A stretch of DNA of 64,000 nt from positions 22,639 to 86,638 of the forward strand of contig NZ_OCMY01000004.1 of NCBI RefSeq assembly GCF_900215435.1, written 5' to 3'. A program made the position numbers and the translations under genes. The notes under the pieces were generated by a model. That model was given only the letters and a program-made list of their open reading frames with translations. It had not been told where the DNA came from and did no database searches. Shown one piece after another: positions 1-64,000 of this stretch. Numbering within the stretch: the stretch's first letter is position 1; every line of letters begins with the position of its first letter. The DNA is from Candidatus Pantoea floridensis. GTDB lineage: Bacteria; Pseudomonadota; Gammaproteobacteria; Enterobacterales; Enterobacteriaceae.

Positions 1-366
1 ATAAAGGGGCGGAGGCAAAAAGTTTTTGTGGCCCTTTCGCAAAAAGTTTTTGCCGGAGTGCATTTAACCCCTTTCTGCCTGAACCGGCGGTGCTACGACC
101 AGCCCTCCGCGCAAGGGCTGGCCGGAACGCAGGGAAGCGTCAGAAGGGACGTTGCAGACCGCCCCGCGGGCTGGCCCTGAAGTCCCGGCGGGGTTTGCCG
201 GGACGGTGAAAGCGACGGCGAAGCCGGCAGCAGCCGTTGACCTCAGCCATCAGACCCTAGCCGTCAGGCACGGAGCGCGGCCTTTCGCGTTCCGGCGGAG
301 CTTACCGGCTTTGCCGGTTAGCGCAGTAGGGCTCGACGACCCGGCTTGCCGGGGAGCCGAAGGGGG
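1..366. repeat. Long direct repeat, copy 1 (366 bp)
   Basis: This GC-rich stretch recurs at 4820-5185 with only three mismatches (positions 30, 148 and 242 of the unit). It starts with two copies of the palindrome GCAAAAAGTTTTTG at 15-28 and 39-52, followed by several short GC-rich inverted repeats. I see no credible gene in it. The second copy sits directly upstream of a minus-strand gene, so copy 1 probably leads a minus-strand gene beyond the left edge of the window. Role inferred: shared promoter or leader. Confidence 0.9.
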
Positions 367-538
367 CCATGGCCCGTGACCTGCGGGTGTGTATTCTTTC
401 AGGAGGGAAATGGCTTAAGCACAACTGCAGGAGCAAAGAGAGCAAGACAGAGGGATGTCTGTATCACATGAGGAAGCGTCCGCGAAGGAAAATAGCCGGT
501 GCGTCAGCACCGGGTTTTTACCTGCAGAGTCGCGGAGT

Positions 539-928
539 TTATCCCTGCGCACGCGACCTGATGCGGTACAGCGCAACCGCAACGATGACCGCACCCATAA
601 TCATGGACAAAAGCGGCAGTAGCCGCCCGTGGGCAGAGTACAGCATGTCAGCGCCTTCCTGCCCGCCCGCCGCCGGGTCAGCCAGCAAGTTCATTCCGCC
701 CCACACGCACAGAAACACGCCGCCTGCCGGTACAGCCAGTGCAAGGAGTTTAATCACTATTAAGTCACCTGCAGGCTGCGGGTGTTTCGAGGCCAGCAGG
801 CGCGCCAGCACGAAACACATCGCGTAGCCGCACCAGTATGTCAGGCTGCTTATCTCGCCCGGCACAAAGAACTGGAAGGCCAGCGCATAACCCAGGCTCA
901 GCAGGGAACCCAGCATTAAAAAACTCAT
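539..928 (-). CDS. Small multi-pass membrane protein, unknown function
   Basis: The 129-residue product has three or four hydrophobic segments: about residues 3-22, 30-45, 58-80 and 104-122. It is therefore probably an inner-membrane protein. The ATG at 928 is preceded by a GAGGA ribosome-binding sequence at good spacing. It lies downstream of the toxin-antitoxin pair on the same strand, separated by about 80 bp. I do not recognise a family. The reverse strand is also open across part of this interval, but membrane-segment spacing and the ribosome-binding site favour the minus strand. Confidence 0.6.
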   Translation of the reverse strand: MSFLMLGSLLSLGYALAFQFFVPGEISSLTYWCGYAMCFVLARLLASKHPQPAGDLIVIKLLALAVPAGGVFLCVWGGMNLLADPAAGGQEGADMLYSAHGRLLPLLSMIMGAVIVAVALYRIRSRAQG

Positions 929-1009
929 TATCGTTTCCTCATGCGCCGAGCAGTCAGGCAGCGCTGATATTAAGTTATGCGAGTGTTGTGGATGTCGTAT
1001 GGATCCGCC

Positions 1010-1324
1010 TTACAGCTGCGCGAGTGTCCGCAACGTCTCCGGATTCTGCTGAACCATGCGGATCAGCAGGACGGCCTGAGCATTCGGCTTAGCTCTGCCC
1101 TGCTCCCAGTTCTGATAGGTGGACTCGCCCGTGTGAAGATAGTGTGCGAAGACCGCCTGTGACAGGTTAAGTTTTTCGCGCACGTCGCGCAGCTCCTGCG
1201 GCGCGATGGTGACGGGCGCGCGCTTGCTGACCTTGTAAGTTTTGAGCGTGATTTTTCCGTCCTGGTGATCTTTCAGCTCCTGCATACCCGTCATCAGCTC
1301 ACTGAAAATGTCGCGTTCAGTCAT
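1010..1324 (-). CDS. higA: HigA-like antitoxin, XRE-type helix-turn-helix
   Basis: This 104-residue protein has a C-terminal helix-turn-helix at about residues 45-98, with the pattern LRDVREKLNLSQ, then TYQNWEQG, then a final leucine-rich helix. That is the layout of HigA/NadS-type antitoxins encoded downstream of their toxin. It neutralises the toxin encoded just before it and is expected to repress the operon by binding the palindrome at 1671-1713. Its start overlaps the toxin reading frame by 8 bp, consistent with translational coupling. The gene name is by family resemblance only. Confidence 0.8.
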   Translation of the reverse strand: MTERDIFSELMTGMQELKDHQDGKITLKTYKVSKRAPVTIAPQELRDVREKLNLSQAVFAHYLHTGESTYQNWEQGRAKPNAQAVLLIRMVQQNPETLRTLAQL

Positions 1325-1661
1325 GTCTCAGCCCCTTTTTAATTACGTTCAGCGCCTCCGCCAGGGCGTCGCGCTGCTGTTTCGTCAGATCGTCACGCTG
1401 ATCTTTATCGTAGATGGTGAACAGGATGAACTGGCCTTTTTCATTGGTCCAGTAATAGATAACCCTGATCCCGCCCCGGCTGCCTTTGTTTCGTCGCTCA
1501 TCCCGGAAGCGGACCTTTCGCAGGCCGCCAGTATCCGGGATCACATCACCTTTTTCCGGGTCGGCCAGCAGCATGTTCTGAAATAGCCTGAACTGATCAT
1601 CGTTCAGGTAGTCAGCCCTGTATTTCTGGAAAGTGGAAAGCTCAATAAATAGCGCGTGCAT
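1317..1661 (-). CDS. higB: HigB/RelE-superfamily toxin
   Basis: This 114-residue basic protein has the RelE/HigB-2 pattern: a central GGLRKVRFRDERRNKGSRGG stretch, then IRVIYYW, then IYDKDQRDDLT near the C terminus. Family members are ribosome-dependent mRNA interferases. The toxin-first gene order, and the overlap with an XRE antitoxin gene, fit the HigBA/type II arrangement. A perfect 18-bp inverted repeat lies directly upstream. The length is normal for the family, so the toxin is probably intact. The likely role is plasmid stabilisation by post-segregational killing. Confidence 0.82.
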   Translation of the reverse strand: MHALFIELSTFQKYRADYLNDDQFRLFQNMLLADPEKGDVIPDTGGLRKVRFRDERRNKGSRGGIRVIYYWTNEKGQFILFTIYDKDQRDDLTKQQRDALAEALNVIKKGLRHD

Positions 1662-1670
1662 GGTTAGTTC

Positions 1671-1713
1671 CTATCCCCAACTTGAGGACATTCTATCCTC
1701 AAGTTGGGGATAG
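1671..1713. promoter_or_regulatory. Perfect 18-bp inverted repeat, probable higBA operator
   Basis: The arms at 1671-1688 (CTATCCCCAACTTGAGGA) and 1696-1713 are exact reverse complements, separated by 7 bp. The palindrome lies 10 bp upstream of the toxin start codon and reaches to the psiA stop. It is best read as the autoregulatory operator of the toxin-antitoxin pair, although it could also help terminate transcription from psiA. Confidence 0.75.
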
Positions 1714-1714
1714 T

Positions 1715-2467
1715 TCAATCCTTATCATCAAAGAGTAAAGTCTCAGCATGGGCCGTCAGCTTGTTTGGTACCAGCCAGCGGTTCATGTCCTTCTGTTCGC
1801 TGTCCATGTGCAGCGATCGCAGGTGAATTTCTCCAGCCACTTCACAGGCAACATCTCCGGCGTACGGCTGCAGCGTTTCCAGGCCGTTCAGTGACGGAAA
1901 GCGCCGCGCCCACGCGGCGATCATGTTCTTCAGGTCGTTTTCCGGCACGCTGTCACACCAGGCGACGAACCAGCCGCGCAGCGTGTCCGGCGTGCGGAAA
2001 GCCAGCTCGGTTTCAGCCTGCCGGATGCGGTTCTCCAGCTGGCGCTCCTGATAGTCGGCCGCCTGCCATTCCCGCCGCGCCGCGTGGCTGACGGACTTAT
2101 CTGCAGCGTGTTTTGCACGTTCTGCCCGGCGGAAAACGGCCTCCGGAAACAGCGTTGTGGCCAGCTCGCCCGGCAGCGGCAGCGGGCACACTTCGCCCGC
2201 AGTGCTGAGGAAAATATCCAGAGCCCCTTCCCACTCCGGTAGCGGCGCGCGTTTTTCACGCGGGCGCAGGTAAATGCCCCGGATGCGGTTCAGTGCCTGG
2301 ACGCTGACGCGGCCGCTGCCGCTCAGCTGCTTCATAAACGCGGCGGCGTAGGGATAGCGGGCCAGCCGCGTCCCACGCTGCTGCGCGTGCTCAACCGCTG
2401 CGATGGCCTGCAGGGCGGCCTGACGTTCCGGCAGCAGGGTGACCAGAGAGAGTGAGTTCGGGATCAT
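1715..2467 (-). CDS. psiA: PsiA family protein
   Basis: The 250-residue product resembles PsiA of F and IncI1 plasmids. It shares the LARYPYAAAF-type N-terminal segment, the EVCPLPLPGE block near residue 92, a charged RAERAKHAAD helix and the ELAFRTPDTLRGW and RRFPSLNG segments. PsiA is encoded with PsiB in the leading region and its biochemical role is unclear. The ATG overlaps the psiB stop by 4 bp (ATGA), showing coupled translation. The length matches known PsiA (about 240 residues). Confidence 0.88.
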   Translation of the reverse strand: MIPNSLSLVTLLPERQAALQAIAAVEHAQQRGTRLARYPYAAAFMKQLSGSGRVSVQALNRIRGIYLRPREKRAPLPEWEGALDIFLSTAGEVCPLPLPGELATTLFPEAVFRRAERAKHAADKSVSHAARREWQAADYQERQLENRIRQAETELAFRTPDTLRGWFVAWCDSVPENDLKNMIAAWARRFPSLNGLETLQPYAGDVACEVAGEIHLRSLHMDSEQKDMNRWLVPNKLTAHAETLLFDDKD

Positions 2468-2910
2468 GCGGCGTGCCCTCCCATCCGAAGCGCGGCGACC
2501 AGCTCACCGGCACCGGTGAAGCCCGCCCGCGTGTACTCTGCGATTTTTTCAAGCGTGCTGCGAAGCGTTGCAGGTTCAAAGTGATAGCTGACGCTCAGCG
2601 AGATGCGCGACCGGGTGCGGGCATCAGTCAGCACTGCGCACCACAGCGGCGAATCGGGTGACGGGCTGGCCAGCTCAACGGCAAGCCCGGGCGCATCGGC
2701 GCGGGTCAGCCGCAGGTGTACGGGATAGGCTCCGCCCCACTCGCCGCGCATCTCGCAGTCTGTGCGCCAGCTGTCCGTCAGCTGCAGCGCGTTCAGCACG
2801 GCACCGCTCAGGCGCTGGCGAAAGGCTTCGCCCCGGTTGCGGTAGGCTTCAAAATCGCAGCCGGTGAAGGTCTGCAGGGTGTTAAGCGTGAATTTTTCTT
2901 CCTGGGTCAT
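2464..2910 (-). CDS. psiB: PsiB, inhibitor of SOS induction
   Basis: This 148-residue protein matches PsiB in length and layout: the LNTLQTF N-terminal helix, the MRGEWGGAYPVHLRL strand region, SPLWCAVLTD, and a C-terminal helix ending in ALRMGGHAA. PsiB of F-like and I-like plasmids binds RecA and limits SOS induction while single-stranded plasmid DNA enters the recipient. It is followed by psiA with a 4-bp overlap. Placement in a block of antirestriction genes is typical of a leading region. Confidence 0.9.
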   Translation of the reverse strand: MTQEEKFTLNTLQTFTGCDFEAYRNRGEAFRQRLSGAVLNALQLTDSWRTDCEMRGEWGGAYPVHLRLTRADAPGLAVELASPSPDSPLWCAVLTDARTRSRISLSVSYHFEPATLRSTLEKIAEYTRAGFTGAGELVAALRMGGHAA

Positions 2911-3003
2911 GATGTTCTGCTCTGTCTCGGGGTTCAGTTTTCCGGCCCGTTTAGCGGGCCGGTGCGGTGTCCGGCAGGGTCGCCCCTGCCAGCCGGGCCG
3001 GGT

Positions 3004-4683
3004 TTATTCCGGCTTGTACGCCATGAGGCGCACCACACAAGCCCCGGTTCCCGCAAACATACCCTCCATCGGCGCGGACCAGCTGCAGTCCCAGCCCGGC
3101 AGAAGATCTTTGCGGTCGCTGCCTGCGGGCAGGATGGCCGCCAGGCGTCCGCCGTCCTTCACCAGCGCCGCCGCCGCGTTCAGGTGCGCCACGGCGCGGC
3201 CTTCGCTGAATGGCGGATTCATCACGACAACATCGAACCGCTGATCGGTCACCGATGCCCACGCCAGAAAATCGGCTTCGATCACGTTGTGGCCTTTGGC
3301 CTCCAGTACGCGGCAGTGCAGCGGCGAAATTTCCACGCAGGTTGTATGCGCCTGCGGCATCAGGTCGGCCAGTCCGCCCATGCCCGCGCTCGGCTCCAGG
3401 CAGGTTTCACCCTCGCGGATGTCCGCCTCGTCAAGCAGCTGCGCGGCGAGTTCGCCCGTGGTCGGGTAAAACTGGTGCGATTTCTGTTCCGGCAGCGCGC
3501 CGGAAAGCTGAATATCTTCAAGTGCCGTGGTCGGGTCGTAATCGAATTCAAACCAGGTAAAGGCGTTGATATTCTTTTTTACGCCGCCCAGGCTCATCAG
3601 CACTTTTTCGGCTTCCGCGCGTGCTGCCTTGTTTTCGTCCGAATAGCCCTTAACGCGGCGGTTAAATGGATTCGTTGTGACTGGTGGGCGTGGCTCTTCC
3701 CAGCGGTTACGCTGCAGTGGCTCTGTGCGCTCTGTCTCCAGGTCGCTGAGCACGCTCAGAACGGAAAACGGCAGCAGATTAGTTTGCAGCTCATAGTTTT
3801 TCTGCTTCGTGCGCGGTTTCTGGCGGTGCTCCGCCGGGATGGCCGCCGGATGCAGGAAGGCCAGAATCTCATTCAGACGCCAGGCCATGTCCGGATGAAT
3901 TTCAAGATGAATGGTGCCTTTCTGGAAGGTTTTGACGCGCAGCGCACCGCCGTCGATGGCAACCCACTCCCCCGAACGGTCGCGCGCGATGGTCAGAATT
4001 TGGTTGGTCGTGTTCAGGCCGGTCGCGTCGCGCCCCATAAACTTCGCGATCACCTTACGCAGGTCGTCCACATAGCCGGTGCGGTCGTAGTTGCACATGC
4101 CCCACTGATCGAACATGCATTCGATAATCATGCGCTTGCTGAAGCCTTCCGGCCGGTTGGTCACGTGGCTGCGTGACAGGCAGCGGAAAATACCGTCAAC
4201 GCGCTCGGAGAAAAATTTCTGACGTGAGAAAAGCAATTCGGAGAGCGTCGCGCGCACGGCATTTTCTTCAAACTCCGGCGTTTTCATTTCGCGGATCTGC
4301 TCGTTCCAGTCGTTGCGACGGTCGTTAGGCATGTACTCGTAAACGTCGGTCAGGTTCAGCGCCTTCTGCCAGAAATCCGCATTCAGTGACGCAACAGCGC
4401 CGGGCAGGTCAAACACCACGCGCACGGGCTGCATATTCAGACGGGAATCGCGCACGTTGCCGCGCAGAAAATACTCCACCGCCTCGCCGTTCTCACCTTC
4501 GCGAATTGTGGCCGAGATATTTTTTAATTTTGCGTGCATATGTCCATAGCGGCCCAGCAGGCCGTCAATGAGGTCGGTTTCAACAGGCGCAAAAAAGGTA
4601 TCTGAAATCACTTCACCGCCAGCGGAGATCGGCGCGCGTTCGGTGGTCGCATCAGAGGTGACGTTTACGAGTGTGTTTTGCAT
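3004..4683 (-). CDS. DUF4942 protein with C-terminal adenine-methyltransferase-like domain
   Basis: I place the start at 4683, where an ATG follows GGAGCCATACC, giving 559 residues. An upstream in-frame extension to 4797 lacks support. The N-terminal two thirds resemble the plasmid DUF4942 family (charged, with KLKNISATI and LLFSRQKFF segments). The C-terminal part is a class I SAM-dependent methyltransferase fold: EPSAGMGG at about 430-437 is the SAM loop and NPPF at about 489-492 is the N6-adenine-type catalytic motif. Such proteins are frequent in leading regions. A role in protecting incoming DNA from restriction is inference. Confidence 0.8.
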   Translation of the reverse strand: MQNTLVNVTSDATTERAPISAGGEVISDTFFAPVETDLIDGLLGRYGHMHAKLKNISATIREGENGEAVEYFLRGNVRDSRLNMQPVRVVFDLPGAVASLNADFWQKALNLTDVYEYMPNDRRNDWNEQIREMKTPEFEENAVRATLSELLFSRQKFFSERVDGIFRCLSRSHVTNRPEGFSKRMIIECMFDQWGMCNYDRTGYVDDLRKVIAKFMGRDATGLNTTNQILTIARDRSGEWVAIDGGALRVKTFQKGTIHLEIHPDMAWRLNEILAFLHPAAIPAEHRQKPRTKQKNYELQTNLLPFSVLSVLSDLETERTEPLQRNRWEEPRPPVTTNPFNRRVKGYSDENKAARAEAEKVLMSLGGVKKNINAFTWFEFDYDPTTALEDIQLSGALPEQKSHQFYPTTGELAAQLLDEADIREGETCLEPSAGMGGLADLMPQAHTTCVEISPLHCRVLEAKGHNVIEADFLAWASVTDQRFDVVVMNPPFSEGRAVAHLNAAAALVKDGGRLAAILPAGSDRKDLLPGWDCSWSAPMEGMFAGTGACVVRLMAYKPE

Positions 4684-4819
4684 GGTATGGCTCCTTAAAT
4701 CCGGCTGAGTAAGTGCAGCTCGCGCTGCGGACCCGAAAAAGACCTTCTCTGACGCGGGTTTCTTCTTTCCGGTCTGGCCTTTCGCGGCAAGGGCCAAGTA
4801 GCAACGACGAAGAGAGGGT

Positions 4820-5185
4820 ATAAAGGGGCGGAGGCAAAAAGTTTTTGTAGCCCTTTCGCAAAAAGTTTTTGCCGGAGTGCATTTAACCCCTTTCTGCCTG
4901 AACCGGCGGTGCTACGACCAGCCCTCCGCGCAAGGGCTGGCCGGAACGCAGGGAAGCGTCAGAAGGAACGTTGCAGACCGCCCCGCGGGCTGGCCCTGAA
5001 GTCCCGGCGGGGTTTGCCGGGACGGTGAAAGCGACGGCGAAGCCGGCAGCAGCCGTTGACTTCAGCCATCAGACCCTAGCCGTCAGGCACGGAGCGCGGC
5101 CTTTCGCGTTCCGGCGGAGCTTACCGGCTTTGCCGGTTAGCGCAGTAGGGCTCGACGACCCGGCTTGCCGGGGAGCCGAAGGGGG
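4820..5185. repeat. Long direct repeat, copy 2 (366 bp)
   Basis: Near-identical to 1-366, with three mismatches. The paired palindromes GCAAAAAGTTTTTG lie at 4834-4847 and 4858-4871. This copy lies about 140 bp upstream of the DUF4942-methyltransferase gene on the minus strand, so it is likely to be a promoter or leader region. The 4684-5445 interval contains only this repeat, the hexanucleotide repeat and a GC-rich hairpin region. I see no gene in it. Confidence 0.9.
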
Positions 5186-5194
5186 GCAGGCTTC

Positions 5195-5230
5195 GGATTT
5201 GGATTTGGATTTGGATTTGGATTTGGATTT
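5195..5230. repeat. (GGATTT)6 tandem hexanucleotide repeat
   Basis: Six perfect GGATTT units occupy 5195-5230 and two further G bases follow. The tract is directly adjacent to the end of long repeat copy 2 and absent from copy 1. Perfect short tandem repeats like this are prone to slippage during replication. Confidence 0.95.
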
Positions 5231-5445
5231 GGCGACATAAAACCCACAAAAAATCGTTATATCTGGGCAGTTTTCGATGGAAATGGCTTTTCCCCGCATA
5301 AAACTTCCACATTTTGACTGGACAACTCAGATGCATACAGGCGCGGAAGCGGGCGCCGGAGGCGCCTCCTCCCGCCGGTCGCCGCGGGCGACAGGAAGGT
5401 TTTTCGGCCGGAAAGGGGCGCCGGGCTTCCCTGCCCTGCCCCGGC

Positions 5446-5859
5446 TTATTTTTCCAGTGCCGCGATAACCGTTCTGATGGCCTCATGTTCCTCTGGCCAG
5501 AGGCGAACCGCCGTTCCCTCTCCGCCCTGCGCATCCTCAAGCCGCATATAATCGCCCGCCACGCGCAGCACCTGTGCCAGCGCGCTGGCGGACACGGTGA
5601 CTTCCCGCGCCTGCGCTTCCTCCTCGCGCAGGTTTGTCAGCATTTCCCTTACCTCGTCCCGCCCGATTCCATAGCGGCGGTGGTCGCCATCCTCTGCGAT
5701 GAACTCCAGCACCCTACCCGCCTCTTTTTCTGTGATATCCATGCACTCCGCGCTTTCCAGCACGTCTTCCAGCGTCCAGACCAGTACAGCAACCGGGCTG
5801 TCTTCACCGAATGACTCCAGCAGATGGGTGCACACCTCTTTAACGTTACCGTGCATCAT
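5446..5859 (-). CDS. DUF1380-like plasmid leading-region protein
   Basis: Starting at the ATG at 5859, after GGAGAAAAAAC, the product has 137 residues. The N terminus (GNVKEVCTHLLESFGEDSP followed by VAVLVWTLEDV) has the pattern of the DUF1380 family found in F and I plasmid leading regions. The family has no established biochemical function. The protein is acidic and soluble with no membrane segments. It follows ardB/klcA by 47 bp on the same strand, so the two are probably co-transcribed. Confidence 0.7.
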   Translation of the reverse strand: MMHGNVKEVCTHLLESFGEDSPVAVLVWTLEDVLESAECMDITEKEAGRVLEFIAEDGDHRRYGIGRDEVREMLTNLREEEAQAREVTVSASALAQVLRVAGDYMRLEDAQGGEGTAVRLWPEEHEAIRTVIAALEK

Positions 5860-5906
5860 GTTTTTTCTCCTGTTAACGGGGCGGCCTGTGCCGCCCCGTG
5901 GGTTAA

Positions 5907-6344
5907 TCAGTCCAGCGCGGCAAAAATCGCGGCGGCTTCGGGGTGGGCAAAGGCATAGTCGGTCAGCTGGCGGTGGCGGCGGCAGTAAAGCGCACACAGC
6001 TCCGTGTCATCATGGCGGTCATACATCCAGCTGCGGTGGTTCAGCACCAGAGAGGTGATCACGATGCCCGCCGCCTCGCTGCTCAGGCGCACGTCGCTGT
6101 GATTTGCCGGGTTAACGAAACGCCAGGTTTCCTCCGCTGCGGGCTTCATGAAGCCACCGCCGGACGGCAGCAGCGCGAAGTCCCACACGCCGCCGTCGTA
6201 GTCCGCAAGGTAACGATCGGCGTACAGGTACACGTTGTTTTCGGCGCGCATAAAATCATCGCCGAACAGCACGGGCAGGAAACGCAGACGCACGTAGCCG
6301 TCAAGGACGCGCGCGGACTCAAAAGCAGGGGTGGCAGTATTCAT
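5907..6344 (-). CDS. klcA: ArdB/KlcA-type antirestriction protein
   Basis: The 145-residue product has the KlcA/ArdB signature: RLRFLPVLFG near residue 19, the DYDGGVWDF segment near residue 48, LLPSGGGFMKP, a central SSEAAGIVITSLVLNH helix, and HPEAAAIFAALD at the C terminus. Members block type I restriction enzymes without mimicking DNA charge as ArdA does. It sits in the leading region with PsiB and two methyltransferases, consistent with early expression in the recipient. A long GC-rich leader of the repeated family lies upstream. Confidence 0.9.
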   Translation of the reverse strand: MNTATPAFESARVLDGYVRLRFLPVLFGDDFMRAENNVYLYADRYLADYDGGVWDFALLPSGGGFMKPAAEETWRFVNPANHSDVRLSSEAAGIVITSLVLNHRSWMYDRHDDTELCALYCRRHRQLTDYAFAHPEAAAIFAALD

Positions 6345-6399
6345 CAGAAATCTCCGCAGTCAGGGTGGTGAACAGTTCCGGCCTGTGCCGTGACTGAAT

Positions 6400-6612
6400 G
6401 ACAGCCCGGCGAAAAGCGGAGTGTTCAGGAGCGGTGACGAGGCCGCAGCGCAAGCGAACGGAGGCGGGATTACGGACGGCGCAGACGCGAAGCATGAGCG
6501 GAGGCGCGACGGGAGTAAGCGCGCCGGAGAGAGTGCGAACGGGGGAGGAGACGAGCTTGCGGCTCTTGAACACGCAGCGGCCGGGCTAAAGTGAAGTCAC
6601 GGCACCGGCCGC
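6400..6612 (-). promoter_or_regulatory. Leader repeat A upstream of ardB/klcA
   Basis: This GC-rich segment is a diverged member of the leader family at 7740-7890 and 10061-10210. The clearest shared part is the right edge, reading GGGCTAAAGTGAAGTCACGG here and CCGGCTAAGGTGAAGGCACGG-like in the others. It occupies the 440-bp gap 6345-6784, where no gene is visible. Function inferred: a promoter or untranslated leader, possibly active on single-stranded DNA. Confidence 0.5.
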
Positions 6613-6784
6613 AGACCGCACGGTTTTTATTCCCCCCGCCGCAGGCGGCATCAATGAGGCGCGCAGCAACATCCATATTGTCTTGTCCACATCCGGGGTG
6701 CATATCCGCCCCGGAACCCTGTGGATAAAACTGGCCCTGCCGTGCGCCGGCAGGGGTGCAGAGTGGCGTTCGTTTTTTAACCAG

Positions 6785-7018
6785 TCACGCCCTCAGGTGT
6801 TTCTGTATCACGGCCGCGCGGCGGTACAGTTCAACCAGGTCGTTATCGATCCCCTCGATCAGCAGGCCCGTCATGCGCTGTTCGCGGCTGGCGCCGTGCC
6901 AGAGCTGGCGCGCAATCATGTCGCGCAGGCGCAAGTGAAACTCGTACAGCGATTCCTCAAGGTCGGCGATGTCGGCCGCCAGGGTATCGTTGTCAGGGTG
7001 CATAGTGTGATCGTTCAT
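6785..7018 (-). CDS. Small acidic plasmid protein, unknown function
   Basis: From the ATG at 7018, preceded by AAAGGAGATAACCCG, the product has 77 residues. It is mostly helical by composition, with an acidic first half (DNDTLAADIADLEESLYEF) and a basic second half, and has no membrane segment. It lies 17 bp downstream of the methyltransferase gene on the same strand, so both are probably translated from one message. I do not recognise the family. Small proteins of this type are common between leading-region genes. Confidence 0.65.
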   Translation of the reverse strand: MNDHTMHPDNDTLAADIADLEESLYEFHLRLRDMIARQLWHGASREQRMTGLLIEGIDNDLVELYRRAAVIQKHLRA

Positions 7019-7035
7019 CGGGTTATCTCCTTTCA

Positions 7036-7680
7036 TCAGGCCGCGCGGGCGTCGCGGTGGGCATACAGGCGGCGCAGGCCGGCGGCGTGGTACTGCTCCA
7101 TCAGCTCGATACCAATCCAGCGGCGCCCGCACGCCTGAGCGGCCACGCACGTTGAACCGCTGCCGGCAAACGGATCCAGGACAATGGCGCCGGGCTGCGT
7201 GAAGGTCTCAATCAGCGGCCGCAGGGCACTGACCGGCTTTTCGGTCGGGTGATGGCGGTTGCCGGTGTACTCCCACGGCATCACATCAGGCAGCGGCTTC
7301 GCCGGCAGCGCCGGACGCCCTTTGGCCAGCACGTAGGCGCTTTCGTGCTGGTAGCCCACAAAGGCAGACTTTGAGGCGTAAGGCTTGGTGAAGACGATGT
7401 GGCCCACCACGCGGAACCCCGCCGCCTTCCACGCCTGCATAAAAATGTCTATCCGGTTCCAGCCGTAGAAGCTCACCGCCAGGCTGTTGTCTTTCAGCAC
7501 CCGGAACATTTCGTTGCTCGCCGGCTGCACCCACTCGCTGTTCACGTCGTTGGCAATTGAACGGCCGGAACGGTCCTTAAAGCCAACCAGGTAAGGCGGA
7601 TCGGTGAGGATGAAATCAATACTCTTGTCCGGAAAGCCGCCCATAACCTGTACGCTGTCGCCGTGCATGAATCGAGACAT
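7036..7680 (-). CDS. Plasmid DNA methyltransferase (beta-class N4/N6 type)
   Basis: From the ATG at 7680 the protein has 214 residues. TDPPY at 26-30 is the catalytic motif IV, followed by the target-recognition region. DPFAGSGST at 169-177 is the SAM-binding motif I, which gives the motif IV before motif I order of beta-class enzymes. There is no restriction endonuclease gene nearby, so this is an orphan methylase. Similar enzymes are common on F-like and I-like plasmids. It probably modifies plasmid DNA against host restriction. The target sequence cannot be read from the gene. Confidence 0.87.
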   Translation of the reverse strand: MSRFMHGDSVQVMGGFPDKSIDFILTDPPYLVGFKDRSGRSIANDVNSEWVQPASNEMFRVLKDNSLAVSFYGWNRIDIFMQAWKAAGFRVVGHIVFTKPYASKSAFVGYQHESAYVLAKGRPALPAKPLPDVMPWEYTGNRHHPTEKPVSALRPLIETFTQPGAIVLDPFAGSGSTCVAAQACGRRWIGIELMEQYHAAGLRRLYAHRDARAA

Positions 7681-7739
7681 AGTGATGCTCCTGTGTATGA
7701 AGGGGGCACCGGTAGTGGTGCCGTGACCTCCACACAGAC

Positions 7740-7890
7740 GGGCGAACAGCGGAGCAAACAGGGGCGACACCGCAAGCCGCACGCCCCGCCGGAGCGGACT
7801 GAATGTCCCGCGCACGGCGGGGAACGGGTGAGGATGTCGGCGACAGCTTCCCTTGTTTGCGAGGCCGCCCGGCTACCGTGAGGGCACGGC
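7740..7890 (-). promoter_or_regulatory. Leader repeat B upstream of the DNA methyltransferase
   Basis: About 150 bp, closely similar to 10061-10210. Shared blocks include GAGCAAACAGGGGCGACA, GGAGCGGACTGAATGTCCCG and GGCGGGGAACGGGTGAG. It sits between the methyltransferase start (7680) and a gene-free region. The unit contains GC-rich hairpins such as GCCCCGCCGGAGC. Repetition in front of unrelated minus-strand genes points to a promoter or leader module. Single-strand promoter activity is a hypothesis. Confidence 0.65.
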
Positions 7891-8230
7891 ACTTTACGCC
7901 CGCCGTTTTCCGGCCGCAGGACGGGAGACGGCATGAAAGCGGAGCGTAGCGACAACCTTTTAATAATGAGAAACGGGAGGTTGGCGGGTGAGCGGTGATA
8001 CTGACAACCGATTAAGGCAACGCACCTCAGGCCCAGTCAGCGTATCGGCTAAGGTTGTCCGACCGCGCCGACCCGTACGGGCTGAAATCAAGTTAGCCTG
8101 CGACAGTCAGGAACACTAAACAGGCCGCCGGACAAGGTGGTCGGTTCCCCAGGGTGCAACGGCCGTTTTGAACCAGTCCCGGAAATACCTGTCACAATGA
8201 GTGAAAAGATTGTTCTCTGTAACGAATTTC

Positions 8231-8255
8231 ACCCGCCCTGAGCGGGTATTTTTTT
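8231..8255 (+). terminator. Rho-independent terminator
   Basis: ACCCGC and GCGGGT form a 6-bp stem around CCTGA, followed by ATTTTTTT. It faces right. The gap 7891-8563 holds this terminator, an opposite-facing one 40 bp away and the promoter of the KGG gene. I see no gene or recognisable RNA in the rest. Confidence 0.7.
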
Positions 8256-8282
8256 GTCTGAAATTCCGTGGCACTGCTAAGG

Positions 8283-8308
8283 GCAAAAAAAATCCCGCCG
8301 GAGCGGGT
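8283..8308 (-). terminator. Rho-independent terminator, leftward
   Basis: Read on the minus strand, CCCGC-tccg-GCGGG is followed by ATTTTTTTT. It would stop leftward transcripts entering from the AT-rich 8309-8563 region. Confidence 0.65.
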
Positions 8309-8563
8309 GTCATATGAGGATGACTACATCAGGGAAGTCGGTTTAATCGCTCACTCCTGAAAAGTCAGGGTACGCGCTACGATTTAGTTTAAGTTTATTT
8401 ATGATTTTAGGGAGGACTACAGAGCCGCCCACATTCAGAGTTAGCACCTATCCAACTGTATTACATAGATTAATTTAATTTAAAAAAAAGAATAGCGATC
8501 CTGAAAATTTTAGTAATCACGCTATATTTAAAGCTTAACTGATACTAAATAAGGAGTTTACCG

Positions 8564-8734
8564 ATGAATACTGACCCATTACGCGGGGGAGCCGGAAACT
8601 TTGCAGCAGACCGTGCCCGCGCGGCAGAAGCCGGAAGCAAGGGGGGCAGGGTGAGTGGCGGCAACTTCCGCAATGACCCTGATCGCGCGCGGGAAGCAGG
8701 CCGTAAGGGCGGAAAAATCAGCCGTCGCAAATAA
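8564..8734 (+). CDS. KGG-repeat small stress protein (YciG/Con-10-like)
   Basis: This 56-residue gene starts at ATG 8564 after TAAGGAG and is the only rightward gene in the leading block. The product has two tandem copies of the KGG motif pattern, GNFAADRARAAEAGSKGG then GNFRNDPDRAREAGRKGG. That arrangement is diagnostic of the small hydrophilic Con-10/YciG stress proteins. The precise function of the family is not established. A TATATT-like -10 element lies about 40 bp upstream in AT-rich DNA. The protein is short, but the double motif makes it convincing. Confidence 0.85.
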   Translation: MNTDPLRGGAGNFAADRARAAEAGSKGGRVSGGNFRNDPDRAREAGRKGGKISRRK

Positions 8735-8802
8735 CGTGGCACGTTCTGCGCTCCACCGCTGCGATAAATCCGGTCTGAAGTCTTACCCTCAGACCGGCCT
8801 CC

Positions 8803-9030
8803 TTACTCCTCCTGCAGCATGGCGGCCTCAATAGCCTGCTCCAGATGCCACCAGTTAAAGCCCTCGTTCGCATCATGATGGTCTTCGGCATACTCCATGG
8901 CCGCCGCAATCTCCTGCGGCGTCAGGGAGGGTTTAATGGCCAGAAAATCCTCTGCCAGCCAGAAGGTGCCGCAGCACAGCTCGTCATCGCCGACTGCAGC
9001 CAGCCGCATCCTGAATTCCCGTACGGTCAT
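8803..9030 (-). CDS. Small leading-region protein, unknown function
   Basis: From ATG 9030 the product has 75 residues. An ATG three codons earlier, at 9039, is equally possible, because neither has a strong ribosome-binding site. The sequence is acidic and tryptophan-bearing (FNWWHLEQAIEAAM near the end) with no membrane segment. It lies 43 bp downstream of the DUF1281 gene on the same strand, so it is probably the second gene of that unit. I do not recognise the family. Confidence 0.6.
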   Translation of the reverse strand: MTVREFRMRLAAVGDDELCCGTFWLAEDFLAIKPSLTPQEIAAAMEYAEDHHDANEGFNWWHLEQAIEAAMLQEE

Positions 9031-9072
9031 TGATCTCATTGCTATCCGGCGGGTCGCCCCGCCGCCTCCGGT

Positions 9073-10002
9073 TTAGCCGCCGTAGCTGGCCACGTTGTCG
9101 ATAATCCAGTCCGGGCCGGTCACGTCCCGGTACCCGTCATCATCCGCGTCCTCACTCCACTCGAGCGTCTCACAGCGCTCATCCAGCTGAATGCCGCCTG
9201 AGTAGGTCGCCCATCCGCAGTAGTCGCAGCCTGCTTCGGCATACCAGTGCTCAGCGGTGACGCCGTAACGTGCGGTCAGGGCGCACAGCACCTCCGGCGA
9301 GGGCGGCGACCAGGGCGTATCAAAATCCGCGTCAAAGGTGGTGTCGGCGAAGTACGACAGGTTAAGGTCGTGCCCGTGTGGCCACTTCGTGCCGCAGCGG
9401 TCCACGGTATCCGTAAATCCGTCCGGTACGCCCTCAAGCAGGCGGCCGTTATAGCCGTTGATTTCGGCATCCAGGCGCGGCGGGATCAGCTGCAGCATGT
9501 CGAACGGCAGGGATCTGAGGGGAAGCGCCTCTTCAAGGCAGAGTCCGTCCCATTTGTCAGTCAGTGCCTGCCCGCTGATTGTCCAGTGCCAGTCACCCTT
9601 CTTTTTCTCCCACAGCGCGCTGATCGCCGTCTGCTGCTCTCCGGTCAGGGACGCCCACGTCATGTGTTGCAGACCGCTGGCCAGCCACAAATCGTGCAGC
9701 CGTTCGCAGGTCTCCGGCGTCAGCTCCGCGCCGCTGCGCAGCAGTTCCAGCCACTGCGTAAACGCGTGGTTTTCCGGCGTATCGCTGCCCGCCGTCACGG
9801 TCAGTGCCGGATAAGGCGCATATTCCGTTGCGGTCGTTGGGCGCAGCAGCCCGGCGCAGCCCGCCAGAAAAAGCTGGATCCCCTCCCCCGCAGCCCGCAC
9901 GTATCCGGGCGCGCCAGCGCACCCTTCCATCAGCGTTTTCACCTTCGATACTTCCTCTTCCGGGCCTGTGACCCGCAGCCTGTTGGCACACCAGTTCGGC
10001 AT
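9073..10002 (-). CDS. DUF1281-family protein
   Basis: I place the start at ATG 10002, giving 309 residues that begin MPNWCANRLRVTG, the hallmark N terminus of DUF1281 proteins found in plasmid leading regions and some phages. The C-terminal half contains a second conserved-looking block (YGVTAEHWYAEAGCDYCGWA). The family has a ferredoxin-like fold prediction and no known activity. An upstream in-frame extension to 10053 lacks a ribosome-binding site. Leader repeat C lies immediately upstream. Confidence 0.8.
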   Translation of the reverse strand: MPNWCANRLRVTGPEEEVSKVKTLMEGCAGAPGYVRAAGEGIQLFLAGCAGLLRPTTATEYAPYPALTVTAGSDTPENHAFTQWLELLRSGAELTPETCERLHDLWLASGLQHMTWASLTGEQQTAISALWEKKKGDWHWTISGQALTDKWDGLCLEEALPLRSLPFDMLQLIPPRLDAEINGYNGRLLEGVPDGFTDTVDRCGTKWPHGHDLNLSYFADTTFDADFDTPWSPPSPEVLCALTARYGVTAEHWYAEAGCDYCGWATYSGGIQLDERCETLEWSEDADDDGYRDVTGPDWIIDNVASYGG

Positions 10003-10060
10003 GTCGACTCCTCCGTTAAGGGTTGCACGGTGCCATCTGCACCGTGCCGCCACGGAAGCC

Positions 10061-10210
10061 GGGCAAACAGCTGAGCAAACAGGGGCGACAACGGAAGCCG
10101 CACGCTCCGCCGGAGCGGACTGAATGTCCCGCGCACGGCGGGGAACGGGTGAGTATGTCGGCGCAGCTTCCCTTGTTGGCGAGGCCGCCCGGCTAAGGTG
10201 AAGGCACGGT
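10061..10210 (-). promoter_or_regulatory. Leader repeat C upstream of the DUF1281 gene
   Basis: About 150 bp, strongly similar to leader repeat B at 7740-7890 and sharing its right edge with leader repeat A. The rest of the gap 10003-10406 contains short GC-rich repeats to about 10320 and the XRE operator. No gene is visible. Confidence 0.65.
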
Positions 10211-10341
10211 GCAGTTTAAGTAGGCGAAGCCCTGCAGGAGTGTTAAAGCGATCAGCCGGCGTCAGGCGAAGCGAAGACGCCGTTAAGAAGCGGAGCAGAG
10301 CGACGTCCGACAGAATTCATTCTCAGCGGAGAGAAAACCGT

Positions 10342-10366
10342 AAAAAGTGCAATTTCTGCACTTTTT
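10342..10366. promoter_or_regulatory. Perfect 10-bp inverted repeat, probable operator of the XRE gene
   Basis: AAAAAGTGCA at 10342-10351 and TGCACTTTTT at 10357-10366 are exact inverted arms with a 5-bp spacer. They lie 40 bp upstream of the XRE gene start. This is the expected position for an autorepressor operator overlapping its promoter. Confidence 0.65.
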
Positions 10367-10406
10367 CTCGATATTATGGTTGGATCTTTCAGTAAGGAGA
10401 ATGCTC

Positions 10407-10661
10407 ATGACGGGATGGCAGCTGAGACTCTGGCGCAAGGGGATGATGTGGAGCCGTGAAAAGGCCGCTACAGAGCTGGGCGTCAGCCTTCGCACCTACA
10501 AGGACTACGAAAACGCCGAAACCGTGAAGCGGGCGGTGGCAATGGCTACCTTCACGTTGTCACTTATTAACGTCATGCCGGCACTGAAGTCCGATCAGAT
10601 AAGCAAAGATCTCTTGCTGAAGATGCTCGGGGAAATGACGGCCGACGTCTGTGGAAAATAA
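10407..10661 (+). CDS. XRE-family transcriptional regulator
   Basis: The gene starts at ATG 10407 after TAAGGAG and encodes 84 residues. The N-terminal half is a helix-turn-helix: REKAATELGVSLRTYKDYE covers the second and third helices. Upstream in-frame codons back to 10347 are rejected because they cross the operator palindrome. It lies immediately upstream of umuDC in the same orientation but has its own promoter region. It probably represses itself; other targets are unknown. Confidence 0.75.
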   Translation: MTGWQLRLWRKGMMWSREKAATELGVSLRTYKDYENAETVKRAVAMATFTLSLINVMPALKSDQISKDLLLKMLGEMTADVCGK

Positions 10662-10744
10662 AACTGGTCGCCTTTCAGGCAGATGAGACTCTAAGCGACG
10701 TGCATTCGACAAAGGATACTTGCCAGAAAAATCCGCCTCAATAA

Positions 10745-10764
10745 TACTGTATATAAAAACAGTA
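10745..10764 (+). promoter_or_regulatory. LexA box of the umuDC operon
   Basis: The 20-bp sequence TACTGTATATAAAAACAGTA is a perfect CTGT-N8-ACAG site and matches, as far as I recall, the LexA box of the Escherichia coli umuDC operon. It lies 21 bp upstream of the first start codon of the operon. The operon should therefore be induced by DNA damage. Confidence 0.95.
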
Positions 10765-10785
10765 CTAGTTTAAGGAGGATTTTTT

Positions 10786-10848
10786 ATGCGTGACGTACAG
10801 ACAGCACTCGACTTATGGCCAAACCATCTGCAGGGGACTGCACAATGA
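10786..10848 (+). CDS. 20-residue leader peptide overlapping umuD start
   Basis: An ATG at 10786 follows a strong AAGGAGG ribosome-binding sequence and opens a 20-codon frame (MRDVQTALDLWPNHLQGTAQ). Its TGA overlaps the umuD ATG as ATGA. umuD itself has no good ribosome-binding site, so its translation may depend on ribosomes finishing this peptide. Whether the peptide has a role of its own is unknown. It may instead be a relic of a longer N-terminal gene. Confidence 0.55.
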   Translation: MRDVQTALDLWPNHLQGTAQ

Positions 10849-11294
10849 AACCGGCTATCTGTTCTCCGGACCTGACTCTGCTCTGGCCCCCCCTCTTTAC
10901 ACCTCGCATACGCGTGCCGCTTTATGCTGAGCCCTGCGCGGCTGGCTTCCCCTCCCCCGCACAGGATTATGTCGAAAAAGAGCTCGACCTGAACGAGCTG
11001 TGCATCCGCCGGCGCGCATCGACGTTTTTCGTACGCGCCAGCGGCAGCAGCATGCAGGATCTCGGCCTGTTTGATGGCGACGTCATGGTGGTAGACCGTG
11101 CAGAAGAGGCCGCGCACCACGACATCGTCATTGCAGAGGTGGATGGCGAGTTCACCGTCAAGCGCCTGCAGCTGCAACCGCGCCTGGCACTACTGCCCAT
11201 GAATCCGGCCTACCCCGTCATTTATCCGGAAGAACTCCAGCTGCTTGGCGTAGTCACCTGGTTTTTTAACAGCACGCGTGCGCGCCGGAGGTAG
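10845..11294 (+). CDS. umuD: UmuD-like protein of DNA polymerase V (MucA/ImpA/RumA type)
   Basis: The 149-residue product has the self-cleavage site CAAGFPSPAQ near residues 29-38, with cleavage expected between Ala and Gly. The catalytic serine is in SGSSMQ and the catalytic lysine in VKRLQL. RecA-stimulated cleavage yields the form that joins UmuC as Pol V. The start codon overlaps the leader peptide stop, and the umuC ATG follows the umuD stop by 2 bp. An N-terminal extension of about 25 residues (CSPDLTLLWPPLF) differs from typical UmuD proteins. Confidence 0.9.
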   Translation: MKPAICSPDLTLLWPPLFTPRIRVPLYAEPCAAGFPSPAQDYVEKELDLNELCIRRRASTFFVRASGSSMQDLGLFDGDVMVVDRAEEAAHHDIVIAEVDGEFTVKRLQLQPRLALLPMNPAYPVIYPEELQLLGVVTWFFNSTRARRR

Positions 11295-11296
11295 CT

Positions 11297-12577
11297 ATGC
11301 CTATGTTCGGTCTGGCCGATGTGAACTCGTTTTATGCGAGCTGTGAGGCGCTCTTCCGCCCTGATCTTCGCGGAAAACCGGTAGTGGTGCTCAGCAACAA
11401 TGATGGTTGCGTCATCGCGCGCAGCGCCGGCGCCAAAAAGCTCGGCATAAAAATGGGCGCGCCGTGGTTCCAGATAAAAACCCAGGACTATCCAGAACGC
11501 GTACATGTGTTCAGTTCGAATTATGCGCTGTACCACAGCATGTCGCAACGTGTAATGACGGCACTGGAAGAAATGACCCCTCGCGTAGAACAGTACTCAA
11601 TTGATGAAATGTTCCTTGATTTAACCGGCATCGATGGCTGCGAAGACTTTGAGCACTTTGGCCGGCGCCTGCGCACGCACGTGCTTAACACAACAGGTCT
11701 GACCGTAGGAGTAGGCATGGGTCCGACTAAAACCCTTGCAAAATCAGCGCAATGGGCGAGTAAAGAATGGAAGCAGTTCCGCGGCGTATTTGCACTGACG
11801 CCTGGCAATCCTAAACGTACTGAAACCCTTCTGGGCAATCAGCCGGTAGAGGAAATCTGGGGTGTGGGACGTCGCATCGGCAAGCGCCTTAATCTGATGG
11901 GAATCGAAAACGCCTTGCAGCTGGCGCGTGCGCACCCTGCCCTGATCCGCAAAAATTTCAGTGTTGTTCTCGAGCGAACCGTGCGCGAGCTCAACGGAGA
12001 ATCGTGCATTCCGCTCGAGGAGCTGCCCCCGGCGAAGCAGCAAATCGTTTCCAGCCGCTCTTTTGGCGAACGCATCACTACAAAGGTGGCCATGCAGGAG
12101 GCACTCTGCCAGTACGCCGCTCGGGCAGCTGAAAAGCTCAGGAAAGAGCGTCAGTACTGTCGGCACGTTGGAGTATTTATACGAACCTCTCCACACGCTA
12201 AGGATGAAGTGTTCTATGGAAACAGCGCCGGCGAGAAGCTGGCCCTGCCAACACAGGATACGCGAGACATCATTGAGGTGGCCATGCGATCGCTGGACCG
12301 CATCTGGCTGGAAGAGCGCCGTTATATGACCGCCGGCATCATGCTCGATGACTTCACCCCGAACGGCGTCAGTCAGCTGAATCTCTTTGATCACACGCAA
12401 CCCCGGGCAAATAGCGCGCAGCTGATGAAGGTGCTGGATGGCATAAACCAGTCAGGGCTGGGTAACCTGTGGTTTGCGCGTCAGGGTGTCAACAACGAAT
12501 GGAAAATGAAACGAGAGTTGCTCTCTCCTGCCTGGACAACAAACTGGAAAGATATCCCTGTGGCGTTTATTAAATAA
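11297..12577 (+). CDS. umuC: UmuC-like Y-family DNA polymerase (MucB/ImpB/RulB type)
   Basis: The 426-residue length is normal for UmuC. The N terminus has the Y-family catalytic motifs: LADVNSFYASCE with Asp and Glu metal ligands, NNDGCVIARS, and YSIDEMFLDL carrying the second acidic pair. The helix-hairpin-helix region WGVGRRIGKRL follows, and a little-finger domain ends with the beta-clamp-like motif QLNLF near residue 355. With UmuD it performs error-prone translesion synthesis. Its 3' end borders the repeat-separated small-gene array, and a diverged copy of codons for residues 356-401 recurs at 16938-17070. Confidence 0.95.
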   Translation: MPMFGLADVNSFYASCEALFRPDLRGKPVVVLSNNDGCVIARSAGAKKLGIKMGAPWFQIKTQDYPERVHVFSSNYALYHSMSQRVMTALEEMTPRVEQYSIDEMFLDLTGIDGCEDFEHFGRRLRTHVLNTTGLTVGVGMGPTKTLAKSAQWASKEWKQFRGVFALTPGNPKRTETLLGNQPVEEIWGVGRRIGKRLNLMGIENALQLARAHPALIRKNFSVVLERTVRELNGESCIPLEELPPAKQQIVSSRSFGERITTKVAMQEALCQYAARAAEKLRKERQYCRHVGVFIRTSPHAKDEVFYGNSAGEKLALPTQDTRDIIEVAMRSLDRIWLEERRYMTAGIMLDDFTPNGVSQLNLFDHTQPRANSAQLMKVLDGINQSGLGNLWFARQGVNNEWKMKRELLSPAWTTNWKDIPVAFIK

Positions 12578-12645
12578 GGCTTTAGGGCTGGGTAAAATAA
12601 GAAGATTGATTTGAGAAGCGCTGCCAGATCGAAGCAGCGCATCAG

Positions 12646-12849
12646 CTACTGATACTTTGGCCGGATCATTGTACTTTTTTCACAGTAGACCACGCTGTTT
12701 GCTGGCACATCTTTAGTCTCGTAGGCCATAGCTCCTATCGTCACATTATCACCAATAGTGATGTCACAAGTGAAATACTGAGCGTTCAGGTTATTCTGTC
12801 CAACGACGAAATGGTACAACAGCCCCGACCCGAGAATCTTTAGTTTCAT
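12646..12849 (-). pseudogene. 3' remnant of a hexapeptide-repeat acyltransferase gene
   Basis: The last 40 codons read ITIGDNVTIGAMAYETKDVP and so on, the ending of a left-handed beta-helix (hexapeptide) acyltransferase coil. The upstream part of the frame passes through the first 26-bp repeat (12782-12802) and is not family-like. The gene therefore appears to be cut at the repeat, leaving only its 3' end as cassette content. Whether the 67-codon frame is translated is uncertain. Confidence 0.45.
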
Positions 12850-13030
12850 TTGGTACTAATTGCATTGGAATTCAGTGCCTTATCAAGCCATACTAGACAA
12901 TCTGGTTATTCTGTCCAGTGCTGGTTTATCCAGAGTGATTCCACTTGAGCGGCTTTTATTAAGCCAGCCTTCCTCTTATTCTCCTCAACTGGTCAGGCCA
13001 TATCAGGATCATAGAATGCAGACGAAAAAA

Positions 13031-13056
13031 AACCGCCTGTAGGATGGGCGGTTTCT
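13031..13056. terminator. Bidirectional Rho-independent terminator
   Basis: ACCGCC and GGCGGT form a stem around a short loop. A-rich sequence precedes it and TTTCTTTCT follows, so it can work in both directions. The surrounding 12850-13546 interval holds a 26-bp repeat at 12893, this terminator, and two copies of a 16-bp direct repeat at 13096 and 13462, but no convincing gene. Confidence 0.65.
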
Positions 13057-13347
13057 TTCTCTTGGCCTGTTAGGAGCAGGCTAGAAGTAACTAAAACATG
13101 TTCAATCGACAAAGCAATTGTAGTACCTGCATACTTCTGTGTCCACTTCAATATTGCATGTCCGTCCCTGACTACTCACTATTTACATAAGTACAATTTA
13201 TTAAAATCTGCTGACAGTTATACATACTTTGAGATATGATCTTAGCGTCGTTGTCTTGTCGGAATGTTGCGGTTTCGGTGTAAGGGTAAGGTTGAACAGT
13301 TACTTGTAGTAAGTATTTGTCGTCCAATTCTTATACCTACAATGCGC

Positions 13348-13378
13348 CTTATTACAGTTGTCCAAGTAATGTAATAAG
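13348..13378. repeat. 9-bp perfect hairpin between two 16-bp direct repeats
   Basis: CTTATTACA (13348-13356) and TGTAATAAG (13370-13378) are perfect inverted arms with a 13-bp loop. The hairpin lies between the two copies of ACATGTTCAATCGACA at 13096-13111 and 13462-13477. No gene is evident here. Confidence 0.5.
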
Positions 13379-13546
13379 ACGTTTTAACCGTATGGTTAGC
13401 AGTCGGAGCGTAGGAACTCCAGTTGGGCTTGCTGCTGATCTGTATCCACACCGCTACTGAGACATGTTCAATCGACATTGCTTGTCGCGGCAAAGCGGGG
13501 ACTCAACTCAGGCGGAGCCAGGTAGCCCTTTTTAAGGGACGCGACT

Positions 13547-13693
13547 ATGAAAAAGATAACGAAATGCATTGCCGGTTTCGCTCTAATTCTAAGCTCACTA
13601 GGTTTTACGCCGACCGATGATTCCAAGTCAACCAGCACAAACTGGTTTTCCGGGAACACCATCGTAATCGTCGTAGGCCAAAAGGCAAAGTAA
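13547..13693 (+). CDS. Small secreted or membrane-anchored protein in the cassette array
   Basis: ATG 13547 follows AAGGGACG and opens a 48-codon gene. The N terminus has two lysines and then a hydrophobic stretch (CIAGFALILSSLGF) that looks like a signal peptide or single membrane anchor. The C-terminal half is polar and then valine-rich. A strong terminator follows at 13723. I do not recognise a family. The ribosome-binding site, signal-like start and terminator together make expression plausible. Confidence 0.5.
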   Translation: MKKITKCIAGFALILSSLGFTPTDDSKSTSTNWFSGNTIVIVVGQKAK

Positions 13694-13722
13694 CCATAAA
13701 AAAACCTTCTAGGTGAATTTTT

Positions 13723-13750
13723 CGCGGTCGTAAGGCCGCGTTTTTATTTT
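13723..13750 (+). terminator. Rho-independent terminator
   Basis: CGCGG and CCGCG pair around TCGTAAGG, followed by TTTTTATTTT. It ends the transcript of the small gene at 13547-13693. Confidence 0.75.
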
Positions 13751-13942
13751 AATTTTTGTTCATTCTCTTTTTGCTGCAAGTGATATTTCCCCCTGCCGTT
13801 TCAAACCAGTACCAGCCCTTGATGATCACCTCCGCCAGTAATCTGCCTCGTCTATCTGGACGTGCAGGTAATTCCGTCCAGTTCTGCTGGTAGGTGGAGA
13901 TCTGGCCTACTATTAACATTTTTTAATAAGAGGAATCTGCGC

Positions 13943-14122
13943 ATGAAAAGAGATACAGCTATTGAATTCGGTCTTCAGAAAATTAAGAACGCTATAAATC
14001 AAGCCAACCAATCAGGTACGCATAACGTAAGCGTCAAGCTACCAGAGCAGGAATACAAAGCAGTTATGCAAGACATTTGTACTGAACTTGCTAAACCAGA
14101 TAATCACAAAATGGACGAGTAA
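13943..14122 (+). CDS. Small cytosolic protein of the cassette array, unknown function
   Basis: The 59-residue product starts at ATG 13943 after AAGAGGAA. It is a hydrophilic helical protein (IEFGLQKIKNAINQANQSG) with no membrane segment or recognisable motif. It lies between the 26-bp repeats at 13856 and 14161 and reads rightward, the same direction as umuC. It could be transcribed from upstream as well as from its own promoter. No family was recognised. Confidence 0.55.
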   Translation: MKRDTAIEFGLQKIKNAINQANQSGTHNVSVKLPEQEYKAVMQDICTELAKPDNHKMDE

Positions 14123-14195
14123 GCGGCCTTTTTACGCCTTTCGTGTAATTCCCCACGCCTTATGGACAGTCCGGTAATTCTGAATACAAGGTATA

Positions 14196-14696
14196 TCATA
14201 TGATTCTGTCAAAGATTCCGGCGTTGAATCCGCTATTAATCAAAATATTCGCATCACTATCTGACAGCTCTTCAAAGACTTTATAAACAACACCAGATTT
14301 TTCAAGAAAAGTACGAGACCCAATCAAGTAGTCATGTTTCCCGTCAAAGGCGTAGTTGAATAAGGATTGCAACTCTAATGGTATTTTTGAAGAATATATG
14401 GTCCAGAATATAGATGCATCAAAAATATAATTATCCACTTCAACCCATGCGTGTCCATCCCAGAGGCCAGAAAAATCGGATCCACCGGAAAAAACGGGTT
14501 TGATAGGTTTGTGTGCAAAGACAAGTTTGTCATATAAAGTTAGACTTCCAGTAACGAACCTAGGTTTTAGATCAAAGTGATCATGTATTTGAGCAAATAA
14601 TAGCGCCCCCATATACAGGCATACACCTTCCTTTTTATTAGTTATAGCCAGCACTTCTTTCATTATTTCATTAATTTGTTGGATTTGTTCTCTCAT
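14196..14696 (-). CDS. Transglutaminase-like cysteine-protease-fold protein
   Basis: ATG 14696 lies just after GGGGAGGTGTAT, so I prefer it to the upstream GTG at 14702. The 166-residue product has a Cys-His-Asp triad arranged as in bacterial transglutaminase-like proteins: Cys26 in KEGVCLYMGALLF, His82 in GHAWVEVD, and Asp93 in YIFDAS. Families with this fold act as peptidases, amidases or peptide-maturation enzymes. Substrate and role are unknown. The gene lies between the repeats at 14161 and 14888 and points left, opposite to umuC. Confidence 0.65.
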   Translation of the reverse strand: MREQIQQINEIMKEVLAITNKKEGVCLYMGALLFAQIHDHFDLKPRFVTGSLTLYDKLVFAHKPIKPVFSGGSDFSGLWDGHAWVEVDNYIFDASIFWTIYSSKIPLELQSLFNYAFDGKHDYLIGSRTFLEKSGVVYKVFEELSDSDANILINSGFNAGIFDRII

Positions 14697-14895
14697 ATAC
14701 ACCTCCCCAATATGACAGCGTTATGTCTGTGTCGGTTGCACCGATAAAGTTAGACATCATCATAATTCCCGCCCCGATTTGAAGCACAGCACTTTGTGTC
14801 CATTGCTGGCATAACTTGCCATCGATGCGGCGGTGCGGTCGCAGAACTGCTGGCATACCATCGCCGCTACGTAAACTCCGCACTAGCCTGGACGT

Positions 14896-15432
14896 TCAGG
14901 TGTTTCTGTCTACGTTTGTACCCTGCCTACGCCAGATCGACCACCACGCATGGGGTTTACCCTGAAGTGCTGCTTTATCCTGAAGCAATTCAGCACTCAC
15001 TACCCCCTGAAGCAGTGAAACGGAGTCTCTCGCGGCATCACGACAGGAATCGATTACTTCTATTTCATTGGGTTTCCTGAGAAGAATAAATTGCGATACC
15101 TTTTCCTGTGTGGCAAACGCGTAGCCTCGCAATTCTGACGAAGAGGTAAGACTCACAATATTATGCAACCGCATATAATTGATGTAGTCCTCGCCACCCG
15201 GATCACATGATTCAAAAAGATATTTCTGCATTAGCGTTTGCGATGAAGAAAGAAAATCGATATAGCGGTCTGTTTTTTTATCTATATCCCGCAGTCGTTG
15301 AGCTACTTCTTCTTTCCATATTTCTTGGCGGTGTGTTAGTTTCAGCGTAACCCAGCCGCCAACAATGGTGATTAACGCACCCAGCCCAATTTTTACGGCA
15401 CTGTCAGCTACATCCACCCACTCAACCGCCAT
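14896..15432 (-). CDS. Membrane-anchored coiled-coil protein, unknown function
   Basis: The 178-residue product begins with a short polar segment and then one hydrophobic helix at about residues 14-32 (IGLGALITIVGGWVTLKL). A charged helical region follows (RQEIWKEEVAQRLRDIDKK) that suggests a cytoplasmic coiled coil. The ATG at 15432 follows GAAGGGTT. The last codons run into the 26-bp repeat at 14888, so its C terminus may have been set by recombination there. It occupies one repeat-bounded interval alone. No family recognised. Confidence 0.6.
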   Translation of the reverse strand: MAVEWVDVADSAVKIGLGALITIVGGWVTLKLTHRQEIWKEEVAQRLRDIDKKTDRYIDFLSSSQTLMQKYLFESCDPGGEDYINYMRLHNIVSLTSSSELRGYAFATQEKVSQFILLRKPNEIEVIDSCRDAARDSVSLLQGVVSAELLQDKAALQGKPHAWWSIWRRQGTNVDRNT

Positions 15433-15526
15433 TTGCTAACCCTTCTATTTCAATGATGACCTTGGCTGTCAGTATAAATCCCCGGCGGATTTGACAGGCA
15501 GGTTTTTCTGTCCAGTTCCACTGGCC

Positions 15527-15754
15527 GTGTCGGATCTAGCCTGGTTGAATGGTTTGACCGTGGAGTCATGGAATAATAATGTCGCTGTAAGACTTTTTGC
15601 ATCAGTATGGACGTATTCATTCGGGGGCAGCGATGCGATCAGGGCTGGGATGGCTTTTGTTCTTGCCACCATTTGTTTTGCCCTTACAGTCCTTTGCCGT
15701 AAAGGTTTCCTTTATTGCCAGTTCAAACTGAAGCAGCACCAGATACCGAACTAA
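15527..15754 (+). CDS. Small putative membrane protein in the cassette array
   Basis: The frame stays open from inside the repeat at 15490. I place the start at GTG 15527, giving 75 residues, but no strong ribosome-binding site supports it. A hydrophobic stretch AFVLATICFALTVL near residues 45-60 suggests one membrane helix, followed by a basic tail. The stop codon lies inside a perfect 13-bp hairpin. Coding potential is uncertain. Confidence 0.35.
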   Translation: MSDLAWLNGLTVESWNNNVAVRLFASVWTYSFGGSDAIRAGMAFVLATICFALTVLCRKGFLYCQFKLKQHQIPN

Positions 15755-15777
15755 GGCCGCGCCAGCGGCCTTAGTTC
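15748..15777. repeat. Perfect 13-bp hairpin, terminator-like
   Basis: GAACTAAGGCCGC and its exact reverse complement flank a 4-bp loop. It overlaps the preceding stop codon. There is no good U-tract, so it may be a weak terminator or a structural element of the array. The rest of the 15755-16031 interval contains the repeats at 15804 and 15957 and no gene. Confidence 0.6.
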
Positions 15778-16031
15778 TGCCCCTCGCTTAATTCCCCGGC
15801 CAACTGGACGTACAGGTTATTCTGTCCATTACCGGCATCCGGTCGGCTACAGCTGCGGGGGTAAGCATCTGTTTTGCTGCCACAACCGGCGAGCTCCAGC
15901 TGGCGCCGGGCGCTTGACTGCTGTCAGACCGTCAGTTCCTTTAATCTCTATCCCACCTGTATTCCGTCCAGTTCTGCTGGCGATGAGTGAACCATCCTGG
16001 TAATATCAAAGTACTACTATAAGCGGAGCCA

Positions 16032-16259
16032 ATGCTGAGTTCACAACCCGAACCGACAATTGTTATTAACGGTACCACCCTTACTGATACACAAGTAATG
16101 ACTCTCCGCTGCGCCTGTTCTGATTTCGGCTCAGACCTGCTTGAGCATGGTCTTGATGATGATGAAGGCGGTAAAGCAATGACTGCTGGCTATCTGGCGA
16201 GACCAGGCGAGTTGGGTAAATTACTGCATTTACACTGTGAATGTTCGCTGGAACGTTAA
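16032..16259 (+). CDS. Small acidic protein of the cassette array
   Basis: ATG 16032 follows AAGCGGAGCC. The 75-residue product is acidic in the middle (LLEHGLDDDEGGKAM), with a short beta-like N terminus (TIVINGTTLTDTQV) and three cysteines. There is no membrane segment and no recognised family. The interval between repeats at 15957 and 16529 contains this gene and the next one in the same orientation, 53 bp apart, so they may form a two-gene cassette. Confidence 0.6.
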   Translation: MLSSQPEPTIVINGTTLTDTQVMTLRCACSDFGSDLLEHGLDDDEGGKAMTAGYLARPGELGKLLHLHCECSLER

Positions 16260-16312
16260 AGGTACGTCAGTAGCCGTCACTCTCAATAATTTTTCACTCG
16301 GCAGGTTCAAAA

Positions 16313-16516
16313 ATGAAAAATAAGATTAAAAGATCGGAAATTCTTTCCTGGGCAATATTTACCATTATCGTATCGAGCGTGTTTTTGTACTGGCGTCTTA
16401 CTACCCATAGTCTTTCCCTGTATTCCATCATTGATGCACTTTGGCCTGCAGCAATGTGTTCTGTAGCTTTCATCGGCATACTGCTCAACCTACGCATTCT
16501 GATTAGAAAAGCCTAA
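16313..16516 (+). CDS. Small two-helix membrane protein
   Basis: The 67-residue product has hydrophobic helices at about residues 10-26 (ILSWAIFTIIVSSVFLY) and 41-62, with basic residues at both ends. It therefore looks like a small hairpin-type inner-membrane protein with both ends in the cytoplasm. It is the second gene in the interval before the 16529 repeat. No family recognised. Confidence 0.6.
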   Translation: MKNKIKRSEILSWAIFTIIVSSVFLYWRLTTHSLSLYSIIDALWPAAMCSVAFIGILLNLRILIRKA

Positions 16517-16634
16517 AATCAAGCCACACTGGACAATCTGGTTATTCTATCCAGATTGCGCACACTAATTCCGTGCTGGTATGCCCGGATCAGCTGGTTG
16601 AAAATGTATACATCACATTAGGAGTGGCATCTCA

Positions 16635-16817
16635 ATGGAAACAGAAAACTTACAAGAACAGGAAACTTTCCCGCAGACGACGCTCAGCGAGCATTTGACT
16701 CCTGAACAGTTAGCGATACTCGCACGCATAGTTTCGACAAACACGCAGCCCATCCTAGATGAAGTACCACCGTTCAGTCAGGATGTTCTTGAACAGTTCC
16801 GGCAGATGCACCGTTAA
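16635..16817 (+). CDS. Small helical protein of the cassette array
   Basis: ATG 16635 follows TTAGGAGTGG and encodes 60 hydrophilic residues rich in Glu, Gln and Thr (ENLQEQETFPQTTLSEH at the start). No membrane helix or known motif is visible. A terminator follows directly. It is the only gene between the repeats at 16529 and 16888. Confidence 0.5.
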   Translation: METENLQEQETFPQTTLSEHLTPEQLAILARIVSTNTQPILDEVPPFSQDVLEQFRQMHR

Positions 16818-16835
16818 AACCGCATCATCGTACCC

Positions 16836-16860
16836 GCCGCCGTGTCAGCGGCTTTTTTTA
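16836..16860 (+). terminator. Rho-independent terminator
   Basis: GCCGC and GCGGC pair around CGTGTCA, followed by a TTTTTTT run. It ends the transcript of the 16635-16817 gene. Confidence 0.7.
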
Positions 16861-16937
16861 CGCTCAAAGTCTCATCCTGCCAATTAACCTGACACGACCA
16901 TTATTCTGTCCATTGGCTCTGATTGTAGTCCTCAAAA

Positions 16938-17070
16938 GCTTCAGTCTGCTTAATCTCTTTGATGACTCGCAACCCCGGGCAAATAGCGCGCAGCTGATGA
17001 AGGTGCTGGATGGAATCAATCGGTCCGGGTTAGGCAATCTGTGGTTTGCGCGTCAGGGTGTCAACAACGA
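16938..17070 (+). pseudogene. umuC: Internal 3' fragment of a second umuC allele
   Basis: This 133-bp stretch encodes LNLFDDSQPRANSAQLMKVL and on to GVNNE, matching residues about 356-401 of the intact UmuC. The nucleotide sequence differs at many synonymous sites (for example GGAATCAATCGGTCCGGG against GGCATAAACCAGTCAGGG), so it is not a recent copy of the local gene. It starts 25 bp after the 16888 repeat and ends abruptly before the last 25 codons of umuC. It looks like debris from another umuC locus brought in with the array. Confidence 0.85.
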
Positions 17071-17111
17071 ATTTGCAGTTATAGTGAGTCTGTGCTCTAT
17101 TTCAGTTGCAA

Positions 17112-17276
17112 TTATTGTGAGCCAAAATTTGCGCTGATTGCGAGTCCGACTGTTTTCGATTGCGAGTCGCTACTGATTTTGGCCTGTGTCGGTGTGGTTC
17201 CGGCGATTTGCATCGCTTCGTCGGCGCTTTGCTTGAGTTCTGCGTCAATACGCACATTCACATTTACTGTAGCCAT
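17112..17276 (-). pseudogene. Truncated RelB/DinJ-family antitoxin gene
   Basis: The 54-codon frame begins MATVNVNVRIDAELKQSADE and continues AMQIAGTTPTQAK, the ribbon-helix-helix N terminus typical of RelB/DinJ antitoxins. After that it diverges into unrelated sequence, losing the toxin-binding C-terminal part. No toxin gene follows. Its ATG overlaps the stop codon of the upstream membrane-protein gene (TAATG), so it may still be translated by coupling. It could be a free DNA-binding domain. Confidence 0.6.
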
Positions 17277-17548
17277 TATTTACCCCCTTTCTCCGTGATT
17301 TGGCGAATGAAGCGGAACGTCAGATAGATGGCGGTGTACCCTGCGAAAAGAGTAATAATAGGCATCAGAATTACTCCAAATAGGGCATAGAGTTTGGCGG
17401 CGATTTCGCCCGAATCACTCTTCATGCGTACTATATCTTCATTTGTAAATCTGGATATGAAATAAATACCGGATACTGCCAACGTGTAACAAAGGGCAAT
17501 TACTTGTTCGGATATTTTTGTACTTGTATTTGACTTATGATATTTCAT
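17276..17548 (-). CDS. Small two-helix membrane protein
   Basis: The 90-residue product has two hydrophobic segments, about residues 16-32 and 52-78, separated by a charged loop (SRFTNEDIVRMKSDSGEIAA). The ATG at 17548 follows GGAGCGACAG. The stop overlaps the start of the antitoxin remnant. It lies between the 16888 and 17784 repeats on the strand opposite to umuC. No family recognised. Confidence 0.55.
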   Translation of the reverse strand: MKYHKSNTSTKISEQVIALCYTLAVSGIYFISRFTNEDIVRMKSDSGEIAAKLYALFGVILMPIITLFAGYTAIYLTFRFIRQITEKGGK

Positions 17549-17563
17549 TATCTGTCGCTCCGG

Positions 17564-17716
17564 TTACTGGAATAAATCACTCTGGTTTTCAAGGAAATGA
17601 TAACTCAAGGCGGTTTCTTCACGCCGGATTTTGTCCTGTCCTGCATAGAAATAATTGCTGGCATTAGGCCAGCTGCTGCCGTGCAGCCAACGCCAGAAAT
17701 GCAGGCAAATTATCAT
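17564..17716 (-). CDS. Possible 50-residue peptide upstream of the membrane gene
   Basis: An ATG at 17716 opens a frame reading MIICLHFWRWLHGSSW at the start and ending in a polar tail. It stops 15 bp before the downstream gene, which would be a normal operon spacing. There is no clear ribosome-binding site, so the call is tentative. The following 17717-18815 region contains the last 26-bp repeat (17784) and AT-rich DNA towards the partition genes, with no convincing gene. Confidence 0.25.
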   Translation of the reverse strand: MIICLHFWRWLHGSSWPNASNYFYAGQDKIRREETALSYHFLENQSDLFQ

Positions 17717-18754
17717 GGCGCCAGCCGCCGGCGACCGCAAAAATGCTGGCAAAGCTCCCCCGTAAAGTAATCACCGCGCCAACCTGGACGTTCCGGTCAT
17801 TCATTCCAATCAGCCCGCCCTAACCCCTGAATCGGTGGGTAATCAGGGTATAGAGCTTTCAACAGCTGACCGGCACACCGCATTTTTGTTGCCTCCCCGC
17901 TCGCGTCCGACACTATCCCCGCTGCCAGCAAAACATGCTTTCACGCTTGAACGAAACTGCACATTCGGAATAAATGTCCAGTGACGCTGCCGGGTAGATC
18001 GGCATTTTTTTTAAGTTGACTAGCGACCGCTCAAACAAATTAGAAAACAAAGGAAATGATATCAATTTAATATTACTTAAGCATCTATTTAATATCATTT
18101 AAACACTGAATTAGCACATTTCGCATTAAGTAAGTCTTCCTGCCATAGCAGGCATATCCTGGTAAAACCGCCGTCGCTGGCCGGCATCCTGAGTGGCCGT
18201 ATCTGAGGAGAGTCTCCGGCTATGTGCTGTGCAGAGAAGGAAACGGCTCTCATTATGGGCGTGAATACGAAGGAAATAAGGATGCACCGGCAGAAGGCTT
18301 TGGCTCATTTCTGACGCCATCCTCTGCAGTACGTGTGGGTTTAAAATCAGCAGGGAAAGGGATGAAAAATTGCGGAGAGGTACTGGTTTACACAGCTGCC
18401 TTCATGCTGCAGTCGTTCAGGCCGGAGCGTGTCATCAGCATAGCCTTCTGACGAGATGAACAGAAGGCTAAGAAACGGATACAGGAGCTCACAACATCAA
18501 AACGGGCTGATGACAGAAACAGGACGCTTAGGGCTTTCAACCTGGGAACGGTCAGGTTTACCGACGCGGCACTTCACATAAGCAGGCCGAATACGGTATG
18601 TCTGACCGGCGATCCTCAGCCACTCAGAAATACATCGTGTGCAGGGAAGCAGCATTATCGCGCAGAGAATGCTGCATTAACAGTTCACGATGGGTGCAGC
18701 ATGCAGTCTTTGAGTCGCATCAGATAGATGTTAATCAAACATTCTTTCAATGTG

Positions 18755-18802
18755 TTAATACTATCACTACAGTATAATAGTAATATCACTTTAATATTAA
18801 TC
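18755..18802. promoter_or_regulatory. AT-rich partition-type motif cluster downstream of the par genes
   Basis: Repeated short motifs, including ATATCACTTTAATATTAA near 18784-18800 and TATCACTACAGTATAATAG before it, resemble those in the parA upstream region (19801 and 19905). They are candidate binding sites for the ribbon-helix-helix partner protein, either as centromere or operator. Confidence 0.4.
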
Positions 18803-18815
18803 TAGCGTCCCGACC

Positions 18816-19085
18816 TTACCCGCCTACCTGCGCTCCTTTATCCAGCAGCTGCCGCACCGCCATCCGGATGAGTGCGGCACGGGACAACCCTTCATGCTGA
18901 GCAAGGTCGTCCAGCTGGGAAATGATGCTGGTATCAAACGTGACCGTGATCTGCTCACGCTGGCCTTTCTTGACGCCACGTTTTTCCACTTTATTTCCAT
19001 CAGGTGCGTCATTGATGAATTTCTCAATCTGCGCCTGTTCCTGTGGTGGCGCAGTTGATGATTTGGGTCTGGAAGTAATAGCCAT
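18816..19085 (-). CDS. Ribbon-helix-helix partition partner (ParG/CopG-like)
   Basis: From ATG 19085 the product has 89 residues. A disordered, basic, proline-containing N terminus is followed by a ribbon-helix-helix domain: strand EQITVTFDTSI, then ISQLDDLAQHEGLSRAALI. This mirrors ParG/CopG-type centromere-binding proteins, whose basic tail stimulates the ATPase. The gene follows parA by 44 bp on the same strand, as expected for a type Ib cassette. It probably binds the TTTAATATTAA-type motifs on either side of the cassette. Confidence 0.75.
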   Translation of the reverse strand: MAITSRPKSSTAPPQEQAQIEKFINDAPDGNKVEKRGVKKGQREQITVTFDTSIISQLDDLAQHEGLSRAALIRMAVRQLLDKGAQVGG

Positions 19086-19129
19086 TACACATCGCCTCAA
19101 TACTTAATTAATATTACAATAATATCACA

Positions 19130-19786
19130 TCAATATTTAAATACTATAGAAATGAGTTTCTCGAGTTCTTCCTTCGCAGGCTTCTCATGCGGTTTAAGTT
19201 TTAGCTCAACAACGGAGCGGCCGCTGCCGGCGGCATTGGCAAATGCTTTACGCATATGCAGCAGGTGGTCCAGTACGGGGATCTCATCCGCATACTCTGA
19301 CATAGCCGCCACCATCTCCTGATTATCTTTACTGCGCGGGTTAACGTCAGCCCTGTTGAGAATTGAGAACGCAGGGAAAGGCTCACGGATGCTACGTGCC
19401 TCCTGAAGCATTTTCACGACGTCTTCCATAGCCCAGGCCTCAAAGCTGCCCGGCACAAACGGTACCAGTGCATAATCCGTTAGAGTGAGCGCGGCCCTCA
19501 TTGCTGTTGAATCTCGCCCGCCACATTCGATGATGACGTCATCATAGTTATCTTTCTGCTGCAGAACCTGCGTTCTCAGCACCGGTCCGTCAGGATAATG
19601 AGAGCAGGCGATACCAGGCTGCACATCCGCTTCAGAGCGGATCAGAATTGCCGTCTGAGATGAGCCCTGTTTGTCCCCGTCAACGAGCCAGACCTTCTTC
19701 CCCTGAAGCGCACGGGCAATGGCAATGTTGACTGCGAGAGTAGATTTGCCCACGCCACCTTTGGTATTCACGATAGTTAAAATCAT
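19130..19786 (-). CDS. parA: ParA-type partition ATPase
   Basis: The 218-residue product has the deviant Walker A motif KGGVGKST at residues 9-16, Walker A' region WLVDGDKQGSS and Walker B region YDDVIIECGG. It lacks an N-terminal helix-turn-helix, so it belongs to the short type Ib (ParF-like) group. It moves plasmid copies along the nucleoid together with the downstream ribbon-helix-helix protein. AT-rich operator-like repeats fill the upstream region 19790-19925. Confidence 0.9.
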   Translation of the reverse strand: MILTIVNTKGGVGKSTLAVNIAIARALQGKKVWLVDGDKQGSSQTAILIRSEADVQPGIACSHYPDGPVLRTQVLQQKDNYDDVIIECGGRDSTAMRAALTLTDYALVPFVPGSFEAWAMEDVVKMLQEARSIREPFPAFSILNRADVNPRSKDNQEMVAAMSEYADEIPVLDHLLHMRKAFANAAGSGRSVVELKLKPHEKPAKEELEKLISIVFKY

Positions 19787-19798
19787 ATCAACAGCGCC

Positions 19799-19930
19799 TC
19801 ACTTTAATATTAAATTGATATCAAAACGGATTCCTTCGATCTGAGACTGATTGTAGTCAAGATGAATCTTAAAAACAATCATAACAACATCACTATGATG
19901 CATTTTTAATATTAAAATAGCATTAATACA
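19799..19930. promoter_or_regulatory. parA promoter region with repeated TTTAATATTAAA motifs
   Basis: Two copies of the motif CTTTAATATTAAA or TTTTTAATATTAAAA lie at about 19802-19814 and 19903-19917, the second preceded by a CATCACTATGATG palindrome-like stretch. Similar motifs at 18790 and 28599 suggest one DNA-binding protein controls all of them, most simply the ribbon-helix-helix partner. Confidence 0.5.
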
Positions 19931-20103
19931 ACATTGATAAAAGGTAGTTAATCCGGATGTCTTTAACGCAATAGGGCAGGGAACTGGTAAGGATAGGGCA
20001 GGGATACAGAAACGCTGCAGGCTGCCGATAAACACGGAGGAAAAGCCGTAAGGTCTGAACAGCACTGAACCGGCATGAGCACACAACCAGCCTGAGGGAC
20101 TTT

Positions 20104-20463
20104 ATGAAAAACGGACACATCTCGTTCAGCACACTGTATACCATCATGCGTGATTACTTTACCGCCGCGCTGCCGCACCCTGTGTCCAAGCAGTCCGCAG
20201 ATATTGTTAATGCGCATCTTGCTCAGGCCAGTTCAGGCTTTAGGGTTTCAGGCTCCCCGATAAGGGTGACCTCTGCAGCGCAGCCAACCGCTGCCATTGA
20301 CGCTGCTCTGATTGAGAAGGAAAAGACGCAGGGGCTTGATGAGGACATCATCGCCATGGTCCGCTGGCTTATGAATAACGGCTATCTTGAGCTGGAGACC
20401 AGCGGAAACGCTTACTGCCGGGCAACGGACAAGATGCTGCAGACCAAAACGCTGCAGGTTTGA
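20104..20463 (+). CDS. Plasmid maintenance-region protein, unknown function
   Basis: The 119-residue product starts at ATG 20104 after CTGAGGGACTTT. It is soluble, with a mixed alpha-helical composition and a C-terminal helix-rich part (LDEDIIAMVRWLMNNGYLEL) that could be a small winged-helix fold. That reading is speculative. It is divergently oriented to parA, with about 300 bp of AT-rich operator-like sequence between them. No family recognised. Confidence 0.55.
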   Translation: MKNGHISFSTLYTIMRDYFTAALPHPVSKQSADIVNAHLAQASSGFRVSGSPIRVTSAAQPTAAIDAALIEKEKTQGLDEDIIAMVRWLMNNGYLELETSGNAYCRATDKMLQTKTLQV

Positions 20464-20521
20464 TCGCCGGCAGCCAGTAGTTCACGGGAGGTCGTTGCTG
20501 CGGCCTCCCGTTCAGCCCGCA

Positions 20522-20755
20522 TCAGGGCGCAATCCAGAATCCCATACGACGCCGTCTTTCATCCATGGCGCGCGTCCAGCTGGCGATCGTATCTTCCATT
20601 GGTTTCTTAATCATTCCCTGGTTGAACTCTCTCTCTACGTCATTTTTATTCTGGTATTCAGCGTCGTAGCTGTCTTCATACACGGCTATTTCACGCGCCA
20701 GACGTTCAATCTCCGCATCCAGCGCGGCGTCAGTCATCCTGTCAAAACAAGTCAT
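20522..20755 (-). CDS. Small helical protein downstream of resD
   Basis: The 77-residue product is strongly charged and helical (LDAEIERLAREIAVYEDSYD), with no membrane segment. Its ATG lies only 6 bp after the resD stop, so it is almost certainly translated with resD. A coiled coil is likely. I do not recognise a family; a role in modulating the resolvase would be a guess from position only. Confidence 0.6.
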   Translation of the reverse strand: MTCFDRMTDAALDAEIERLAREIAVYEDSYDAEYQNKNDVEREFNQGMIKKPMEDTIASWTRAMDERRRRMGFWIAP

Positions 20756-20760
20756 CGTCC

Positions 20761-21666
20761 TTAGCCTCCCTTAATACCCGGGTAGTTCCGCTGCCCTCTG
20801 GCGGGCAGTTCGTCGGGCATGACCAGCGCGCGCGCTTCCTCCGGCGCCATCGAGAACCGCACGCCGAGCTGGCGCGTGACGTCCAGCGCCATCACCTGCG
20901 TATACCACTCCGTCGACTTTTCATCCTTATGGCCCATCATCGACTGGATGACCTTTTTCGGCACGCCGTGCTGAACCAGGTGCATCGCAAACGAGTCCCT
21001 GAAAGTTTTCGTTGTGATCGGCCGGATGCTGAAGGTGACGCCGTCACGCTCTGCGGCTTTGACTGCCTGCCTAATCCAGGTGCGGACGGTGTCCGGGCTG
21101 TCGATGTCCCAGATGCGCTCGCCCTTTTTCAGCCTGACAGTGGCCAGATACTCGCGCAGCCGGCGCACGTAGCCCGGATCGGTGAGCGGGACGGCGCGGG
21201 GGGGATTGGCTTCGGCCTCGCGCAGCGCAGCCTGGTCCTCACGGGTCGGCCGGCCGCGGCCGCGCTGCTTCTGCCGGTCCTCATCCCGCCGCTGCTTCAG
21301 TGTGTGCAGCACCGCGAAGGGTGCCCCGAGCGCGCGCCCGTCGGGGCCGTCGAGCGCAAAATCTTCCGGCGTCAGCGGCAGCACCTCGTTCAGCCGGCCG
21401 CCGGTGTTCCAGAACGTCTCGATCAGCAGCCTTTTCCGCTGGTCGCGTTCGGCGTCGAGCAGTAGCGCCACCTCTGGCGCCAGCAGGTAGCGGGGCATGG
21501 CCGTGCCGTAGTGCGCCGCAAGGTTGCGCAGCGCCAGCGCCGAGGCATAGTCAAAGTAGCGCGCCGCGCTGCCGCCGGTCACGTTCTGCGCGCTGACGTC
21601 GCTGGGTGAAATCTGCGAAAGTTCGCGAGGAAAACCTCTCAATTTTTCAATCTCCGCAATCTGCAT
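20761..21666 (-). CDS. resD: ResD-type tyrosine recombinase (plasmid multimer resolution)
   Basis: The 301-residue protein is a tyrosine recombinase: the first catalytic Arg lies in TGGRLNEVL, and the C-terminal box reads TFRDSFAMHLVQHG, then MMGHKDEKSTEWYTQV. The His-Arg pair is substituted in the usual H-x-x-R position, with the conserved GHK and the nucleophilic Tyr in STEWYT. The sequence resembles ResD of plasmid F, which converts multimers to monomers at rfsF. A 28-bp inverted-repeat site lies about 230 bp upstream (21893-21920). Confidence 0.87.
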   Translation of the reverse strand: MQIAEIEKLRGFPRELSQISPSDVSAQNVTGGSAARYFDYASALALRNLAAHYGTAMPRYLLAPEVALLLDAERDQRKRLLIETFWNTGGRLNEVLPLTPEDFALDGPDGRALGAPFAVLHTLKQRRDEDRQKQRGRGRPTREDQAALREAEANPPRAVPLTDPGYVRRLREYLATVRLKKGERIWDIDSPDTVRTWIRQAVKAAERDGVTFSIRPITTKTFRDSFAMHLVQHGVPKKVIQSMMGHKDEKSTEWYTQVMALDVTRQLGVRFSMAPEEARALVMPDELPARGQRNYPGIKGG

Positions 21667-21892
21667 CCGTGGAGCGTATTTTCGCGCATCTGTCCAGAAA
21701 AACCGACCGCAATAAATCGGTGATCGGGTGAGGGCGAATCGGTCTTTTTTCCCCTATACGGAATATAACCTGGTACGCCTGCGCGCGCACGCGGCGCCGC
21801 TTCGGGAATGGGCACGATTGCGACATCGCTATCCCTCTGACGTGGTTCAATTTTTCCATTGTCAGTGCCAAAAACGACGGGGTCAGGGCGAC

Positions 21893-21920
21893 ACCAGGCA
21901 CTCTATGGTAGATGCCTGGT
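21893..21920. other. 28-bp inverted-repeat site upstream of resD, candidate recombination core
   Basis: ACCAGGCA and TGCCTGGT are perfect 8-bp inverted arms around a 12-bp spacer. The same arms (one mismatch) and spacer length recur at 24471-24498. The size and symmetry suit a tyrosine recombinase core site. The rest of the gap 21667-22016 contains short palindromes and the start region of the next gene. Confidence 0.45.
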
Positions 21921-22016
21921 CGCGCATATGATTGTAAGATGAAGGGCTTCCCCTCTGGAAACAGATTCGCCATGCGGTAATCGCTGTGAATGAAAGCCTG
22001 GTAAAAGGAAAAAACC

Positions 22017-23393
22017 GTGTATAACAATCTCTACGCTCTGACTGACAGCCTCTTCTGGTCTGATGAACTGTTAAAAAATGAATATGCAGATATAGAATTC
22101 ACAGAATTACTGAATGAGCTGAATGAATACAACGAAAAAATAGACCGGCTAATAAGCGACCCAACGAACGATTTACAATCTTCACGCCTAAATGTTTATA
22201 TGGCCGGAGACAAAAACATTGCTAACTACCGTAGCGGACTTTTTTCGATGGACAGAGTCATTCTGGATGACGTTCTCTACTCACTAAGTCAGCGACACAG
22301 GTTGAAATTAACAGAAAACATCATTGAAAAATTTATCGAGACTGATGGTAATGAAAAGTCTGTTATTCTCAGGAAAGAGATATCTTCTTTTATACGCTTT
22401 GCTAAGGAAAACTTCCCGCTCATACAAGGTGAATTTATTGTTTTCGCAAGGAGCAAATCGGTAATTAAAGAATCTGAAAGGGCTGACGGCATATTAGCCG
22501 ACAACGCTGAATCGAAATTCATCTACCGTTATCTTCCGGCTGAAATAGCCCGGCTCTATGAAAAAAAATTATCTGTTCAAAATATTGAAAGATTAGGGAA
22601 AAGCAACAGATTCCGTTTTTTAGACAAAAGCGTTCTAGCAAATGAAATTATGATTAAAATTGAGGACTGTAGAAGCCCGTATACCAACGGCTACATGTAT
22701 CAGCACGCCGGAAAAGTCACTGATAATGGTGATAGCATAGTATTTTCAGATGTTGTGATGGGTAATCACAGCGGAAAAAAAAGCTATGAAAGATGGGTCC
22801 AGGGAGCAAAAAACCGCACCGTTCTCTTTCACTACAGGAATCTCATAGCTGACCTTGAGCAGGCACATGCAGGAAGGGCTTCCCTTGGTACCTACTGTCC
22901 TTTTCAGGGTGAAGTGCTTCGTAAGCTGGATCCGAAAGATGAAGTGCAGAGAGTCAAACTTTCCGTAGATATGCCGTTCTTGGAAGGAGTGACTCCCGGT
23001 GAACTTTTCAGCATAAGAACTGAGTTCGAGGCGAGCTTTAATGCATTCCGGGCGGTGTTACGTGACACTGCTTTTGATATGGAGGCAGAGAGCGACCCTT
23101 ACCGGAGGGAGCTAATAAATAAACGTTTTACAGAGAGAGTCTGGGATGAAGGACTGAGTGATATTGAGCAAAAAATCCACGCATATAAGCGTAGAAGTAA
23201 AAAAGACCTCTTGCTGAATGTCGCGCCGGCAGTGATAGGAATCATAGGTGCACCAAGCTGGATTACGATGACAACAGGCGCTATATCGCTACTGAAGGGG
23301 CTGTATGACATCAACAGTCACTCTGCTGAAATTCAGAGTCATCCTTCCTATTTCCTACTTAAGGCGTCAAAAACGAAAGATAAAAATAATTAA
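22017..23393 (+). CDS. Unrecognised 458-residue protein of the AT-rich island
   Basis: A GTG at 22017 after AAAAGGAAAA opens this gene. The product is charged and largely helical in the first 200 residues. It then has a mixed region with RYLPAEIARLYEKK and DRVILDDVLYSL-type segments, and a hydrophobic patch near the C terminus (LLLNVAPAVIGIIGAP followed by ITMTTGAISLL) that could touch a membrane. I recognise no domain. Low GC and codon use differ sharply from the transfer genes, suggesting recent acquisition. It lies between the paired 28-bp sites. Confidence 0.65.
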   Translation: MYNNLYALTDSLFWSDELLKNEYADIEFTELLNELNEYNEKIDRLISDPTNDLQSSRLNVYMAGDKNIANYRSGLFSMDRVILDDVLYSLSQRHRLKLTENIIEKFIETDGNEKSVILRKEISSFIRFAKENFPLIQGEFIVFARSKSVIKESERADGILADNAESKFIYRYLPAEIARLYEKKLSVQNIERLGKSNRFRFLDKSVLANEIMIKIEDCRSPYTNGYMYQHAGKVTDNGDSIVFSDVVMGNHSGKKSYERWVQGAKNRTVLFHYRNLIADLEQAHAGRASLGTYCPFQGEVLRKLDPKDEVQRVKLSVDMPFLEGVTPGELFSIRTEFEASFNAFRAVLRDTAFDMEAESDPYRRELINKRFTERVWDEGLSDIEQKIHAYKRRSKKDLLLNVAPAVIGIIGAPSWITMTTGAISLLKGLYDINSHSAEIQSHPSYFLLKASKTKDKNN

Positions 23394-23532
23394 CATCGAG
23401 TCCAAATAAAGGAATAAACGACTAAGAATATCTATCATAAAATAACAGCAGCTTCCGGTAACGTCCGTCGCTCTAAGGCTATAAGCCACCTGATCGATGC
23501 TAGTTTGAAGATTAAAATTCGTGGTGAATCCG

Positions 23533-24447
23533 ATGATTTCTAAACTCATACTCATAAAAAAATCGCTGACGCCGGGCAAACCCGGAAAATTAGTTTTAAA
23601 GAGAACACTCAGCAATAAAGACGCAGACAGCCTGGTTATGAGCATGCTGGACATTGAAGCATTTGCTCAACACTATCTGGTGTACGAATGCGCAATGATT
23701 AACTATGACTCGTTTATTTCAGCTGACAGTGCACTTATTGAAAAATTTAAGCACTACGGAAATAACCCCGGCGAAAACCTGTTTGGTGAGTTTAGCCGGG
23801 ATCTTAACCTGACGCTGCTAAATTTTTTGACGTCCGTTAAATTAATGCTGGAATATCTTGAAAAATCGCTCAGCAATAAATACGGTAAAGGATCAGAGGA
23901 ATTTCAGCGCTGTAAATCCGTTCAGAACGGTCATTATGACGATAAATTTTCGTACCGCTTTATGTACGAACTGCGCAATTATATGCAGCACAGTGGTCTT
24001 CCGCCCATTAATTATGAGGCAACAAAAGAGTTTGGCATGCGCGATGGAAAGCCAGGATTTTTGGCTAACATGCATGTTGGTTTTAACCGTACGGCGCTGC
24101 TTCAGAATTCGTACAAATGGAAAGCTGTCGTCAAAAATGAAATGGAGGCTATGACCGGCGACATTCCCGCGCCAACCTACATGCATGAATACATGATAGC
24201 CGCGCAGGATATATTTTTGCGATCAACTGACAGAGCGCTTTATCAACGCGCCCTGAATGCCAAGCAGGCGCTGCTGACGGCGCTGAACAAGCCTGATTTT
24301 TACTATAAAGATGAACATATCATCGTAGCTGATGACGGCACTACCACGGATATTATGTCGCTGCCGCTAGTGCGGCTCAGCGCCTCACTGTTGGGTAAGT
24401 TAGATCAGTTCACCGGGCAGCTCAGGCAAAACGGCATCGATGACTGA
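23533..24447 (+). CDS. HEPN-like protein of the AT-rich island
   Basis: From ATG 23533 the protein has 304 residues; a GTG at 23521 is an alternative start. A helical middle region contains FMYELRNYMQHSGLPP, where R-N-x3-H (RX4H spacing) matches the catalytic motif of HEPN ribonucleases and of cell-surveillance toxins. A second helical bundle follows. The fold assignment rests on this motif and helical character alone. It is the second gene between the paired 28-bp sites. Role inferred: defence or toxin effector. Confidence 0.5.
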   Translation: MISKLILIKKSLTPGKPGKLVLKRTLSNKDADSLVMSMLDIEAFAQHYLVYECAMINYDSFISADSALIEKFKHYGNNPGENLFGEFSRDLNLTLLNFLTSVKLMLEYLEKSLSNKYGKGSEEFQRCKSVQNGHYDDKFSYRFMYELRNYMQHSGLPPINYEATKEFGMRDGKPGFLANMHVGFNRTALLQNSYKWKAVVKNEMEAMTGDIPAPTYMHEYMIAAQDIFLRSTDRALYQRALNAKQALLTALNKPDFYYKDEHIIVADDGTTTDIMSLPLVRLSASLLGKLDQFTGQLRQNGIDD

Positions 24448-24470
24448 ACTTTCAAAGCAGACATTTGTAA

Positions 24471-24498
24471 ACCAGGTAGTTTACTCTGAATGCCTGGT
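24471..24498. other. 28-bp inverted-repeat site, partner of the one near resD
   Basis: ACCAGGTA and TGCCTGGT flank a 12-bp spacer, 24 bp after the stop of the HEPN-like gene. It matches the 21893-21920 site at 20 of 28 positions. It may be a second ResD core or a terminator. There is no U-tract. Confidence 0.4.
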
Positions 24499-24652
24499 AT
24501 CATAGACGACAGTCGAACTCACTCATCAGTCGACTCATACAAACCGGAAAAGAAGCAATAACAAATCAATGGATCACCGACAGCATGCACGGCATTATTG
24601 TTGTTACTGCATTAAGCCCAGAGTGAGGAGTTATGTTTAACAGGAGCATCAC

Positions 24653-25867
24653 TTGACTACAGAAATCAGCATAGCCATTCAAAACGCGCTTCAGTTAGAA
24701 AACGCAGATAATATTAAAAGCTACTGGGCAGGGATTTATCTTTCCGTACTTGAATCGCTCGTCTTCCAGAATAATACGTCTATCGGGTTTCATCAGCTCT
24801 TAAAGAAAGAACTCCCCCTGACGCTCGCCAGTCTTAAAGCCAACTCAAACATGAGTACACTGAACGCACTTCTGAGCACTACATATAAAAACCATAGCTT
24901 TGAATACATTATTCGAAATATGTTTAACACCTATAAATATCAAACATTGTTTTTCAATCTGATTGATAAACTTTGTGAAGAAAATGATTGTGATAGCCGC
25001 AGCCCTTTATACTGCAAATATTTTATACTGGGTAAAGACTCTGTCACTCAGCACCCTGAAATTGACAGATTCGACTTTCGGGTTAAAACGAAAGATGGTT
25101 GGATCTCGGATAAATCAAAAATAAAAGAATATATGCAGCATTGTGATGCAGCAATTCAGGTTAGCTATTACGAAGAAAAGATAAAGGTGCTTTTTTTGGG
25201 TGAAATTGAAGGCAAGCATGGTGACAAGTTGCTCAGACCTTCCTTCTGGATAAATGATAAAAAGGGACTAGCCGAGAATCGCTGTTTTCATTTCGGTATT
25301 GGTGTAACGCCGACCCCGGATGATCTGAAAATAATCGAAAATCTGCCAAGGCAGAAGGTCAGTCAGACGCTTGTTCCGGTAGGAAAAAACAATGTGGTCG
25401 TAAACACATTTGAGCAGGTCACGGATTTGCCGAGCGATGTCAACTATGCTCTGGAGGACATGAAGAAAAAATTTAATGATAACGAGTTTAATAAACCCAA
25501 CTCACTATTTTCAGATGTTTTTTACAACAGCATTAAGATTGTTCTAGATTTAATCAATGAATACTGGAACAAAAATATAATGGAACTACTTATTGAGCTC
25601 AGGAAACTTATAGACAATTGGCCAAACAATCTCGATGTCACGATTGAGGTAATCAATGATGGCAGGGAATTACTCAGTAGTAAAAGCCTGGTTTATACCA
25701 TACCTCCGCTTGCGGGATCTGATGTTTTCATTCGTCAGGCCAAGTCTATTGAAAAACACGTAATTGAAACCAAGAAAGTCACTCCCGGAGACAGTAATAT
25801 TTCAATATCGTCTGTGTTTACAGGGAATTTCCTTTTACCACGAAGAAAAAGGATAACTAAACCCTAA
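24653..25867 (+). CDS. Unrecognised 404-residue protein of the AT-rich island
   Basis: TTG 24653, preceded by CAGGAGCATCAC, is the best-supported start. The central part has alternating beta-like segments with charged residues (RFDFRVKTKDGWI, then KIKVLFLGEIEGKHGDKL) that could form a nuclease-type core of the PD-(D/E)xK sort. The motif is not clear enough to assign. The C-terminal third is helical and asparagine-rich. It is AT-rich like its neighbours and probably heads a three-gene group with the next two. Confidence 0.55.
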   Translation: MTTEISIAIQNALQLENADNIKSYWAGIYLSVLESLVFQNNTSIGFHQLLKKELPLTLASLKANSNMSTLNALLSTTYKNHSFEYIIRNMFNTYKYQTLFFNLIDKLCEENDCDSRSPLYCKYFILGKDSVTQHPEIDRFDFRVKTKDGWISDKSKIKEYMQHCDAAIQVSYYEEKIKVLFLGEIEGKHGDKLLRPSFWINDKKGLAENRCFHFGIGVTPTPDDLKIIENLPRQKVSQTLVPVGKNNVVVNTFEQVTDLPSDVNYALEDMKKKFNDNEFNKPNSLFSDVFYNSIKIVLDLINEYWNKNIMELLIELRKLIDNWPNNLDVTIEVINDGRELLSSKSLVYTIPPLAGSDVFIRQAKSIEKHVIETKKVTPGDSNISISSVFTGNFLLPRRKRITKP

Positions 25868-25923
25868 AAAATCACATCCAATAATGGGTGAAAAGTATCT
25901 AATTTGCTAACTATGGTGATGTT

Positions 25924-26286
25924 ATGGATAGAAGCCGGTGGTTCCGTGAGTTTGATTTAAAAAAGAGTGACGATAACAACCTTTCTGGAGTTAGGGGTAA
26001 CTCTTTGGAATACGACTTTTATGTGGTTTACGTGAAAAATAAAGAGCTTAGTAAAACCGAATTTCTGGTCACTGATTATGAGGACGATAATTTAAAGGCG
26101 CTTCAGTTTACAGGAAATATGTTCAACTCAGAGATTTCCTTAAAGCCAGCTGATTTAAGCGATGACCAATTTTATGTTGAGCACTGGTATAAGGGTTATC
26201 AGTTTAAATATAACGGACTTGAGCAACTCAATGGAAAAAATTCAATAGATAAAAAACAGGCTGCATTAACTATACAAAAAAAATAA
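25924..26286 (+). CDS. Small unrecognised protein of the AT-rich island
   Basis: The 120-residue product starts at ATG 25924. It is polar, with a beta-rich central part (EYDFYVVYVKNKEL, then EFLVTDYEDD) and a lysine-rich tail. No membrane helix. It follows the 404-residue gene by 57 bp on the same strand. There is no recognised family. Confidence 0.5.
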   Translation: MDRSRWFREFDLKKSDDNNLSGVRGNSLEYDFYVVYVKNKELSKTEFLVTDYEDDNLKALQFTGNMFNSEISLKPADLSDDQFYVEHWYKGYQFKYNGLEQLNGKNSIDKKQAALTIQKK

Positions 26287-26344
26287 AAGTATACAGGCTC
26301 AGTTTAATAAAAGGCCTTTAACGCTAAGCAGTCGACAGACAATT

Positions 26345-26725
26345 TTGGAGGCGTTAACAGATATATACTTTGAAAGTAACATGCGCGAACCTGTCTATAC
26401 GGTTCAAATTTTAACGAGACTTCACAAATTCTTCTGGATGTATCATCCAGACAGTGATTCATTCATGTCTAAAACCACGTTTATTCTTAACTCACTGGTA
26501 GCCAGTGGCGATCTTAAACTCATCAATACTGGAAGTTATGCTCCAGAACCAAAAGCGCTTGCTACGCTGGAAGAATACAAGATTAAAGCTAAACAGGATG
26601 AAAAGGATCATCGCGATAAGACCTGGGCGCTTTTCTGGAGCGGTCTTGCAGTCGTATTTACCTGCCTGAGCGCTCTCGGAACGCTGGTTCAGGCCGGCAT
26701 GCTGGGTCCATTTAAACTGCTTTAG
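26345..26725 (+). CDS. Winged-helix-like protein with C-terminal membrane anchor
   Basis: The frame is open from TTG 26345; an ATG at 26381 is an alternative start with a poorer ribosome-binding site. Residues about 17-60 look like a small winged helix (MREPVYTVQILTRLHKFFW, then KTTFILNSLVASGDLK). A charged linker and a single hydrophobic helix (LFWSGLAVVFTCLSALGTL) at the C terminus follow. Membrane-anchored small regulators or sensors with this layout occur in defence cassettes, but no family is certain. Confidence 0.5.
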   Translation: MEALTDIYFESNMREPVYTVQILTRLHKFFWMYHPDSDSFMSKTTFILNSLVASGDLKLINTGSYAPEPKALATLEEYKIKAKQDEKDHRDKTWALFWSGLAVVFTCLSALGTLVQAGMLGPFKLL

Positions 26726-26987
26726 GAGCAAAGAAACTCATTAGATTGATGTTTTATCTCCATTGCCTATAAGTTTATTTTACCCTATGAGCATTCACCT
26801 AGAGGGATGGATGATCCAGTACCTCATCTAGTTTGCCCGACATGTTCACATCACACGATAGCTGGCATGCCAGCCGGCAATCTCATCTAGGCGCTCAACC
26901 TTTTAAGCATTGACCGATTTCCCAGCGTTCAGGCTTATAAAAGTTGGCCATCGGACCTTATTCATCCCACTTCGTGAACGCTTTTGT

Positions 26988-28382
26988 TCATTTCAGCCTG
27001 TTAAGTGTCTCTTCACCTTTCGTCCGGCGGGCGATTTCCTTGGCCGTCTCCTCTATGCCGGGATAAATGGTGCTCGGTTTAATATTAAGCCTGCTGAGCT
27101 CCAGAAGAATCTCTTTCTTGTTGCTGACATATATACGGTCTATTTTGAGACCACTGTGTCCGGTATCAGGTAACACAGCTTCATGCCCGTAGAGCAGAAA
27201 TGCTCCGGACTGAGATGAGATCCTTTGATTAGCAATTCTTCCACGGACAAACAGGATACGGCTCAAGTCTCCCGGACGAATTGCATTCTCAAAGTATGGT
27301 TTTTCCGCACGGATAAAATGAATTAGCCTTTTCAATTCTGCAGAACCTTCACCACGCTCATCAAGTGGAACTTCAGTTTCCGGGATGAGTGTATTTTTGT
27401 CATCCATATCTAGCAGCGACAGATTAGCAATGCAGCTGGCGGTGTCAGAATTGTAAAATTTGATCTCGTCCGCCTGGACGGAGAAGATTTTTACATCTCC
27501 AATCTTCTCTTCCTCTTCGTTTTTATCCAGCATGTCGGCGCAGCAGAAATATAGGGCAACAAGCGGATTGGCCGTTACGTCCAGCAGGCGAGTAGGCAGC
27601 CCGTAGTGCTGCATGCGGACAAGTTTATCAATCATGAAATGGTCCTGATAAAACTCTGCCGGATGGGCAGTAAGGATCTCGTTAATCATGTTCTTTTCTT
27701 TGTACCGGTACAGCGGCACGGCCTTCTCAGACCGGAACAGGGACGGTTCAAGCTTGTATCGGTAATCGCTATGTCCTCGGTAAAACACCTCCTGCCCTTC
27801 CTGAGCCTGAAATTCGTTAACTTTCTGCAGAAACTCTTCTACAGATGTTACAGGCTGCGGCAAAGGCGGTTCTTCGACAGGAGCATGCAGCTGAGGCGGT
27901 TCTTCAACAGGAGCTGCCGGATTGGGAAGCGGGACATATAGATTAAAAGCGCCCATCACCTCAGGAAGGCTGACTTCTTTGATAGCCCAGTGGGTTCTCA
28001 TTGTTTCAAACAGGTGATAGAAGAACCGGTCGGCGAGGGCTCTGTAGTTATCGACGTTCGCTCTTTCAAAAACATAGTGAATGCGAACCGAATACTCTAA
28101 ATTCTTCCCTTTGACGGCCACGCTTTCAAGCACGCCTACTCGGATATTGGAATATAAGCGCGAGGTTCCGTCTAGGCGTTGCTCATTGACGAACTCGGTC
28201 ATTAGAAGACAGGGCATAACTTTGAGGTCATCGAGGACCGTTTGGTTAATCTCTCTGAAAATGACCGAAAGCCGGTCACTCGTGTATTCCAGATAACGAC
28301 TCAGTGGCATCGAGCTGTAAGCAAGCTCGCCTACAGGGACCTTCCAGTCTCTATCATTCACATTCATTATCAGATTTATCAT
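26988..28382 (-). CDS. FRG-domain protein with N-terminal extension
   Basis: The 464-residue product carries an FRG domain in the middle: FYRGHSDYRYKLEPSLFR at about residues 201-218, then MQHYGLPTRLLDVTANPLVALYF near residues 264-286. The N-terminal 150 residues are a separate domain, joined by a proline-rich linker. The FRG domain occurs in proteins linked to phage defence and is of uncertain biochemical activity. The gene is convergent to the 26345 gene and divergent from the 28729 gene. Confidence 0.75.
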   Translation of the reverse strand: MINLIMNVNDRDWKVPVGELAYSSMPLSRYLEYTSDRLSVIFREINQTVLDDLKVMPCLLMTEFVNEQRLDGTSRLYSNIRVGVLESVAVKGKNLEYSVRIHYVFERANVDNYRALADRFFYHLFETMRTHWAIKEVSLPEVMGAFNLYVPLPNPAAPVEEPPQLHAPVEEPPLPQPVTSVEEFLQKVNEFQAQEGQEVFYRGHSDYRYKLEPSLFRSEKAVPLYRYKEKNMINEILTAHPAEFYQDHFMIDKLVRMQHYGLPTRLLDVTANPLVALYFCCADMLDKNEEEEKIGDVKIFSVQADEIKFYNSDTASCIANLSLLDMDDKNTLIPETEVPLDERGEGSAELKRLIHFIRAEKPYFENAIRPGDLSRILFVRGRIANQRISSQSGAFLLYGHEAVLPDTGHSGLKIDRIYVSNKKEILLELSRLNIKPSTIYPGIEETAKEIARRTKGEETLNRLK

Positions 28383-28544
28383 GAGATTCCCTTCAGTTTC
28401 ATAAATGATTGGTCATAGAAATCACTTTATCCTTTTGCGCGTATCTGAGAAACAAGATCCGCTTTCACGGGTAAATCATTCCCCCTAAAAACACTGATGA
28501 CAAGTGACTTCCTCTCAGATTTAATCTTAATCTGGCACATTTGA

Positions 28545-28615
28545 TTCTAGTATTAAAAAACAGTAAAAAGAATTATTTATGATATTAATTAGACATCATT
28601 TTAATATTAAATCAG
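28545..28615. promoter_or_regulatory. AT-rich operator-like motifs upstream of the 28729 gene
   Basis: CATCATTTTAATATTAAAT near 28594-28611 and TAGTATTAAAAAACAG near 28549 repeat the motif found on both sides of the parA operon. The gap 28383-28728 contains no gene. The likely role is divergent promoter control by the partition protein or a related regulator. Confidence 0.45.
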
Positions 28616-28728
28616 CCTATTTTTTGTTACCATGCTTACTTGTTTTAGTGATGTTAAAGCGCGAGTTTTTTTGTATTTCTCTACAAACAACGCATATAGA
28701 TTTGTGACGGCAAGGAACAGATTACTAA

Positions 28729-29709
28729 ATGAATGATTTATTCATGCGCATCCGCGCTGCACTGATCCATCAGACTGACTGGCTAATTCGCAAAAATTTC
28801 AGCTACAGAATGAACGAAGCAGCACTGCTTTTTCTTGATGACGTCACCCTCTATCGACCGACGGCTGATGCCGATACGATGCTCAGGCTGGATACCGTCT
28901 TCACGGGTTATTCAATGGAGCACCTGCCTGAGGAACTTCAGCGTATCCTCGCCAAAGTTGTTTCTTCAACTAATTCTGCTGTTCCTGATTTCGACTTCAG
29001 GAAAATAGAGAGCCTGACGGCCTCCAAAGGGTTTGGTAAAGGCCATAACCCGCACATAAATGGCAGCTGGTACAAAAACCTGTCCTCATGGGGAAAAGGG
29101 ATGTTCCCGGGTAAGAATCTGCGATCGGAAAACCTGCAGGACTGGCAGGAAAATGTCCGGCACATAGAGCGTGAAGGATTCAGACCGGACGGGCCGGTCA
29201 ACGTTCTGTACTACGAATGGTACAAGCGGTATGTGGTTTCAAATACCGGCGGTTCTCACCACGCGGCCAAGGTTATTTATCAGGCTCTCCGGGATAACCT
29301 CACCTATAACAGGGAAGCCGTGGTGGAATATCTGTCTATCGATACTGAAGCCGTTCGCGAGCTGGAGGCCCGGTATGTTGCGTTCATTTACCGGCCACAA
29401 AAGGAAGACGCCACGGGGTACAGACGAGACGCTGACACTGGCTTTCAGCTGTCTCTGAGTGAGCTGGTCGGTGAGCATATTGGCTATCTCCAGCCTGTAC
29501 ATTACAGCGAGAACATCAGGATGGCATTCATTCCTCGTTCAGAGCTGAAAGTGGATGAAGCGCGACTCAGTCAGTGGATTACCACAGCAATACAGGCGGG
29601 GAAAATTATCTCGCTGACAGACTACCTGAAAAATCCGGAGCCATTTCACGTTAAGCCTTATGTCCATGAAGTAAACGCTCCTTTGCTTAGAAGCCCGTAT
29701 GACTCCTGA
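28729..29709 (+). CDS. Plasmid protein of unknown function (possible DUF6685-like)
   Basis: The 326-residue product starts at ATG 28729. A central segment reading RYVVSNTGGSHHAAKVIYQA recalls the conserved SNxDGSHRFA motif of plasmid and phage proteins grouped as DUF6685, but I am not certain of this. The rest is mixed alpha/beta with no membrane segment. A partition-type operator motif lies 120 bp upstream. It is less AT-rich than the genes to its left. Confidence 0.5.
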   Translation: MNDLFMRIRAALIHQTDWLIRKNFSYRMNEAALLFLDDVTLYRPTADADTMLRLDTVFTGYSMEHLPEELQRILAKVVSSTNSAVPDFDFRKIESLTASKGFGKGHNPHINGSWYKNLSSWGKGMFPGKNLRSENLQDWQENVRHIEREGFRPDGPVNVLYYEWYKRYVVSNTGGSHHAAKVIYQALRDNLTYNREAVVEYLSIDTEAVRELEARYVAFIYRPQKEDATGYRRDADTGFQLSLSELVGEHIGYLQPVHYSENIRMAFIPRSELKVDEARLSQWITTAIQAGKIISLTDYLKNPEPFHVKPYVHEVNAPLLRSPYDS

Positions 29710-29802
29710 CATGTCTGCGGGCTCAAGCAGCGGCAGTTGCAGTAATAAGCCGGACTCTTCCGGCAACTAAATACTCATATAAAACGGAAAACAAGGATTT
29801 TG

Positions 29803-30060
29803 ATGATGTTTGATACCAACGTCAGAAGCACATCAGAGAGCTACTCTGCGGCGGCTTGTTCGCCCGCGAACCTGGTCACTTTACGGGATGGGGAAAATAA
29901 AATATGGGTCATCCAGAAAGAGTTGATTGCTTTTATTCGCGAAGATAAATACGGGAAGGAATGCCGCGTGGTGCTATCCAACCAGGAATGGTTCAGCGTG
30001 CCGATGACCGCGGAGTCACTGGTCACCGCGCTGGGCCTGCCGTCGCTTCCCCCGGCCTGA
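29803..30060 (+). CDS. Small protein upstream of the Rpn nuclease gene
   Basis: ATG 29803 follows CAAGGATT and gives 85 residues; the next ATG at 29806 is an alternative. The sequence shows a compact mixed fold (ENKIWVIQKELIAFIREDKY, then VLSNQEWFSVPM) and no membrane helix. Its stop is 17 bp before the rpn start, so both are probably co-transcribed. No family recognised; a regulator or partner of Rpn is possible from position. Confidence 0.55.
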   Translation: MMFDTNVRSTSESYSAAACSPANLVTLRDGENKIWVIQKELIAFIREDKYGKECRVVLSNQEWFSVPMTAESLVTALGLPSLPPA

Positions 30061-30077
30061 GAAGAAAGGAACCAGAC

Positions 30078-30989
30078 GTGAAAAAAACGACACCGGTGCC
30101 TCACGATGCGGCCTTTAAGGCCTTCCTGACGCATCCCGATACCGCCCGTGACTTTATCGAGCTGCACCTGCCAGCGGAGCTTCGCGCCGTCTGCGACCTC
30201 AGCACGCTAAAACTTGAGTCGGGCAGCTTCGTGGAGGAAAGCCTTCGCGCCTACTACAGCGACGTACTTTACAGCCTGAAAACCGCCGCCGGCGACGGCT
30301 ACATTCACGTGCTCATCGAGCACCAGTCGACGCCCGATCGCCACATGGCGTTCCGCCTGATGCGCTACGCCGTGGCCGCCATGCAGCGCCACCTCGATGC
30401 TGGCCATAAAAAGCTACCGCTGGTCATTCCCGTGCTGTTCTACACCGGACGGCGCAGCCCGTACCCGTACTCCACCGACTGGCTGCAGGAGTTTGACGAC
30501 CCGGCACTGGCCGGGAGCCTCTACGGCGCTCCGTTCCCGCTGGTCGACGTCACGGTTATCCCGGACGAGGAGATCATGAACCATCGCAGCATGGCGGCGC
30601 TTACGCTGCTGCAGAAGCACATTCACCGGCGCGACCTTGCCGACCTGCTGGACCGGCTGGCCGCCACCCTGATGGCCGGTCACCTGACGGGACAGCAGCT
30701 GGTTTCGCTGATAAACTACCTCGTACAGGCGGGCGAAACTGACGATGCCGAAGCCTTCGTACGCAACCTGGCGCAGAGAGTGCCGCAGCATGAGGACGAA
30801 CTGATGACGATTGCACAGCAGCTTGAGCAGAAGGGCCTGGAGAAAGGGCGCATGGAAGGGCGTCAGGAAGGGCGTCAGGAAGGTAAAATGGAGGTTGCGC
30901 GCAACCTGCTGGCAAAAGGCATTCCGCTGGACTCAGTAAGGGAACTGACCGGGCTGTCAGACGACGATCTCGCAAAAATTCACCACTGA
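30078..30989 (+). CDS. Rpn-family recombination-promoting nuclease (YhgA-like)
   Basis: GTG 30078, 7 bp after GAAAGGA, gives a 303-residue protein typical of the Rpn/YhgA family. DAAFKAFLTHPDTARDFIELHLP opens the PD-(D/E)xK nuclease domain. YIHVLIEHQSTPDRHMAFRL contains the conserved IEHQS motif, and PLVIPVLFYTG follows. The C terminus has the repeated GRMEGRQEGRQEGKMEVARNLL tract common in the family. E. coli Rpn proteins are nucleases that promote RecA-independent recombination. Upstream in-frame codons overlap the previous gene and were not used. Confidence 0.88.
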   Translation: MKKTTPVPHDAAFKAFLTHPDTARDFIELHLPAELRAVCDLSTLKLESGSFVEESLRAYYSDVLYSLKTAAGDGYIHVLIEHQSTPDRHMAFRLMRYAVAAMQRHLDAGHKKLPLVIPVLFYTGRRSPYPYSTDWLQEFDDPALAGSLYGAPFPLVDVTVIPDEEIMNHRSMAALTLLQKHIHRRDLADLLDRLAATLMAGHLTGQQLVSLINYLVQAGETDDAEAFVRNLAQRVPQHEDELMTIAQQLEQKGLEKGRMEGRQEGRQEGKMEVARNLLAKGIPLDSVRELTGLSDDDLAKIHH

Positions 30990-31011
30990 TTTATCCAGGG
31001 ATAACGAAACC

Positions 31012-31245
31012 ATGCCCAATGAACTGACGAAATTAATTGACGGCGGCGCCCAGGCTCTGTCGTCCTGGCTGCCGGCAGGGTTACGCACGTTGCTGAATGA
31101 CGGCGCTCATCTGATGAACTCATGGATGGACATGAATCAGGTGACAGAGCTGACCGGCGTGATCGTGATTGCAGGGCTGTTTATTACCGGGCTCTCGATG
31201 ATCGGCATTATGCTGGGATCGCCAGCCTCATCGCATCAGAAGTAA
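31012..31245 (+). CDS. Small single-pass membrane protein
   Basis: The 77-residue product starts at ATG 31012, 23 bp after rpn, and has one strong hydrophobic helix (VTELTGVIVIAGLFITGLSM) at about residues 44-66. The N-terminal half is amphipathic. It probably belongs to the rpn transcription unit. No family recognised. Confidence 0.55.
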   Translation: MPNELTKLIDGGAQALSSWLPAGLRTLLNDGAHLMNSWMDMNQVTELTGVIVIAGLFITGLSMIGIMLGSPASSHQK

Positions 31246-31300
31246 ACCGGGCCCCTGCCAGGGGGCTTATGTCCATACCTGCCCCGGACGTCATCGCCTT

Positions 31301-31546
31301 TCATTCTCCCTTCGGTTCCTTTTGATAAACCAGATCGGTCCCGCGCGGGAACTGCAGTGCCAGATTACGGTAATACTGCAGCCGTTCCCTGAAGTATTCA
31401 CGCAATTCCTCTGGCTGCTGCCTTTCAGCTTCGGCCGGGATAACGGGAAGGTTAAGGCGCTCTTTGTACGCCACGCCTGAGGCGGCAAGATCCACGTTGA
31501 CCTTTGCGCGTTCTTCCGTGCTTCGTGCGGCTAAATTGTGTTTCAT
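31301..31546 (-). CDS. holE: DNA polymerase III theta subunit homologue (HolE/HOT-like)
   Basis: The 81-residue product closely follows the theta family, including phage P1 HOT: NLAARSTEERAKVNVDLAAS and GVAYKERLNLPVIP at the N terminus, then LREYFRERLQYYRNLALQFPRG. Theta binds and stabilises the epsilon proofreading subunit of polymerase III. A plasmid copy may tune replication fidelity or support plasmid replication in varied hosts. The gene starts at ATG 31546 after AGGAGG and is divergent from the SRAP gene with only 54 bp between the starts. Confidence 0.9.
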   Translation of the reverse strand: MKHNLAARSTEERAKVNVDLAASGVAYKERLNLPVIPAEAERQQPEELREYFRERLQYYRNLALQFPRGTDLVYQKEPKGE

Positions 31547-31600
31547 GTTAAATCCTCCTGACGTCAGTATACCCCGCTATCCTTACAGCAGGAGGTGTCT
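31547..31600. promoter_or_regulatory. Divergent holE / SRAP promoter region
   Basis: Between the two start codons lie a leftward TATACT -10-like element (31566-31571), a rightward TATCCT element (31578-31583), a CTGACGTCAG palindrome at 31558-31567 and AGGAGG ribosome-binding sites in both directions. I see no LexA box. Confidence 0.5.
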
Positions 31601-32281
31601 ATGTGTGGACGATTTGCGCAGTACAGCAGCCGTGATGAATATTTTGACGCACTCGGACTGAAACCAGACGAAATCACGTTTGATCCGGAGCCCATTGGCC
31701 GCTTCAACGTGGCGCCAGGCACAAAGGTGCTGCTCCTCAGCGAGCGTGAGGATGCGCTGCACCTCGATCCCGTGTTCTGGGGTTATGGCCCGGAGTGGTG
31801 GGATAAGCAGCCGCTCATTAACGCACGCGGCGAAACGGCAGCGAGCGGGCGCATGTTTAAGCCGCTGTGGAACCACGGGCGCGCCATTGTGCCGGCTGAC
31901 GGCTGGTTCGAATGGCAGAAAGAGGGTGGGAAAAAGCAGCCGTTCTTTATCTACCACAGAAAAAAGCAGCCTCTGTTTTTTGCCGCCATCGGTAAGCAGC
32001 CTTACGGACAGGACCACGGTAAGGAAGGGTTTGTCATTGTGACCTCATCGAGCAACCAGGGCATGGTCGACATCCACGATCGCAGGCCGCTAGTGATCGC
32101 TGCTGACGCCGTCCGTGAATGGCTGAGTGCTGATACATCACCTGAGCGGGCAGAGGAAATTGCTCATGATGCAGCCATTCCGGAGAAAGAATTTACATGG
32201 CATCCGGTAAGTAAGGCCGTGGGAAACATACACAATCAGGGAAAAGAACTGATTGAGCAACTTCATGAGGCAACCGACTGA
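31601..32281 (+). CDS. SRAP-domain protein (YedK/HMCES-like)
   Basis: Starting at ATG 31601 the product has 226 residues and begins MCGRFAQY, exposing catalytic Cys2 after methionine removal. The conserved RFNVAPGT, INARGETAA, PADGWFEW and TSSSNQGMVDIHDRRP segments are all present, with the active-site Glu and His of the family. SRAP proteins trap abasic sites in single-stranded DNA through a thiazolidine crosslink. On a conjugative plasmid this could shield single-stranded transfer intermediates; that role is inferred. Confidence 0.93.
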   Translation: MCGRFAQYSSRDEYFDALGLKPDEITFDPEPIGRFNVAPGTKVLLLSEREDALHLDPVFWGYGPEWWDKQPLINARGETAASGRMFKPLWNHGRAIVPADGWFEWQKEGGKKQPFFIYHRKKQPLFFAAIGKQPYGQDHGKEGFVIVTSSSNQGMVDIHDRRPLVIAADAVREWLSADTSPERAEEIAHDAAIPEKEFTWHPVSKAVGNIHNQGKELIEQLHEATD

Positions 32282-32308
32282 AAGAAGGCTGCATGCAAAA
32301 GTGGACAA

Positions 32309-32336
32309 AAAAAATCCCCGCCAGAGCGGGGACATA
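32309..32336 (-). terminator. Rho-independent terminator, leftward
   Basis: On the minus strand TCCCCGC and GCGGGGA pair around a short loop and are followed by TTTTTTT. It would end transcription of the 32498-32704 gene. Confidence 0.7.
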
Positions 32337-32497
32337 AACTGGACAGGGTGGAAAGTCTCTCGCATCGTGTGCGTGCTGTGTGTAGCCTTCGTGGAAAATA
32401 CGAAGCGCATACCAGATTAGTCAGCAGTTAGATTACCGGCAAATGGGTAACGAAAAATTTGTTGGTCATCACAATGGGTTCTGGCCATCAACCCTCA

Positions 32498-32704
32498 TTA
32501 ATGTCGCGCAGGAGGCGGCCCTTCGAGGGTTATAAGTAAGCGCTGCTCACCGGCGTCCACTTTCAGGATATTACTTTCATGAGCGTTCAGGTTTTCCACA
32601 ATGATAATACTTAGCGCAGCCATGAGCTCTGCGGGAGAGGCTTTAACAGCCTCTGCAAGTATTTCAATCTCATCAACTAACTGTGTTACCGTCCCATCTC
32701 TCAT
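32498..32704 (-). CDS. Small plasmid protein, unknown function
   Basis: The 68-residue product is acidic and helical (VTQLVDEIEILAEAVKASPAELM) and then beta-like near the C terminus (RLLITLEGPP). It has no membrane helix or known motif. The ATG at 32704 has a weak ribosome-binding context. A terminator faces it about 160 bp downstream, which supports a real transcription unit. Confidence 0.45.
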   Translation of the reverse strand: MRDGTVTQLVDEIEILAEAVKASPAELMAALSIIIVENLNAHESNILKVDAGEQRLLITLEGPPPARH

Positions 32705-33299
32705 CTGCCTGACTTCCCCTATCCATAGTGAGTGCTACTAGCTTACGTGTTTTTTCATAAGTAACACACATCCTGCAACTGCAAAGGCCGGCGAGCAGTG
32801 CGCAGCCTGCCCCTGAATGACGCGTCAGCGGCATGGAGGCGCCCTAAATAGCTAAGGACGGTTCAGGAGCCAACTGGCGCCGTCAGCCCGGCGTAGCCGG
32901 TTACAGGCTCAATGGTGGCGAAAGCCCAACCCCTCCCTGCCAGACGCCGTTTAAGCAGCGGCCATTCAGGCGCGCATAAGTCAGATGGTCGCAGACGAAA
33001 GATAGTTATCGCGGGCCTCAGAGTGACAGCGACGTCAGAGGTAGTTACATCATCCATCTATAAAGCGACTCTGTTCCGGCCCTTTGGGCCGGGGCGGCGG
33101 CGCTTTTCAGGGTGGGTTTCGCTTGGTTCTGAGATAAGCACGATTTTAATGGTTTTGGGTTTACTGCAGATGGATGTGGTCATGCTGTAACCGCTGTTTT
33201 TTTGCCCGCAATTTGCGGGAGCTACCTTCAGGCGCGTAGCGACTGCAGCGAACCGGCGCGAACGTCAGTTCGCTGCAAGGGCGGGCATTAACTTGTTCA

Positions 33300-33480
33300 C
33301 ATGGCGAAGCCGTATAGGTTTTATTTTTAAAGGTAAGTAATAACAGATCTTTAAAAGAAGGTAGATCGGGTTTTTAAAAGGATCATCGCGGTTTGTAAAA
33401 AGTCCGGATAGCAGTTAACCGGCTATTCGGTCAGGAGATTATTTTAATACCCTCTCGCGGTTTATGTGGATAACTCAAAA
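33300..33480 (-). other. oriR: IncFII-type origin of replication (oriR)
   Basis: The region follows repA by about 260 bp. It contains a perfect DnaA box (TTATCCACA on the minus strand, 33465-33473) and an AT-rich tract with CTTTTAAAAACCCG-like elements (33340-33400). In R1/R100 plasmids the origin has the same order: repA, CIS, DnaA box, AT-rich region. RepA acting in cis would open this region. The interval 32705-33299 further left holds GC-rich hairpins only; I see no gene. Confidence 0.75.
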
Positions 33481-33742
33481 ACGCACCAGTGCGTGACCTC
33501 AACGTCGCTGCACCGGTGAATTTATGGGCTGGGTTTGACCTGGACTTATGGAGGATGTCAGCGAAAAGTGGATGATATTTATACGGAATGGGAATAACAG
33601 GCGAGCGTGGGCCTCCGGCGCAAACCGGATAGCTGAAAGAGAGGGTGTGAAGATAAAAAGCGGCCTTTCTGGCCGGTTTGCGGACACGGGAAAGCCGGCG
33701 CCAAAGCGCCAGTCAGTGAAACCGAATGATGTCAGAAACGCG
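33481..33742 (-). other. CIS-like region between repA and oriR
   Basis: Position between the repA stop and the DnaA box corresponds to the CIS element of IncFII plasmids, which couples RepA synthesis to cis action at the origin through Rho-dependent termination. No gene is seen. The assignment is by position, not by sequence identity. Confidence 0.5.
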
Positions 33743-34609
33743 TCAGGTGGTAACCAGCTGGTCGTCGTCAAGCCGCGCATAGTGGCCACGCGACATCTTC
33801 ATACGCTCCGTCACGCGGCGCTCGATTTCCGCTCTCACCGCGTCCAGGCCGCCAAAGAAGCGACCGTTAACGATATCTTTATTCAGCTGAGTGCGGACCA
33901 GCTGCTCAATGTCTTTACGGTTGCGCGGTGCGTCTTTACGCGCACGATGACGTTTCATACCGTGTTCGCGGCGCGACTTCTGGTACTCGCGGAAGCGTTC
34001 GCGCACGAATGCCCAGGCGGCGTTAATGAGTTCACCGGCGTCTGCGCGCGGTAACCCCTTCTTCTCACGCTGGCGGTTTTCCCACTCAATACGGCTACGG
34101 CGCGCTGCTGCAACGGCTTCCTCCGACACGTCCAGCACTTGCCACATCAGCGGTGTGAAGGTGATATCAGTCGGAATGTTGCAGCCGATCTCTTTATCAT
34201 ACTCGGTGTTGTAGGTGATGAGCTTCAGCTGCTCAAGCGTATGGCAGGCACCCGTGAATCGGGTGATCGAGAGACGTTTTTTCTCCGTGGCCAGTCCGCA
34301 GCGGATGCTCATAGTCGTGAGCGAGGCGCCCACGCGGTTGGCCAGCGGATTCAGGTACCAGCACATTGCCTGAAGCGTTGCTTCCAGCGCGCGCATGCGG
34401 AGCTTTGGTGGCCGGCGTTTGCGTTCGCCACGGGCGATCGACATCGCAACCAGCATCTGGAATTCTACGCGTTGCGTAAAGCCCACCGCCTTCTCACGAA
34501 GTTTTTCGCAGAACGGCAGCGTTTTCTTTCCTTTCTCCGGAATAAATTCAGGATTAGGATTCTTTACCTGCCGGTAAAATGAAGTGTTTTCAGATACCTG
34601 TTCAGTCAC
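33743..34609 (-). CDS. repA: RepA replication initiator, IncFII family
   Basis: The 288-residue protein matches IncFII RepA from the start (YRQVKNPNPEF) through FCEKLREKAVGFTQR, YLNPLANRVGASLTTMSI and CGLATEKKRLSITRFT, to DVSEEAVAAARRSRIEWENR and a basic C terminus. It initiates replication at oriR on the same molecule. Start codon is GTG 34609 after GGAAGG. The tap stop overlaps it as GTGACTGA, which gives the known translational coupling. Length is normal for IncFII RepA (about 285). Confidence 0.96.
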   Translation of the reverse strand: MTEQVSENTSFYRQVKNPNPEFIPEKGKKTLPFCEKLREKAVGFTQRVEFQMLVAMSIARGERKRRPPKLRMRALEATLQAMCWYLNPLANRVGASLTTMSIRCGLATEKKRLSITRFTGACHTLEQLKLITYNTEYDKEIGCNIPTDITFTPLMWQVLDVSEEAVAAARRSRIEWENRQREKKGLPRADAGELINAAWAFVRERFREYQKSRREHGMKRHRARKDAPRNRKDIEQLVRTQLNKDIVNGRFFGGLDAVRAEIERRVTERMKMSRGHYARLDDDQLVTT

Positions 34610-34673
34610 GCCTTCCTGCGCTTATGTTGCACAGAAGGAGTACGCACAGAAGGTATTGCAGTTTTCCGGGCAT
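34602..34673 (-). CDS. tap: Tap (RepA leader peptide)
   Basis: A 23-codon frame begins ATG 34673 and ends with the TGA inside the repA start region. The C-terminal part (LLLCNISAG followed by RRD) matches the Tap leader peptide of R1/R100 plasmids. Translation of tap opens the repA ribosome-binding site. CopA antisense RNA blocks this step. The gene is tiny but the match and the overlap are convincing. Confidence 0.9.
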   Translation of the reverse strand: MPGKLQYLLCVLLLCNISAGRRD

Positions 34674-34684
34674 AAAACTATACT
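34656..34684 (+). promoter_or_regulatory. copA promoter
   Basis: TTGCAG at 34656-34661 and TATACT at 34679-34684 are separated by 17 bp, a near-consensus sigma-70 promoter. It points opposite to repA, with initiation expected near 34690. Confidence 0.85.
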
Positions 34685-34689
34685 CCCCG

Positions 34690-34776
34690 CATAGAGCAAC
34701 AGCTTCTATGCAGATTCAGTGAGCCCCGTTAATCTTCCTCAGTCGCCAAACTCAGAGATTATCGGGGTTTTCTTTT
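34690..34776 (+). ncRNA. copA: CopA (Inc) antisense RNA controlling repA
   Basis: The RNA is complementary to the leader of repA mRNA. A first stem (GCATAGA/TCTATGC, 34689-34711) is followed by the major stem-loop: CCCCGTTAATCT at 34724-34735 pairs with AGATTATCGGGG at 34756-34767. Its loop contains the TCGCCAAA sequence seen in R1 CopA, and a T-rich terminator tail (TTTTCTTTTTT) follows. The stem-loop is a close match to CopA of R1. It sets copy number and incompatibility by blocking tap translation. Confidence 0.95.
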
Positions 34777-34896
34777 TTCTGGCCTTCAGTAATCTGTCAG
34801 TACCAGTCTCCTGCCACCTTGCGGCGTGGCCCGCCAGAATTCTTTACGGTTTGCAATCTATCACTTCAACAGACATACGACAAGAAAGTAATGCCA

Positions 34897-35151
34897 TTAC
34901 TTATTGCTAGCTTCAAATGCCTGTTCTAAAAGACGTTCAATATACTCAGCCTGAGTCATGCCTTGTTTGTCACACTCGACCAAAAGCCGGTCTTTTATTG
35001 GATTGCGCACAAAAATCTTAACTTCTTTATGAGTCAGTTTTTTTCTGGCCACAGCTGCCTGCTGCTTTTCAGAAGCACTTAACGGATTACCTTTGCGATA
35101 TGGGCGCTTAGATCCTGCTGAGGAAGTGACTGCGTTAGCTGACTGCGACAT
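34897..35151 (-). CDS. copB: CopB/RepA2, transcriptional repressor of repA
   Basis: From the second methionine at 35151 the product has 84 residues and begins MSQSANAVTSSAGSKRPYRK, matching CopB/RepA2 of IncFII plasmids, which is 86 residues. KEVKIFVRNPIKDRLLVECD and GMTQAEYIERLLEQA form a ribbon-helix-helix domain. CopB represses the repA promoter. A 19-residue upstream extension to 35208 is open but unlike the family, so I prefer 35151. Confidence 0.9.
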   Translation of the reverse strand: MSQSANAVTSSAGSKRPYRKGNPLSASEKQQAAVARKKLTHKEVKIFVRNPIKDRLLVECDKQGMTQAEYIERLLEQAFEASNK

Positions 35152-35285
35152 CTCTGCCTCCTCCACTAAATTCAGAGCGAATTTTGCAGAGAATACTACA
35201 TAACTCATAAATCAGCGACTTAACTTTAAGCAGGAGTGTGATCAGCGTTGGCGCGCGGACCGCACTCAGAATTTAAAAGCGGATT

Positions 35286-35819
35286 TCAGTAAGTTGATCG
35301 CCAGTCCGTACCGTCATCCCAGCGTGACTGCCAGTGCGTCAGGTACATCTGCGCCAGCGAGGGTACCCCGCGAACGACCAGCGCGTTCTCGGAGTTCGAC
35401 TCCGCTGCGCTTCGGGTGTAGTTAAATGACCCAACCTCAACGTTTTGCCCGTCCGTGATGATCACCTTGTCATGCATGATTTTGTACTGGCCGTTGGTTC
35501 GCAGCGGAATGCCGGCATTGATCACTACGTTCATTGCAGCCTGGCTGGCCTTACTCCGATTGCCTTTATCATCCACAACCACCCTGACGTCCACGCCGCG
35601 CCGCTTCGCCGCGACCAGAGACTTCACCACCTCAGGTGACGTGAAGCTGTAGCCCATCAACCGGATGCTCTCCCGAGCGTCGTCCAGCGTGCGGATAACC
35701 AGCTGTTCCGCGCTGCCTTCAGGCGAAAATCCCACGTCAATGGATGGAGAACCGGCTGACGCACACGCGCCAAAACTCAGCGAGATCGCCATGGCGATCG
35801 CTGCAAAGGTCAGTTTCAT
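35286..35819 (-). CDS. nuc: Nuc, secreted phospholipase-D-family endonuclease
   Basis: The 177-residue product has a signal peptide (MKLTFAAIAMAISLSFGACA) and a single HKD motif, HDKVIITDG at about residues 123-131, as in the Nuc endonuclease of pKM101 and IncI plasmids. The enzyme works as a dimer to make one active site and is exported to the periplasm. It lies downstream of trbC at the end of the transfer region. Its role in conjugation is not established. Confidence 0.92.
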   Translation of the reverse strand: MKLTFAAIAMAISLSFGACASAGSPSIDVGFSPEGSAEQLVIRTLDDARESIRLMGYSFTSPEVVKSLVAAKRRGVDVRVVVDDKGNRSKASQAAMNVVINAGIPLRTNGQYKIMHDKVIITDGQNVEVGSFNYTRSAAESNSENALVVRGVPSLAQMYLTHWQSRWDDGTDWRSTY

Positions 35820-35882
35820 GTTTTGTTCCTGCAGTTAGTCGGCCGTGGCCGGCAATAAGTCTGAAGATTCATGTCGCAGAGG

Positions 35883-35912
35883 CAAAAAAAGAGGGCCATA
35901 CAGGCCCTTAAG
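35883..35912 (-). terminator. Terminator ending the transfer operon
   Basis: On the minus strand AAGGGCC and GGCCCTC pair around TGTAT and are followed by TTTTTTTGCC. It lies between trbC and nuc, so nuc probably has its own promoter. Confidence 0.7.
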
Positions 35913-35916
35913 AAGT

Positions 35917-36006
35917 TCAGCGTTGCCCACGTTCAAATTGAATCGTGGCAGACTTTGGAGCAGTCTGACTTTCCTTATCGACCTCAGCCTCTAAAGCTTT
36001 AACCAT
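35917..36006 (-). CDS. Possible 29-residue peptide downstream of trbC
   Basis: ATG 36006 opens a 29-codon frame beginning MVKALEAEVDKESQTA. It starts 31 bp after the trbC stop and ends just before the terminator. No clear ribosome-binding site is present. It may be only chance. Confidence 0.25.
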   Translation of the reverse strand: MVKALEAEVDKESQTAPKSATIQFERGQR

Positions 36007-36036
36007 TTGCTACCAATCATCATATGTAACAACTGG

Positions 36037-38226
36037 TTATCTAAACTCCCTTACATTTTCATGCGCCAGAGGCACGTAGTTCTGCTCGGCTTTTTCAATC
36101 GCCTCGCGCGCCACCCCCATCAGTCGCGGTTCACGAAGCCGGACCTTATACCCCCGCCCCTGCGCCGGCAGGCTGGCCAGCACCATGTTCCAGAGAACCG
36201 CCGCCCGAACCGCGGCCGCCGGCGATCGCTTCCAGCTATACTTACACTCAAGGTCAAACTCACAGACGGTGGCCAGCGCCGGGTCGGTCATCACCAAGCG
36301 GCGGGTATCCTGCGGACCCGGTGCCGCATCGAGCACGCGTAAGATGTGCTGCACGCGATCAGCGCGCACATAGCTGCGACGCTCGCGAAACGGCATGGTA
36401 GCCAGCAGCTGCTGCTCGGATGGCGGGCTCACCTCAACAAAGCGGTTTATCCGCACCGCGTCCTGCGAAAACTTGTCGGCATCTTTTATGTAAAGCGAGC
36501 TGCCGCGAATGACCTCCCCCCGGAACAGCGTGATGCTCTCGCCCTCCTGCAGCGCCTTAATTTCATCGACGTCGACCTTTTTCTTCTCACTCACCTGCAG
36601 CCGGGTGTCATCGTTCCAGCCGCCGAGAATACCGCCCTGCTGCACCATGCTGCCCATGTGCGCGCGGTACTCGGTGCCCGCCATCAGCTGCAGGATTTCC
36701 AGCGTGTCTTTGGGGTCGCGGATACTGCCGGTGATGCGCGTGCCCATGTTGGCAATCAGCGTCCACACCGCGTCGCCCGCCGCCGTCTTCAGGCGCTGCA
36801 CCTCCTGGCCGGCCAGCAGCAGGCAGTAGCCCAGCGAGCGGATCTGCGTGGCCAGCTCGCCGAGCTTCTCGCTGTAACCGGCGCCGACCTCGTCAATGAT
36901 CCACAGGAAAGGGAAGCGGTCCCTGTACCGGCGCACCTTCATGTTTTCCTGCGGGCGCCCTTCAATCTTCTCGCCGAGGTCCTGGCTTAAAATCATGGCC
37001 AGCTGCGACTGATAAAGCCGGCCGAGCGTGGAGCTCTCGCTGGAGGAAAGCTCCAGCGCCGGCACCAGCACGATCAGGATGCGGTCGTTGTGCACCACGT
37101 CGCGCAGGTCGATGTCGCCGGCGTCGCGTGCAAACACGTGACCGTAGGTGTCACTGAACAGGCTCAGCATGCGGGTGAACTGCTGCATCAGGTAGCCGTG
37201 CTGACGGTTCGCCTCCGGATCCCACTCCGACGGCGTGGCCACCTTGTCGATGTCGAAGCCGGAGAGCGTATCGAGGTAGTTCTGCAGCACGTGGCGGATT
37301 TCCTCATGCCACTGCTCCTCCACCGCCTGGATGTACAGGCCGGCGATTTTGCGCAGCGGCAGGTGCTGCTGAATGGTCCGCTGGGACAGCGTCGTGCCCT
37401 CGCGCCGGCACTTGTAGACCAGTGCAAAAATCAGCGCCTGGTTCATGGCCTTGGCCTTTTCCTGCCACTCACCGCCGCTGCTGCCGGTTTTGGGCAGCAT
37501 GGAGTCCATCAGGTTAACTGTGTAGGTTTCCTGCGCCAGCCCGAACACGGAGGTGGTATTGGTCTGCGGCCGGCCTTTGGCGTTGTCCAGCAGCTGCTGC
37601 GCCCGCGAGGTGCCCCCGGTGATGAAATTCATCACGCGCAGGTCGTCTTCGCGGCCGAATCGGCGCGCCATGGACATTACGGATAGCGCTACGTCGTTCT
37701 GCGCCTTGTGGTCAGAGATGATAAGCCCCTTACCCCAGCACAGCGCGTTGAACACCCAGCCCATCAGCGTCTCCGTTTTACCGGCGCCGGTGGTGCCGAA
37801 CATCAGCACGTGCCGGGTGAGGTCGTCCATCGACAGCCACAGCTCCCGCCCCGCGTCTTTGCCGCGCAGGTAGCCGGCGTACAGGATACCGGCAGCGCGG
37901 CCGGTGTGAATGCGGATGCTGGCCACCGGCAGAAAGCCCAGCACCCTGGCCGGCACCTGCCGTTCGGTGGAGGGGTCGTCGCGGTTCATGTCTGTTGGCA
38001 TGCGCATCGGCATCTTCCAGCGGCCGGCCGGCGCCACGACCATCGACCAGAACAGCAGCACCGGCAGGCTCAGCAGCAGCGTGGCGGGCCAGATGAGCCC
38101 CGCGACCACCGCCGCCGGCATGGCCCAGAACAGCGAGCCGCCCTCGCTGAGCATATCTGTCAGCCAGGAGCGGCCGACGTGCCGGTTAACGCGCGCGTTA
38201 TCCAGCGTGGAATTATTGTCCGACAT
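36037..38226 (-). CDS. trbC: TrbC, coupling ATPase of the I-type transfer system (DotL-like)
   Basis: The 729-residue protein has an N-terminal membrane pair (about residues 33-66), Walker A GTTGAGKT at residues 144-151 and a Walker B region reading FLWIIDEVGAG. It belongs to the TraG/VirD4/DotL coupling-protein superfamily and, by gene order, corresponds to TrbC of R64 and IncL/M plasmids. It links the relaxosome to the transfer channel at the inner membrane. The start overlaps the trbB stop by 14 bp. The length is close to R64 TrbC (about 763). Confidence 0.92.
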   Translation of the reverse strand: MSDNNSTLDNARVNRHVGRSWLTDMLSEGGSLFWAMPAAVVAGLIWPATLLLSLPVLLFWSMVVAPAGRWKMPMRMPTDMNRDDPSTERQVPARVLGFLPVASIRIHTGRAAGILYAGYLRGKDAGRELWLSMDDLTRHVLMFGTTGAGKTETLMGWVFNALCWGKGLIISDHKAQNDVALSVMSMARRFGREDDLRVMNFITGGTSRAQQLLDNAKGRPQTNTTSVFGLAQETYTVNLMDSMLPKTGSSGGEWQEKAKAMNQALIFALVYKCRREGTTLSQRTIQQHLPLRKIAGLYIQAVEEQWHEEIRHVLQNYLDTLSGFDIDKVATPSEWDPEANRQHGYLMQQFTRMLSLFSDTYGHVFARDAGDIDLRDVVHNDRILIVLVPALELSSSESSTLGRLYQSQLAMILSQDLGEKIEGRPQENMKVRRYRDRFPFLWIIDEVGAGYSEKLGELATQIRSLGYCLLLAGQEVQRLKTAAGDAVWTLIANMGTRITGSIRDPKDTLEILQLMAGTEYRAHMGSMVQQGGILGGWNDDTRLQVSEKKKVDVDEIKALQEGESITLFRGEVIRGSSLYIKDADKFSQDAVRINRFVEVSPPSEQQLLATMPFRERRSYVRADRVQHILRVLDAAPGPQDTRRLVMTDPALATVCEFDLECKYSWKRSPAAAVRAAVLWNMVLASLPAQGRGYKVRLREPRLMGVAREAIEKAEQNYVPLAHENVREFR

Positions 38227-39298
38227 GCTCCCCTCCGTTCAGAAACGCTATCAGCGCCGCCGGCGAGCTCAGCACGCTCTGCGGTACATAGCGCCCGTCA
38301 TCAGAAATCGTCCACGGCGTGCCCGGCAGGCGGTAGGCCCGGAAGGCAACCTCGTTGACGCCAATCGCCGCGCGCGCCGTTTCAGCCTTCTTCTCATCCG
38401 TCACCACCGGCGCGGCCTGCGTTGCGCCCGGCACACCGATGCCGGCATCGGCAGCGAAAAGCTGCTTCCAGGCCGCAGGACGATCAGCCTTCGGTAGCGC
38501 CATCACTGGCGTCAGCGTTTTAAGCGACGCCTCGCGGCCCTCAATGGTGACCGGGAAAACCACCACGTTGACGACGCCCGCTGCGGTTTCAAAATGTCGC
38601 TCCATGCGCTGGCAGTTCGGGCACGCCGGATCGGCGAATACGTAAATCGTGCGCGCGTGGCCACTTGAAAGCGCCACGGTGAACAGTCCACGGGCCGCCG
38701 CTTTTCTGAGATTGCCCGGCAGCTCTGCGCGCACGCTCTGCGGCATGTCCCACCCGTCGGCAGGAGGGGCTGGGGGTGCAGGCCGCTGCTGCAGTTGCTG
38801 TGGCAGTACCGGAGTGTCAGTGCGCCCGCCATTTTTAAATGATGAGGTCATGGCCGGGGCATTGGATACTGGTGAAACGCCCACTGTAGAGAGTAAATCT
38901 GCCCCTTCCGCCATCCTGGCCGGCTGCGGCACATGCGCAAACCACGTCAGCAGCCCCAGCGCGACTGCCAGAGAGCATCCACCGAACGCATGCCAGATAC
39001 GGCGTTTTCCTGCTGCAGTGGTCACTAGGCCAGTAATGCAGCTAAGCAGCTGCGCTGCGTCCTCCCCCCTGTAAAGAGGTGTCAGCGCGTCATGTGCGTT
39101 CTGAGCGTAGAGCCCGTCACTATGCACCACAAACCACGGCATCTGACGGAGAGAACAAAAGAACAACGTACTGATACCATTCCCTGTCAGCGTTCCTGAC
39201 TCCGCACCCCATTTTTCTTCAGTCTGACAGCGATGGACACTCAGCAGGTTGCCGTTAATTTTGGCCACGAACGGGCCTTCTCTGCGTGAAAAATTCAT
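38213..39298 (-). CDS. trbB: TrbB, DsbC-like thiol-disulfide protein
   Basis: ATG 39298 lies 8 bp after AAAAGG and gives 361 residues; an ATG at 39304 is too close. After an N-terminal domain and a membrane helix (about residues 102-120), the periplasmic part carries a thioredoxin-fold active site CPNC at 226-229 within IYVFADPACPNCQRMERHF. The cis-proline region is LPGTPWTI. It resembles TrbB of IncI1. It probably assists disulfide formation in periplasmic transfer proteins. Confidence 0.88.
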   Translation of the reverse strand: MNFSRREGPFVAKINGNLLSVHRCQTEEKWGAESGTLTGNGISTLFFCSLRQMPWFVVHSDGLYAQNAHDALTPLYRGEDAAQLLSCITGLVTTAAGKRRIWHAFGGCSLAVALGLLTWFAHVPQPARMAEGADLLSTVGVSPVSNAPAMTSSFKNGGRTDTPVLPQQLQQRPAPPAPPADGWDMPQSVRAELPGNLRKAAARGLFTVALSSGHARTIYVFADPACPNCQRMERHFETAAGVVNVVVFPVTIEGREASLKTLTPVMALPKADRPAAWKQLFAADAGIGVPGATQAAPVVTDEKKAETARAAIGVNEVAFRAYRLPGTPWTISDDGRYVPQSVLSSPAALIAFLNGGEHVGQ

Positions 39299-39313
39299 GG
39301 TCATATCCTTTTC

Positions 39314-40528
39314 TCAGCGCACACCGGCGCCATCGGTAAATTCGGTTTCGCCCGTGTCGGGCAGATACAGAGCGTCCGGGAATGGCACCTCGCGCTGAGG
39401 TTTTGCACGCCTGGTCCGGGCATCGCGCGGATACACGAGGCCGAGCGATTCAAGCTCGTACTGGAGCCCCGTAATCGCCTCATCCGTCATCAGCGGCGGA
39501 CGGGGCAGGCTTAACTTTCTGGCCATCTGCTCCGCGCGAGCCTGCGCCACGATGCCCGCGCCCTCGACAAACACCTTGGCGGTATCGGCGCTGTGCAGGC
39601 CGTACCACAGCGTGCGGTCACAGCCCTTCAGCCAGCGAAAGCGCGCCGGCGGCAGCCTGAGGTCGCGACCATAGAGTCCCGCCAGCGCGGAGCGCACCGT
39701 GCCGTGCCCCTTCAGCCACTCGCTCACGCCCGGGCAGGCGAGCACCCTGCCGACCTGCGCCTCGGAGACCTTCCAGTTAGGGACGCTGCGGAACTCCGGC
39801 GCCCGGAATAGCCGGCGGGTCATGCAGGACCGGTTCAGGTCGTCCAGCAGGGTGGTTGCCGCCGTCCGGTCATCCGCAAACACCTGCAGCCCGAACACGG
39901 CCAGCAGCGCGCGCTCATGCAGTTGCCACTGGTCCGGTGACGTCATGACCGGACCAGTCTGAGCGTCAAAAACAGCGCGTGCGGCGTCGCGGTCAAGCAT
40001 CCGGCGCTTAATCAGGCCGTGCTGCTCCGCAAACTCCTCCGGCTTGAGCGCCCAGGCATTTTCTGCGGTGGTGTCGTTCATCAGCCCGTCGCCGCGATGC
40101 CCGGCCAGCACGGGAATAACGGAAGGCGCAAAGGTGGCCATTACGCGGGGCAGTGAGTGGATGTCGATCGCGCGACGGCTGCGAAAGCCCAGCGCGGGGT
40201 GACGCGCCAGCGCCCAGCCGGTCACGGCTATCAGCGGCACCATCGGCACGAACAGGATGCCGGCCGTGGCGTTGAGCACGCTCTGCCATTCGCTGAGGCT
40301 GACCGCCTCGGCGCCGTTGCCGGTGGCAGCCAGCAGGTTGATGCGTTCGGCGGCGTAGCGATGGATGTGCGGAAAGTCCGCCATACGCCACAGCCAGTAA
40401 AGTAGCCAGCAGCTCCAGCGCACGAAGTCGGCAAAATAGAGCCAGCACAGCAGTGCCGTGAGGCAAAGGGTAATCAGCACCATGGCCGGCTCGTTACTGC
40501 CGGCGGCGTTCGGATGTTGGGAGTACAT
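39314..40528 (-). CDS. trbA: TrbA, membrane protein of the coupling complex (DotM/IcmP-like)
   Basis: From ATG 40528 the protein has 404 residues, matching R64 TrbA; a GTG at 40585 would add 19. Hydrophobic helices near residues 15-47 and 91-110 anchor it in the membrane. A long soluble domain follows (WKVSEAQVGRVLACPGVSEW, and later FRWLKGCDRTLWYGLHS), which is typical of DotM/TrbA proteins that partner the coupling ATPase. It lies directly upstream of trbB and trbC. Confidence 0.87.
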   Translation of the reverse strand: MYSQHPNAAGSNEPAMVLITLCLTALLCWLYFADFVRWSCWLLYWLWRMADFPHIHRYAAERINLLAATGNGAEAVSLSEWQSVLNATAGILFVPMVPLIAVTGWALARHPALGFRSRRAIDIHSLPRVMATFAPSVIPVLAGHRGDGLMNDTTAENAWALKPEEFAEQHGLIKRRMLDRDAARAVFDAQTGPVMTSPDQWQLHERALLAVFGLQVFADDRTAATTLLDDLNRSCMTRRLFRAPEFRSVPNWKVSEAQVGRVLACPGVSEWLKGHGTVRSALAGLYGRDLRLPPARFRWLKGCDRTLWYGLHSADTAKVFVEGAGIVAQARAEQMARKLSLPRPPLMTDEAITGLQYELESLGLVYPRDARTRRAKPQREVPFPDALYLPDTGETEFTDGAGVR

Positions 40529-40629
40529 GTGAGAGTGTCCGGAAACGGAGACGGGAAGCCCGTCAGACTGCAGATAAGAAAACACCGGCGCGTGGCCGGT
40601 GTCAGAGGAAAAGCGTCAGGATGTCAGTG

Positions 40630-41301
40630 TCAGGCTAAGTTGGCGGCCTGCGGTACCACCACGTTGTGCTCATATTCCACAAAGCGGCTCTGGATACCAA
40701 CGTGTAACGGCCATGGCTCCTTCGGGTACGGCTCTGAATAACTGTTATGGCTCATCGCACCCAGCGTATTCAGCAATTCCCTGCCAGCAATCGGATGTAC
40801 ATTAATGCTCAACTCTGGCAGGTCAGGACTCTTCGTCTTCACGCGCAGCGTGCCGCCTTCCAGTTCGCTGTCCGTCCAGTCATCCATGGTGAGCCCCATC
40901 ACGTCCACGATGCCCTTTTTGACCATATGAATATAAAGGATGGTGCCGTGTTTTGTATCGATACCCAGATACTTGCCGCGCCCCACATCAAGCACCTGAT
41001 GCTGCTTCTGCGGGCTGAAGCGTTCATCGCTGGTCAGCAAAGCGACCATCTTTTTGAGCTGGCGACGACGACGCGTAATACTGAAACGACGGTAGCCTAA
41101 AGGAAGTAAGATCCCACACCAAACTAACGTAAAGAAAAAGCCCATGCCTGCACCTGGCTCGGTGGGACCTTTACTTGAATAAATAATAATACTCGCAAGG
41201 GCAATGAATCCGAGGCTGGGAAGTACCAAAAAATAATAGAGGGTACGAGTTAAAGCCCAAATATAATCCAGCCAGTTATCATGACGTTGTACGGTTTTCA
41301 T
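40630..41301 (-). CDS. excA: ExcA-like entry-exclusion protein
   Basis: The 223-residue product sits between traY and trbA, exactly as excA does in IncI1 plasmids, and has the same size. Two hydrophobic helices (about residues 20-41 and 53-70) are followed by a cytoplasmic domain with RRRRQLKKMVALL and GIVDVMGLTMDDW segments. ExcA blocks transfer into cells that already carry the plasmid by acting on TraY. It is expected to determine exclusion specificity in this plasmid. Confidence 0.82.
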   Translation of the reverse strand: MKTVQRHDNWLDYIWALTRTLYYFLVLPSLGFIALASIIIYSSKGPTEPGAGMGFFFTLVWCGILLPLGYRRFSITRRRRQLKKMVALLTSDERFSPQKQHQVLDVGRGKYLGIDTKHGTILYIHMVKKGIVDVMGLTMDDWTDSELEGGTLRVKTKSPDLPELSINVHPIAGRELLNTLGAMSHNSYSEPYPKEPWPLHVGIQSRFVEYEHNVVVPQAANLA

Positions 41302-41367
41302 GGCATCCTCCTGCCGCTAATCCTCTGATTAAATTATACCCATACCTGTGCATAATACCAGGTATAA

Positions 41368-43503
41368 TTACTTGATTCCGTCCTCTTTATTTGATCCGCT
41401 ATTCTGCACTTTCTGCAACCCTGGCGCTCTACGCGCACCACCGCCTGCAGCAGCAAACATCCCTTTGACGTCATCGACCAGTCCGCCCATGATGCCGGCC
41501 ATACCTGCACCACCCAGGAAGGTGATCACATAGTCTGCCAGCGTGGCCTGCAGCCCGAATACCCGCGTGACACCAAACGTCGCGATGCGGGCGTATATGC
41601 ACAGCCATCCTACAAGTTTGAACAGGCCAATAATTGAGTCTGCGTTAGCGTTAGCAATAGCCGTACCAAACATCAGATTCAGCAGTGTGCCCCCTGCCAT
41701 CACTGCCACGGAGGCAAAAAAGAATCCCAGCACCATCAGTGACGGGCGCAGCATCATATCGATAAGGAAGATATAGCCGTATGCACTTCTGCTGCCCTTA
41801 TCTTCTTCAGCCCCCAGGTGCGTCGCAGACCACATCGGGCCCGCGGCACAACCCACCATGACGCTGACAATCCAGTTGAATACCCCGACCATCCAGTACA
41901 GAAACGGCACCGCAGGCAGAAACACGGCCAGTGAAAATCCCAAGGCAAACAGGAGTAATAAAACAAAATAAAAAGGCGGCGAGAGTGCCGTAAGGGCGTC
42001 TTTAACTACCGCTCCGGAATTAACAAAAATAAGCCCGCTAATCTTACCCAAAACTGAGTTATCTGCCGCAGAAGCAGTTGCATACGCGAGATTGTAAATA
42101 GTTAACGCACTTTCGGCTCCAAGCAAAGTGTAGTCACCGATGGTCTGCATCTTAATAAGCGGATTAACCTGATGTGAGAAATCCGCGTCAGTGCCAAATT
42201 CTCTGGTAGCAATAAAATTGGTCAATTGCTGCATCGGCGATTTGAATATACCGGTGAATACTGCATCTGGATCTGTTGCATTTGCTGCCGCACCATCATC
42301 CTTAGCTGTTTGCGTCCCCAGCGGCGCGGTGTAAGTGCTGTTCTGTACCTGAGACCGGTACGCTGCAAGCACCTGATGATACAGATCGCCGGTGCCCGTT
42401 TCGCCGTGGAGACTTGCGCCTGACGTTACCGGGGCCGCGTTGGCCACCTCGCTTGTCTTGCTGTTGGCCGTCGCAAAGGTGTTATACCAGGCACCCAGCG
42501 AAATCCAGCCGTAGGTTTTGAGCTGCGAGATCAGCTGGCTCTGCAGCGAATCCTGATAGTTGAGCTGGTTCAGCGCGTTGTTGACCGTGGTTTCATAGGC
42601 CGCGGCCGCATTCTGAATCGTGGTCTCCGGGTCGCTCAGCGTGCCTGTGTCCTGGTCACGCTTGCTTAGGTACGCATCGACATAGGCCTGCGCGGCGGCA
42701 TCGAGCGTGGACTGCATCGTATCCAGGGCGCCCCGCTGCGCCGTGGTCACGCTCGCCGTGTTCACGGCTGAGCCGAAAAGGCTGTCGAGCATCCCCGATG
42801 ACGGTTCGGGGATACGGGCGCTGCCGCACAGCGCGCTGCCGTTGCCGGTGGTGTAGTCGCCGTTGCCGCCCTTCGTTTCCATCAGCGCCGTGCGCGCCTG
42901 CCCGTCCTGATACAGCGAGGACAGCTCGCGGTTGGTGGCGTACTTGCACAGGTTCATTTCAAACACCGCGCGCGCCGCCGATCGCGTGGAGGGCGCAGTG
43001 GGCTGCACGACCAGCGACATCCCGCTGCTTATCATGTCGGCGGCCTTGTCGGTCAGCAGGTTGGCGCTGCCGATGCCCATGGTGGAGGCCGCCCACAGCA
43101 TCACCAGCTGCGACAGCGACCATCCGGACGCGGTGGGGATCAGCGTAATAAAGCCGGCAAAACTCATCACGGGGTGCAGCATCGAGCGTCCGGCGCTGAA
43201 GACCTTACCGTCCTGCCCGCCCTTGAACAGTGTTTTCAGCGTCACGATAAGGAACCACACCAGCGCCACCGTACACAGCACGCCGTTCAGCAGCGCGAAC
43301 AGCGAGCCGATGAGCGTGGCCTGCCCGGGCTGAAATGGCGAAATCACCACGTCGCCGAAAATCATCACCAGCGCCTGCCGGGAAAGGTCTCCGGTTTTAC
43401 TGGCGGCGTCGCTGATGGTCTGATAGTCCACGCCGTCGGCGAGCGCCGGGCAGGACGCGGCGCACAGCAGAGCCGCCGCCTGAATTTTTGTCAGTAGCTT
43501 CAT
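41368..43503 (-). CDS. traY: TraY, polytopic inner-membrane protein (DotA-like)
   Basis: The 711-residue protein starts with a signal sequence (MKLLTKIQAAALLCAASCPA) and has a large periplasmic loop of about 330 residues between hydrophobic clusters near residues 60-150 and 500-680. This topology is typical of DotA and R64 TraY. TraY is needed for transfer and is the target of exclusion by ExcA. Its C terminus is basic (GGGARRAPGLQKVQ). Length is close to R64 TraY (745). Confidence 0.92.
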   Translation of the reverse strand: MKLLTKIQAAALLCAASCPALADGVDYQTISDAASKTGDLSRQALVMIFGDVVISPFQPGQATLIGSLFALLNGVLCTVALVWFLIVTLKTLFKGGQDGKVFSAGRSMLHPVMSFAGFITLIPTASGWSLSQLVMLWAASTMGIGSANLLTDKAADMISSGMSLVVQPTAPSTRSAARAVFEMNLCKYATNRELSSLYQDGQARTALMETKGGNGDYTTGNGSALCGSARIPEPSSGMLDSLFGSAVNTASVTTAQRGALDTMQSTLDAAAQAYVDAYLSKRDQDTGTLSDPETTIQNAAAAYETTVNNALNQLNYQDSLQSQLISQLKTYGWISLGAWYNTFATANSKTSEVANAAPVTSGASLHGETGTGDLYHQVLAAYRSQVQNSTYTAPLGTQTAKDDGAAANATDPDAVFTGIFKSPMQQLTNFIATREFGTDADFSHQVNPLIKMQTIGDYTLLGAESALTIYNLAYATASAADNSVLGKISGLIFVNSGAVVKDALTALSPPFYFVLLLLFALGFSLAVFLPAVPFLYWMVGVFNWIVSVMVGCAAGPMWSATHLGAEEDKGSRSAYGYIFLIDMMLRPSLMVLGFFFASVAVMAGGTLLNLMFGTAIANANADSIIGLFKLVGWLCIYARIATFGVTRVFGLQATLADYVITFLGGAGMAGIMGGLVDDVKGMFAAAGGGARRAPGLQKVQNSGSNKEDGIK

Positions 43504-43575
43504 GGATTACCTGCGGGTCAGGAGCTGACCGGATGGAATAAGTGAAGGCCGCAGTGCGGCGGTGTTAAGGCGTTA

Positions 43576-43869
43576 TCAGCGACCGCACGGCAGCGAGGCC
43601 GCGTCGCGCAGGATGAGGGTGAGATGATGTTTCAGCACACGGACGCCAGCGGAAAACACGCTGAACGCAACGAGCATCGCTATGAAAACCAGCGCCAGCG
43701 CAAAGTCGGCGGCGAAGAGCACAGAACCAATCATCACCATCCACTCCACCGGTGTCATGTTCCCCGACTGTGCGTGGTCGTGGAGGGTAATGATGTGTGG
43801 CCACAATGCATAAATGAAGAATACGACCATGCCCACCCGGGCGATGACGCTCAGTGTTTTGTTCAACAT
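43576..43869 (-). CDS. Small two-helix membrane protein in the transfer operon
   Basis: The 97-residue product has two clear hydrophobic segments, about residues 8-28 and 42-75, with a short loop. It lies between the Hha-like gene and traY on the same strand. The ATG at 43869 follows AGACCCTTATC. I do not recognise a family. It may assist TraY or surface exclusion, but only position suggests this. Confidence 0.6.
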   Translation of the reverse strand: MLNKTLSVIARVGMVVFFIYALWPHIITLHDHAQSGNMTPVEWMVMIGSVLFAADFALALVFIAMLVAFSVFSAGVRVLKHHLTLILRDAASLPCGR

Positions 43870-43944
43870 GATAAGGGTCTCTGAGTGCGCCGGTGTTTAA
43901 CCGGCGGGCGGACGCCGCCCGGAGAAAGGCGGTGTCAGAAGGAT

Positions 43945-44148
43945 TTACTTCACGTACTGCCAGACGTGCATGGGCACGCGATCAAACAGTTTGCCGGCGG
44001 CTAATTCCGCCTTACGGTGGTCATAGGCCTGAGTCATCACAAATGCTTCCTGAGCATCTCCGGTGTAGCTCAGGTGCTCATAAACCTTTTCAAGCGTGTC
44101 CAGGGTCTGGCACCGACGGAACTTCATCAGCCATTCGGTTCGGGTCAT
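43945..44148 (-). CDS. hha: Hha/YmoA-family nucleoid-associated modulator
   Basis: The 67-residue product matches Hha/YmoA proteins along its whole length: EWLMKFRRCQTLDTLEKV, then AYDHRKAELAAGKLFDRVP and MHVWQYVK at the end. Hha proteins bind H-NS and silence horizontally acquired AT-rich genes. Encoded inside the transfer operon, it could lower the fitness cost of the plasmid or tune transfer gene expression. The family assignment is strong; the role is inferred. Confidence 0.92.
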   Translation of the reverse strand: MTRTEWLMKFRRCQTLDTLEKVYEHLSYTGDAQEAFVMTQAYDHRKAELAAGKLFDRVPMHVWQYVK

Positions 44149-44236
44149 TTTTTTCTCATGGGTGGGGTATCAATGCGGAAACGGCATATTGACGCAAAAG
44201 GGATGTGCGCATCACCGCGAATAGGCTGAATTTAAA

Positions 44237-44653
44237 TTACTTTTTGTGCTGGAGAAGGCGATATTCAGTCACAAATTTCGCCACCGCCGCCGGCTCAAAC
44301 AGCAGCTGCCCGCCCTCTCTTGCGGCCACGGGCAGCGCCACGCCGCGCAGGCGCTTTCCGCGATTCGCCGCCTGCCACAGCACTAGCGGCGGAATATCCG
44401 CCTCCCGGGCAACGGCATTGAGCGTCATCAGCGGGGCGCCGGATGCCGCAGGTCCCGCTTCCGGTTCCCGCGCGTGCCACTTCTCTGCAAACGCCGTGGC
44501 CTCTGCCTGATCGAACATCAGCGCCGCTCCGCGCACCTGTCGGCGGGCGGGCAGCGTCATGCCGTCCAGCACCCCGTTCGTCCGCGCGGCGTGAAGCAAT
44601 TTACCCGGCCTGACGTTCAGCAGGCCGGCAAACACATCCAGCCGGATATACAT
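44237..44653 (-). CDS. Protein with two tandem winged-helix-like repeats
   Basis: From ATG 44653 the product has 138 residues. Two halves look alike: VFAGLLNVRPGKLLHAARTN at about residues 6-25, and AVAREADIPPLVLWQAANRG in the second half. Each is followed by an RGxALxxxxR-type segment and a closing FDQAEATAFAEKW or FEPAAVAKFVTEY helix. The layout suggests a duplicated MerR/winged-helix DNA-binding unit. It lies in the transfer operon and may be a regulator. Confidence 0.55.
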   Translation of the reverse strand: MYIRLDVFAGLLNVRPGKLLHAARTNGVLDGMTLPARRQVRGAALMFDQAEATAFAEKWHAREPEAGPAASGAPLMTLNAVAREADIPPLVLWQAANRGKRLRGVALPVAAREGGQLLFEPAAVAKFVTEYRLLQHKK

Positions 44654-44673
44654 TTCAGTTCCTCCCGGTACGT

Positions 44674-45087
44674 TCAGAGTTGCAGCAGTTGGCGAGTGCT
44701 CCAGACCACTGCCGTTACGGTCAGCGCCAGTCCGGCAGGCAGCAGGAACAGGAGCACCAGAACACGCCACACCTGCGAGTGTGCAAAGGTAAGTGCACGC
44801 TGATCCGACAGAGCGTCCTCACACACCGGCAGGAGCAGCTCGACGGCGTACTCCAGCGGGGTCAGAACCTGCTCTGACGCGCCAGCCACCCGCAGGCTGT
44901 GACGGGCTTTACGCAGCTGACTCAGGGCATCAAGGCAGTGCTGTCCGGCCATAAAGTCACGCGCCCGGCTGGCCTGCCGCGCGCTGTGCAGCAGGTGTAA
45001 AATGGTATCACCCCGTTCACCCAGCTCTGCATCGTCCAGCAGTGTGATCAGGCGGATCATGATTTCTTCACGTTTGTTATTTCGCAT
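44674..45087 (-). CDS. Tail-anchored helical protein of the transfer operon
   Basis: The 137-residue product is helical (LLHSARQASRARDFMAGQHC, then ALSQLRKARHSLRV) with one C-terminal membrane helix (VLVLLFLLPAGLALTVTAVV). ATG 45087 follows GAGGATAAGG. It lies 12 bp after the traX stop. No family was recognised. Confidence 0.6.
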   Translation of the reverse strand: MRNNKREEIMIRLITLLDDAELGERGDTILHLLHSARQASRARDFMAGQHCLDALSQLRKARHSLRVAGASEQVLTPLEYAVELLLPVCEDALSDQRALTFAHSQVWRVLVLLFLLPAGLALTVTAVVWSTRQLLQL

Positions 45088-45099
45088 ATGCCCTTATCC

Positions 45100-45672
45100 T
45101 CACAATAGCCCGCCGCTCAGCACCTGACGGCACCAGCGCGTCTCCTGCAGGTACGCCTGAAAACTCCCCGCCTCTGACGCCGACACCCGCTTCTCTGTCA
45201 GCTGCCACAGGCGATAGCTCGCCTTCAGCGCCTGCACAAAGCCGGTAGCGGCGAGCAGCAGCAGGACCAGCACCACGCAGCCCACGCGCAGCCAGCCGGT
45301 ACCGCTCACGCTGCTGCCGGCGGCCGTCAGCATCAGCAGAAAACCGGCGGCGGGCAGGCCGGTGAGCCACATCAGTCCCCACCAGATCCAGCGGCTGACG
45401 CGAAAGTTACGCGCCAGCCGCGCAGGCGCCATGCCACTGTCCGCCACCGCCTGCGACCAGTCCGCAGGGCGGTAGTCACCGGCGCCGCGCCCGGCCGTGA
45501 CGTCGCGGATGCGCTGCCACAGGCGCGAGACGTTGCGCCCTGCGTGACGGGTCACACTGGAGATCTCCCACGCCGGCAGGACAACGTTTAGCGCTATCCA
45601 GCCCACGCGCTTCGGCGTGATGCGGGCCTTTTTTGTGCTGCCTTGCGGAGCGGCTGAATCAGACTTTTTCAC
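45100..45672 (-). CDS. traX: TraX-like inner-membrane transfer protein
   Basis: The 190-residue product matches the IncI1 TraX position upstream of traY and its size (about 200). Two hydrophobic segments near residues 94-115 and 125-148 follow a basic N-terminal cytosolic part (STKKARITPKRVGW). The start overlaps the previous stop as ATGA. TraX is required for R64 transfer, but its biochemical role is unknown. Confidence 0.75.
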   Translation of the reverse strand: MKKSDSAAPQGSTKKARITPKRVGWIALNVVLPAWEISSVTRHAGRNVSRLWQRIRDVTAGRGAGDYRPADWSQAVADSGMAPARLARNFRVSRWIWWGLMWLTGLPAAGFLLMLTAAGSSVSGTGWLRVGCVVLVLLLLAATGFVQALKASYRLWQLTEKRVSASEAGSFQAYLQETRWCRQVLSGGLL

Positions 45673-46430
45673 AGGGGATCTCCTTCTGCGGTCAGGGCGG
45701 GCTCAGCGAGTGAAAACGCCACGTGGTGAAGCGCTGCCATCGCCTGCAGCGCATTAAAGAGGAAGCCGTACACCGACGTCAGCTCCTCACTTTCCATGCA
45801 GCGGATGTCAGGCGTCAGGAAAATGACCTGTCCCGGACGCTGGCGCAGCGCGCTGAGGCTGAACCCCGGCGCGCCCGTGAACGTCTCCGCCACGTGCGGG
45901 TGATGGAAGATGGCCATGCGGTGACTGATGGCGAGAACAGACTCACCGGCCCCTTCACGTGTCAGCAGCGCCCGCGCCGCCTGCAGCGACGGGTGATGCG
46001 GATACTGACGACTCCAGCGGGCAATGGCGGTCCACAGGTCATCGGCCCACAGCTGACCGGCCAGCGCGCCGAGCCCGGATGACCGCCCGATGAAGTGGCC
46101 CGTATCGTCGGCGAACGCCAGTACGCACGTCATGAGGTTGCGCGTCAGGTCGCTGTGCGCATCTGCCGGAAAGAGCGCGGCGGCAAGTGCCTCGCAGCCG
46201 TCCGTCGCGCGGACGTGGCGCAGCGCGCCCAGCACGTCCCAGACGTCCCCCTCCTGCGTCTGTCCCGGGGCCAGGCGCCACGCCTGCCACAGCGTTTTCC
46301 AGCGGGGCGCCTGCCAGAAGCCCTCCCACAGCGCACCGCAGGGGTCCAGCACCAGAATCGGGCCGGCGGCCGCGTCCAGCAGGGAAGAAAGCGCGCCGGC
46401 GGCCGGCGCGAAGGTACCGCTTGTCGTCAT
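45669..46430 (-). CDS. VirD4/TraG-like protein lacking the nucleotide-binding motif
   Basis: The 253-residue product resembles the middle of VirD4-type coupling proteins: ILVLDPCGALWEGFW corresponds to the DPKGE region, SVLAISHRMAIFHHPHVAET to a conserved helix-turn, and VIFLTPDIRCMESEELTSVYGF to the later strand. It has no Walker A motif and no membrane segment. It is probably a degenerate or adapted non-ATPase paralogue, found between traW and traX. It may scaffold TrbC. Assignment is by pattern only. Confidence 0.5.
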   Translation of the reverse strand: MTTSGTFAPAAGALSSLLDAAAGPILVLDPCGALWEGFWQAPRWKTLWQAWRLAPGQTQEGDVWDVLGALRHVRATDGCEALAAALFPADAHSDLTRNLMTCVLAFADDTGHFIGRSSGLGALAGQLWADDLWTAIARWSRQYPHHPSLQAARALLTREGAGESVLAISHRMAIFHHPHVAETFTGAPGFSLSALRQRPGQVIFLTPDIRCMESEELTSVYGFLFNALQAMAALHHVAFSLAEPALTAEGDPL

Positions 46431-46448
46431 GGAATGCTCCGTAAGGGA

Positions 46449-47672
46449 TTACTTTGCGCTCACGCCGGCGCTCATCTGCGAGGACAGTGCCTGCAGCTGC
46501 GGGGCGTATTCATTTTTTGCCGCCAGCGCCAGCTGCTGGCCGCTGATGATGTTGGCCTGACGCAGCTCGTTTTTGATGCCGAGCGCCAGCCAGTTGGCCA
46601 GACTCTGCTGGCGCGCCATTTCACGTGCCAGGTTGTCGCCGTCCATGCCCTGCAGGTCGGTGACCCACGCGGTGTTGGCGTAGCGCCGCCCGACCTCGAA
46701 CGCCTCAAACTCGCGCTCGCTCATGGTGCCGGTCTGCTTTGCCTGCGCCGACGCGGTCTGCTGGAAGTAGCTTTCCGCCGACGGTGCCTGCCGCGCCTCG
46801 GTGAGCGCCGCCTGCGTGGCGTCCTGCGGCTGGCTCGCCGCGACCATGTCCAGCTGCGGCTGCATCGCCGCGCTCTGCATGGCCTTGTACTGCGTGAGCA
46901 GGCCCTGATACTCCTGCCCGGTGGCGGTCTGGATTTCACCCTTGCCCGGCGTGCGCCCGGCGTCGAGCTTCGCCGAATTTTTCACGTAAGCCATCGCCGC
47001 ATCAGTCTGCGCCTGGGTAAAGGTGAGCTCGGGGTCTTTACCCGCCGGGCCCGCCCCGTCGTAAAGCGAACGCGCTTCGGTGTCGCCGCCCGGAAGCTGA
47101 GAGACGGACGGGCACAGTCCGGTGCCGCCGTAGAGTTCCGCCTCCTCCGCCGTGCAGTAGGCCGCGTGAATCAGCGCGCTGCGGTAGCCACCCTGTCGGG
47201 GTGAGACCGGGAGGCTGGCCAGCGTTTCACGCACGGCCGCGCTCGATACGCCGCTACCGCCGGCAAGCTTCGACGCCGATGCCCGGGTCGCCTGACTCAC
47301 CTGTGAGGCCGTACCGGAGGCCGACTCGCTGCAGATGCTGTCCGGCACGGTGTAGGCCGCGCGCGCCTTCTCCAGCCGGTCCGCCTGACGGTTGAAGTTA
47401 TCCGCTTCACGCTGGGTGCGCGCCGCTTCGGTGATGGCCGTGGTGGTTTTGTCCGAGGACTGCACCACCGCCGTGCCGGTTTCCTGCTCGGCCGCCAGAA
47501 TTTCAGCCAGCGTGGCCTGCATGGTCTGCAGCGCGGGCATCACCTGCGTCTGAATGGGAACGCTGCTCATTTCCTCGGTCGGATAGGCCAGGGCACCGGG
47601 GGAAAGCGCCGCCAGCACGCAGGCGGCAAGCAGCCGGCGCCCCGCGGGACGCCACTGTGTGGATGGTTGCAT
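46449..47672 (-). CDS. traW: TraW-like periplasmic transfer protein
   Basis: The 407-residue product has a signal peptide (about residues 1-29, ending GALA) and a soluble helical body rich in Ala, Gln and Ser. It has coiled-coil-like stretches (READNFNRQADRLEKARAAY). R64 TraW is of the same length (about 400) and lies downstream of traU, as here. TraW is needed for transfer and is related to IcmX. It probably acts in the periplasm. Confidence 0.82.
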   Translation of the reverse strand: MQPSTQWRPAGRRLLAACVLAALSPGALAYPTEEMSSVPIQTQVMPALQTMQATLAEILAAEQETGTAVVQSSDKTTTAITEAARTQREADNFNRQADRLEKARAAYTVPDSICSESASGTASQVSQATRASASKLAGGSGVSSAAVRETLASLPVSPRQGGYRSALIHAAYCTAEEAELYGGTGLCPSVSQLPGGDTEARSLYDGAGPAGKDPELTFTQAQTDAAMAYVKNSAKLDAGRTPGKGEIQTATGQEYQGLLTQYKAMQSAAMQPQLDMVAASQPQDATQAALTEARQAPSAESYFQQTASAQAKQTGTMSEREFEAFEVGRRYANTAWVTDLQGMDGDNLAREMARQQSLANWLALGIKNELRQANIISGQQLALAAKNEYAPQLQALSSQMSAGVSAK

Positions 47673-47690
47673 ATCAGCACTCCTGAAGGG

Positions 47691-50600
47691 TCAGAGGTCG
47701 TAGCCCTGTTTATCGATAAGCTCGGTGGCAAGCTGGCGGATGACGCTGTCGCCGCGCTCCTCACCGGCGTTGCGCCGGCGGTGCTCGATGACTTTTTCGG
47801 CAGAGCCGTTCGGGAAGAAGCGGCCGAGAATGCGGCGGGTGGTCGCGGCGCCGACGTCTTTTTCCAGCGTGCGGCGCAGCGACATGTCCACCGGCGTGGT
47901 GCTGTGGCCCCACAGCTCCTCCGGTCCCACCGTGTTCTTCATGATGTGGGCGATGGTGCTGCCCCCTTTGATACGGAAAATGCCGAGGAACGGCACGCCG
48001 CTGCCGTCCGCCGACGGCCCGCTGCCCATGCGCTCAAAGCGGTCCAGCGTGACGTCCGGCACCTTAAATCGCTCTTTAAGAAGCCGGCGGTCTTCCGGAT
48101 CCACGCCCACCATATAGACGGAGTTAGCCGACTGGCGCAGCGCCTCGGGCATGTCGCGGAAATACTGCGAAGCCAGCACGGTACGCACGCCGAACTTACG
48201 CTGCTCGCGGTCAGCGGTCTCCAGCATCGGGAAGATAAAGGGGACGCCCTTCGCGTTGTGCAGCTCGTCGTACTGTTTGGTTTTGACCTCTTCGTCCAGC
48301 TGCTGCACGCGGGCGCGATGCAGGGCGTGCCAGCGTTCGTGCAGCGCGGGAAAGAGCTCATCCTGATACTGCGGCAGCACGAAGTCACCGCCCGCGATGT
48401 GCCCGGCGAACAGGTACATCATCCCGGTCTGCAGGTAGCCCGCCTTTGACTTGTCCCCGGCCACGTACTGAATGTCGACCGTAATCACGCGCGCCTTCGG
48501 GCTGATCATGAAGCGCGTGCGCCCGGCAAACATGCGGTACTGGCCGCAGGCGTCGCTCAGGCAGCGGGCGATATATCCAATCAGGGCCTCACTGCTGCCG
48601 TCGCGCTGGATGGTGCCGTACATGCTCCTGTAATCCTCGCTGAGCAGGCGCGGCGACATGTCGGCAAGCTCCGGCACGGCCTGAAACTGCGCCAGCTGCG
48701 CGGCGTCGGTTTTGCCGGCGTCCTGCAGCAGGTCGCACACCTCATACCAGGTGGCGTTGTCGCGGTATCCCGGATGCTTCTCCCAGATGCCGGCGTCATC
48801 CAGCGCGGCGTCGACCGGCGGCACCAGCCCGGGCTCATAGCGGCGCGGATCCTCGCGTGCAGCCTTAAACGAATCGCTGACAAGCCGGCGCAGAATCGCG
48901 GGGGTGTCGCGCCCGTTAGGCGGTTCGCCGGTCCCGGGGTCGATACACAGGGCTGCCAGCGCATTTTCCATAAATTCCGCTTCGTAGCTGAGCGGTGCCC
49001 GCATCCCCAGCTGGATATCGAACAGGTTGCGGCAGTATTTAACGTCGTTGCGCAGGATGATGCTCAGCACCTCGTCCTGACGCTCGGGCGGCAGGCCCGC
49101 CCGCAGTATCGATGTCATGCCCGTTGCGCTGAAGCCTTTCTCAATCCCCGCAAAGAAGGGCAGCTGCCGCTGGGCGGACATGGCCAGAATGATGGGCTGA
49201 CGGTTGATAAACACCGATTTACCGCCCCCGGATTCGCCGGCGACGATGGACGTTTTCTTGGTCTGGTTGGAGGCCGCCAGCGCCACCGGCATCAGCTTGC
49301 CGTCCGGCCCCACAAACAGAGCATCGCCCTCTTCGTTCCACGCCGTCGTGGGCCGCGAGAGCGGCAGCAGGTTCAGCGCCTCCGACAACGGCGGATACAT
49401 CAGGCACGGCCCGCTTGCCGCCGATGACCCGGTGAGCGTGGCCACCCACGCCTTCACCGGGTCGCCGAAGGTCTGGGTGACGCCGCAGATGCCCCATGAG
49501 GTCAGCGCCTGCTGCAGCAGCGTCAGGTTGCGCGTCACCGTCGCGGGCGAGTCTCCCCAGGTGGCCGCGGTGATGGTCATCACGCACACCGGCTCGTGCA
49601 TCTCGCGCGCGGCCAGCATCGAAATCGACTGAAAGATGGGTCTCAGACCGGGCACCCACTCGCTGAAGCTCAGCACGCCGTGCTTTCCGCTGAGGCGGCG
49701 CATGCCGCCGGGCATCAGGTCCTGACGGATGCGGAACGGCACGCTGCGGGGAATAAGCTCGCGCAGCTTCGCAAAGCTCTGCGGGTTCTGCGGGCCGAGG
49801 TTCACGGCGATCGTGCCGTGCCATACGCCGCTGATTTTCAGCAGGTTGTTTTGGATTTCCTGGACGTTCGTCCCCATCACCTGAAAGTTCAGCCAGGGCG
49901 CCAGAAACGGCGTGGTGTCGTCGCCCTGCCGCACGCCACGGGCCACGATGCGATCGTCCGGCAGCAGCGGCTGCCAGTGCTCGCCGGTGCCCGGGTCGAC
50001 CTGCCTGCGCAGCACGCGGCCCGCCTCGTGGACGTCAATGCGGCGCATCAGCACGCCCTTGCCGCTGTCGCCGAGCGCGCGCTCCACCTGAGAAAGAAAG
50101 GCGTCATGGCGAATTTTCAGGCCGGGCAGCTCGGTCAGCAGCGGGTTCTGGCCAAACACGGCCGTCGGGCTGCCCTTGACCAGCTCGCTGATACGCGCGT
50201 TTTCATCACGCAGTTCGTGCCCGGCGAGCACCCCGCGGCCGGTGTAGCACACAAGCCAGGTGCGCTCGGCGTTCACCCACGGCGACAGCTTCGTTACCTG
50301 CTCGTCCAGCAGATAATCCAGCTTCAGGCCGGTGCGCTTCAGCGACTGATACTGCGGTTTGAGCAGCCGTCTGATTTCAGCCTCTCCCCCGTCCGGATCG
50401 CATTCGTGCACGGTACTGAGTTTGTGACCGGCAAAGCGGTAATGCGCGGTCAGCGACTCGGTCATGCGGTCAAGCCGGCCCTGCCAGGCGTCGTCGTACG
50501 TGGCCGGCAGATCTTCGTCAGGCTCGCGGTAGCTGCCGGCCACTTCATACACCGTCACAAAGTCGCCGTTCTGAGTGACACCGATATAGGGGGCCTTCAG

Positions 50601-50741
50601 CTCCGGATGGCGGATGCGATCGTCGTCGCTGAGGCGCACAACGGTGTGCAGGTCGCAGTAGTCGGGCAGGTCGCGCGACACGGCAAAGCGCGTCGCGGCG
50701 GTGATAATCTCTTCAGTCCAGCGGATGAGGCGGTTTGGCAT
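47691..50741 (-). CDS. traU: TraU, large cytosolic ATPase (DotO/IcmB-like)
   Basis: The 1016-residue protein has Walker A GESGGGKS at residues 502-509 and a Walker B region further on. Its length equals R64 TraU (about 1014). It belongs to the VirB4-related DotO/IcmB family that powers assembly and substrate movement at the inner-membrane base of the channel. Its start overlaps the traT stop by 29 bp, which indicates coupled translation. No frame disruption is visible. Confidence 0.95.
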   Translation of the reverse strand: MPNRLIRWTEEIITAATRFAVSRDLPDYCDLHTVVRLSDDDRIRHPELKAPYIGVTQNGDFVTVYEVAGSYREPDEDLPATYDDAWQGRLDRMTESLTAHYRFAGHKLSTVHECDPDGGEAEIRRLLKPQYQSLKRTGLKLDYLLDEQVTKLSPWVNAERTWLVCYTGRGVLAGHELRDENARISELVKGSPTAVFGQNPLLTELPGLKIRHDAFLSQVERALGDSGKGVLMRRIDVHEAGRVLRRQVDPGTGEHWQPLLPDDRIVARGVRQGDDTTPFLAPWLNFQVMGTNVQEIQNNLLKISGVWHGTIAVNLGPQNPQSFAKLRELIPRSVPFRIRQDLMPGGMRRLSGKHGVLSFSEWVPGLRPIFQSISMLAAREMHEPVCVMTITAATWGDSPATVTRNLTLLQQALTSWGICGVTQTFGDPVKAWVATLTGSSAASGPCLMYPPLSEALNLLPLSRPTTAWNEEGDALFVGPDGKLMPVALAASNQTKKTSIVAGESGGGKSVFINRQPIILAMSAQRQLPFFAGIEKGFSATGMTSILRAGLPPERQDEVLSIILRNDVKYCRNLFDIQLGMRAPLSYEAEFMENALAALCIDPGTGEPPNGRDTPAILRRLVSDSFKAAREDPRRYEPGLVPPVDAALDDAGIWEKHPGYRDNATWYEVCDLLQDAGKTDAAQLAQFQAVPELADMSPRLLSEDYRSMYGTIQRDGSSEALIGYIARCLSDACGQYRMFAGRTRFMISPKARVITVDIQYVAGDKSKAGYLQTGMMYLFAGHIAGGDFVLPQYQDELFPALHERWHALHRARVQQLDEEVKTKQYDELHNAKGVPFIFPMLETADREQRKFGVRTVLASQYFRDMPEALRQSANSVYMVGVDPEDRRLLKERFKVPDVTLDRFERMGSGPSADGSGVPFLGIFRIKGGSTIAHIMKNTVGPEELWGHSTTPVDMSLRRTLEKDVGAATTRRILGRFFPNGSAEKVIEHRRRNAGEERGDSVIRQLATELIDKQGYDL

Positions 50742-51345
50742 ACAGGTCGCTCCGGGTATAGGTATTCCAGGCCGGGGTGTGCACGGCGCTTGCAGCGGTG
50801 CGCCCCAGCGGCAGCAGCAGGGTCAGGTCACTGAACACGTCGTGAGGCAGAATAAGCACGCAGCCTTCCAGCTGCTGCTGCAGCACCGCGCGTTTCGCCG
50901 GCGGCAGCTGACGAAAAGCCGCCGCAAACTCACTGGTGCGGGAGGTGCCCCACATGCCCTCCACCTCGCGCGCGTGGCGGGCGAGCCAGTTCCAGAGGCG
51001 GCGGGACGTTTTGCGCACCGCTTTGCTGTCGCTGCGCAGCCCGATAAGGGCCCGGCGCTGCAGGTTGATGATGTCCGCCGCCGGCGCGTCCGGCAGCCAG
51101 GCGAAATGCCCGTGCGCGGCGGTGGGGCTGTCGAGGTTGAAGGTCAGCCAGCACAGCGTGCAGAGCGGCTGTGCGTCCGGCCCCTGCCAGAGTCGCTGTG
51201 CCCGCGTGCCGCAGCAGCGGCAGGCCGGGCCGGGTTCAACAGAAACGGGTCGCGGGGGCGTGTCTTCGCCGCTGACGTCCGGCATGAGCGGCATGAGCGG
51301 CATGAGCGAATCCGCCACGGCAGCCGGGGCGTTGTAAGCATTCAT
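50713..51345 (-). CDS. traT: TraT-like zinc-finger protein (IcmJ/DotN-related)
   Basis: The 210-residue product has an N-terminal four-cysteine zinc knuckle (CRCCG near residue 42, then CTLCW near residue 62). A helical region follows (RRLWNWLARHAREVEGMWGT). IcmJ/DotN and the IncI1 protein encoded upstream of traU share this pattern. DotN binds the coupling complex in Legionella. The gene order here (before traU) is as in R64. Note the repeat MPLMPLMPLMP-like tract coded near residues 14-22. Confidence 0.7.
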   Translation of the reverse strand: MNAYNAPAAVADSLMPLMPLMPDVSGEDTPPRPVSVEPGPACRCCGTRAQRLWQGPDAQPLCTLCWLTFNLDSPTAAHGHFAWLPDAPAADIINLQRRALIGLRSDSKAVRKTSRRLWNWLARHAREVEGMWGTSRTSEFAAAFRQLPPAKRAVLQQQLEGCVLILPHDVFSDLTLLLPLGRTAASAVHTPAWNTYTRSDLYAKPPHPLD

Positions 51346-51402
51346 AATGGGTCCTGTCGGGAGGGGAATTGAGTCAGGGGCAAACGGAAGCGTGCCGCTG
51401 CA

Positions 51403-51984
51403 TTACCTTAAGCGCAGGAAAGAGAGATCCAGGTGCCAGCTGCCTGACACAAAATTCGTCACGGCCAGAGCGAACGGCACGCAGACAAAAATGGTGAACA
51501 AGCAGACTAAAATGGCGAATAAAAAAAATTTAAAGGGCGTAGACTGTAGAAAGTACGAAAGAGTTGACAGGTGGGGATGTTTCTGCTCCCACTCACTCCG
51601 GCGTCGGTTTACTTCGCGACATTTTCTAATGATTACCTGCCATTCTTTTCTGCTTACCTGCCTTTCCTCAGCAGTCTCAAACCTGAATGCCTGTCCTGTG
51701 TCATAGCGATAGGCTTCTTCAAGCCTGTCCACGATGCTCCGCAGCAGAGCAACCTGATGAGGCGTGACATGCCTGAATAAACGGCTGCTCCTCAGGCGGT
51801 AAAAGAACTGCAAGTGATCGCTATGCAGATGATCCGCGAAGGTATCCGCAATAAAATCACCCTCGTCCCGTATGTCCGCCATATGCTGCATGATTTTGTA
51901 TCTGAAAGGGCGGGGGCAGACCTCAAGCACGTCCAGCATAATCCTGCGATAGTCTCTTGCTTTATCAATATGGTAGAGCTTCAT
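51403..51984 (-). CDS. Tail-anchored protein of the transfer operon, unknown function
   Basis: From ATG 51984 after CAGGAGGCTGAC the product has 193 residues. An in-frame extension to 52110 has no support. A charged, helical, arginine-rich body (FFYRLRSSRLFRHVTPHQVA, then RKEWQVIIRKCREVNRRRSE) precedes one or two C-terminal hydrophobic helices (FKFFLFAILVCLFTIFV). The position corresponds to traS of R64, but I cannot confirm similarity. It may be a membrane-bound accessory factor. Confidence 0.6.
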   Translation of the reverse strand: MKLYHIDKARDYRRIMLDVLEVCPRPFRYKIMQHMADIRDEGDFIADTFADHLHSDHLQFFYRLRSSRLFRHVTPHQVALLRSIVDRLEEAYRYDTGQAFRFETAEERQVSRKEWQVIIRKCREVNRRRSEWEQKHPHLSTLSYFLQSTPFKFFLFAILVCLFTIFVCVPFALAVTNFVSGSWHLDLSFLRLR

Positions 51985-52021
51985 TGTCAGCCTCCTGTGG
52001 AAAAGAACGCTCGGTCGAAGG

Positions 52022-52363
52022 TTATTCGCCGAACAACTCCGGATTATGTTCTGTAACCGGGCGCCACTGTGGCCAGCCGGTTTTGTGCTGCAAGCCGCAG
52101 GCGGATGCATGCCCCGCCACCGTGGCGACGGCGCCCTGGCTGAAGGCTTTACCGTCCAGCCAGCAGGTGCCGTTCTGCGCGCTCTGGTTCAGCGCAATGA
52201 GCATCTGCTGCATGCTGCTGTTGATGAGCTGCACGGAAGCGTTCATCTGGTCCGGCTTCTGGCTGACCATGACGTCACTGACCGGCTGGGCAGCAAAAAC
52301 GGCGCCGGACAGGCCGGCAGAAAGCGCCAGCGCGTCGAACGCTGTGCGGAAAATTTGTTTCAT
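52022..52363 (-). CDS. Small exported protein with DUF1496-like motif
   Basis: The 113-residue product has a signal peptide (about residues 1-25). Near residue 67 it carries a CWLDGKAFSQGAVATVAGH segment followed by a second Cys, resembling the DUF1496 pattern (two cysteines around a GK-SxGA loop). It probably folds in the periplasm with a disulfide. It lies between traR and the 193-residue gene. A role in the transfer apparatus is inferred from position. Confidence 0.6.
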   Translation of the reverse strand: MKQIFRTAFDALALSAGLSGAVFAAQPVSDVMVSQKPDQMNASVQLINSSMQQMLIALNQSAQNGTCWLDGKAFSQGAVATVAGHASACGLQHKTGWPQWRPVTEHNPELFGE

Positions 52364-52427
52364 GAAAAGACTCAGGGAAATAAAAAAAAAGAGAACATAG
52401 CCGCCCGCTGCGGGGCGGCATCCGGAC

Positions 52428-52814
52428 TTAACCCACGCTGACCGGCGTCATGCCCATCTGCGTCTGGCCGCGCTTGATCAACTCTGGTATGCCCAGCAGC
52501 AGCAGGCTGGTGACCAGCCCCAGAGCGACCATCCAGAGTTTGATCTGCGGGTTGTTCTTCATCCCCTTGGCCGCAAAAACGCTGCCGATAACGCCGCACA
52601 CCCCAGCCAGTTGCACCATTACCAGCACGCTGGTCGTGCCGGACCTGGAACCTTCGGCAAAGCGGTTCAAAATATCAGCGATGTCCCCGTCGGCCATGGC
52701 CATCGGTGAAATGAACGCAAGCCAGGCGGAGAGTACGCGCAGCATCCGGCGGCGCAGAGCTTCCGACAGCATCAGGGCGCGCGCGTACAGCGCGCAGTAA
52801 AGGCGAGTCATCAT
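52428..52814 (-). CDS. traR: TraR-like small inner-membrane protein (IcmD/DotP-related)
   Basis: The 128-residue product has an N-terminal hydrophobic region that may be a signal sequence (RVLSAWLAFISPMAMADGDI) and two further helices at about residues 63-83 and 92-110. This fits IcmD/DotP and R64 TraR, which are 130 residues or so. It follows traQ on the minus strand and is placed as in IncI1 transfer regions. Its exact function is unknown. Confidence 0.78.
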   Translation of the reverse strand: MMTRLYCALYARALMLSEALRRRMLRVLSAWLAFISPMAMADGDIADILNRFAEGSRSGTTSVLVMVQLAGVCGVIGSVFAAKGMKNNPQIKLWMVALGLVTSLLLLGIPELIKRGQTQMGMTPVSVG

Positions 52815-52891
52815 GGTGTTTTCCTTAAAGAATGAGTGTGGCCGGATGGCCGGTTAAATCGTCCGTGAGGACGGAATTTCCGCCGTCTGCG

Positions 52892-53431
52892 TCAGTGCAG
52901 TCCGAGCGTTTTCTGAATGGCGTCAAGCAGGTAGGGATTACAGATAAACATCACGCCAATGATAAATTTCGCGGTGCCAGTGTTCACGTCGTTCCCGGCG
53001 GTCAGGCCGGTGTGGCCGTCTTTTTTTGACCGGCGCCACAGCAGCACGCCGGAGAGCGCGAACCAGACGCCAATCATGCGCAGCAGGGTCAGCAGGGCGT
53101 TGGCCGCCACCGCCCCCTGACCGAACGTGCCCTGGTCAACGTAGCTGATGGCGTCAAACGAGACCTGCCAGCCCATCTGACGCGCGCCCGCGCCGATAAG
53201 CTGGTCGAGTCCCGCCAGCCCACAGCACAGCAGCACCCAGGCAATGACAGCGCCGCCGCTCGCCGCCTGCCCGGGTGCCTTGCGGGCAAGCCAGGACTGG
53301 CGGGCGAGAAAGCCGCTGGAGCCCACCACGCCAAAAAGAATGCCGAGCGTGAGCGCGAGGTTAATGCCCGCGCTCAGCAGCCCCGAGGCCAGATTTGACA
53401 GCATGGTGATGCCGTCGAGCGATCCTCCCAT
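52892..53431 (-). CDS. traQ: TraQ-like polytopic membrane protein (IcmC/DotE-related)
   Basis: The 179-residue product has hydrophobic helices at about residues 19-41, 58-77, 107-127 and 150-166. It matches the size and topology of R64 TraQ and IcmC/DotE, small inner-membrane proteins of the Dot/Icm-type core. ATG 53431 follows AGGAGGCGTC. It lies 8 bp after traP. Confidence 0.8.
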   Translation of the reverse strand: MGGSLDGITMLSNLASGLLSAGINLALTLGILFGVVGSSGFLARQSWLARKAPGQAASGGAVIAWVLLCCGLAGLDQLIGAGARQMGWQVSFDAISYVDQGTFGQGAVAANALLTLLRMIGVWFALSGVLLWRRSKKDGHTGLTAGNDVNTGTAKFIIGVMFICNPYLLDAIQKTLGLH

Positions 53432-53439
53432 GACGCCTC

Positions 53440-54213
53440 CTAGCGCAGCACGCCGGCGCTGGTCGTGATGCTGCGGTCGTCCGTATTCACCTCACGCACC
53501 GTGACGCCGCCGAGGCTGTCGCCCGCCTGCACCGCCCACGTCCGGCCCTGCCAGCTGATCCACGCCATGCCGTTCTGCAGGCTTTCCAGCCGCATCCCGG
53601 ACAGCGCGGAGCGCGTGCGCTTCTGGCCTGCCGCGGCATGACCCGGCGCCGCGTCCGGCCTCACGGCCAGCACCGTGACCAGGTTGCCCAGCCGCGCATT
53701 TTCTTTTTCCACCCCTTCAAGCCGCTGCTGAAGCGTGGTCAGCGCCCTGCTCTGGGCGCGCACCGTGTCCGACAGGCGGGTGATTGCCTCACGGTTAGCC
53801 GCTTCAAACTCGCGGCCCTCGTGGATAAGCTTCACCACGTCATCCGGCACGCTGCCCCCGGCTGCGGGATCGTTCAGGGCGCCGGCCGGCACGCTGAGTC
53901 CGCCTGTCTGCGGCGGGGCGGGCGCAGGAGCCGGCGTGACCGGGGAGGCCGCTGGCGCTGGCGCGGGTTGCACGCTGCCAAAGCCCGGGTCCTGCCCGAA
54001 GGCAAGCTGTCCGGCGTCCGGCGCGGAGGAGGACGGCACGAGCAGAAACCAGCTGGCGGCGAGGAGGACGATCGCCCCACCGGCCAGCCACGGCAGCGAC
54101 TGCCCGAGCCAGAGCTTGCGCGTCAGCAGGCTTTCTTTTTTCTGTACCGGCGGCGCGGGCACCGGCGCGTTATCGGGCGCGCTCACCGCTGGCTGCGGAT
54201 CGAATTCATTCAC
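53440..54213 (-). CDS. traP: TraP-like bitopic inner-membrane protein (DotF/IcmG-like)
   Basis: The 257-residue protein has a short proline-rich cytoplasmic N terminus, one membrane helix (about residues 39-58, SLPWLAGGAIVLLAASWFL) and a periplasmic part. That part contains a coiled coil (FEAANREAITRLSDTVRAQS, then TLQQRLEGVEKENARLGNLV) and a C-terminal beta domain. The topology and position match R64 TraP and DotF/IcmG. It begins 8 bp inside the traO stop region. Confidence 0.85.
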   Translation of the reverse strand: MNEFDPQPAVSAPDNAPVPAPPVQKKESLLTRKLWLGQSLPWLAGGAIVLLAASWFLLVPSSSAPDAGQLAFGQDPGFGSVQPAPAPAASPVTPAPAPAPPQTGGLSVPAGALNDPAAGGSVPDDVVKLIHEGREFEAANREAITRLSDTVRAQSRALTTLQQRLEGVEKENARLGNLVTVLAVRPDAAPGHAAAGQKRTRSALSGMRLESLQNGMAWISWQGRTWAVQAGDSLGGVTVREVNTDDRSITTSAGVLR

Positions 54214-55513
54214 GGGGGATTCCTCTTTGTTCGGCCGCGCGGATGCGCGTCTGTGTTTCCGCGCGCAGTTCCGCAGCGGTCGGGGTCGGGTTGCTGCTCA
54301 GGGAAGCGGGTAATGGCACGCTGCCCGTTGTTCCCGTCGCGCCCTGAGTCGACTCGGCATCGGTGCTGTACACCCCGCGCATAAACTGGATGGCAACGAC
54401 CTCGCCGTTTTTTACGGTGACGGTGCGGTCCGGCAGGCGGGAGGCGTCACTGGTCAGCACCTGTCCCGCACGCTGAGCCATGCCGCCGAGAATTACGCCT
54501 CCTACAGCAGTAGGATCGGGCAGCCCGGGACGGGCAGTGACGGCGTTAAAGCCGTTGCTCAGCAGCTGCGTGTTGGACTGCGCGTAAAGCTGCCCCGCTT
54601 CGCCGGTTCCTCCGAAGATTGAGGGCAGCACGACGCGGCGGAAATAATGATGGTCAACGTCAGAGGCGATGTTGGCCACGAGCGTATCGTCCTGCAACGC
54701 GTAGGCGTCCACCTTATAGTCCTGTCCGTTTAGCGCCATTGTGGTGAAGTGAATGATGACGCCGTCCCCGGACAGCTTCGCCCCTTCGGGGGCCTTCAGC
54801 ACCGCGCCCGCGTACTGGCCCGTTGTGATGCGCCCCAGCACCGGCGTGGTGCCGTTATCGGAATTTATTCCGGTGTAAATCTCACCCGGACCGCGCCAGT
54901 AAGGCGCGACAACGACAGAAGCCGGCGGTGTGTTTGCCGCGTTCTGACGGCTGCGCGCGGCGGCCTGTTGCACATAGCTGCCGGGCAGCGAGTCGCGCCA
55001 GTCCGTCCATCCCCCATCCTTACCGCCCAGCACCTGCGCCGGGGGCAGCTCACCCGCTTTGGTCTCCGCCTGCATCTTTGTCAGCAAAGCAGCCAGTGAC
55101 TTTTGCCGCGCCTCCGCCAGGGCCTTTTCCTGCTCCGGCGTGCGCCCGCTGCTCTGCGGGCGGGGGAGCGTTTGCGCCACCGTCACCGGTGCCGCCTTTG
55201 GCGGCTCAGCAGGCGTCGTCACGTCCTGCTGCAACGGAATGCTGGCGATAAAGCTCTGGTTCGAGGCCGCCGCCGTCTGCGCCCCGCGGGCGTTGTTTTC
55301 GCGCAGCAGCTCGCGGTAGGCCGGCTGCTCCTGCGCGCGGGTCTGGGTGGTGCCCGTGACGCGGGTCAGGTCCACGCGGGAGACGGCGGGCGGCGGCGTC
55401 GCAAGCCAGCTCCACAGCGCGTAGCCGCCGCCCACCACCCCCACGACAGCGCCAAAAACCAGGCCCATCATCAGGCGGATGTTGTTGCCGCCGGTGTTCT
55501 GTTGATCGCTCAT
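54206..55513 (-). CDS. traO: TraO, core-complex scaffold protein (DotG/IcmE, VirB10-like)
   Basis: The 435-residue protein has one membrane helix near residues 15-37 (MGLVFGAVVGVVGGGYALWS). It has a proline/glutamine-rich middle and a C-terminal VirB10/TrbI-type beta domain: IYTGINSDNGTTPVLGRITT, then ALQDDTLVANIASDVDHHYF. It spans the envelope as the inner part of the secretion channel with TraN. R64 TraO has 429 residues. Confidence 0.93.
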   Translation of the reverse strand: MSDQQNTGGNNIRLMMGLVFGAVVGVVGGGYALWSWLATPPPAVSRVDLTRVTGTTQTRAQEQPAYRELLRENNARGAQTAAASNQSFIASIPLQQDVTTPAEPPKAAPVTVAQTLPRPQSSGRTPEQEKALAEARQKSLAALLTKMQAETKAGELPPAQVLGGKDGGWTDWRDSLPGSYVQQAAARSRQNAANTPPASVVVAPYWRGPGEIYTGINSDNGTTPVLGRITTGQYAGAVLKAPEGAKLSGDGVIIHFTTMALNGQDYKVDAYALQDDTLVANIASDVDHHYFRRVVLPSIFGGTGEAGQLYAQSNTQLLSNGFNAVTARPGLPDPTAVGGVILGGMAQRAGQVLTSDASRLPDRTVTVKNGEVVAIQFMRGVYSTDAESTQGATGTTGSVPLPASLSSNPTPTAAELRAETQTRIRAAEQRGIPRE

Positions 55514-55515
55514 GA

Positions 55516-56520
55516 TTACTCCAGGGCAATGCTGAGGGCTTCGGTACGCCCGTCAACTGAGAAGGCCACGCGCGGCGTCAGCGGCAGCTTCCACAGGTGC
55601 GTGCCGTCGGCGGAAGAGAGCGTGGTGTCAAACTCGTCGCGGATGTCCGCGCGCGAGCGGATGTAGAGGTCGTCGCCCTGCTGCCATACCGCCGTATCCG
55701 GCACGCTGCCGGTTGTCTTCAGGCGCTTCGCACCCGATGGCGGAACGCCGTCCAGAAACGCCTGCAGCACGTCGTCGTGCAGGCCGATGCGAGAGGGGCC
55801 CGGCGCGTCGGGCGCCGCCCCCGGACCGCGGCGGGGTATGCGCAGGTCAAGACGCGCGTCCACCGTCCAGGTCTTCTTCGCGGTGTCGGCCTCGCCGCTC
55901 ATCACGCTTATCTGCAGCGGCACCGGCAGGCCTTCCAGCCCCACGGTAATGAGCGTGTTCACGAAGTCGCGCTTTGCGGTGATGACCATAAAGGACATGC
56001 CCGGTATCCACTTCACGTCGATGTCCGGCGAGCCGCTCACCGGGTCCCCGAGAATTTTCCAGGGGGCGCCGGTGCTGTCGATAAAGCTCACCGTGGCGGG
56101 CCAGTTCACCGCGGTGCGCACCAGCGGCAGGCTCGCGCCCGGCTGCAGGCTCACGGTCTGCGCGGTGATGCGCGGCACCGCCGTGATGCCCGGCGTGGCC
56201 AGCGCCCGGTTCTGCTCGGTCTGCTGCGCGCGCAGCTGACGGATTTCCTCCGGCGTCAGCGGGGCGATGGTCGCCTGCGCCTGATCGTAAGACACCGATG
56301 ACGGCGGCGGCAGCGCCTGTCCGGGCAGCGGACCTGCAGCGGCAGGCGTGCCCGCTGCCTGAGCAGATGCGGCCTGACCGGTGGCTGCACCGCCACTGGC
56401 GGACGCGGTGGAGCGCCACCCGCCGTCGGTACCGGCCGCCGGGGAGGTCCCCGCTGACGTGGCGGCACCCGCGCTGCCGCAAAGCGCCAGCCACAGGGCC
56501 AGCGTGCGAAAGTTGCTCAT
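55516..56520 (-). CDS. traN: TraN, outer-membrane core component (DotH/IcmK-like)
   Basis: From ATG 56520 the product has 334 residues; codons up to 56562 are not used because a signal peptide starts at MSNFRTLALWLALCGSAGA. The C-terminal half is beta-rich (VSFIDSTGAPWKILGDPVSG, then WIPGMSFMVITAKRDFVNTL), as in DotH/IcmK and R64 TraN (328). It forms the outer-membrane ring with TraI and the TraO channel. It lies 2 bp upstream of traO. Confidence 0.92.
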   Translation of the reverse strand: MSNFRTLALWLALCGSAGAATSAGTSPAAGTDGGWRSTASASGGAATGQAASAQAAGTPAAAGPLPGQALPPPSSVSYDQAQATIAPLTPEEIRQLRAQQTEQNRALATPGITAVPRITAQTVSLQPGASLPLVRTAVNWPATVSFIDSTGAPWKILGDPVSGSPDIDVKWIPGMSFMVITAKRDFVNTLITVGLEGLPVPLQISVMSGEADTAKKTWTVDARLDLRIPRRGPGAAPDAPGPSRIGLHDDVLQAFLDGVPPSGAKRLKTTGSVPDTAVWQQGDDLYIRSRADIRDEFDTTLSSADGTHLWKLPLTPRVAFSVDGRTEALSIALE

Positions 56521-56524
56521 AGGA

Positions 56525-57217
56525 TTATCCTGCGTTGTTGGTGATGGTCTGCGTGACCTCAAGCCCGCGCGGCTTGAGGCGCACGTCGGCCTGCTGAATG
56601 CGCAGCGTGAAGATGTAGCGCAGCGGCGGGCTGCTGCTGTTCTGCCCCTGCAGGCGCATCGTGACGGGATACTGGAACTCCCACGTGTAGCGCCCTCCGA
56701 TAACGCCGCGGCGGGTAATGACGCCCGGCTCTACGGTGTTGGTGAGGTTCATGCGCTTGTCCTTCACCAGCGACAGAATGTTGGAGCCGGTGGTCAGCGC
56801 CTGGTTGTAGCCGGTAAAGCCCTCTTCAGAGAAGTCCGGCGAGGCCGCCGTCATCTGGTCGCGGTAGTGCACGAAGTCCAGGGTGAAGGCCTTGCTGATG
56901 GTCTCGGCGCCGAACTGACGCACGTCGCTCTCGCTCCACACCGGCTTGTCCGTCGGGTAAAACGGCGTGATGCGCCCGTTTTCGGTGGCCACGTAGTGCC
57001 CGGGCATGTTGAGCAGCACATAAATCAGCACGCCGATGGTAATCGCCTGAATCCCGTTAACGATGAGGCTCCAGACGGCGACGGTCAGGCAGCGGTGTGC
57101 AAACCGGGCGCCCAGCGTTCGCTCGTGCTGGGCGTGTACCGCGTGCTCGTAAATATTCGGGTCGGTCAGGACCACGGCCGCCTCCTCAGGCGGCACTGCG
57201 GGTTGGGGGTTCTGCAT
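56525..57217 (-). CDS. traM: TraM, inner-membrane core protein (DotI/IcmL-like)
   Basis: The 230-residue length equals that of R64 TraM. One membrane helix at about residues 48-70 (SLIVNGIQAITIGVLIYVLL) anchors a periplasmic domain that contains RMNLTNTVEPGVITRRGVIG. A second conserved stretch reads YTWEFQYPVTMRLQGQN. This is the DotI/IcmL fold related to VirB8. ATG 57217 follows AAGGAACATC. It lies just upstream of traN. Confidence 0.93.
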   Translation of the reverse strand: MQNPQPAVPPEEAAVVLTDPNIYEHAVHAQHERTLGARFAHRCLTVAVWSLIVNGIQAITIGVLIYVLLNMPGHYVATENGRITPFYPTDKPVWSESDVRQFGAETISKAFTLDFVHYRDQMTAASPDFSEEGFTGYNQALTTGSNILSLVKDKRMNLTNTVEPGVITRRGVIGGRYTWEFQYPVTMRLQGQNSSSPPLRYIFTLRIQQADVRLKPRGLEVTQTITNNAG

Positions 57218-57227
57218 GCGATGTTCC

Positions 57228-57578
57228 TTACAGGCCGTAGGACTGCCACGGGTCGATACTGGTGGGCAGGTTGCTGTTGATTTTGTCCGTCAGCGCCCCG
57301 CAGACCTTCTCTGACGCCTGATTCATGATGTCCTGCAGGCTCGGCAGGTTGGGCAGGCTGATGGAGATATTGCGGATGCCGGACAGGCAGTTCTGCAGCT
57401 GATCGGACGTCTGGCTCTCGCGGGCCGCCCACGCGTCGCTGGCCTTCTTCGCTGCGTTATAGCCCGCCTCGCTGCCTGTCTGCGCCGCGCTGCCCGCGCG
57501 GCAGGTCGCGGCGCCGGCACCAAAGGCGGTGCAGCAGAAAAAGACCGCCACAAGGGCGGTCGCTGTTTTGTTTGTCAT
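57228..57578 (-). CDS. Small exported protein between the primase and traM
   Basis: The 116-residue product has a signal peptide (about residues 1-23, ending AGA) followed by a helical domain with two Cys (NCLSGIRNIS and VCGALTDKINS). It is similar in size and location to TraL of IncI1 plasmids (115), but the primase gene lies on the other side, so I do not assign the name. It is probably periplasmic. Confidence 0.6.
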   Translation of the reverse strand: MTNKTATALVAVFFCCTAFGAGAATCRAGSAAQTGSEAGYNAAKKASDAWAARESQTSDQLQNCLSGIRNISISLPNLPSLQDIMNQASEKVCGALTDKINSNLPTSIDPWQSYGL

Positions 57579-57600
57579 GTGAAGTCTCCGGATGGGTCGA

Positions 57601-60600
57601 TTACTGGGCCGGCCGCGGCGGCGTGGCCGGTGCTGCCTGTGGTGCTGCTGCCGGCTGGTCCTTTACCCAGCCTGACTCCGCTTTGTAGCGTTCGTCGTAT
57701 CCGAGGCGGGCGTGCAGCGCGGCGGGCAGGTCGGCGGGCGCGTCCAGCTTCGCGATGCGCGGCTGATCGTCGCCGGTAAGCTTCACCACCACGTGCTCGC
57801 GCGGCACGGGCTGGCCGTTTGAGCGGTTGATGCCGTTACCGCTGCCGATGGGCTTCGCGCCCTCCGGGGTGAGCAGGTTAATCACCATCGGCGGCGCCCC
57901 CTTGTTGTCCGGCAGGCTGACCAGAACGTGCTGATACGCACCGTCCTGCCGCACCACGCCCTGAAGGTAGTGGCCGTCCCCCTGAACCAGATAGAGGTCC
58001 GGCCGGCCGTCATCGCCCCACGCCGACATCACCGCCGTGCCGGCGCGGTCGTTATGTTCCGGGCGTGGCGCCGACAGTGGGTCGCCCGGGACGCTGCTGC
58101 CCTGCCCGTCAGGCTTCAGCCAGTACAGGCCATCGGCGGGCTTCGGAGGCGCCTGTATATCGAGTCCGAGGCGGCTCACCAGCACGTGCTGTATCTGCTG
58201 GTAACGGTTCACGTCAACGGCAGAGAGCGATACCAGCTCAGTGCCGCCGGTCTGGACGCGGCTGCCGCCTGCCGGTGCCAGCGACCACTGGTTGCGGTGC
58301 GTGTCAACGCTCTTGTAATGCGTGACCTGCCCCTCATCGTTTCTCTGTGGCACCTTCACGGTGACCGGCTGCTCGCCCAGCCACTGCAGTGTGACCATGC
58401 GCCCGGGCTGCAGGTTGCTTTCGCGCAGCAGGCCGGCCAGCTCTTTACCCCAGAACGTCTGAGAGCCTTCTTTCGTACGCAGCGTAATAAAGGTGCTCTC
58501 GCTGGCGTCCTTTTCAAAGCGGAAGGGAGCCTGACCGCAGGCGGTAACTTTACCGGTGATGGGCTCGCGGGCCTTTTCTGCCGGAGTGTGCACCTCAGCC
58601 GAAATCCGCGGGGCGGCAGGTTCGGGCGTGGTGACTGGCGGCGGTGACGCTGTCACGGGTTGTGTCGCCTGCTGAGGCGCGCCAGTTGGGGCTGCGGGCG
58701 TCACTGGCGGCGCGTCAGCGGCACAGGCGGCCGGCGGGTCGCCGCGCACCGCATCGGCAGGGGCGGCTGGCGTGACGGGCTGGCCCGCAGCACGGCGGGC
58801 AGCATCCAGGTCGGCCTGCTGGCTGGCGTTCTTCATGCTCACGTCCAGCTTGTTGGCCACGATTACGCCGATCGCAAACGCCTTAAACTCATCGCTGCCA
58901 GTGAGTTCGATACGGCCCTGATAGTGATTGGCGGCGGTCAGCAGCGCGGCCAGCACTTTTTCTTCGTGCGCGCTGGCGCCTTCCGCCATGACCAGGCGGT
59001 TACCGCGGTCAATAAACGCAGGCTCGCCGTCCAGCTTGTACACAACGCTTTTGCCGTCCGGATGCCTGTCGTGCGTGATGCGGCTTAGCAGTTTATCGGT
59101 ATCGATGCGGGACGATGACGCCCCGGAAGAGGCAGGGTTATCCTCGTCCTGCGGTGCCACGCGAGGCGCGCCGACCAGAATGGCGTTTTCCTCACCGAAA
59201 GCCGCCTGCGGTAAAGGTGGCGCGTCAGGACGTTGCTCCAGAGCTGCGCGCAGCTCGGCCTCCAGCGCCTCGCTTTCCTCCGATGGCCAGCGAACATTTT
59301 CAGTATCGTTACCCTGCGACCACATTTCCGTCAGCGCGATCCGCTCATTAATGAGCGCGCCCGTCCGCATGGCCAGCACGTCCGTATCCAGACTGGCCGC
59401 TTCGTCTTTCAGCGCCCGCAGGCGCTCATTGATGTCGGCTAAGCCCGCGCTGAAGTCCGGTATCTCCGTGCTGGCGGGGGCGGACTGTTCCGCGCCAGCA
59501 CGCGGTGCCGGTGGTGCTTCGGATGGCTGAACGTCAGGCATGTTCGGGACAGGTACAGAATCAGCGACTGCCGCTGCAGGCTCTGCCACTGCCGGTTCAG
59601 AAACGGTCGTGGCCTCAGCTGCGGCAACAGGAGTGGTCGGTGATGCTTCTGACGCAGGCGCATCCTGAACCGGCTTTGTTGTTTCAGAAGAGGCAGAGAA
59701 GGCGTCAGGGGTGGCAGCTTGTTCTGGCCGTACCGCGTGCGCCGAAACGTCAGCGACCGTCGGGGCCGCTTCAGCAGGTGCCGTGGCAGCGGCCTGGGAC
59801 GCAGCCAGTGAGGCAACGGCTGCGGTCACCGCCCGGCCTTCCGTCTCGCCGGCGGCCAGGTCAAGGCGCCCGAACGCCGCCCAGGATGACTGAACGTCTG
59901 CGGACGACTGCTGACCGGACAACTCGGCGCGGCGCAGATCGTTGCGCACCTCACGCAGCGCCTTTTCCAGCTGCGGACGCGACAGCTCGCCGTCCGCCAG
60001 GCGGGTATAAAGCGACTGGATCTGAGCCGGAATGGTTCGCACATCTGACTGGCCGCTGCTGCGCAGAGACAGCGTGGTGTCGCTGTCCTTCAGGCCCGCA
60101 GCGCTCAGCGCGCGGCTTAACATGCCGGGACGCTCGCTGACTGCCAGCCCGCCACCGGTCAGTCTGTCAAACACCGCCTGCGTTTCGCTGACGTAAGCGT
60201 CGTTGTAGGTCCCGGACTCGCGCACCTGGCTGAGTTCGCGCTGCAGGCGATCGGCGGTGTCCTGAAACGCCCCCGGGGTAATGCTGCCCTGAATCAGGGC
60301 AGACAGCGCTCCGCGCAGCTCGCCCTGAATAGCCGGCGGCGCGCGCAGGATATCAGCCTCAGCCGCCGCTGCGGGTGCCGGTTGCGGGTCGGGGACGACA
60401 GGCGCCTCTGCCACGGCAGGCGCCGGGACGACCGGCTCTGGCACGGCGGTGGCGTCTGCTGAAGCGGCAGGAACCGGCTGCGGTGCTTCGGGTGACGTAG
60501 CGGGCAAATCATTGCCACCGGCGGCCGGTGCGGCTGGCGCCGCAGATTCAGGCTGCTGCGCCTTCAGGATGCGGTAAACGCTGGTCTGCCCGATGCCGAG

Positions 60601-61941
60601 CTGTTCCGCAATCTGCGCAGGCTTCAGCCCCTCATCGCGCAGCTTCAGAATTTCACCCGTTTTCTCTTTGGCCGTGCCCGGGCGGCGTGCCGGAGTGGAG
60701 TCCGCTGCAGGGTCCAAAGACGCGGCAGGTACATTATCCGGCGCAGGCTGTGCGTCGTCAGGTATGGCCATGACGTTTTCCTTATAGTTAAGGCCGGCAA
60801 GGGCCTGATTGATTTGCGGCAGGAGATCAGCCCGGAGGGCCTCAGTACCGCGGGACTGGTGCACATCGTTGAAATCGGTCAGGCCTGCGTCGCGCTCTGC
60901 GGCCGTAAAGTCAGGGATAATCACTTTGCCGCCGGTGTTAAGCGCGGCCTGCTCACCCATCACGAGCCCGGTGTTGACCGGCTTGCTGTGGTCAAAGTCG
61001 ACCATGAACAGGTGAGGGCTTTTCAGGTAGCGGGCGCTGAGCACGTTCGCCACGTTCAGCATATTCCCGGCGTCAATGGTCATCACCACCGGGCGACCGG
61101 TCACTTCGTTCAGGCTGCGCGCCGTGGCATAGCCTTCGGCGTACAGGATGGGCTCCCCGTCCGTGAGCGTTCCGCCCACCACCCTGAAGTGGCCCGCCTT
61201 GGGCGCCTCGGAGAACAGGTATTTTTCGCCGTCGGGCGGGATGTACTGCAGCGTGCGGAACACACCGTCCACGTCCTGAAACGGGATAACCAGCGCACCG
61301 TTACGCGTCTGCCGGATACCGTCATCCGCCGTCACGCCCTTACGCTGAAGATAGGCGTGGTCCGGGTCGGCGGGCGGAAGGCGTTCATAGAGCGCCTTCG
61401 CTTTGGCCGTCTGCCGGGCGTGCGTGTCGGCCAGGCGTCGCGCGGAGTCATCGCGGGACTGGCGGGCAACCGCCTTCATGTGCAGACGGGCCACCGGGTC
61501 TGACTCACCGCCGGTGCCCTTCCACTTCGTGATGTCCTTGTGCGTTTTGGCGGTCCAGTAGTTGATGAACCAGCCGCCCGGCTTGCTGCCGTTCAGATAG
61601 CCGCGGTAGACGCCGTCGCCGTTGCCTTTGGGGCCGTCGGTGACCGACACGCGGTGTATCTCACCGTCCATCACCGGCAGGCCGTCAATAATCAGCCCGG
61701 CGTCGGTCAGCGCGTCCAGAAACTCAGTCTGCGGATCGCCGCCGCCACTGCGCCGCGACGGGTCCGGGAGCCAGGCCTGCAGCCGGCTCAGGTCCGCGCC
61801 CGGGCGGGCGTACCAGAGCTGTGCCTCTTTATCCCACGCGATCGCGCTGCGCCCGTCCGGGTGCTTCCCGGCGTCGGCGCGCGCGGTGTCGCGCTGGTCC
61901 GGCAGGACCGCAAGCCATACCGGGTAGTCAGCTGTACTCAT
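57601..61941 (-). CDS. Large transfer primase with DUF5710, TOPRIM, HTH and LPD7-like domains
   Basis: The 1446-residue protein begins with a DUF5710-like module (WDKEAQLWYARPGADLSRLQ). A DnaG-type TOPRIM primase domain follows at about 180-380: GEPILYAEGYATARSLNEV carries the catalytic Glu and FMVDFDHSKPVNTG the Asp pair. A resolvase-type helix-turn-helix (KLRDEGLKPAQIAEQLGIGQ) lies near 430. A long Pro/Ala-rich linker leads to a late LPD7-like region (ADRHPDGKSVVYKLDGEP-type) and a C-terminal OB-like region. It probably primes the transferred strand, like Sog of R64. Confidence 0.85.
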   Translation of the reverse strand: MSTADYPVWLAVLPDQRDTARADAGKHPDGRSAIAWDKEAQLWYARPGADLSRLQAWLPDPSRRSGGGDPQTEFLDALTDAGLIIDGLPVMDGEIHRVSVTDGPKGNGDGVYRGYLNGSKPGGWFINYWTAKTHKDITKWKGTGGESDPVARLHMKAVARQSRDDSARRLADTHARQTAKAKALYERLPPADPDHAYLQRKGVTADDGIRQTRNGALVIPFQDVDGVFRTLQYIPPDGEKYLFSEAPKAGHFRVVGGTLTDGEPILYAEGYATARSLNEVTGRPVVMTIDAGNMLNVANVLSARYLKSPHLFMVDFDHSKPVNTGLVMGEQAALNTGGKVIIPDFTAAERDAGLTDFNDVHQSRGTEALRADLLPQINQALAGLNYKENVMAIPDDAQPAPDNVPAASLDPAADSTPARRPGTAKEKTGEILKLRDEGLKPAQIAEQLGIGQTSVYRILKAQQPESAAPAAPAAGGNDLPATSPEAPQPVPAASADATAVPEPVVPAPAVAEAPVVPDPQPAPAAAAEADILRAPPAIQGELRGALSALIQGSITPGAFQDTADRLQRELSQVRESGTYNDAYVSETQAVFDRLTGGGLAVSERPGMLSRALSAAGLKDSDTTLSLRSSGQSDVRTIPAQIQSLYTRLADGELSRPQLEKALREVRNDLRRAELSGQQSSADVQSSWAAFGRLDLAAGETEGRAVTAAVASLAASQAAATAPAEAAPTVADVSAHAVRPEQAATPDAFSASSETTKPVQDAPASEASPTTPVAAAEATTVSEPAVAEPAAAVADSVPVPNMPDVQPSEAPPAPRAGAEQSAPASTEIPDFSAGLADINERLRALKDEAASLDTDVLAMRTGALINERIALTEMWSQGNDTENVRWPSEESEALEAELRAALEQRPDAPPLPQAAFGEENAILVGAPRVAPQDEDNPASSGASSSRIDTDKLLSRITHDRHPDGKSVVYKLDGEPAFIDRGNRLVMAEGASAHEEKVLAALLTAANHYQGRIELTGSDEFKAFAIGVIVANKLDVSMKNASQQADLDAARRAAGQPVTPAAPADAVRGDPPAACAADAPPVTPAAPTGAPQQATQPVTASPPPVTTPEPAAPRISAEVHTPAEKAREPITGKVTACGQAPFRFEKDASESTFITLRTKEGSQTFWGKELAGLLRESNLQPGRMVTLQWLGEQPVTVKVPQRNDEGQVTHYKSVDTHRNQWSLAPAGGSRVQTGGTELVSLSAVDVNRYQQIQHVLVSRLGLDIQAPPKPADGLYWLKPDGQGSSVPGDPLSAPRPEHNDRAGTAVMSAWGDDGRPDLYLVQGDGHYLQGVVRQDGAYQHVLVSLPDNKGAPPMVINLLTPEGAKPIGSGNGINRSNGQPVPREHVVVKLTGDDQPRIAKLDAPADLPAALHARLGYDERYKAESGWVKDQPAAAPQAAPATPPRPAQ

Positions 61942-61970
61942 GATGCCTCCTGTTACAGGGTCAGAGACGG

Positions 61971-62261
61971 CTACTCACCGTCGGTGTAGCGCCGGTACCA
62001 CCAGGGACGGCCGCTCAGGCTCTTGCCGCGCGCAAGGCGGGCCAGACGCGTCAGCAGCTCGGTGACGCCCCAGCCGAAGGCTTTCAGCAGGCGGAACACG
62101 GCGATGATGCCGGTCACGATGTAAATCGTGTTCATGGCGGGAAAGCGGAACCAGAAGAGATAAAGCAGAAACAACCAGGCGGGGATGCCAAGAAAGTTCA
62201 GCGGGCTGCCCGCCCACCGCCAGAACCCCGGCGGGTAATCCTCTTTTTTGAATTCACTCAC
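61971..62261 (-). CDS. traK: TraK-like small membrane protein (IcmT-related)
   Basis: The 96-residue product begins at GTG 62261, which overlaps the traJ stop (GTGA). A Pro-rich start (FWRWAGSPLNFLGIPAWLFL) leads into two hydrophobic segments. This matches IcmT and R64 TraK in size and pattern. It is an inner-membrane component required for transfer. Confidence 0.82.
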   Translation of the reverse strand: MSEFKKEDYPPGFWRWAGSPLNFLGIPAWLFLLYLFWFRFPAMNTIYIVTGIIAVFRLLKAFGWGVTELLTRLARLARGKSLSGRPWWYRRYTDGE

Positions 62262-63424
62262 GCGATGCCCTCCTCAAACTCGCGGCGCTGGAGCGGCGAC
62301 ATCACCACCGCCAGCTCGGATTCGGCGATGCGGCCGGTGCGGAACAGCTGCCAGGCCTGATCCACGATGCGGCGCTTTTCCAGCCGGATAATGTTGTTAA
62401 TGTGCGCCCCCCACTGCGACCACGGCATGCCGGCGAGCTTCTCGCGCAGGTAGTAGTCGAAAAGGATGTACTCGCGCACCGCAACGCGCTTACCGTCGGT
62501 GGTGCGCAGCAGCCTCTGCACCACCACGTACTGCAGCACGCCCAGCAGCGACCAGGCCATGGCGTCGCGGCTTTCATGGGGGAACTCGTTGATGAGGCGG
62601 GGGAAAACCTCGCCGGGCGAGTTGATGTGCGTGGTGGACAGCATCAGGTGACCGAGTTGACCGGCGCGGATGCCCACGTCAATGGTCTCGCGGTCGCGCA
62701 TCTCCCCCACCCCGATAACCGACGGCGCGCGCCTCAGGTCTGCGCGGATACCGCTGGCAAAGTCGGGAATGTCCCTGCCGACCTGCGACTGCAGGGGCGG
62801 CAGCACGTCGCCCGACCGCCCGAGGATGAACTCGATCGGGTCTTCTTTGGTGGTGACCTTGCGGTCCGGGTCCGTGTCCAGGCAGTAGCGATAGGAGGCG
62901 GCCAGCGACGTGCTCTTGCCCGAGCCGGTGATACCGCCCCACAGCCCGATGCCCTCCGCTGGCAGGAGGTTGGCCATCAGATCCGGCTCCAGCCCGAGAC
63001 TGTCCAGCGGCGGAATGTCCGAGGGGATAACTCGCAGCGTCCAGGCAATGGTGCTGTCCTGACGCCCCGCCGTCCCCTGCAGCAGGTTCACGCGAAAGCG
63101 GATGCGCTCGCCGCGGTTCAGGCCCCAGCGGCCGGTCATGTCGCCGTCGAGCTGCATCGCGCGGTCAACGGCCACCCCGCCGCGCACCTTCGGGCGCAGC
63201 TCCGGGGTAAACACCTCGTCCATCAGCTTGGACAGGGTGTCGTCCGCTACCACGAACGGACTCGCCCTGAGCAGGCGGCCGTAGCGGCCCACCACGAAAT
63301 GGTTGTCGCCCTGCAGGTGTATGTCGCTCACGTTATTGTGCGCACACCACACCATAAAGCCGCGCAGCGTATCGGCGTTCAGCCCGCCACCAAAGTCGTA
63401 AAGTTCCAGTCCCGAGGCTGACAT
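62258..63424 (-). CDS. traJ: TraJ, hexameric secretion ATPase (DotB/PilT-like)
   Basis: From ATG 63424 the product has 388 residues; the frame is open to 63457, but the overlap TGATG with the traI stop defines the start. Walker A GITGSGKS is at 164-171. A Walker B/Asp box follows, with the His box (HLMLSTTHINSPGE). It matches R64 TraJ (382) and DotB. It docks on the cytoplasmic side of the channel. Confidence 0.95.
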   Translation of the reverse strand: MSASGLELYDFGGGLNADTLRGFMVWCAHNNVSDIHLQGDNHFVVGRYGRLLRASPFVVADDTLSKLMDEVFTPELRPKVRGGVAVDRAMQLDGDMTGRWGLNRGERIRFRVNLLQGTAGRQDSTIAWTLRVIPSDIPPLDSLGLEPDLMANLLPAEGIGLWGGITGSGKSTSLAASYRYCLDTDPDRKVTTKEDPIEFILGRSGDVLPPLQSQVGRDIPDFASGIRADLRRAPSVIGVGEMRDRETIDVGIRAGQLGHLMLSTTHINSPGEVFPRLINEFPHESRDAMAWSLLGVLQYVVVQRLLRTTDGKRVAVREYILFDYYLREKLAGMPWSQWGAHINNIIRLEKRRIVDQAWQLFRTGRIAESELAVVMSPLQRREFEEGIA

Positions 63425-64000
63425 CAGCGTTTCTCCGTATTGATGACCGGCTTCCACTTCGCCTTGTCGGTGACAAAACCGGCGCGTGACTCAAGGCGAC
63501 GCTCGCGGTCGCCGGTGGTGAGCTTGTTGCTGTCGCCGGTGACCGTCTGCTGACGCTCGGTGACCACCGGGGCGGTGATGAGGTTCTGACGGCGCAGCAG
63601 CACGTACTGCAGCATGCCGTTGTAGTCGCGCGTCAGGCGGTTGACGTTGGCCTCCAGCGTCTCATCGGCGCTCTGGCGCCCTTCCGCCCAGCCTTCGTTC
63701 ACCGCCGCCTGCCAGATGTCTCGCTGAACGCCGTTCTCCGGTATCAGCCCGCCCACCGGCTCGTCCGGCGGCACGGTGCTGAGCCCGGCCATCAGCCAGC
63801 CCCGCCACGTCGGCGGGTTGCTCACGAAGCGCTCGGGCTGGATGATTTCGTACACGTGACTCGCGGTGCGAATCTGGTCGGGGGTGAGGTGCGCCACATC
63901 CACGGCCTCGGTGATGACCGGCGGCAGCCAGCCCCGAGCGCTAATGAGGGGCCGGAAGTCATAGGTGGCGTCCAGCTGCTTCGCGCGCGCCTCCAGGTCA
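63424..64000 (-). CDS. traI: TraI (DotC-like lipoprotein), N terminus cut by the window end
   Basis: The visible 192 C-terminal residues read YDFRPLISARGWLPPVITEA, then VAHLTPDQIRTASHVYEI and GLIPENGVQRDIWQAAVNEG, matching DotC and R64 TraI (about 272). The frame runs without a stop to the right edge, so about 80 residues including the signal peptide and the lipobox are missing. DotC is an outer-membrane lipoprotein needed to place DotH. Confidence 0.9.
   Translation of the reverse strand, partial: DLEARAKQLDATYDFRPLISARGWLPPVITEAVDVAHLTPDQIRTASHVYEIIQPERFVSNPPTWRGWLMAGLSTVPPDEPVGGLIPENGVQRDIWQAAVNEGWAEGRQSADETLEANVNRLTRDYNGMLQYVLLRRQNLITAPVVTERQQTVTGDSNKLTTGDRERRLESRAGFVTDKAKWKPVINTEKR

What the first reader, a model, noticed from the sequence alone, without database searches (positions are those of the whole stretch)
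12532..17810. Cassette-like array of small genes separated by a 26-bp imperfect palindrome beside umuC
Nine units of exactly 26 bp (starts 12893, 13856, 14161, 14888, 15490, 15804, 16529, 16888, 17784) and two partial units share outer CTGGAC and GTCCAG arms and a GGTTATTCT-like centre. Intervals hold zero to two tiny genes, in both orientations, of unrelated types (signal-peptide protein, transglutaminase-like protein, membrane proteins), plus 3' gene remnants. This is the logic of a gene-cassette array, but no integron integrase is present and the units lack RYYYAAC/GTTRRRY cores. Insertions of integron-like elements into the umuC homologue rulB are known in Pseudomonas (from memory). Mechanism here is inferred.
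Basis: partly seen in the sequence, partly recalled or inferred. Interest (0 to 1): 0.85.

Follow-up and report, generated by a model that had tools for sequence, protein, structure and literature searches.

The report
Plasmid gene-cassette array without an integron
Small genes on this plasmid sit between copies of a 26-base site at which whole gene units are swapped between many gut-bacterial plasmids, which looks like an undescribed counterpart of the integron that can carry phage-defence and toxin-antitoxin genes.

Summary
In detail: eight strong and three weak copies, one orientation, ending at a degenerate 35-bp palindrome (17947-17981). Similar arrays occur on many enterobacterial plasmids: a 30-bp consensus hits 1948 of 72,556 plasmid records (reversed control: 1) and 681 of 5426 complete E. 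coli genomes. Whole units are gained or lost at the site in four comparisons; homology ends fall at sites in both loci in 104 of 365 cases (random 7, maximum 14). A 35-bp element was found in 30 of 44 loci with sites, always beyond the last site, same orientation, no site past it. Breakpoints fit best after positions 16-18, the inner edge of the right arm, which favours a tyrosine-type over a serine recombinase. The likeliest enzyme is a plasmid tyrosine resolvase (RsvB/ResD family): its gene starts about 100 bp from the element in four IncX4-like loci, five IncX1 loci keep only its beginning, and the window has a member at 20761-21666. This is inferred: 0 of 19 family members found in 394 genomes lie within about 1.5 kb of a site, and other arrays adjoin serine recombinases. 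It is neither an integron nor pdif. Ten open-literature searches listed no description.

The parts
10815..12577 (+). umuD (10815-11294) and intact umuC (11297-12577); left neighbour of the array, not part of the mechanism
   Evidence: ORFs; umuC DNA similarity to Pantoea/Erwinia plasmids; umuD named from sequence
12778..12803 (+).
   Evidence: score 33.2
12893..12918 (+). 26-bp site, strong
13856..13881 (+). 26-bp site, strong, followed by the common unit start TTCTGCTGG
14162..14187 (+). 26-bp site, degenerate right arm
   Evidence: score 16.1
14196..14702 (-). cassette gene, 168 aa, no Pfam match at E 0.05
14778..14803 (+). weak site (score 12.9) preceded by TAATTCCC as at other unit ends
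14888..14913 (+). 26-bp site, strong; left end of a unit shared with many plasmids
14896..15432 (-). cassette gene, 178 aa, called 'peptidase M14' in other records without domain support; its 3' end overlaps the site
15490..15515 (+). 26-bp site, strong; right end of that unit
15804..15829 (+). 26-bp site, strong
15946..15971 (+). decayed site: only the right arm TTCCGTCCAG is well recognisable
   Evidence: read; D3/D5 repeats
16032..16516 (+). two small cassette genes (75 aa and 67 aa)
16529..16554 (+). 26-bp site, strong
16635..16817 (+). small cassette gene, 60 aa
16888..16913 (+). 26-bp site, weak left arm
   Evidence: score 11.8
17112..17548 (-). cassette genes: RelB-like 54 aa (E 0.02, below Pfam cut-off) and a 90-aa protein without Pfam match
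17784..17809 (+). last 26-bp site of the array (attachment-site equivalent)
17947..17981 (+). 35-bp palindrome that ends the array, degenerate copy; starts 163 bp after the start of the last site
18816..19786 (-). partition-type genes: small DNA-binding protein (18816-19100) and ParA-type ATPase (19130-19786)
   Evidence: ORFs; names from sequence and synteny, not searched
20761..21666 (-). tyrosine recombinase, 301 aa, RsvB/ResD-like; candidate enzyme

Best explanation
A mobile gene-cassette array. Each unit runs from the inner edge of the right arm of one 26-bp site (TTCTGTCCAG...) to position 16 of the next (...CTGGACATTCAGGTNA). Units excise as circles and re-enter by one site-specific exchange between positions 16 and 19, preferentially at the last site beside the 35-bp element. 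That last site plus the 35-bp element would be a composite attachment site (crossover core plus accessory site), originally the multimer-resolution site of a plasmid tyrosine recombinase of the RsvB/ResD family, which would then serve as both resolvase and cassette integrase. Shown by sequence: array, orientation, end element, exact unit gain or loss, breakpoint region. Inferred: circles, the enzyme, the resolution role of the composite site, insertion at the anchored end. Many plasmids (IncX1, probably the window too) would be orphan or trans-served arrays.
For: (1) Unit 14888-15515: all 60 rows listed fall in it; 30 of the 60 (H61-H90) begin within 5 bp of the left site and 28 of these end at the right one (H61, H62 go on into the next unit). 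(2) Four independent comparisons in which one locus has whole extra units where the other has one site: L005 vs L002 (447 bp), L111 vs L002/L005 (2206 bp), L087 vs L028 (2152 bp), L089 vs L088 (337 bp) (five rows). (3) 104 of 365 interior homology ends lie at a site in both loci; random shift mean 7.0, maximum 14 of 200. (4) 100 of 102 adjacent site pairs under 8 kb apart share orientation; 30 of 30 loci with a 35-bp element have it 87-172 bp beyond the last site, same orientation, 113 sites on the array side and 0 beyond. (5) Breakpoint: fewest conflicts at position 16 (26), then 17 (28) and 18 (29), against 43 at 13; positions 13-16 vary in 14 of 16 same-right-flank groups and 5 of 15 same-left groups (Fisher p 0.003); L089/L088 allows only 15-18 and L002/L005 15-26. 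(6) IncX4-like L079, L081, L088, L089: last site, 155 bp, 35-bp element, about 100 bp, recombinase start; five IncX1 loci (L004, L027, L028, L080, L087) keep 329-340 bp of this at 89-96%, including the first roughly 43 bp of the gene, then diverge; the L113 record annotates such a remnant as a partial tyrosine recombinase. (7) ResD-type relatives lie about 90 bp to 1.4 kb beyond the element in L003, L026, L029, L030.
Against: 0 of 19 RsvB/ResD-type loci found in 13 of 394 genomes have a site or 35-bp element within about 1.5 kb (one of the 19 is the window's own gene, whose array lies outside that reach; at most 6 candidates per genome were scored), so the family usually works without arrays. 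In L003, L026, L029 and L030 the ResD-type gene points the other way (3' end towards the array). Loci L002, L005, L082, L083, L111 and L112 have a serine recombinase gene beyond the element instead, and IncX1 loci a serine resolvase. Contig C2 of this genome has two sites and no Phage_integrase match. 14 of 44 loci with sites show no 35-bp element at my threshold, some cut by locus ends. ResD of F acts at a different 28-bp site, rfsF, which lies elsewhere in L003, L026, L029, L030. Positions 17-20 alone do not differ significantly between groups (2 of 16 vs 5 of 15, p 0.22). L087/L028 read literally allows only 23-25, and L111 vs L002 no single breakpoint without one substitution. In the window the array end and 35-bp copy are degenerate, and the recombinase lies 2.8 kb off with K in place of the usual H of HxxR (read from sequence). 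No circle or live recombination has been seen.
Confidence: 0.68

Rival explanations
1. Same cassette array and same breakpoint, but the enzyme is something else acting in trans: another plasmid or prophage tyrosine recombinase, or a host recombinase; RsvB/ResD are only neighbours that resolve dimers at their own sites.
For: Sites occur beside tyrosine genes, serine genes or none; no linkage in 19 of 19 family loci of relatives; ResD has its own site rfsF.
Against: The RsvB gene starts about 100 bp from the 35-bp element in four of four IncX4-like loci, and five IncX1 loci keep its remnant. I did not cluster all genes near the arrays, so another recurring enzyme is not excluded.
Confidence: 0.25
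2. A serine resolvase uses the 26-bp site as crossover site I and the 35-bp element as accessory site II, as in Tn3-type res.
For: 26 bp and 35 bp with the same outer arms and different spacing resemble res subsites (res architecture recalled); serine genes lie beyond the element in IncX1 loci and in L002, L005, L082, L083, L111, L112.
Against: Serine enzymes exchange at the centre (established knowledge); position 13 gives 43 conflicts against 26 at 16, and L089/L088 excludes it. Before the serine gene of L002/L005 there is a separate palindrome-like stretch GTTACCACATAAGTGATACC (read). IncX4-like loci show no annotated serine recombinase beside the array.
Confidence: 0.04
3. Host XerCD at pdif-like sites.
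For: Xer-served modules are a known plasmid cassette system in Acinetobacter (PMC9455709, passages).
Against: Arms CTGGACATTC/TTCTGTCCAG do not resemble dif arms (dif recalled, compared by eye, not searched).
Confidence: 0.03
4. Ordinary repeats (terminators, operators, REP-like palindromes) that merely border genes; rearrangement by homologous recombination.
For: Short palindrome between genes; three of eight single-strand folds had z between -2.1 and -2.6.
Against: Fixed orientation with genes on both strands, exact unit exchange with unrelated flanks, breakpoint inside 26 bp, fixed end element; four of eight folds had z between 0.03 and -0.66 and one -1.39; 1017 of 1033 places in E. coli are on plasmids.
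Confidence: 0.02

Closest known systems
Integron (IntI, attI, attC cassettes)
   Same: Array of small units in direct orientation, anchored end, more conserved sequence at the 3' end of the unit, exchange at one edge of the site, arrays without integrase (integron features recalled)
   Different: No IntI on this plasmid; sites lack attC cores (GTTRRRY near 22 of 146 sites, with RYYYAAC in 6); no consistent attC-like fold; genes in both orientations
pdif (dif) modules of Acinetobacter plasmids
   Same: Plasmid modules bounded by short sites, toxin-antitoxin and accessory cargo, shared between plasmid types (PMC9455709, passages)
   Different: There XerCD sites; here unrelated arms, uniform orientation and a 35-bp end element
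ResD-rfsF and RsdB multimer resolution of F, IncR, IncI1, pSLT
   Same: Same recombinase family (ResD, by name and place) in a similar neighbourhood: umuCD, parAB, rfsF-resD, vagCD on IncR (PMC9412624, passages); gene-set switching at rfsF reported in IncI1 (PMC8004404, passages)
   Different: rfsF is AGATCCGNAA-N8-TTNCGGATCT (PMC8299605, passages) and lies elsewhere; no cassettes described in the passages I saw
IncA/C RecHS
   Different: Single hot spot, no array mentioned in the passages; sequence not compared

Membership tests
Integron | IntI-type integrase on the replicon | tested here: not met
   One Phage_integrase match on contig C4, RsvB/ResD-like; integron-integrase models hit only far below cut-off
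Integron | attC cores RYYYAAC/GTTRRRY | tested here: not met
   6 of 146 sites have both nearby
Integron | folded single-strand attC | tested here: inconclusive
   8 folds, z from 0.03 to -2.63; three below -2, four above -0.7
pdif module | XerC/XerD arms | not tested
   consensus only compared by eye with recalled dif arms, no likeness
Mobile cassette array (general) | exact gain or loss of site-bounded units | tested here: met
   four independent comparisons; homology ends at sites
Mobile cassette array (general) | single breakpoint inside the site | tested here: met
   positions 16-18 best, with some conflicting groups
Mobile cassette array (general) | free circular units | not testable with these tools
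   no reads
Tn3-type res / serine resolvase | crossover at site centre | tested here: not met
ResD-rfsF resolution | 28-bp rfsF sequence | tested here: not met
   26-bp and 35-bp elements differ; rfsF-type sites found elsewhere in four loci
RsvB/ResD-type recombinase as enzyme of the array | gene beside the end element | tested here: inconclusive
   beside it in four IncX4-like and four ResD loci, absent in others, 0 of 19 in relatives

The most novel reading that the evidence does not exclude
A third cassette-array system beside integrons and pdif modules: a plasmid dimer resolvase of the RsvB/ResD family uses its own resolution site as attachment site and moves a shared pool of small genes, including phage-defence and toxin-antitoxin genes, among IncX, IncF, IncR-like and environmental enterobacterial plasmids by a one-edge exchange.
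Probability: 0.5. Interest if true: 0.92.

Novelty: new variant of a known kind. Interest (0 to 1): 0.82.

Why it matters
Variable regions of well-studied plasmids would be explained by a cassette system that none of the annotation I read marks. It gives a 26-bp handle to find small genes of unknown function that plasmids trade; site-bounded units with recognisable domains include AbiD, FRG/PDC-S15, SduA-like (DUF4263) nuclease, DpnII-MboI-type nuclease and PemK and, by annotation, Phd/RelE. It also poses a directly testable question: can a plasmid dimer resolvase double as a cassette integrase?

Tried and rejected
I first took the 35-bp element for rfsF; the published rfsF sequence and a scan showed it is not, and I dropped that. 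The serine-resolvase reading was tested and lost; attC-like folds were mixed. A CUP-element (IncN) reading was a memory lead; one paper search listed nothing that I pursued. Genome-wide linkage of the recombinase was tested and not found. L113/L114 and L079/L081 look like multi-unit gains, but the rule did not pick them up (I think because the right flanks differ), so they are not counted. Dropped before counts: L001 and six single matches in other bacteria (L011, L013, L014, L018, L023, L024), short loci L031-L072, and from then on L092-L110 in the site counts; the matrices were seeded with some of the sites they score; site thresholds were 18 or 20, the 35-bp threshold 25. Groups still share some loci.

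Ten paper searches listed no description of the 26-bp site or of these arrays; several lists were capped, and subscription papers and preprints are not covered. Papers: passages seen of PMC5587640, PMC8004404, PMC9412624, PMC8299605, PMC5065971, PMC4398462, PMC12310702, PMC11537010, PMC9455709; all others only as search listings.
Full report
WHAT IS THERE. The window lies on an 86,638-bp contig, C4. Between umuC and a partition region are eight strong copies of a 26-bp site and three weak ones, all on the + strand. From 67 contexts in the loci then held (chance matches not yet removed) the consensus is CTGGACATTCAGGTNATTCTGTCCAG; positions 4-6, 10, 12, 17-19 and 21-25 have one base in over 90%, position 15 is free. 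Upstream there is a weaker signature, TAATTCCCCGCCA, at -14 to -2 (top base 40-66%). One shuffle each of five sequences, 175,290 bp, gave no hit at score 17.

NOT LOCAL. Against plasmids, the array query matched 1861 of 72,556 records somewhere; all 60 rows listed fall in the unit 14888-15515 at 83-89% identity, 30 of them starting within 5 bp of the left site, the other 30 starting 18-44 bp inside it. A 30-bp consensus hits 1948 of 72,556 plasmid records (3324 places), the reversed control 1. It hits 681 of 5426 complete E. coli genomes, 1017 of 1033 places on plasmids. In phages 25 of 50,697 records match, only 3 over 80% of the query. These counts use E up to 10 and include partial matches. 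Of 14 matching stretches in species genomes, 8 are Enterobacterales and 6 are other bacteria, which I judged chance. Of 394 genomes of the order, 12 matched a looser pattern, several of those by single matches that look like chance. In this genome, contigs C2 and C3 also carry sites.

ANATOMY OF ARRAYS. I read 44 loci with 146 sites. 100 of 102 adjacent pairs under 8 kb apart share orientation. 30 loci have a 35-bp palindrome, about CTGGACATTTCGGCACTATCGGAAAAATTGTCCAG; in 30 of 30 it follows the last site at 87-172 bp, same orientation, with 113 sites on one side and 0 on the other. The 14 others show none at my threshold, some because the locus ends. In the window it is at 17947-17981. Units measure 115 to 7734 bp, median 596 (100 units). 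They hold zero to a few genes on either strand. Site-bounded cargo with domains: AbiD (L081, L082), FRG/PDC-S15 and an SduA-like nuclease (L082), DpnII-MboI-type nuclease (L030, L081), PemK (L085) and, by annotation, Phd/RelE (L029, L083). The window's own units are small ORFs with almost no domain match.

EXACT EXCHANGE. L002 and L005 are near-identical in the stretch compared except that L005 has one more unit of 447 bp between two sites where L002 has one. Three further independent comparisons show 1, 3 and 4 extra units. Over all pairs of loci then held, 104 of 365 interior homology ends lie at a site in both; random shifts give 7.0, at most 14.

WHERE THE STRANDS SWAP. Sites with the same right neighbour and different left ones vary at positions 1-16 and hardly at 17-21 (at most 1 of 16 groups at any of these); sites with the same left neighbour lean the other way. 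Over 16 right groups and 15 left groups the best breakpoint is after position 16 (26 conflicts), then 17 (28) and 18 (29), against 43 at 13. Positions 13-16 vary in 14 of 16 and 5 of 15 groups (p 0.003); 17-20 in 2 of 16 and 5 of 15 (p 0.22), positions that rarely vary at all. The pair L089/L088 allows 15-18 only, L005/L002 15-26; L111 against L002 allows 16-21 if one substitution is ignored (my reading); L087/L028 allows only 23-25 unless position 23 changed later. So the exchange is most likely at the inner edge of the right arm, and the spacer stays with the left unit. Tyrosine recombinases cut at spacer edges, serine ones at the centre (established knowledge).

WHICH ENZYME. On four IncX4-like plasmids (L079, L081, L088, L089) the order is last site, 155 bp, 35-bp element, about 100 bp, a tyrosine recombinase of about 271 aa (called rsvB, 'ResA', in the L089 record), then a ParA/MipZ-type gene. 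Five IncX1 loci share 329-340 bp at 89-96%, including the first roughly 43 bp of that gene, then diverge, and carry a serine resolvase instead; the L113 record annotates such a remnant as a partial tyrosine recombinase. ResD-type relatives, 80-91% alike among themselves and 42-48% to RsvB and to the window protein, lie about 90 bp to 1.4 kb beyond the element in L003, L026, L029 and L030, pointing the other way. Disrupting the resolvase was used to cure an IncX4 plasmid (PMC11537010, passages); I did not check that it is this gene. Against this: 0 of 19 family members in 13 of 394 genomes lie within about 1.5 kb of a site, six loci have serine genes beyond the element, and C2 has sites without a Phage_integrase match. 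I hold the array and its site-specific exchange at about 0.93 and this enzyme at about 0.5.

MODEL. The last site plus the 35-bp element is read as a resolution site with crossover core and accessory site, which cassettes with the same core can enter. Three of the four gains lie next to the element, as anchored entry predicts, but four is few. Loss of the recombinase leaves orphan arrays, as with integrons (recalled).

KNOWN OR NEW. It works like an integron or a set of pdif modules, but fails two defining tests of the integron, and its arms do not look like dif. rfsF, the ResD site of F, is a different sequence located elsewhere. Ten searches of open papers listed no description; unseen literature remains possible.

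Noticed in passing
window 16938-17072: A 135-bp, 90% copy of the 3' part of umuC (12366-12500) lies inside a unit, followed by unrelated sequence: remnant of another umuC end.
   Followed up: no
L025 15445: Left half of a site joined after position 16 to a sequence with only GTCCA in common with the right arm: may be integration at a secondary site.
   Followed up: partly
window 14896-15432 and relatives: A family called 'peptidase M14' in many records has no Pfam, NCBIfam or PADLOC match in the window copy; its stop codon lies in the neighbouring site, so exchange would change its C-terminus.
   Followed up: partly
G000 contigs C2 (L073 8633, 8994) and C3 (L074 8858): Further sites on two other contigs of the same genome, no 35-bp element seen in the stretches read.
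   Followed up: partly
L003 8982, L026 17415, L029 18149, L030 16919: rfsF-type 28-bp sites beyond resD (0 or 1 mismatch), separate from the array.
   Followed up: no
L017 838-4510: Five sites and a 35-bp element on a Pantoea sp. SOD02 record labelled chromosome.
   Followed up: no
L026 14606-15349: The ResD frame beside the array is split into pieces in this record; described only.
   Followed up: no
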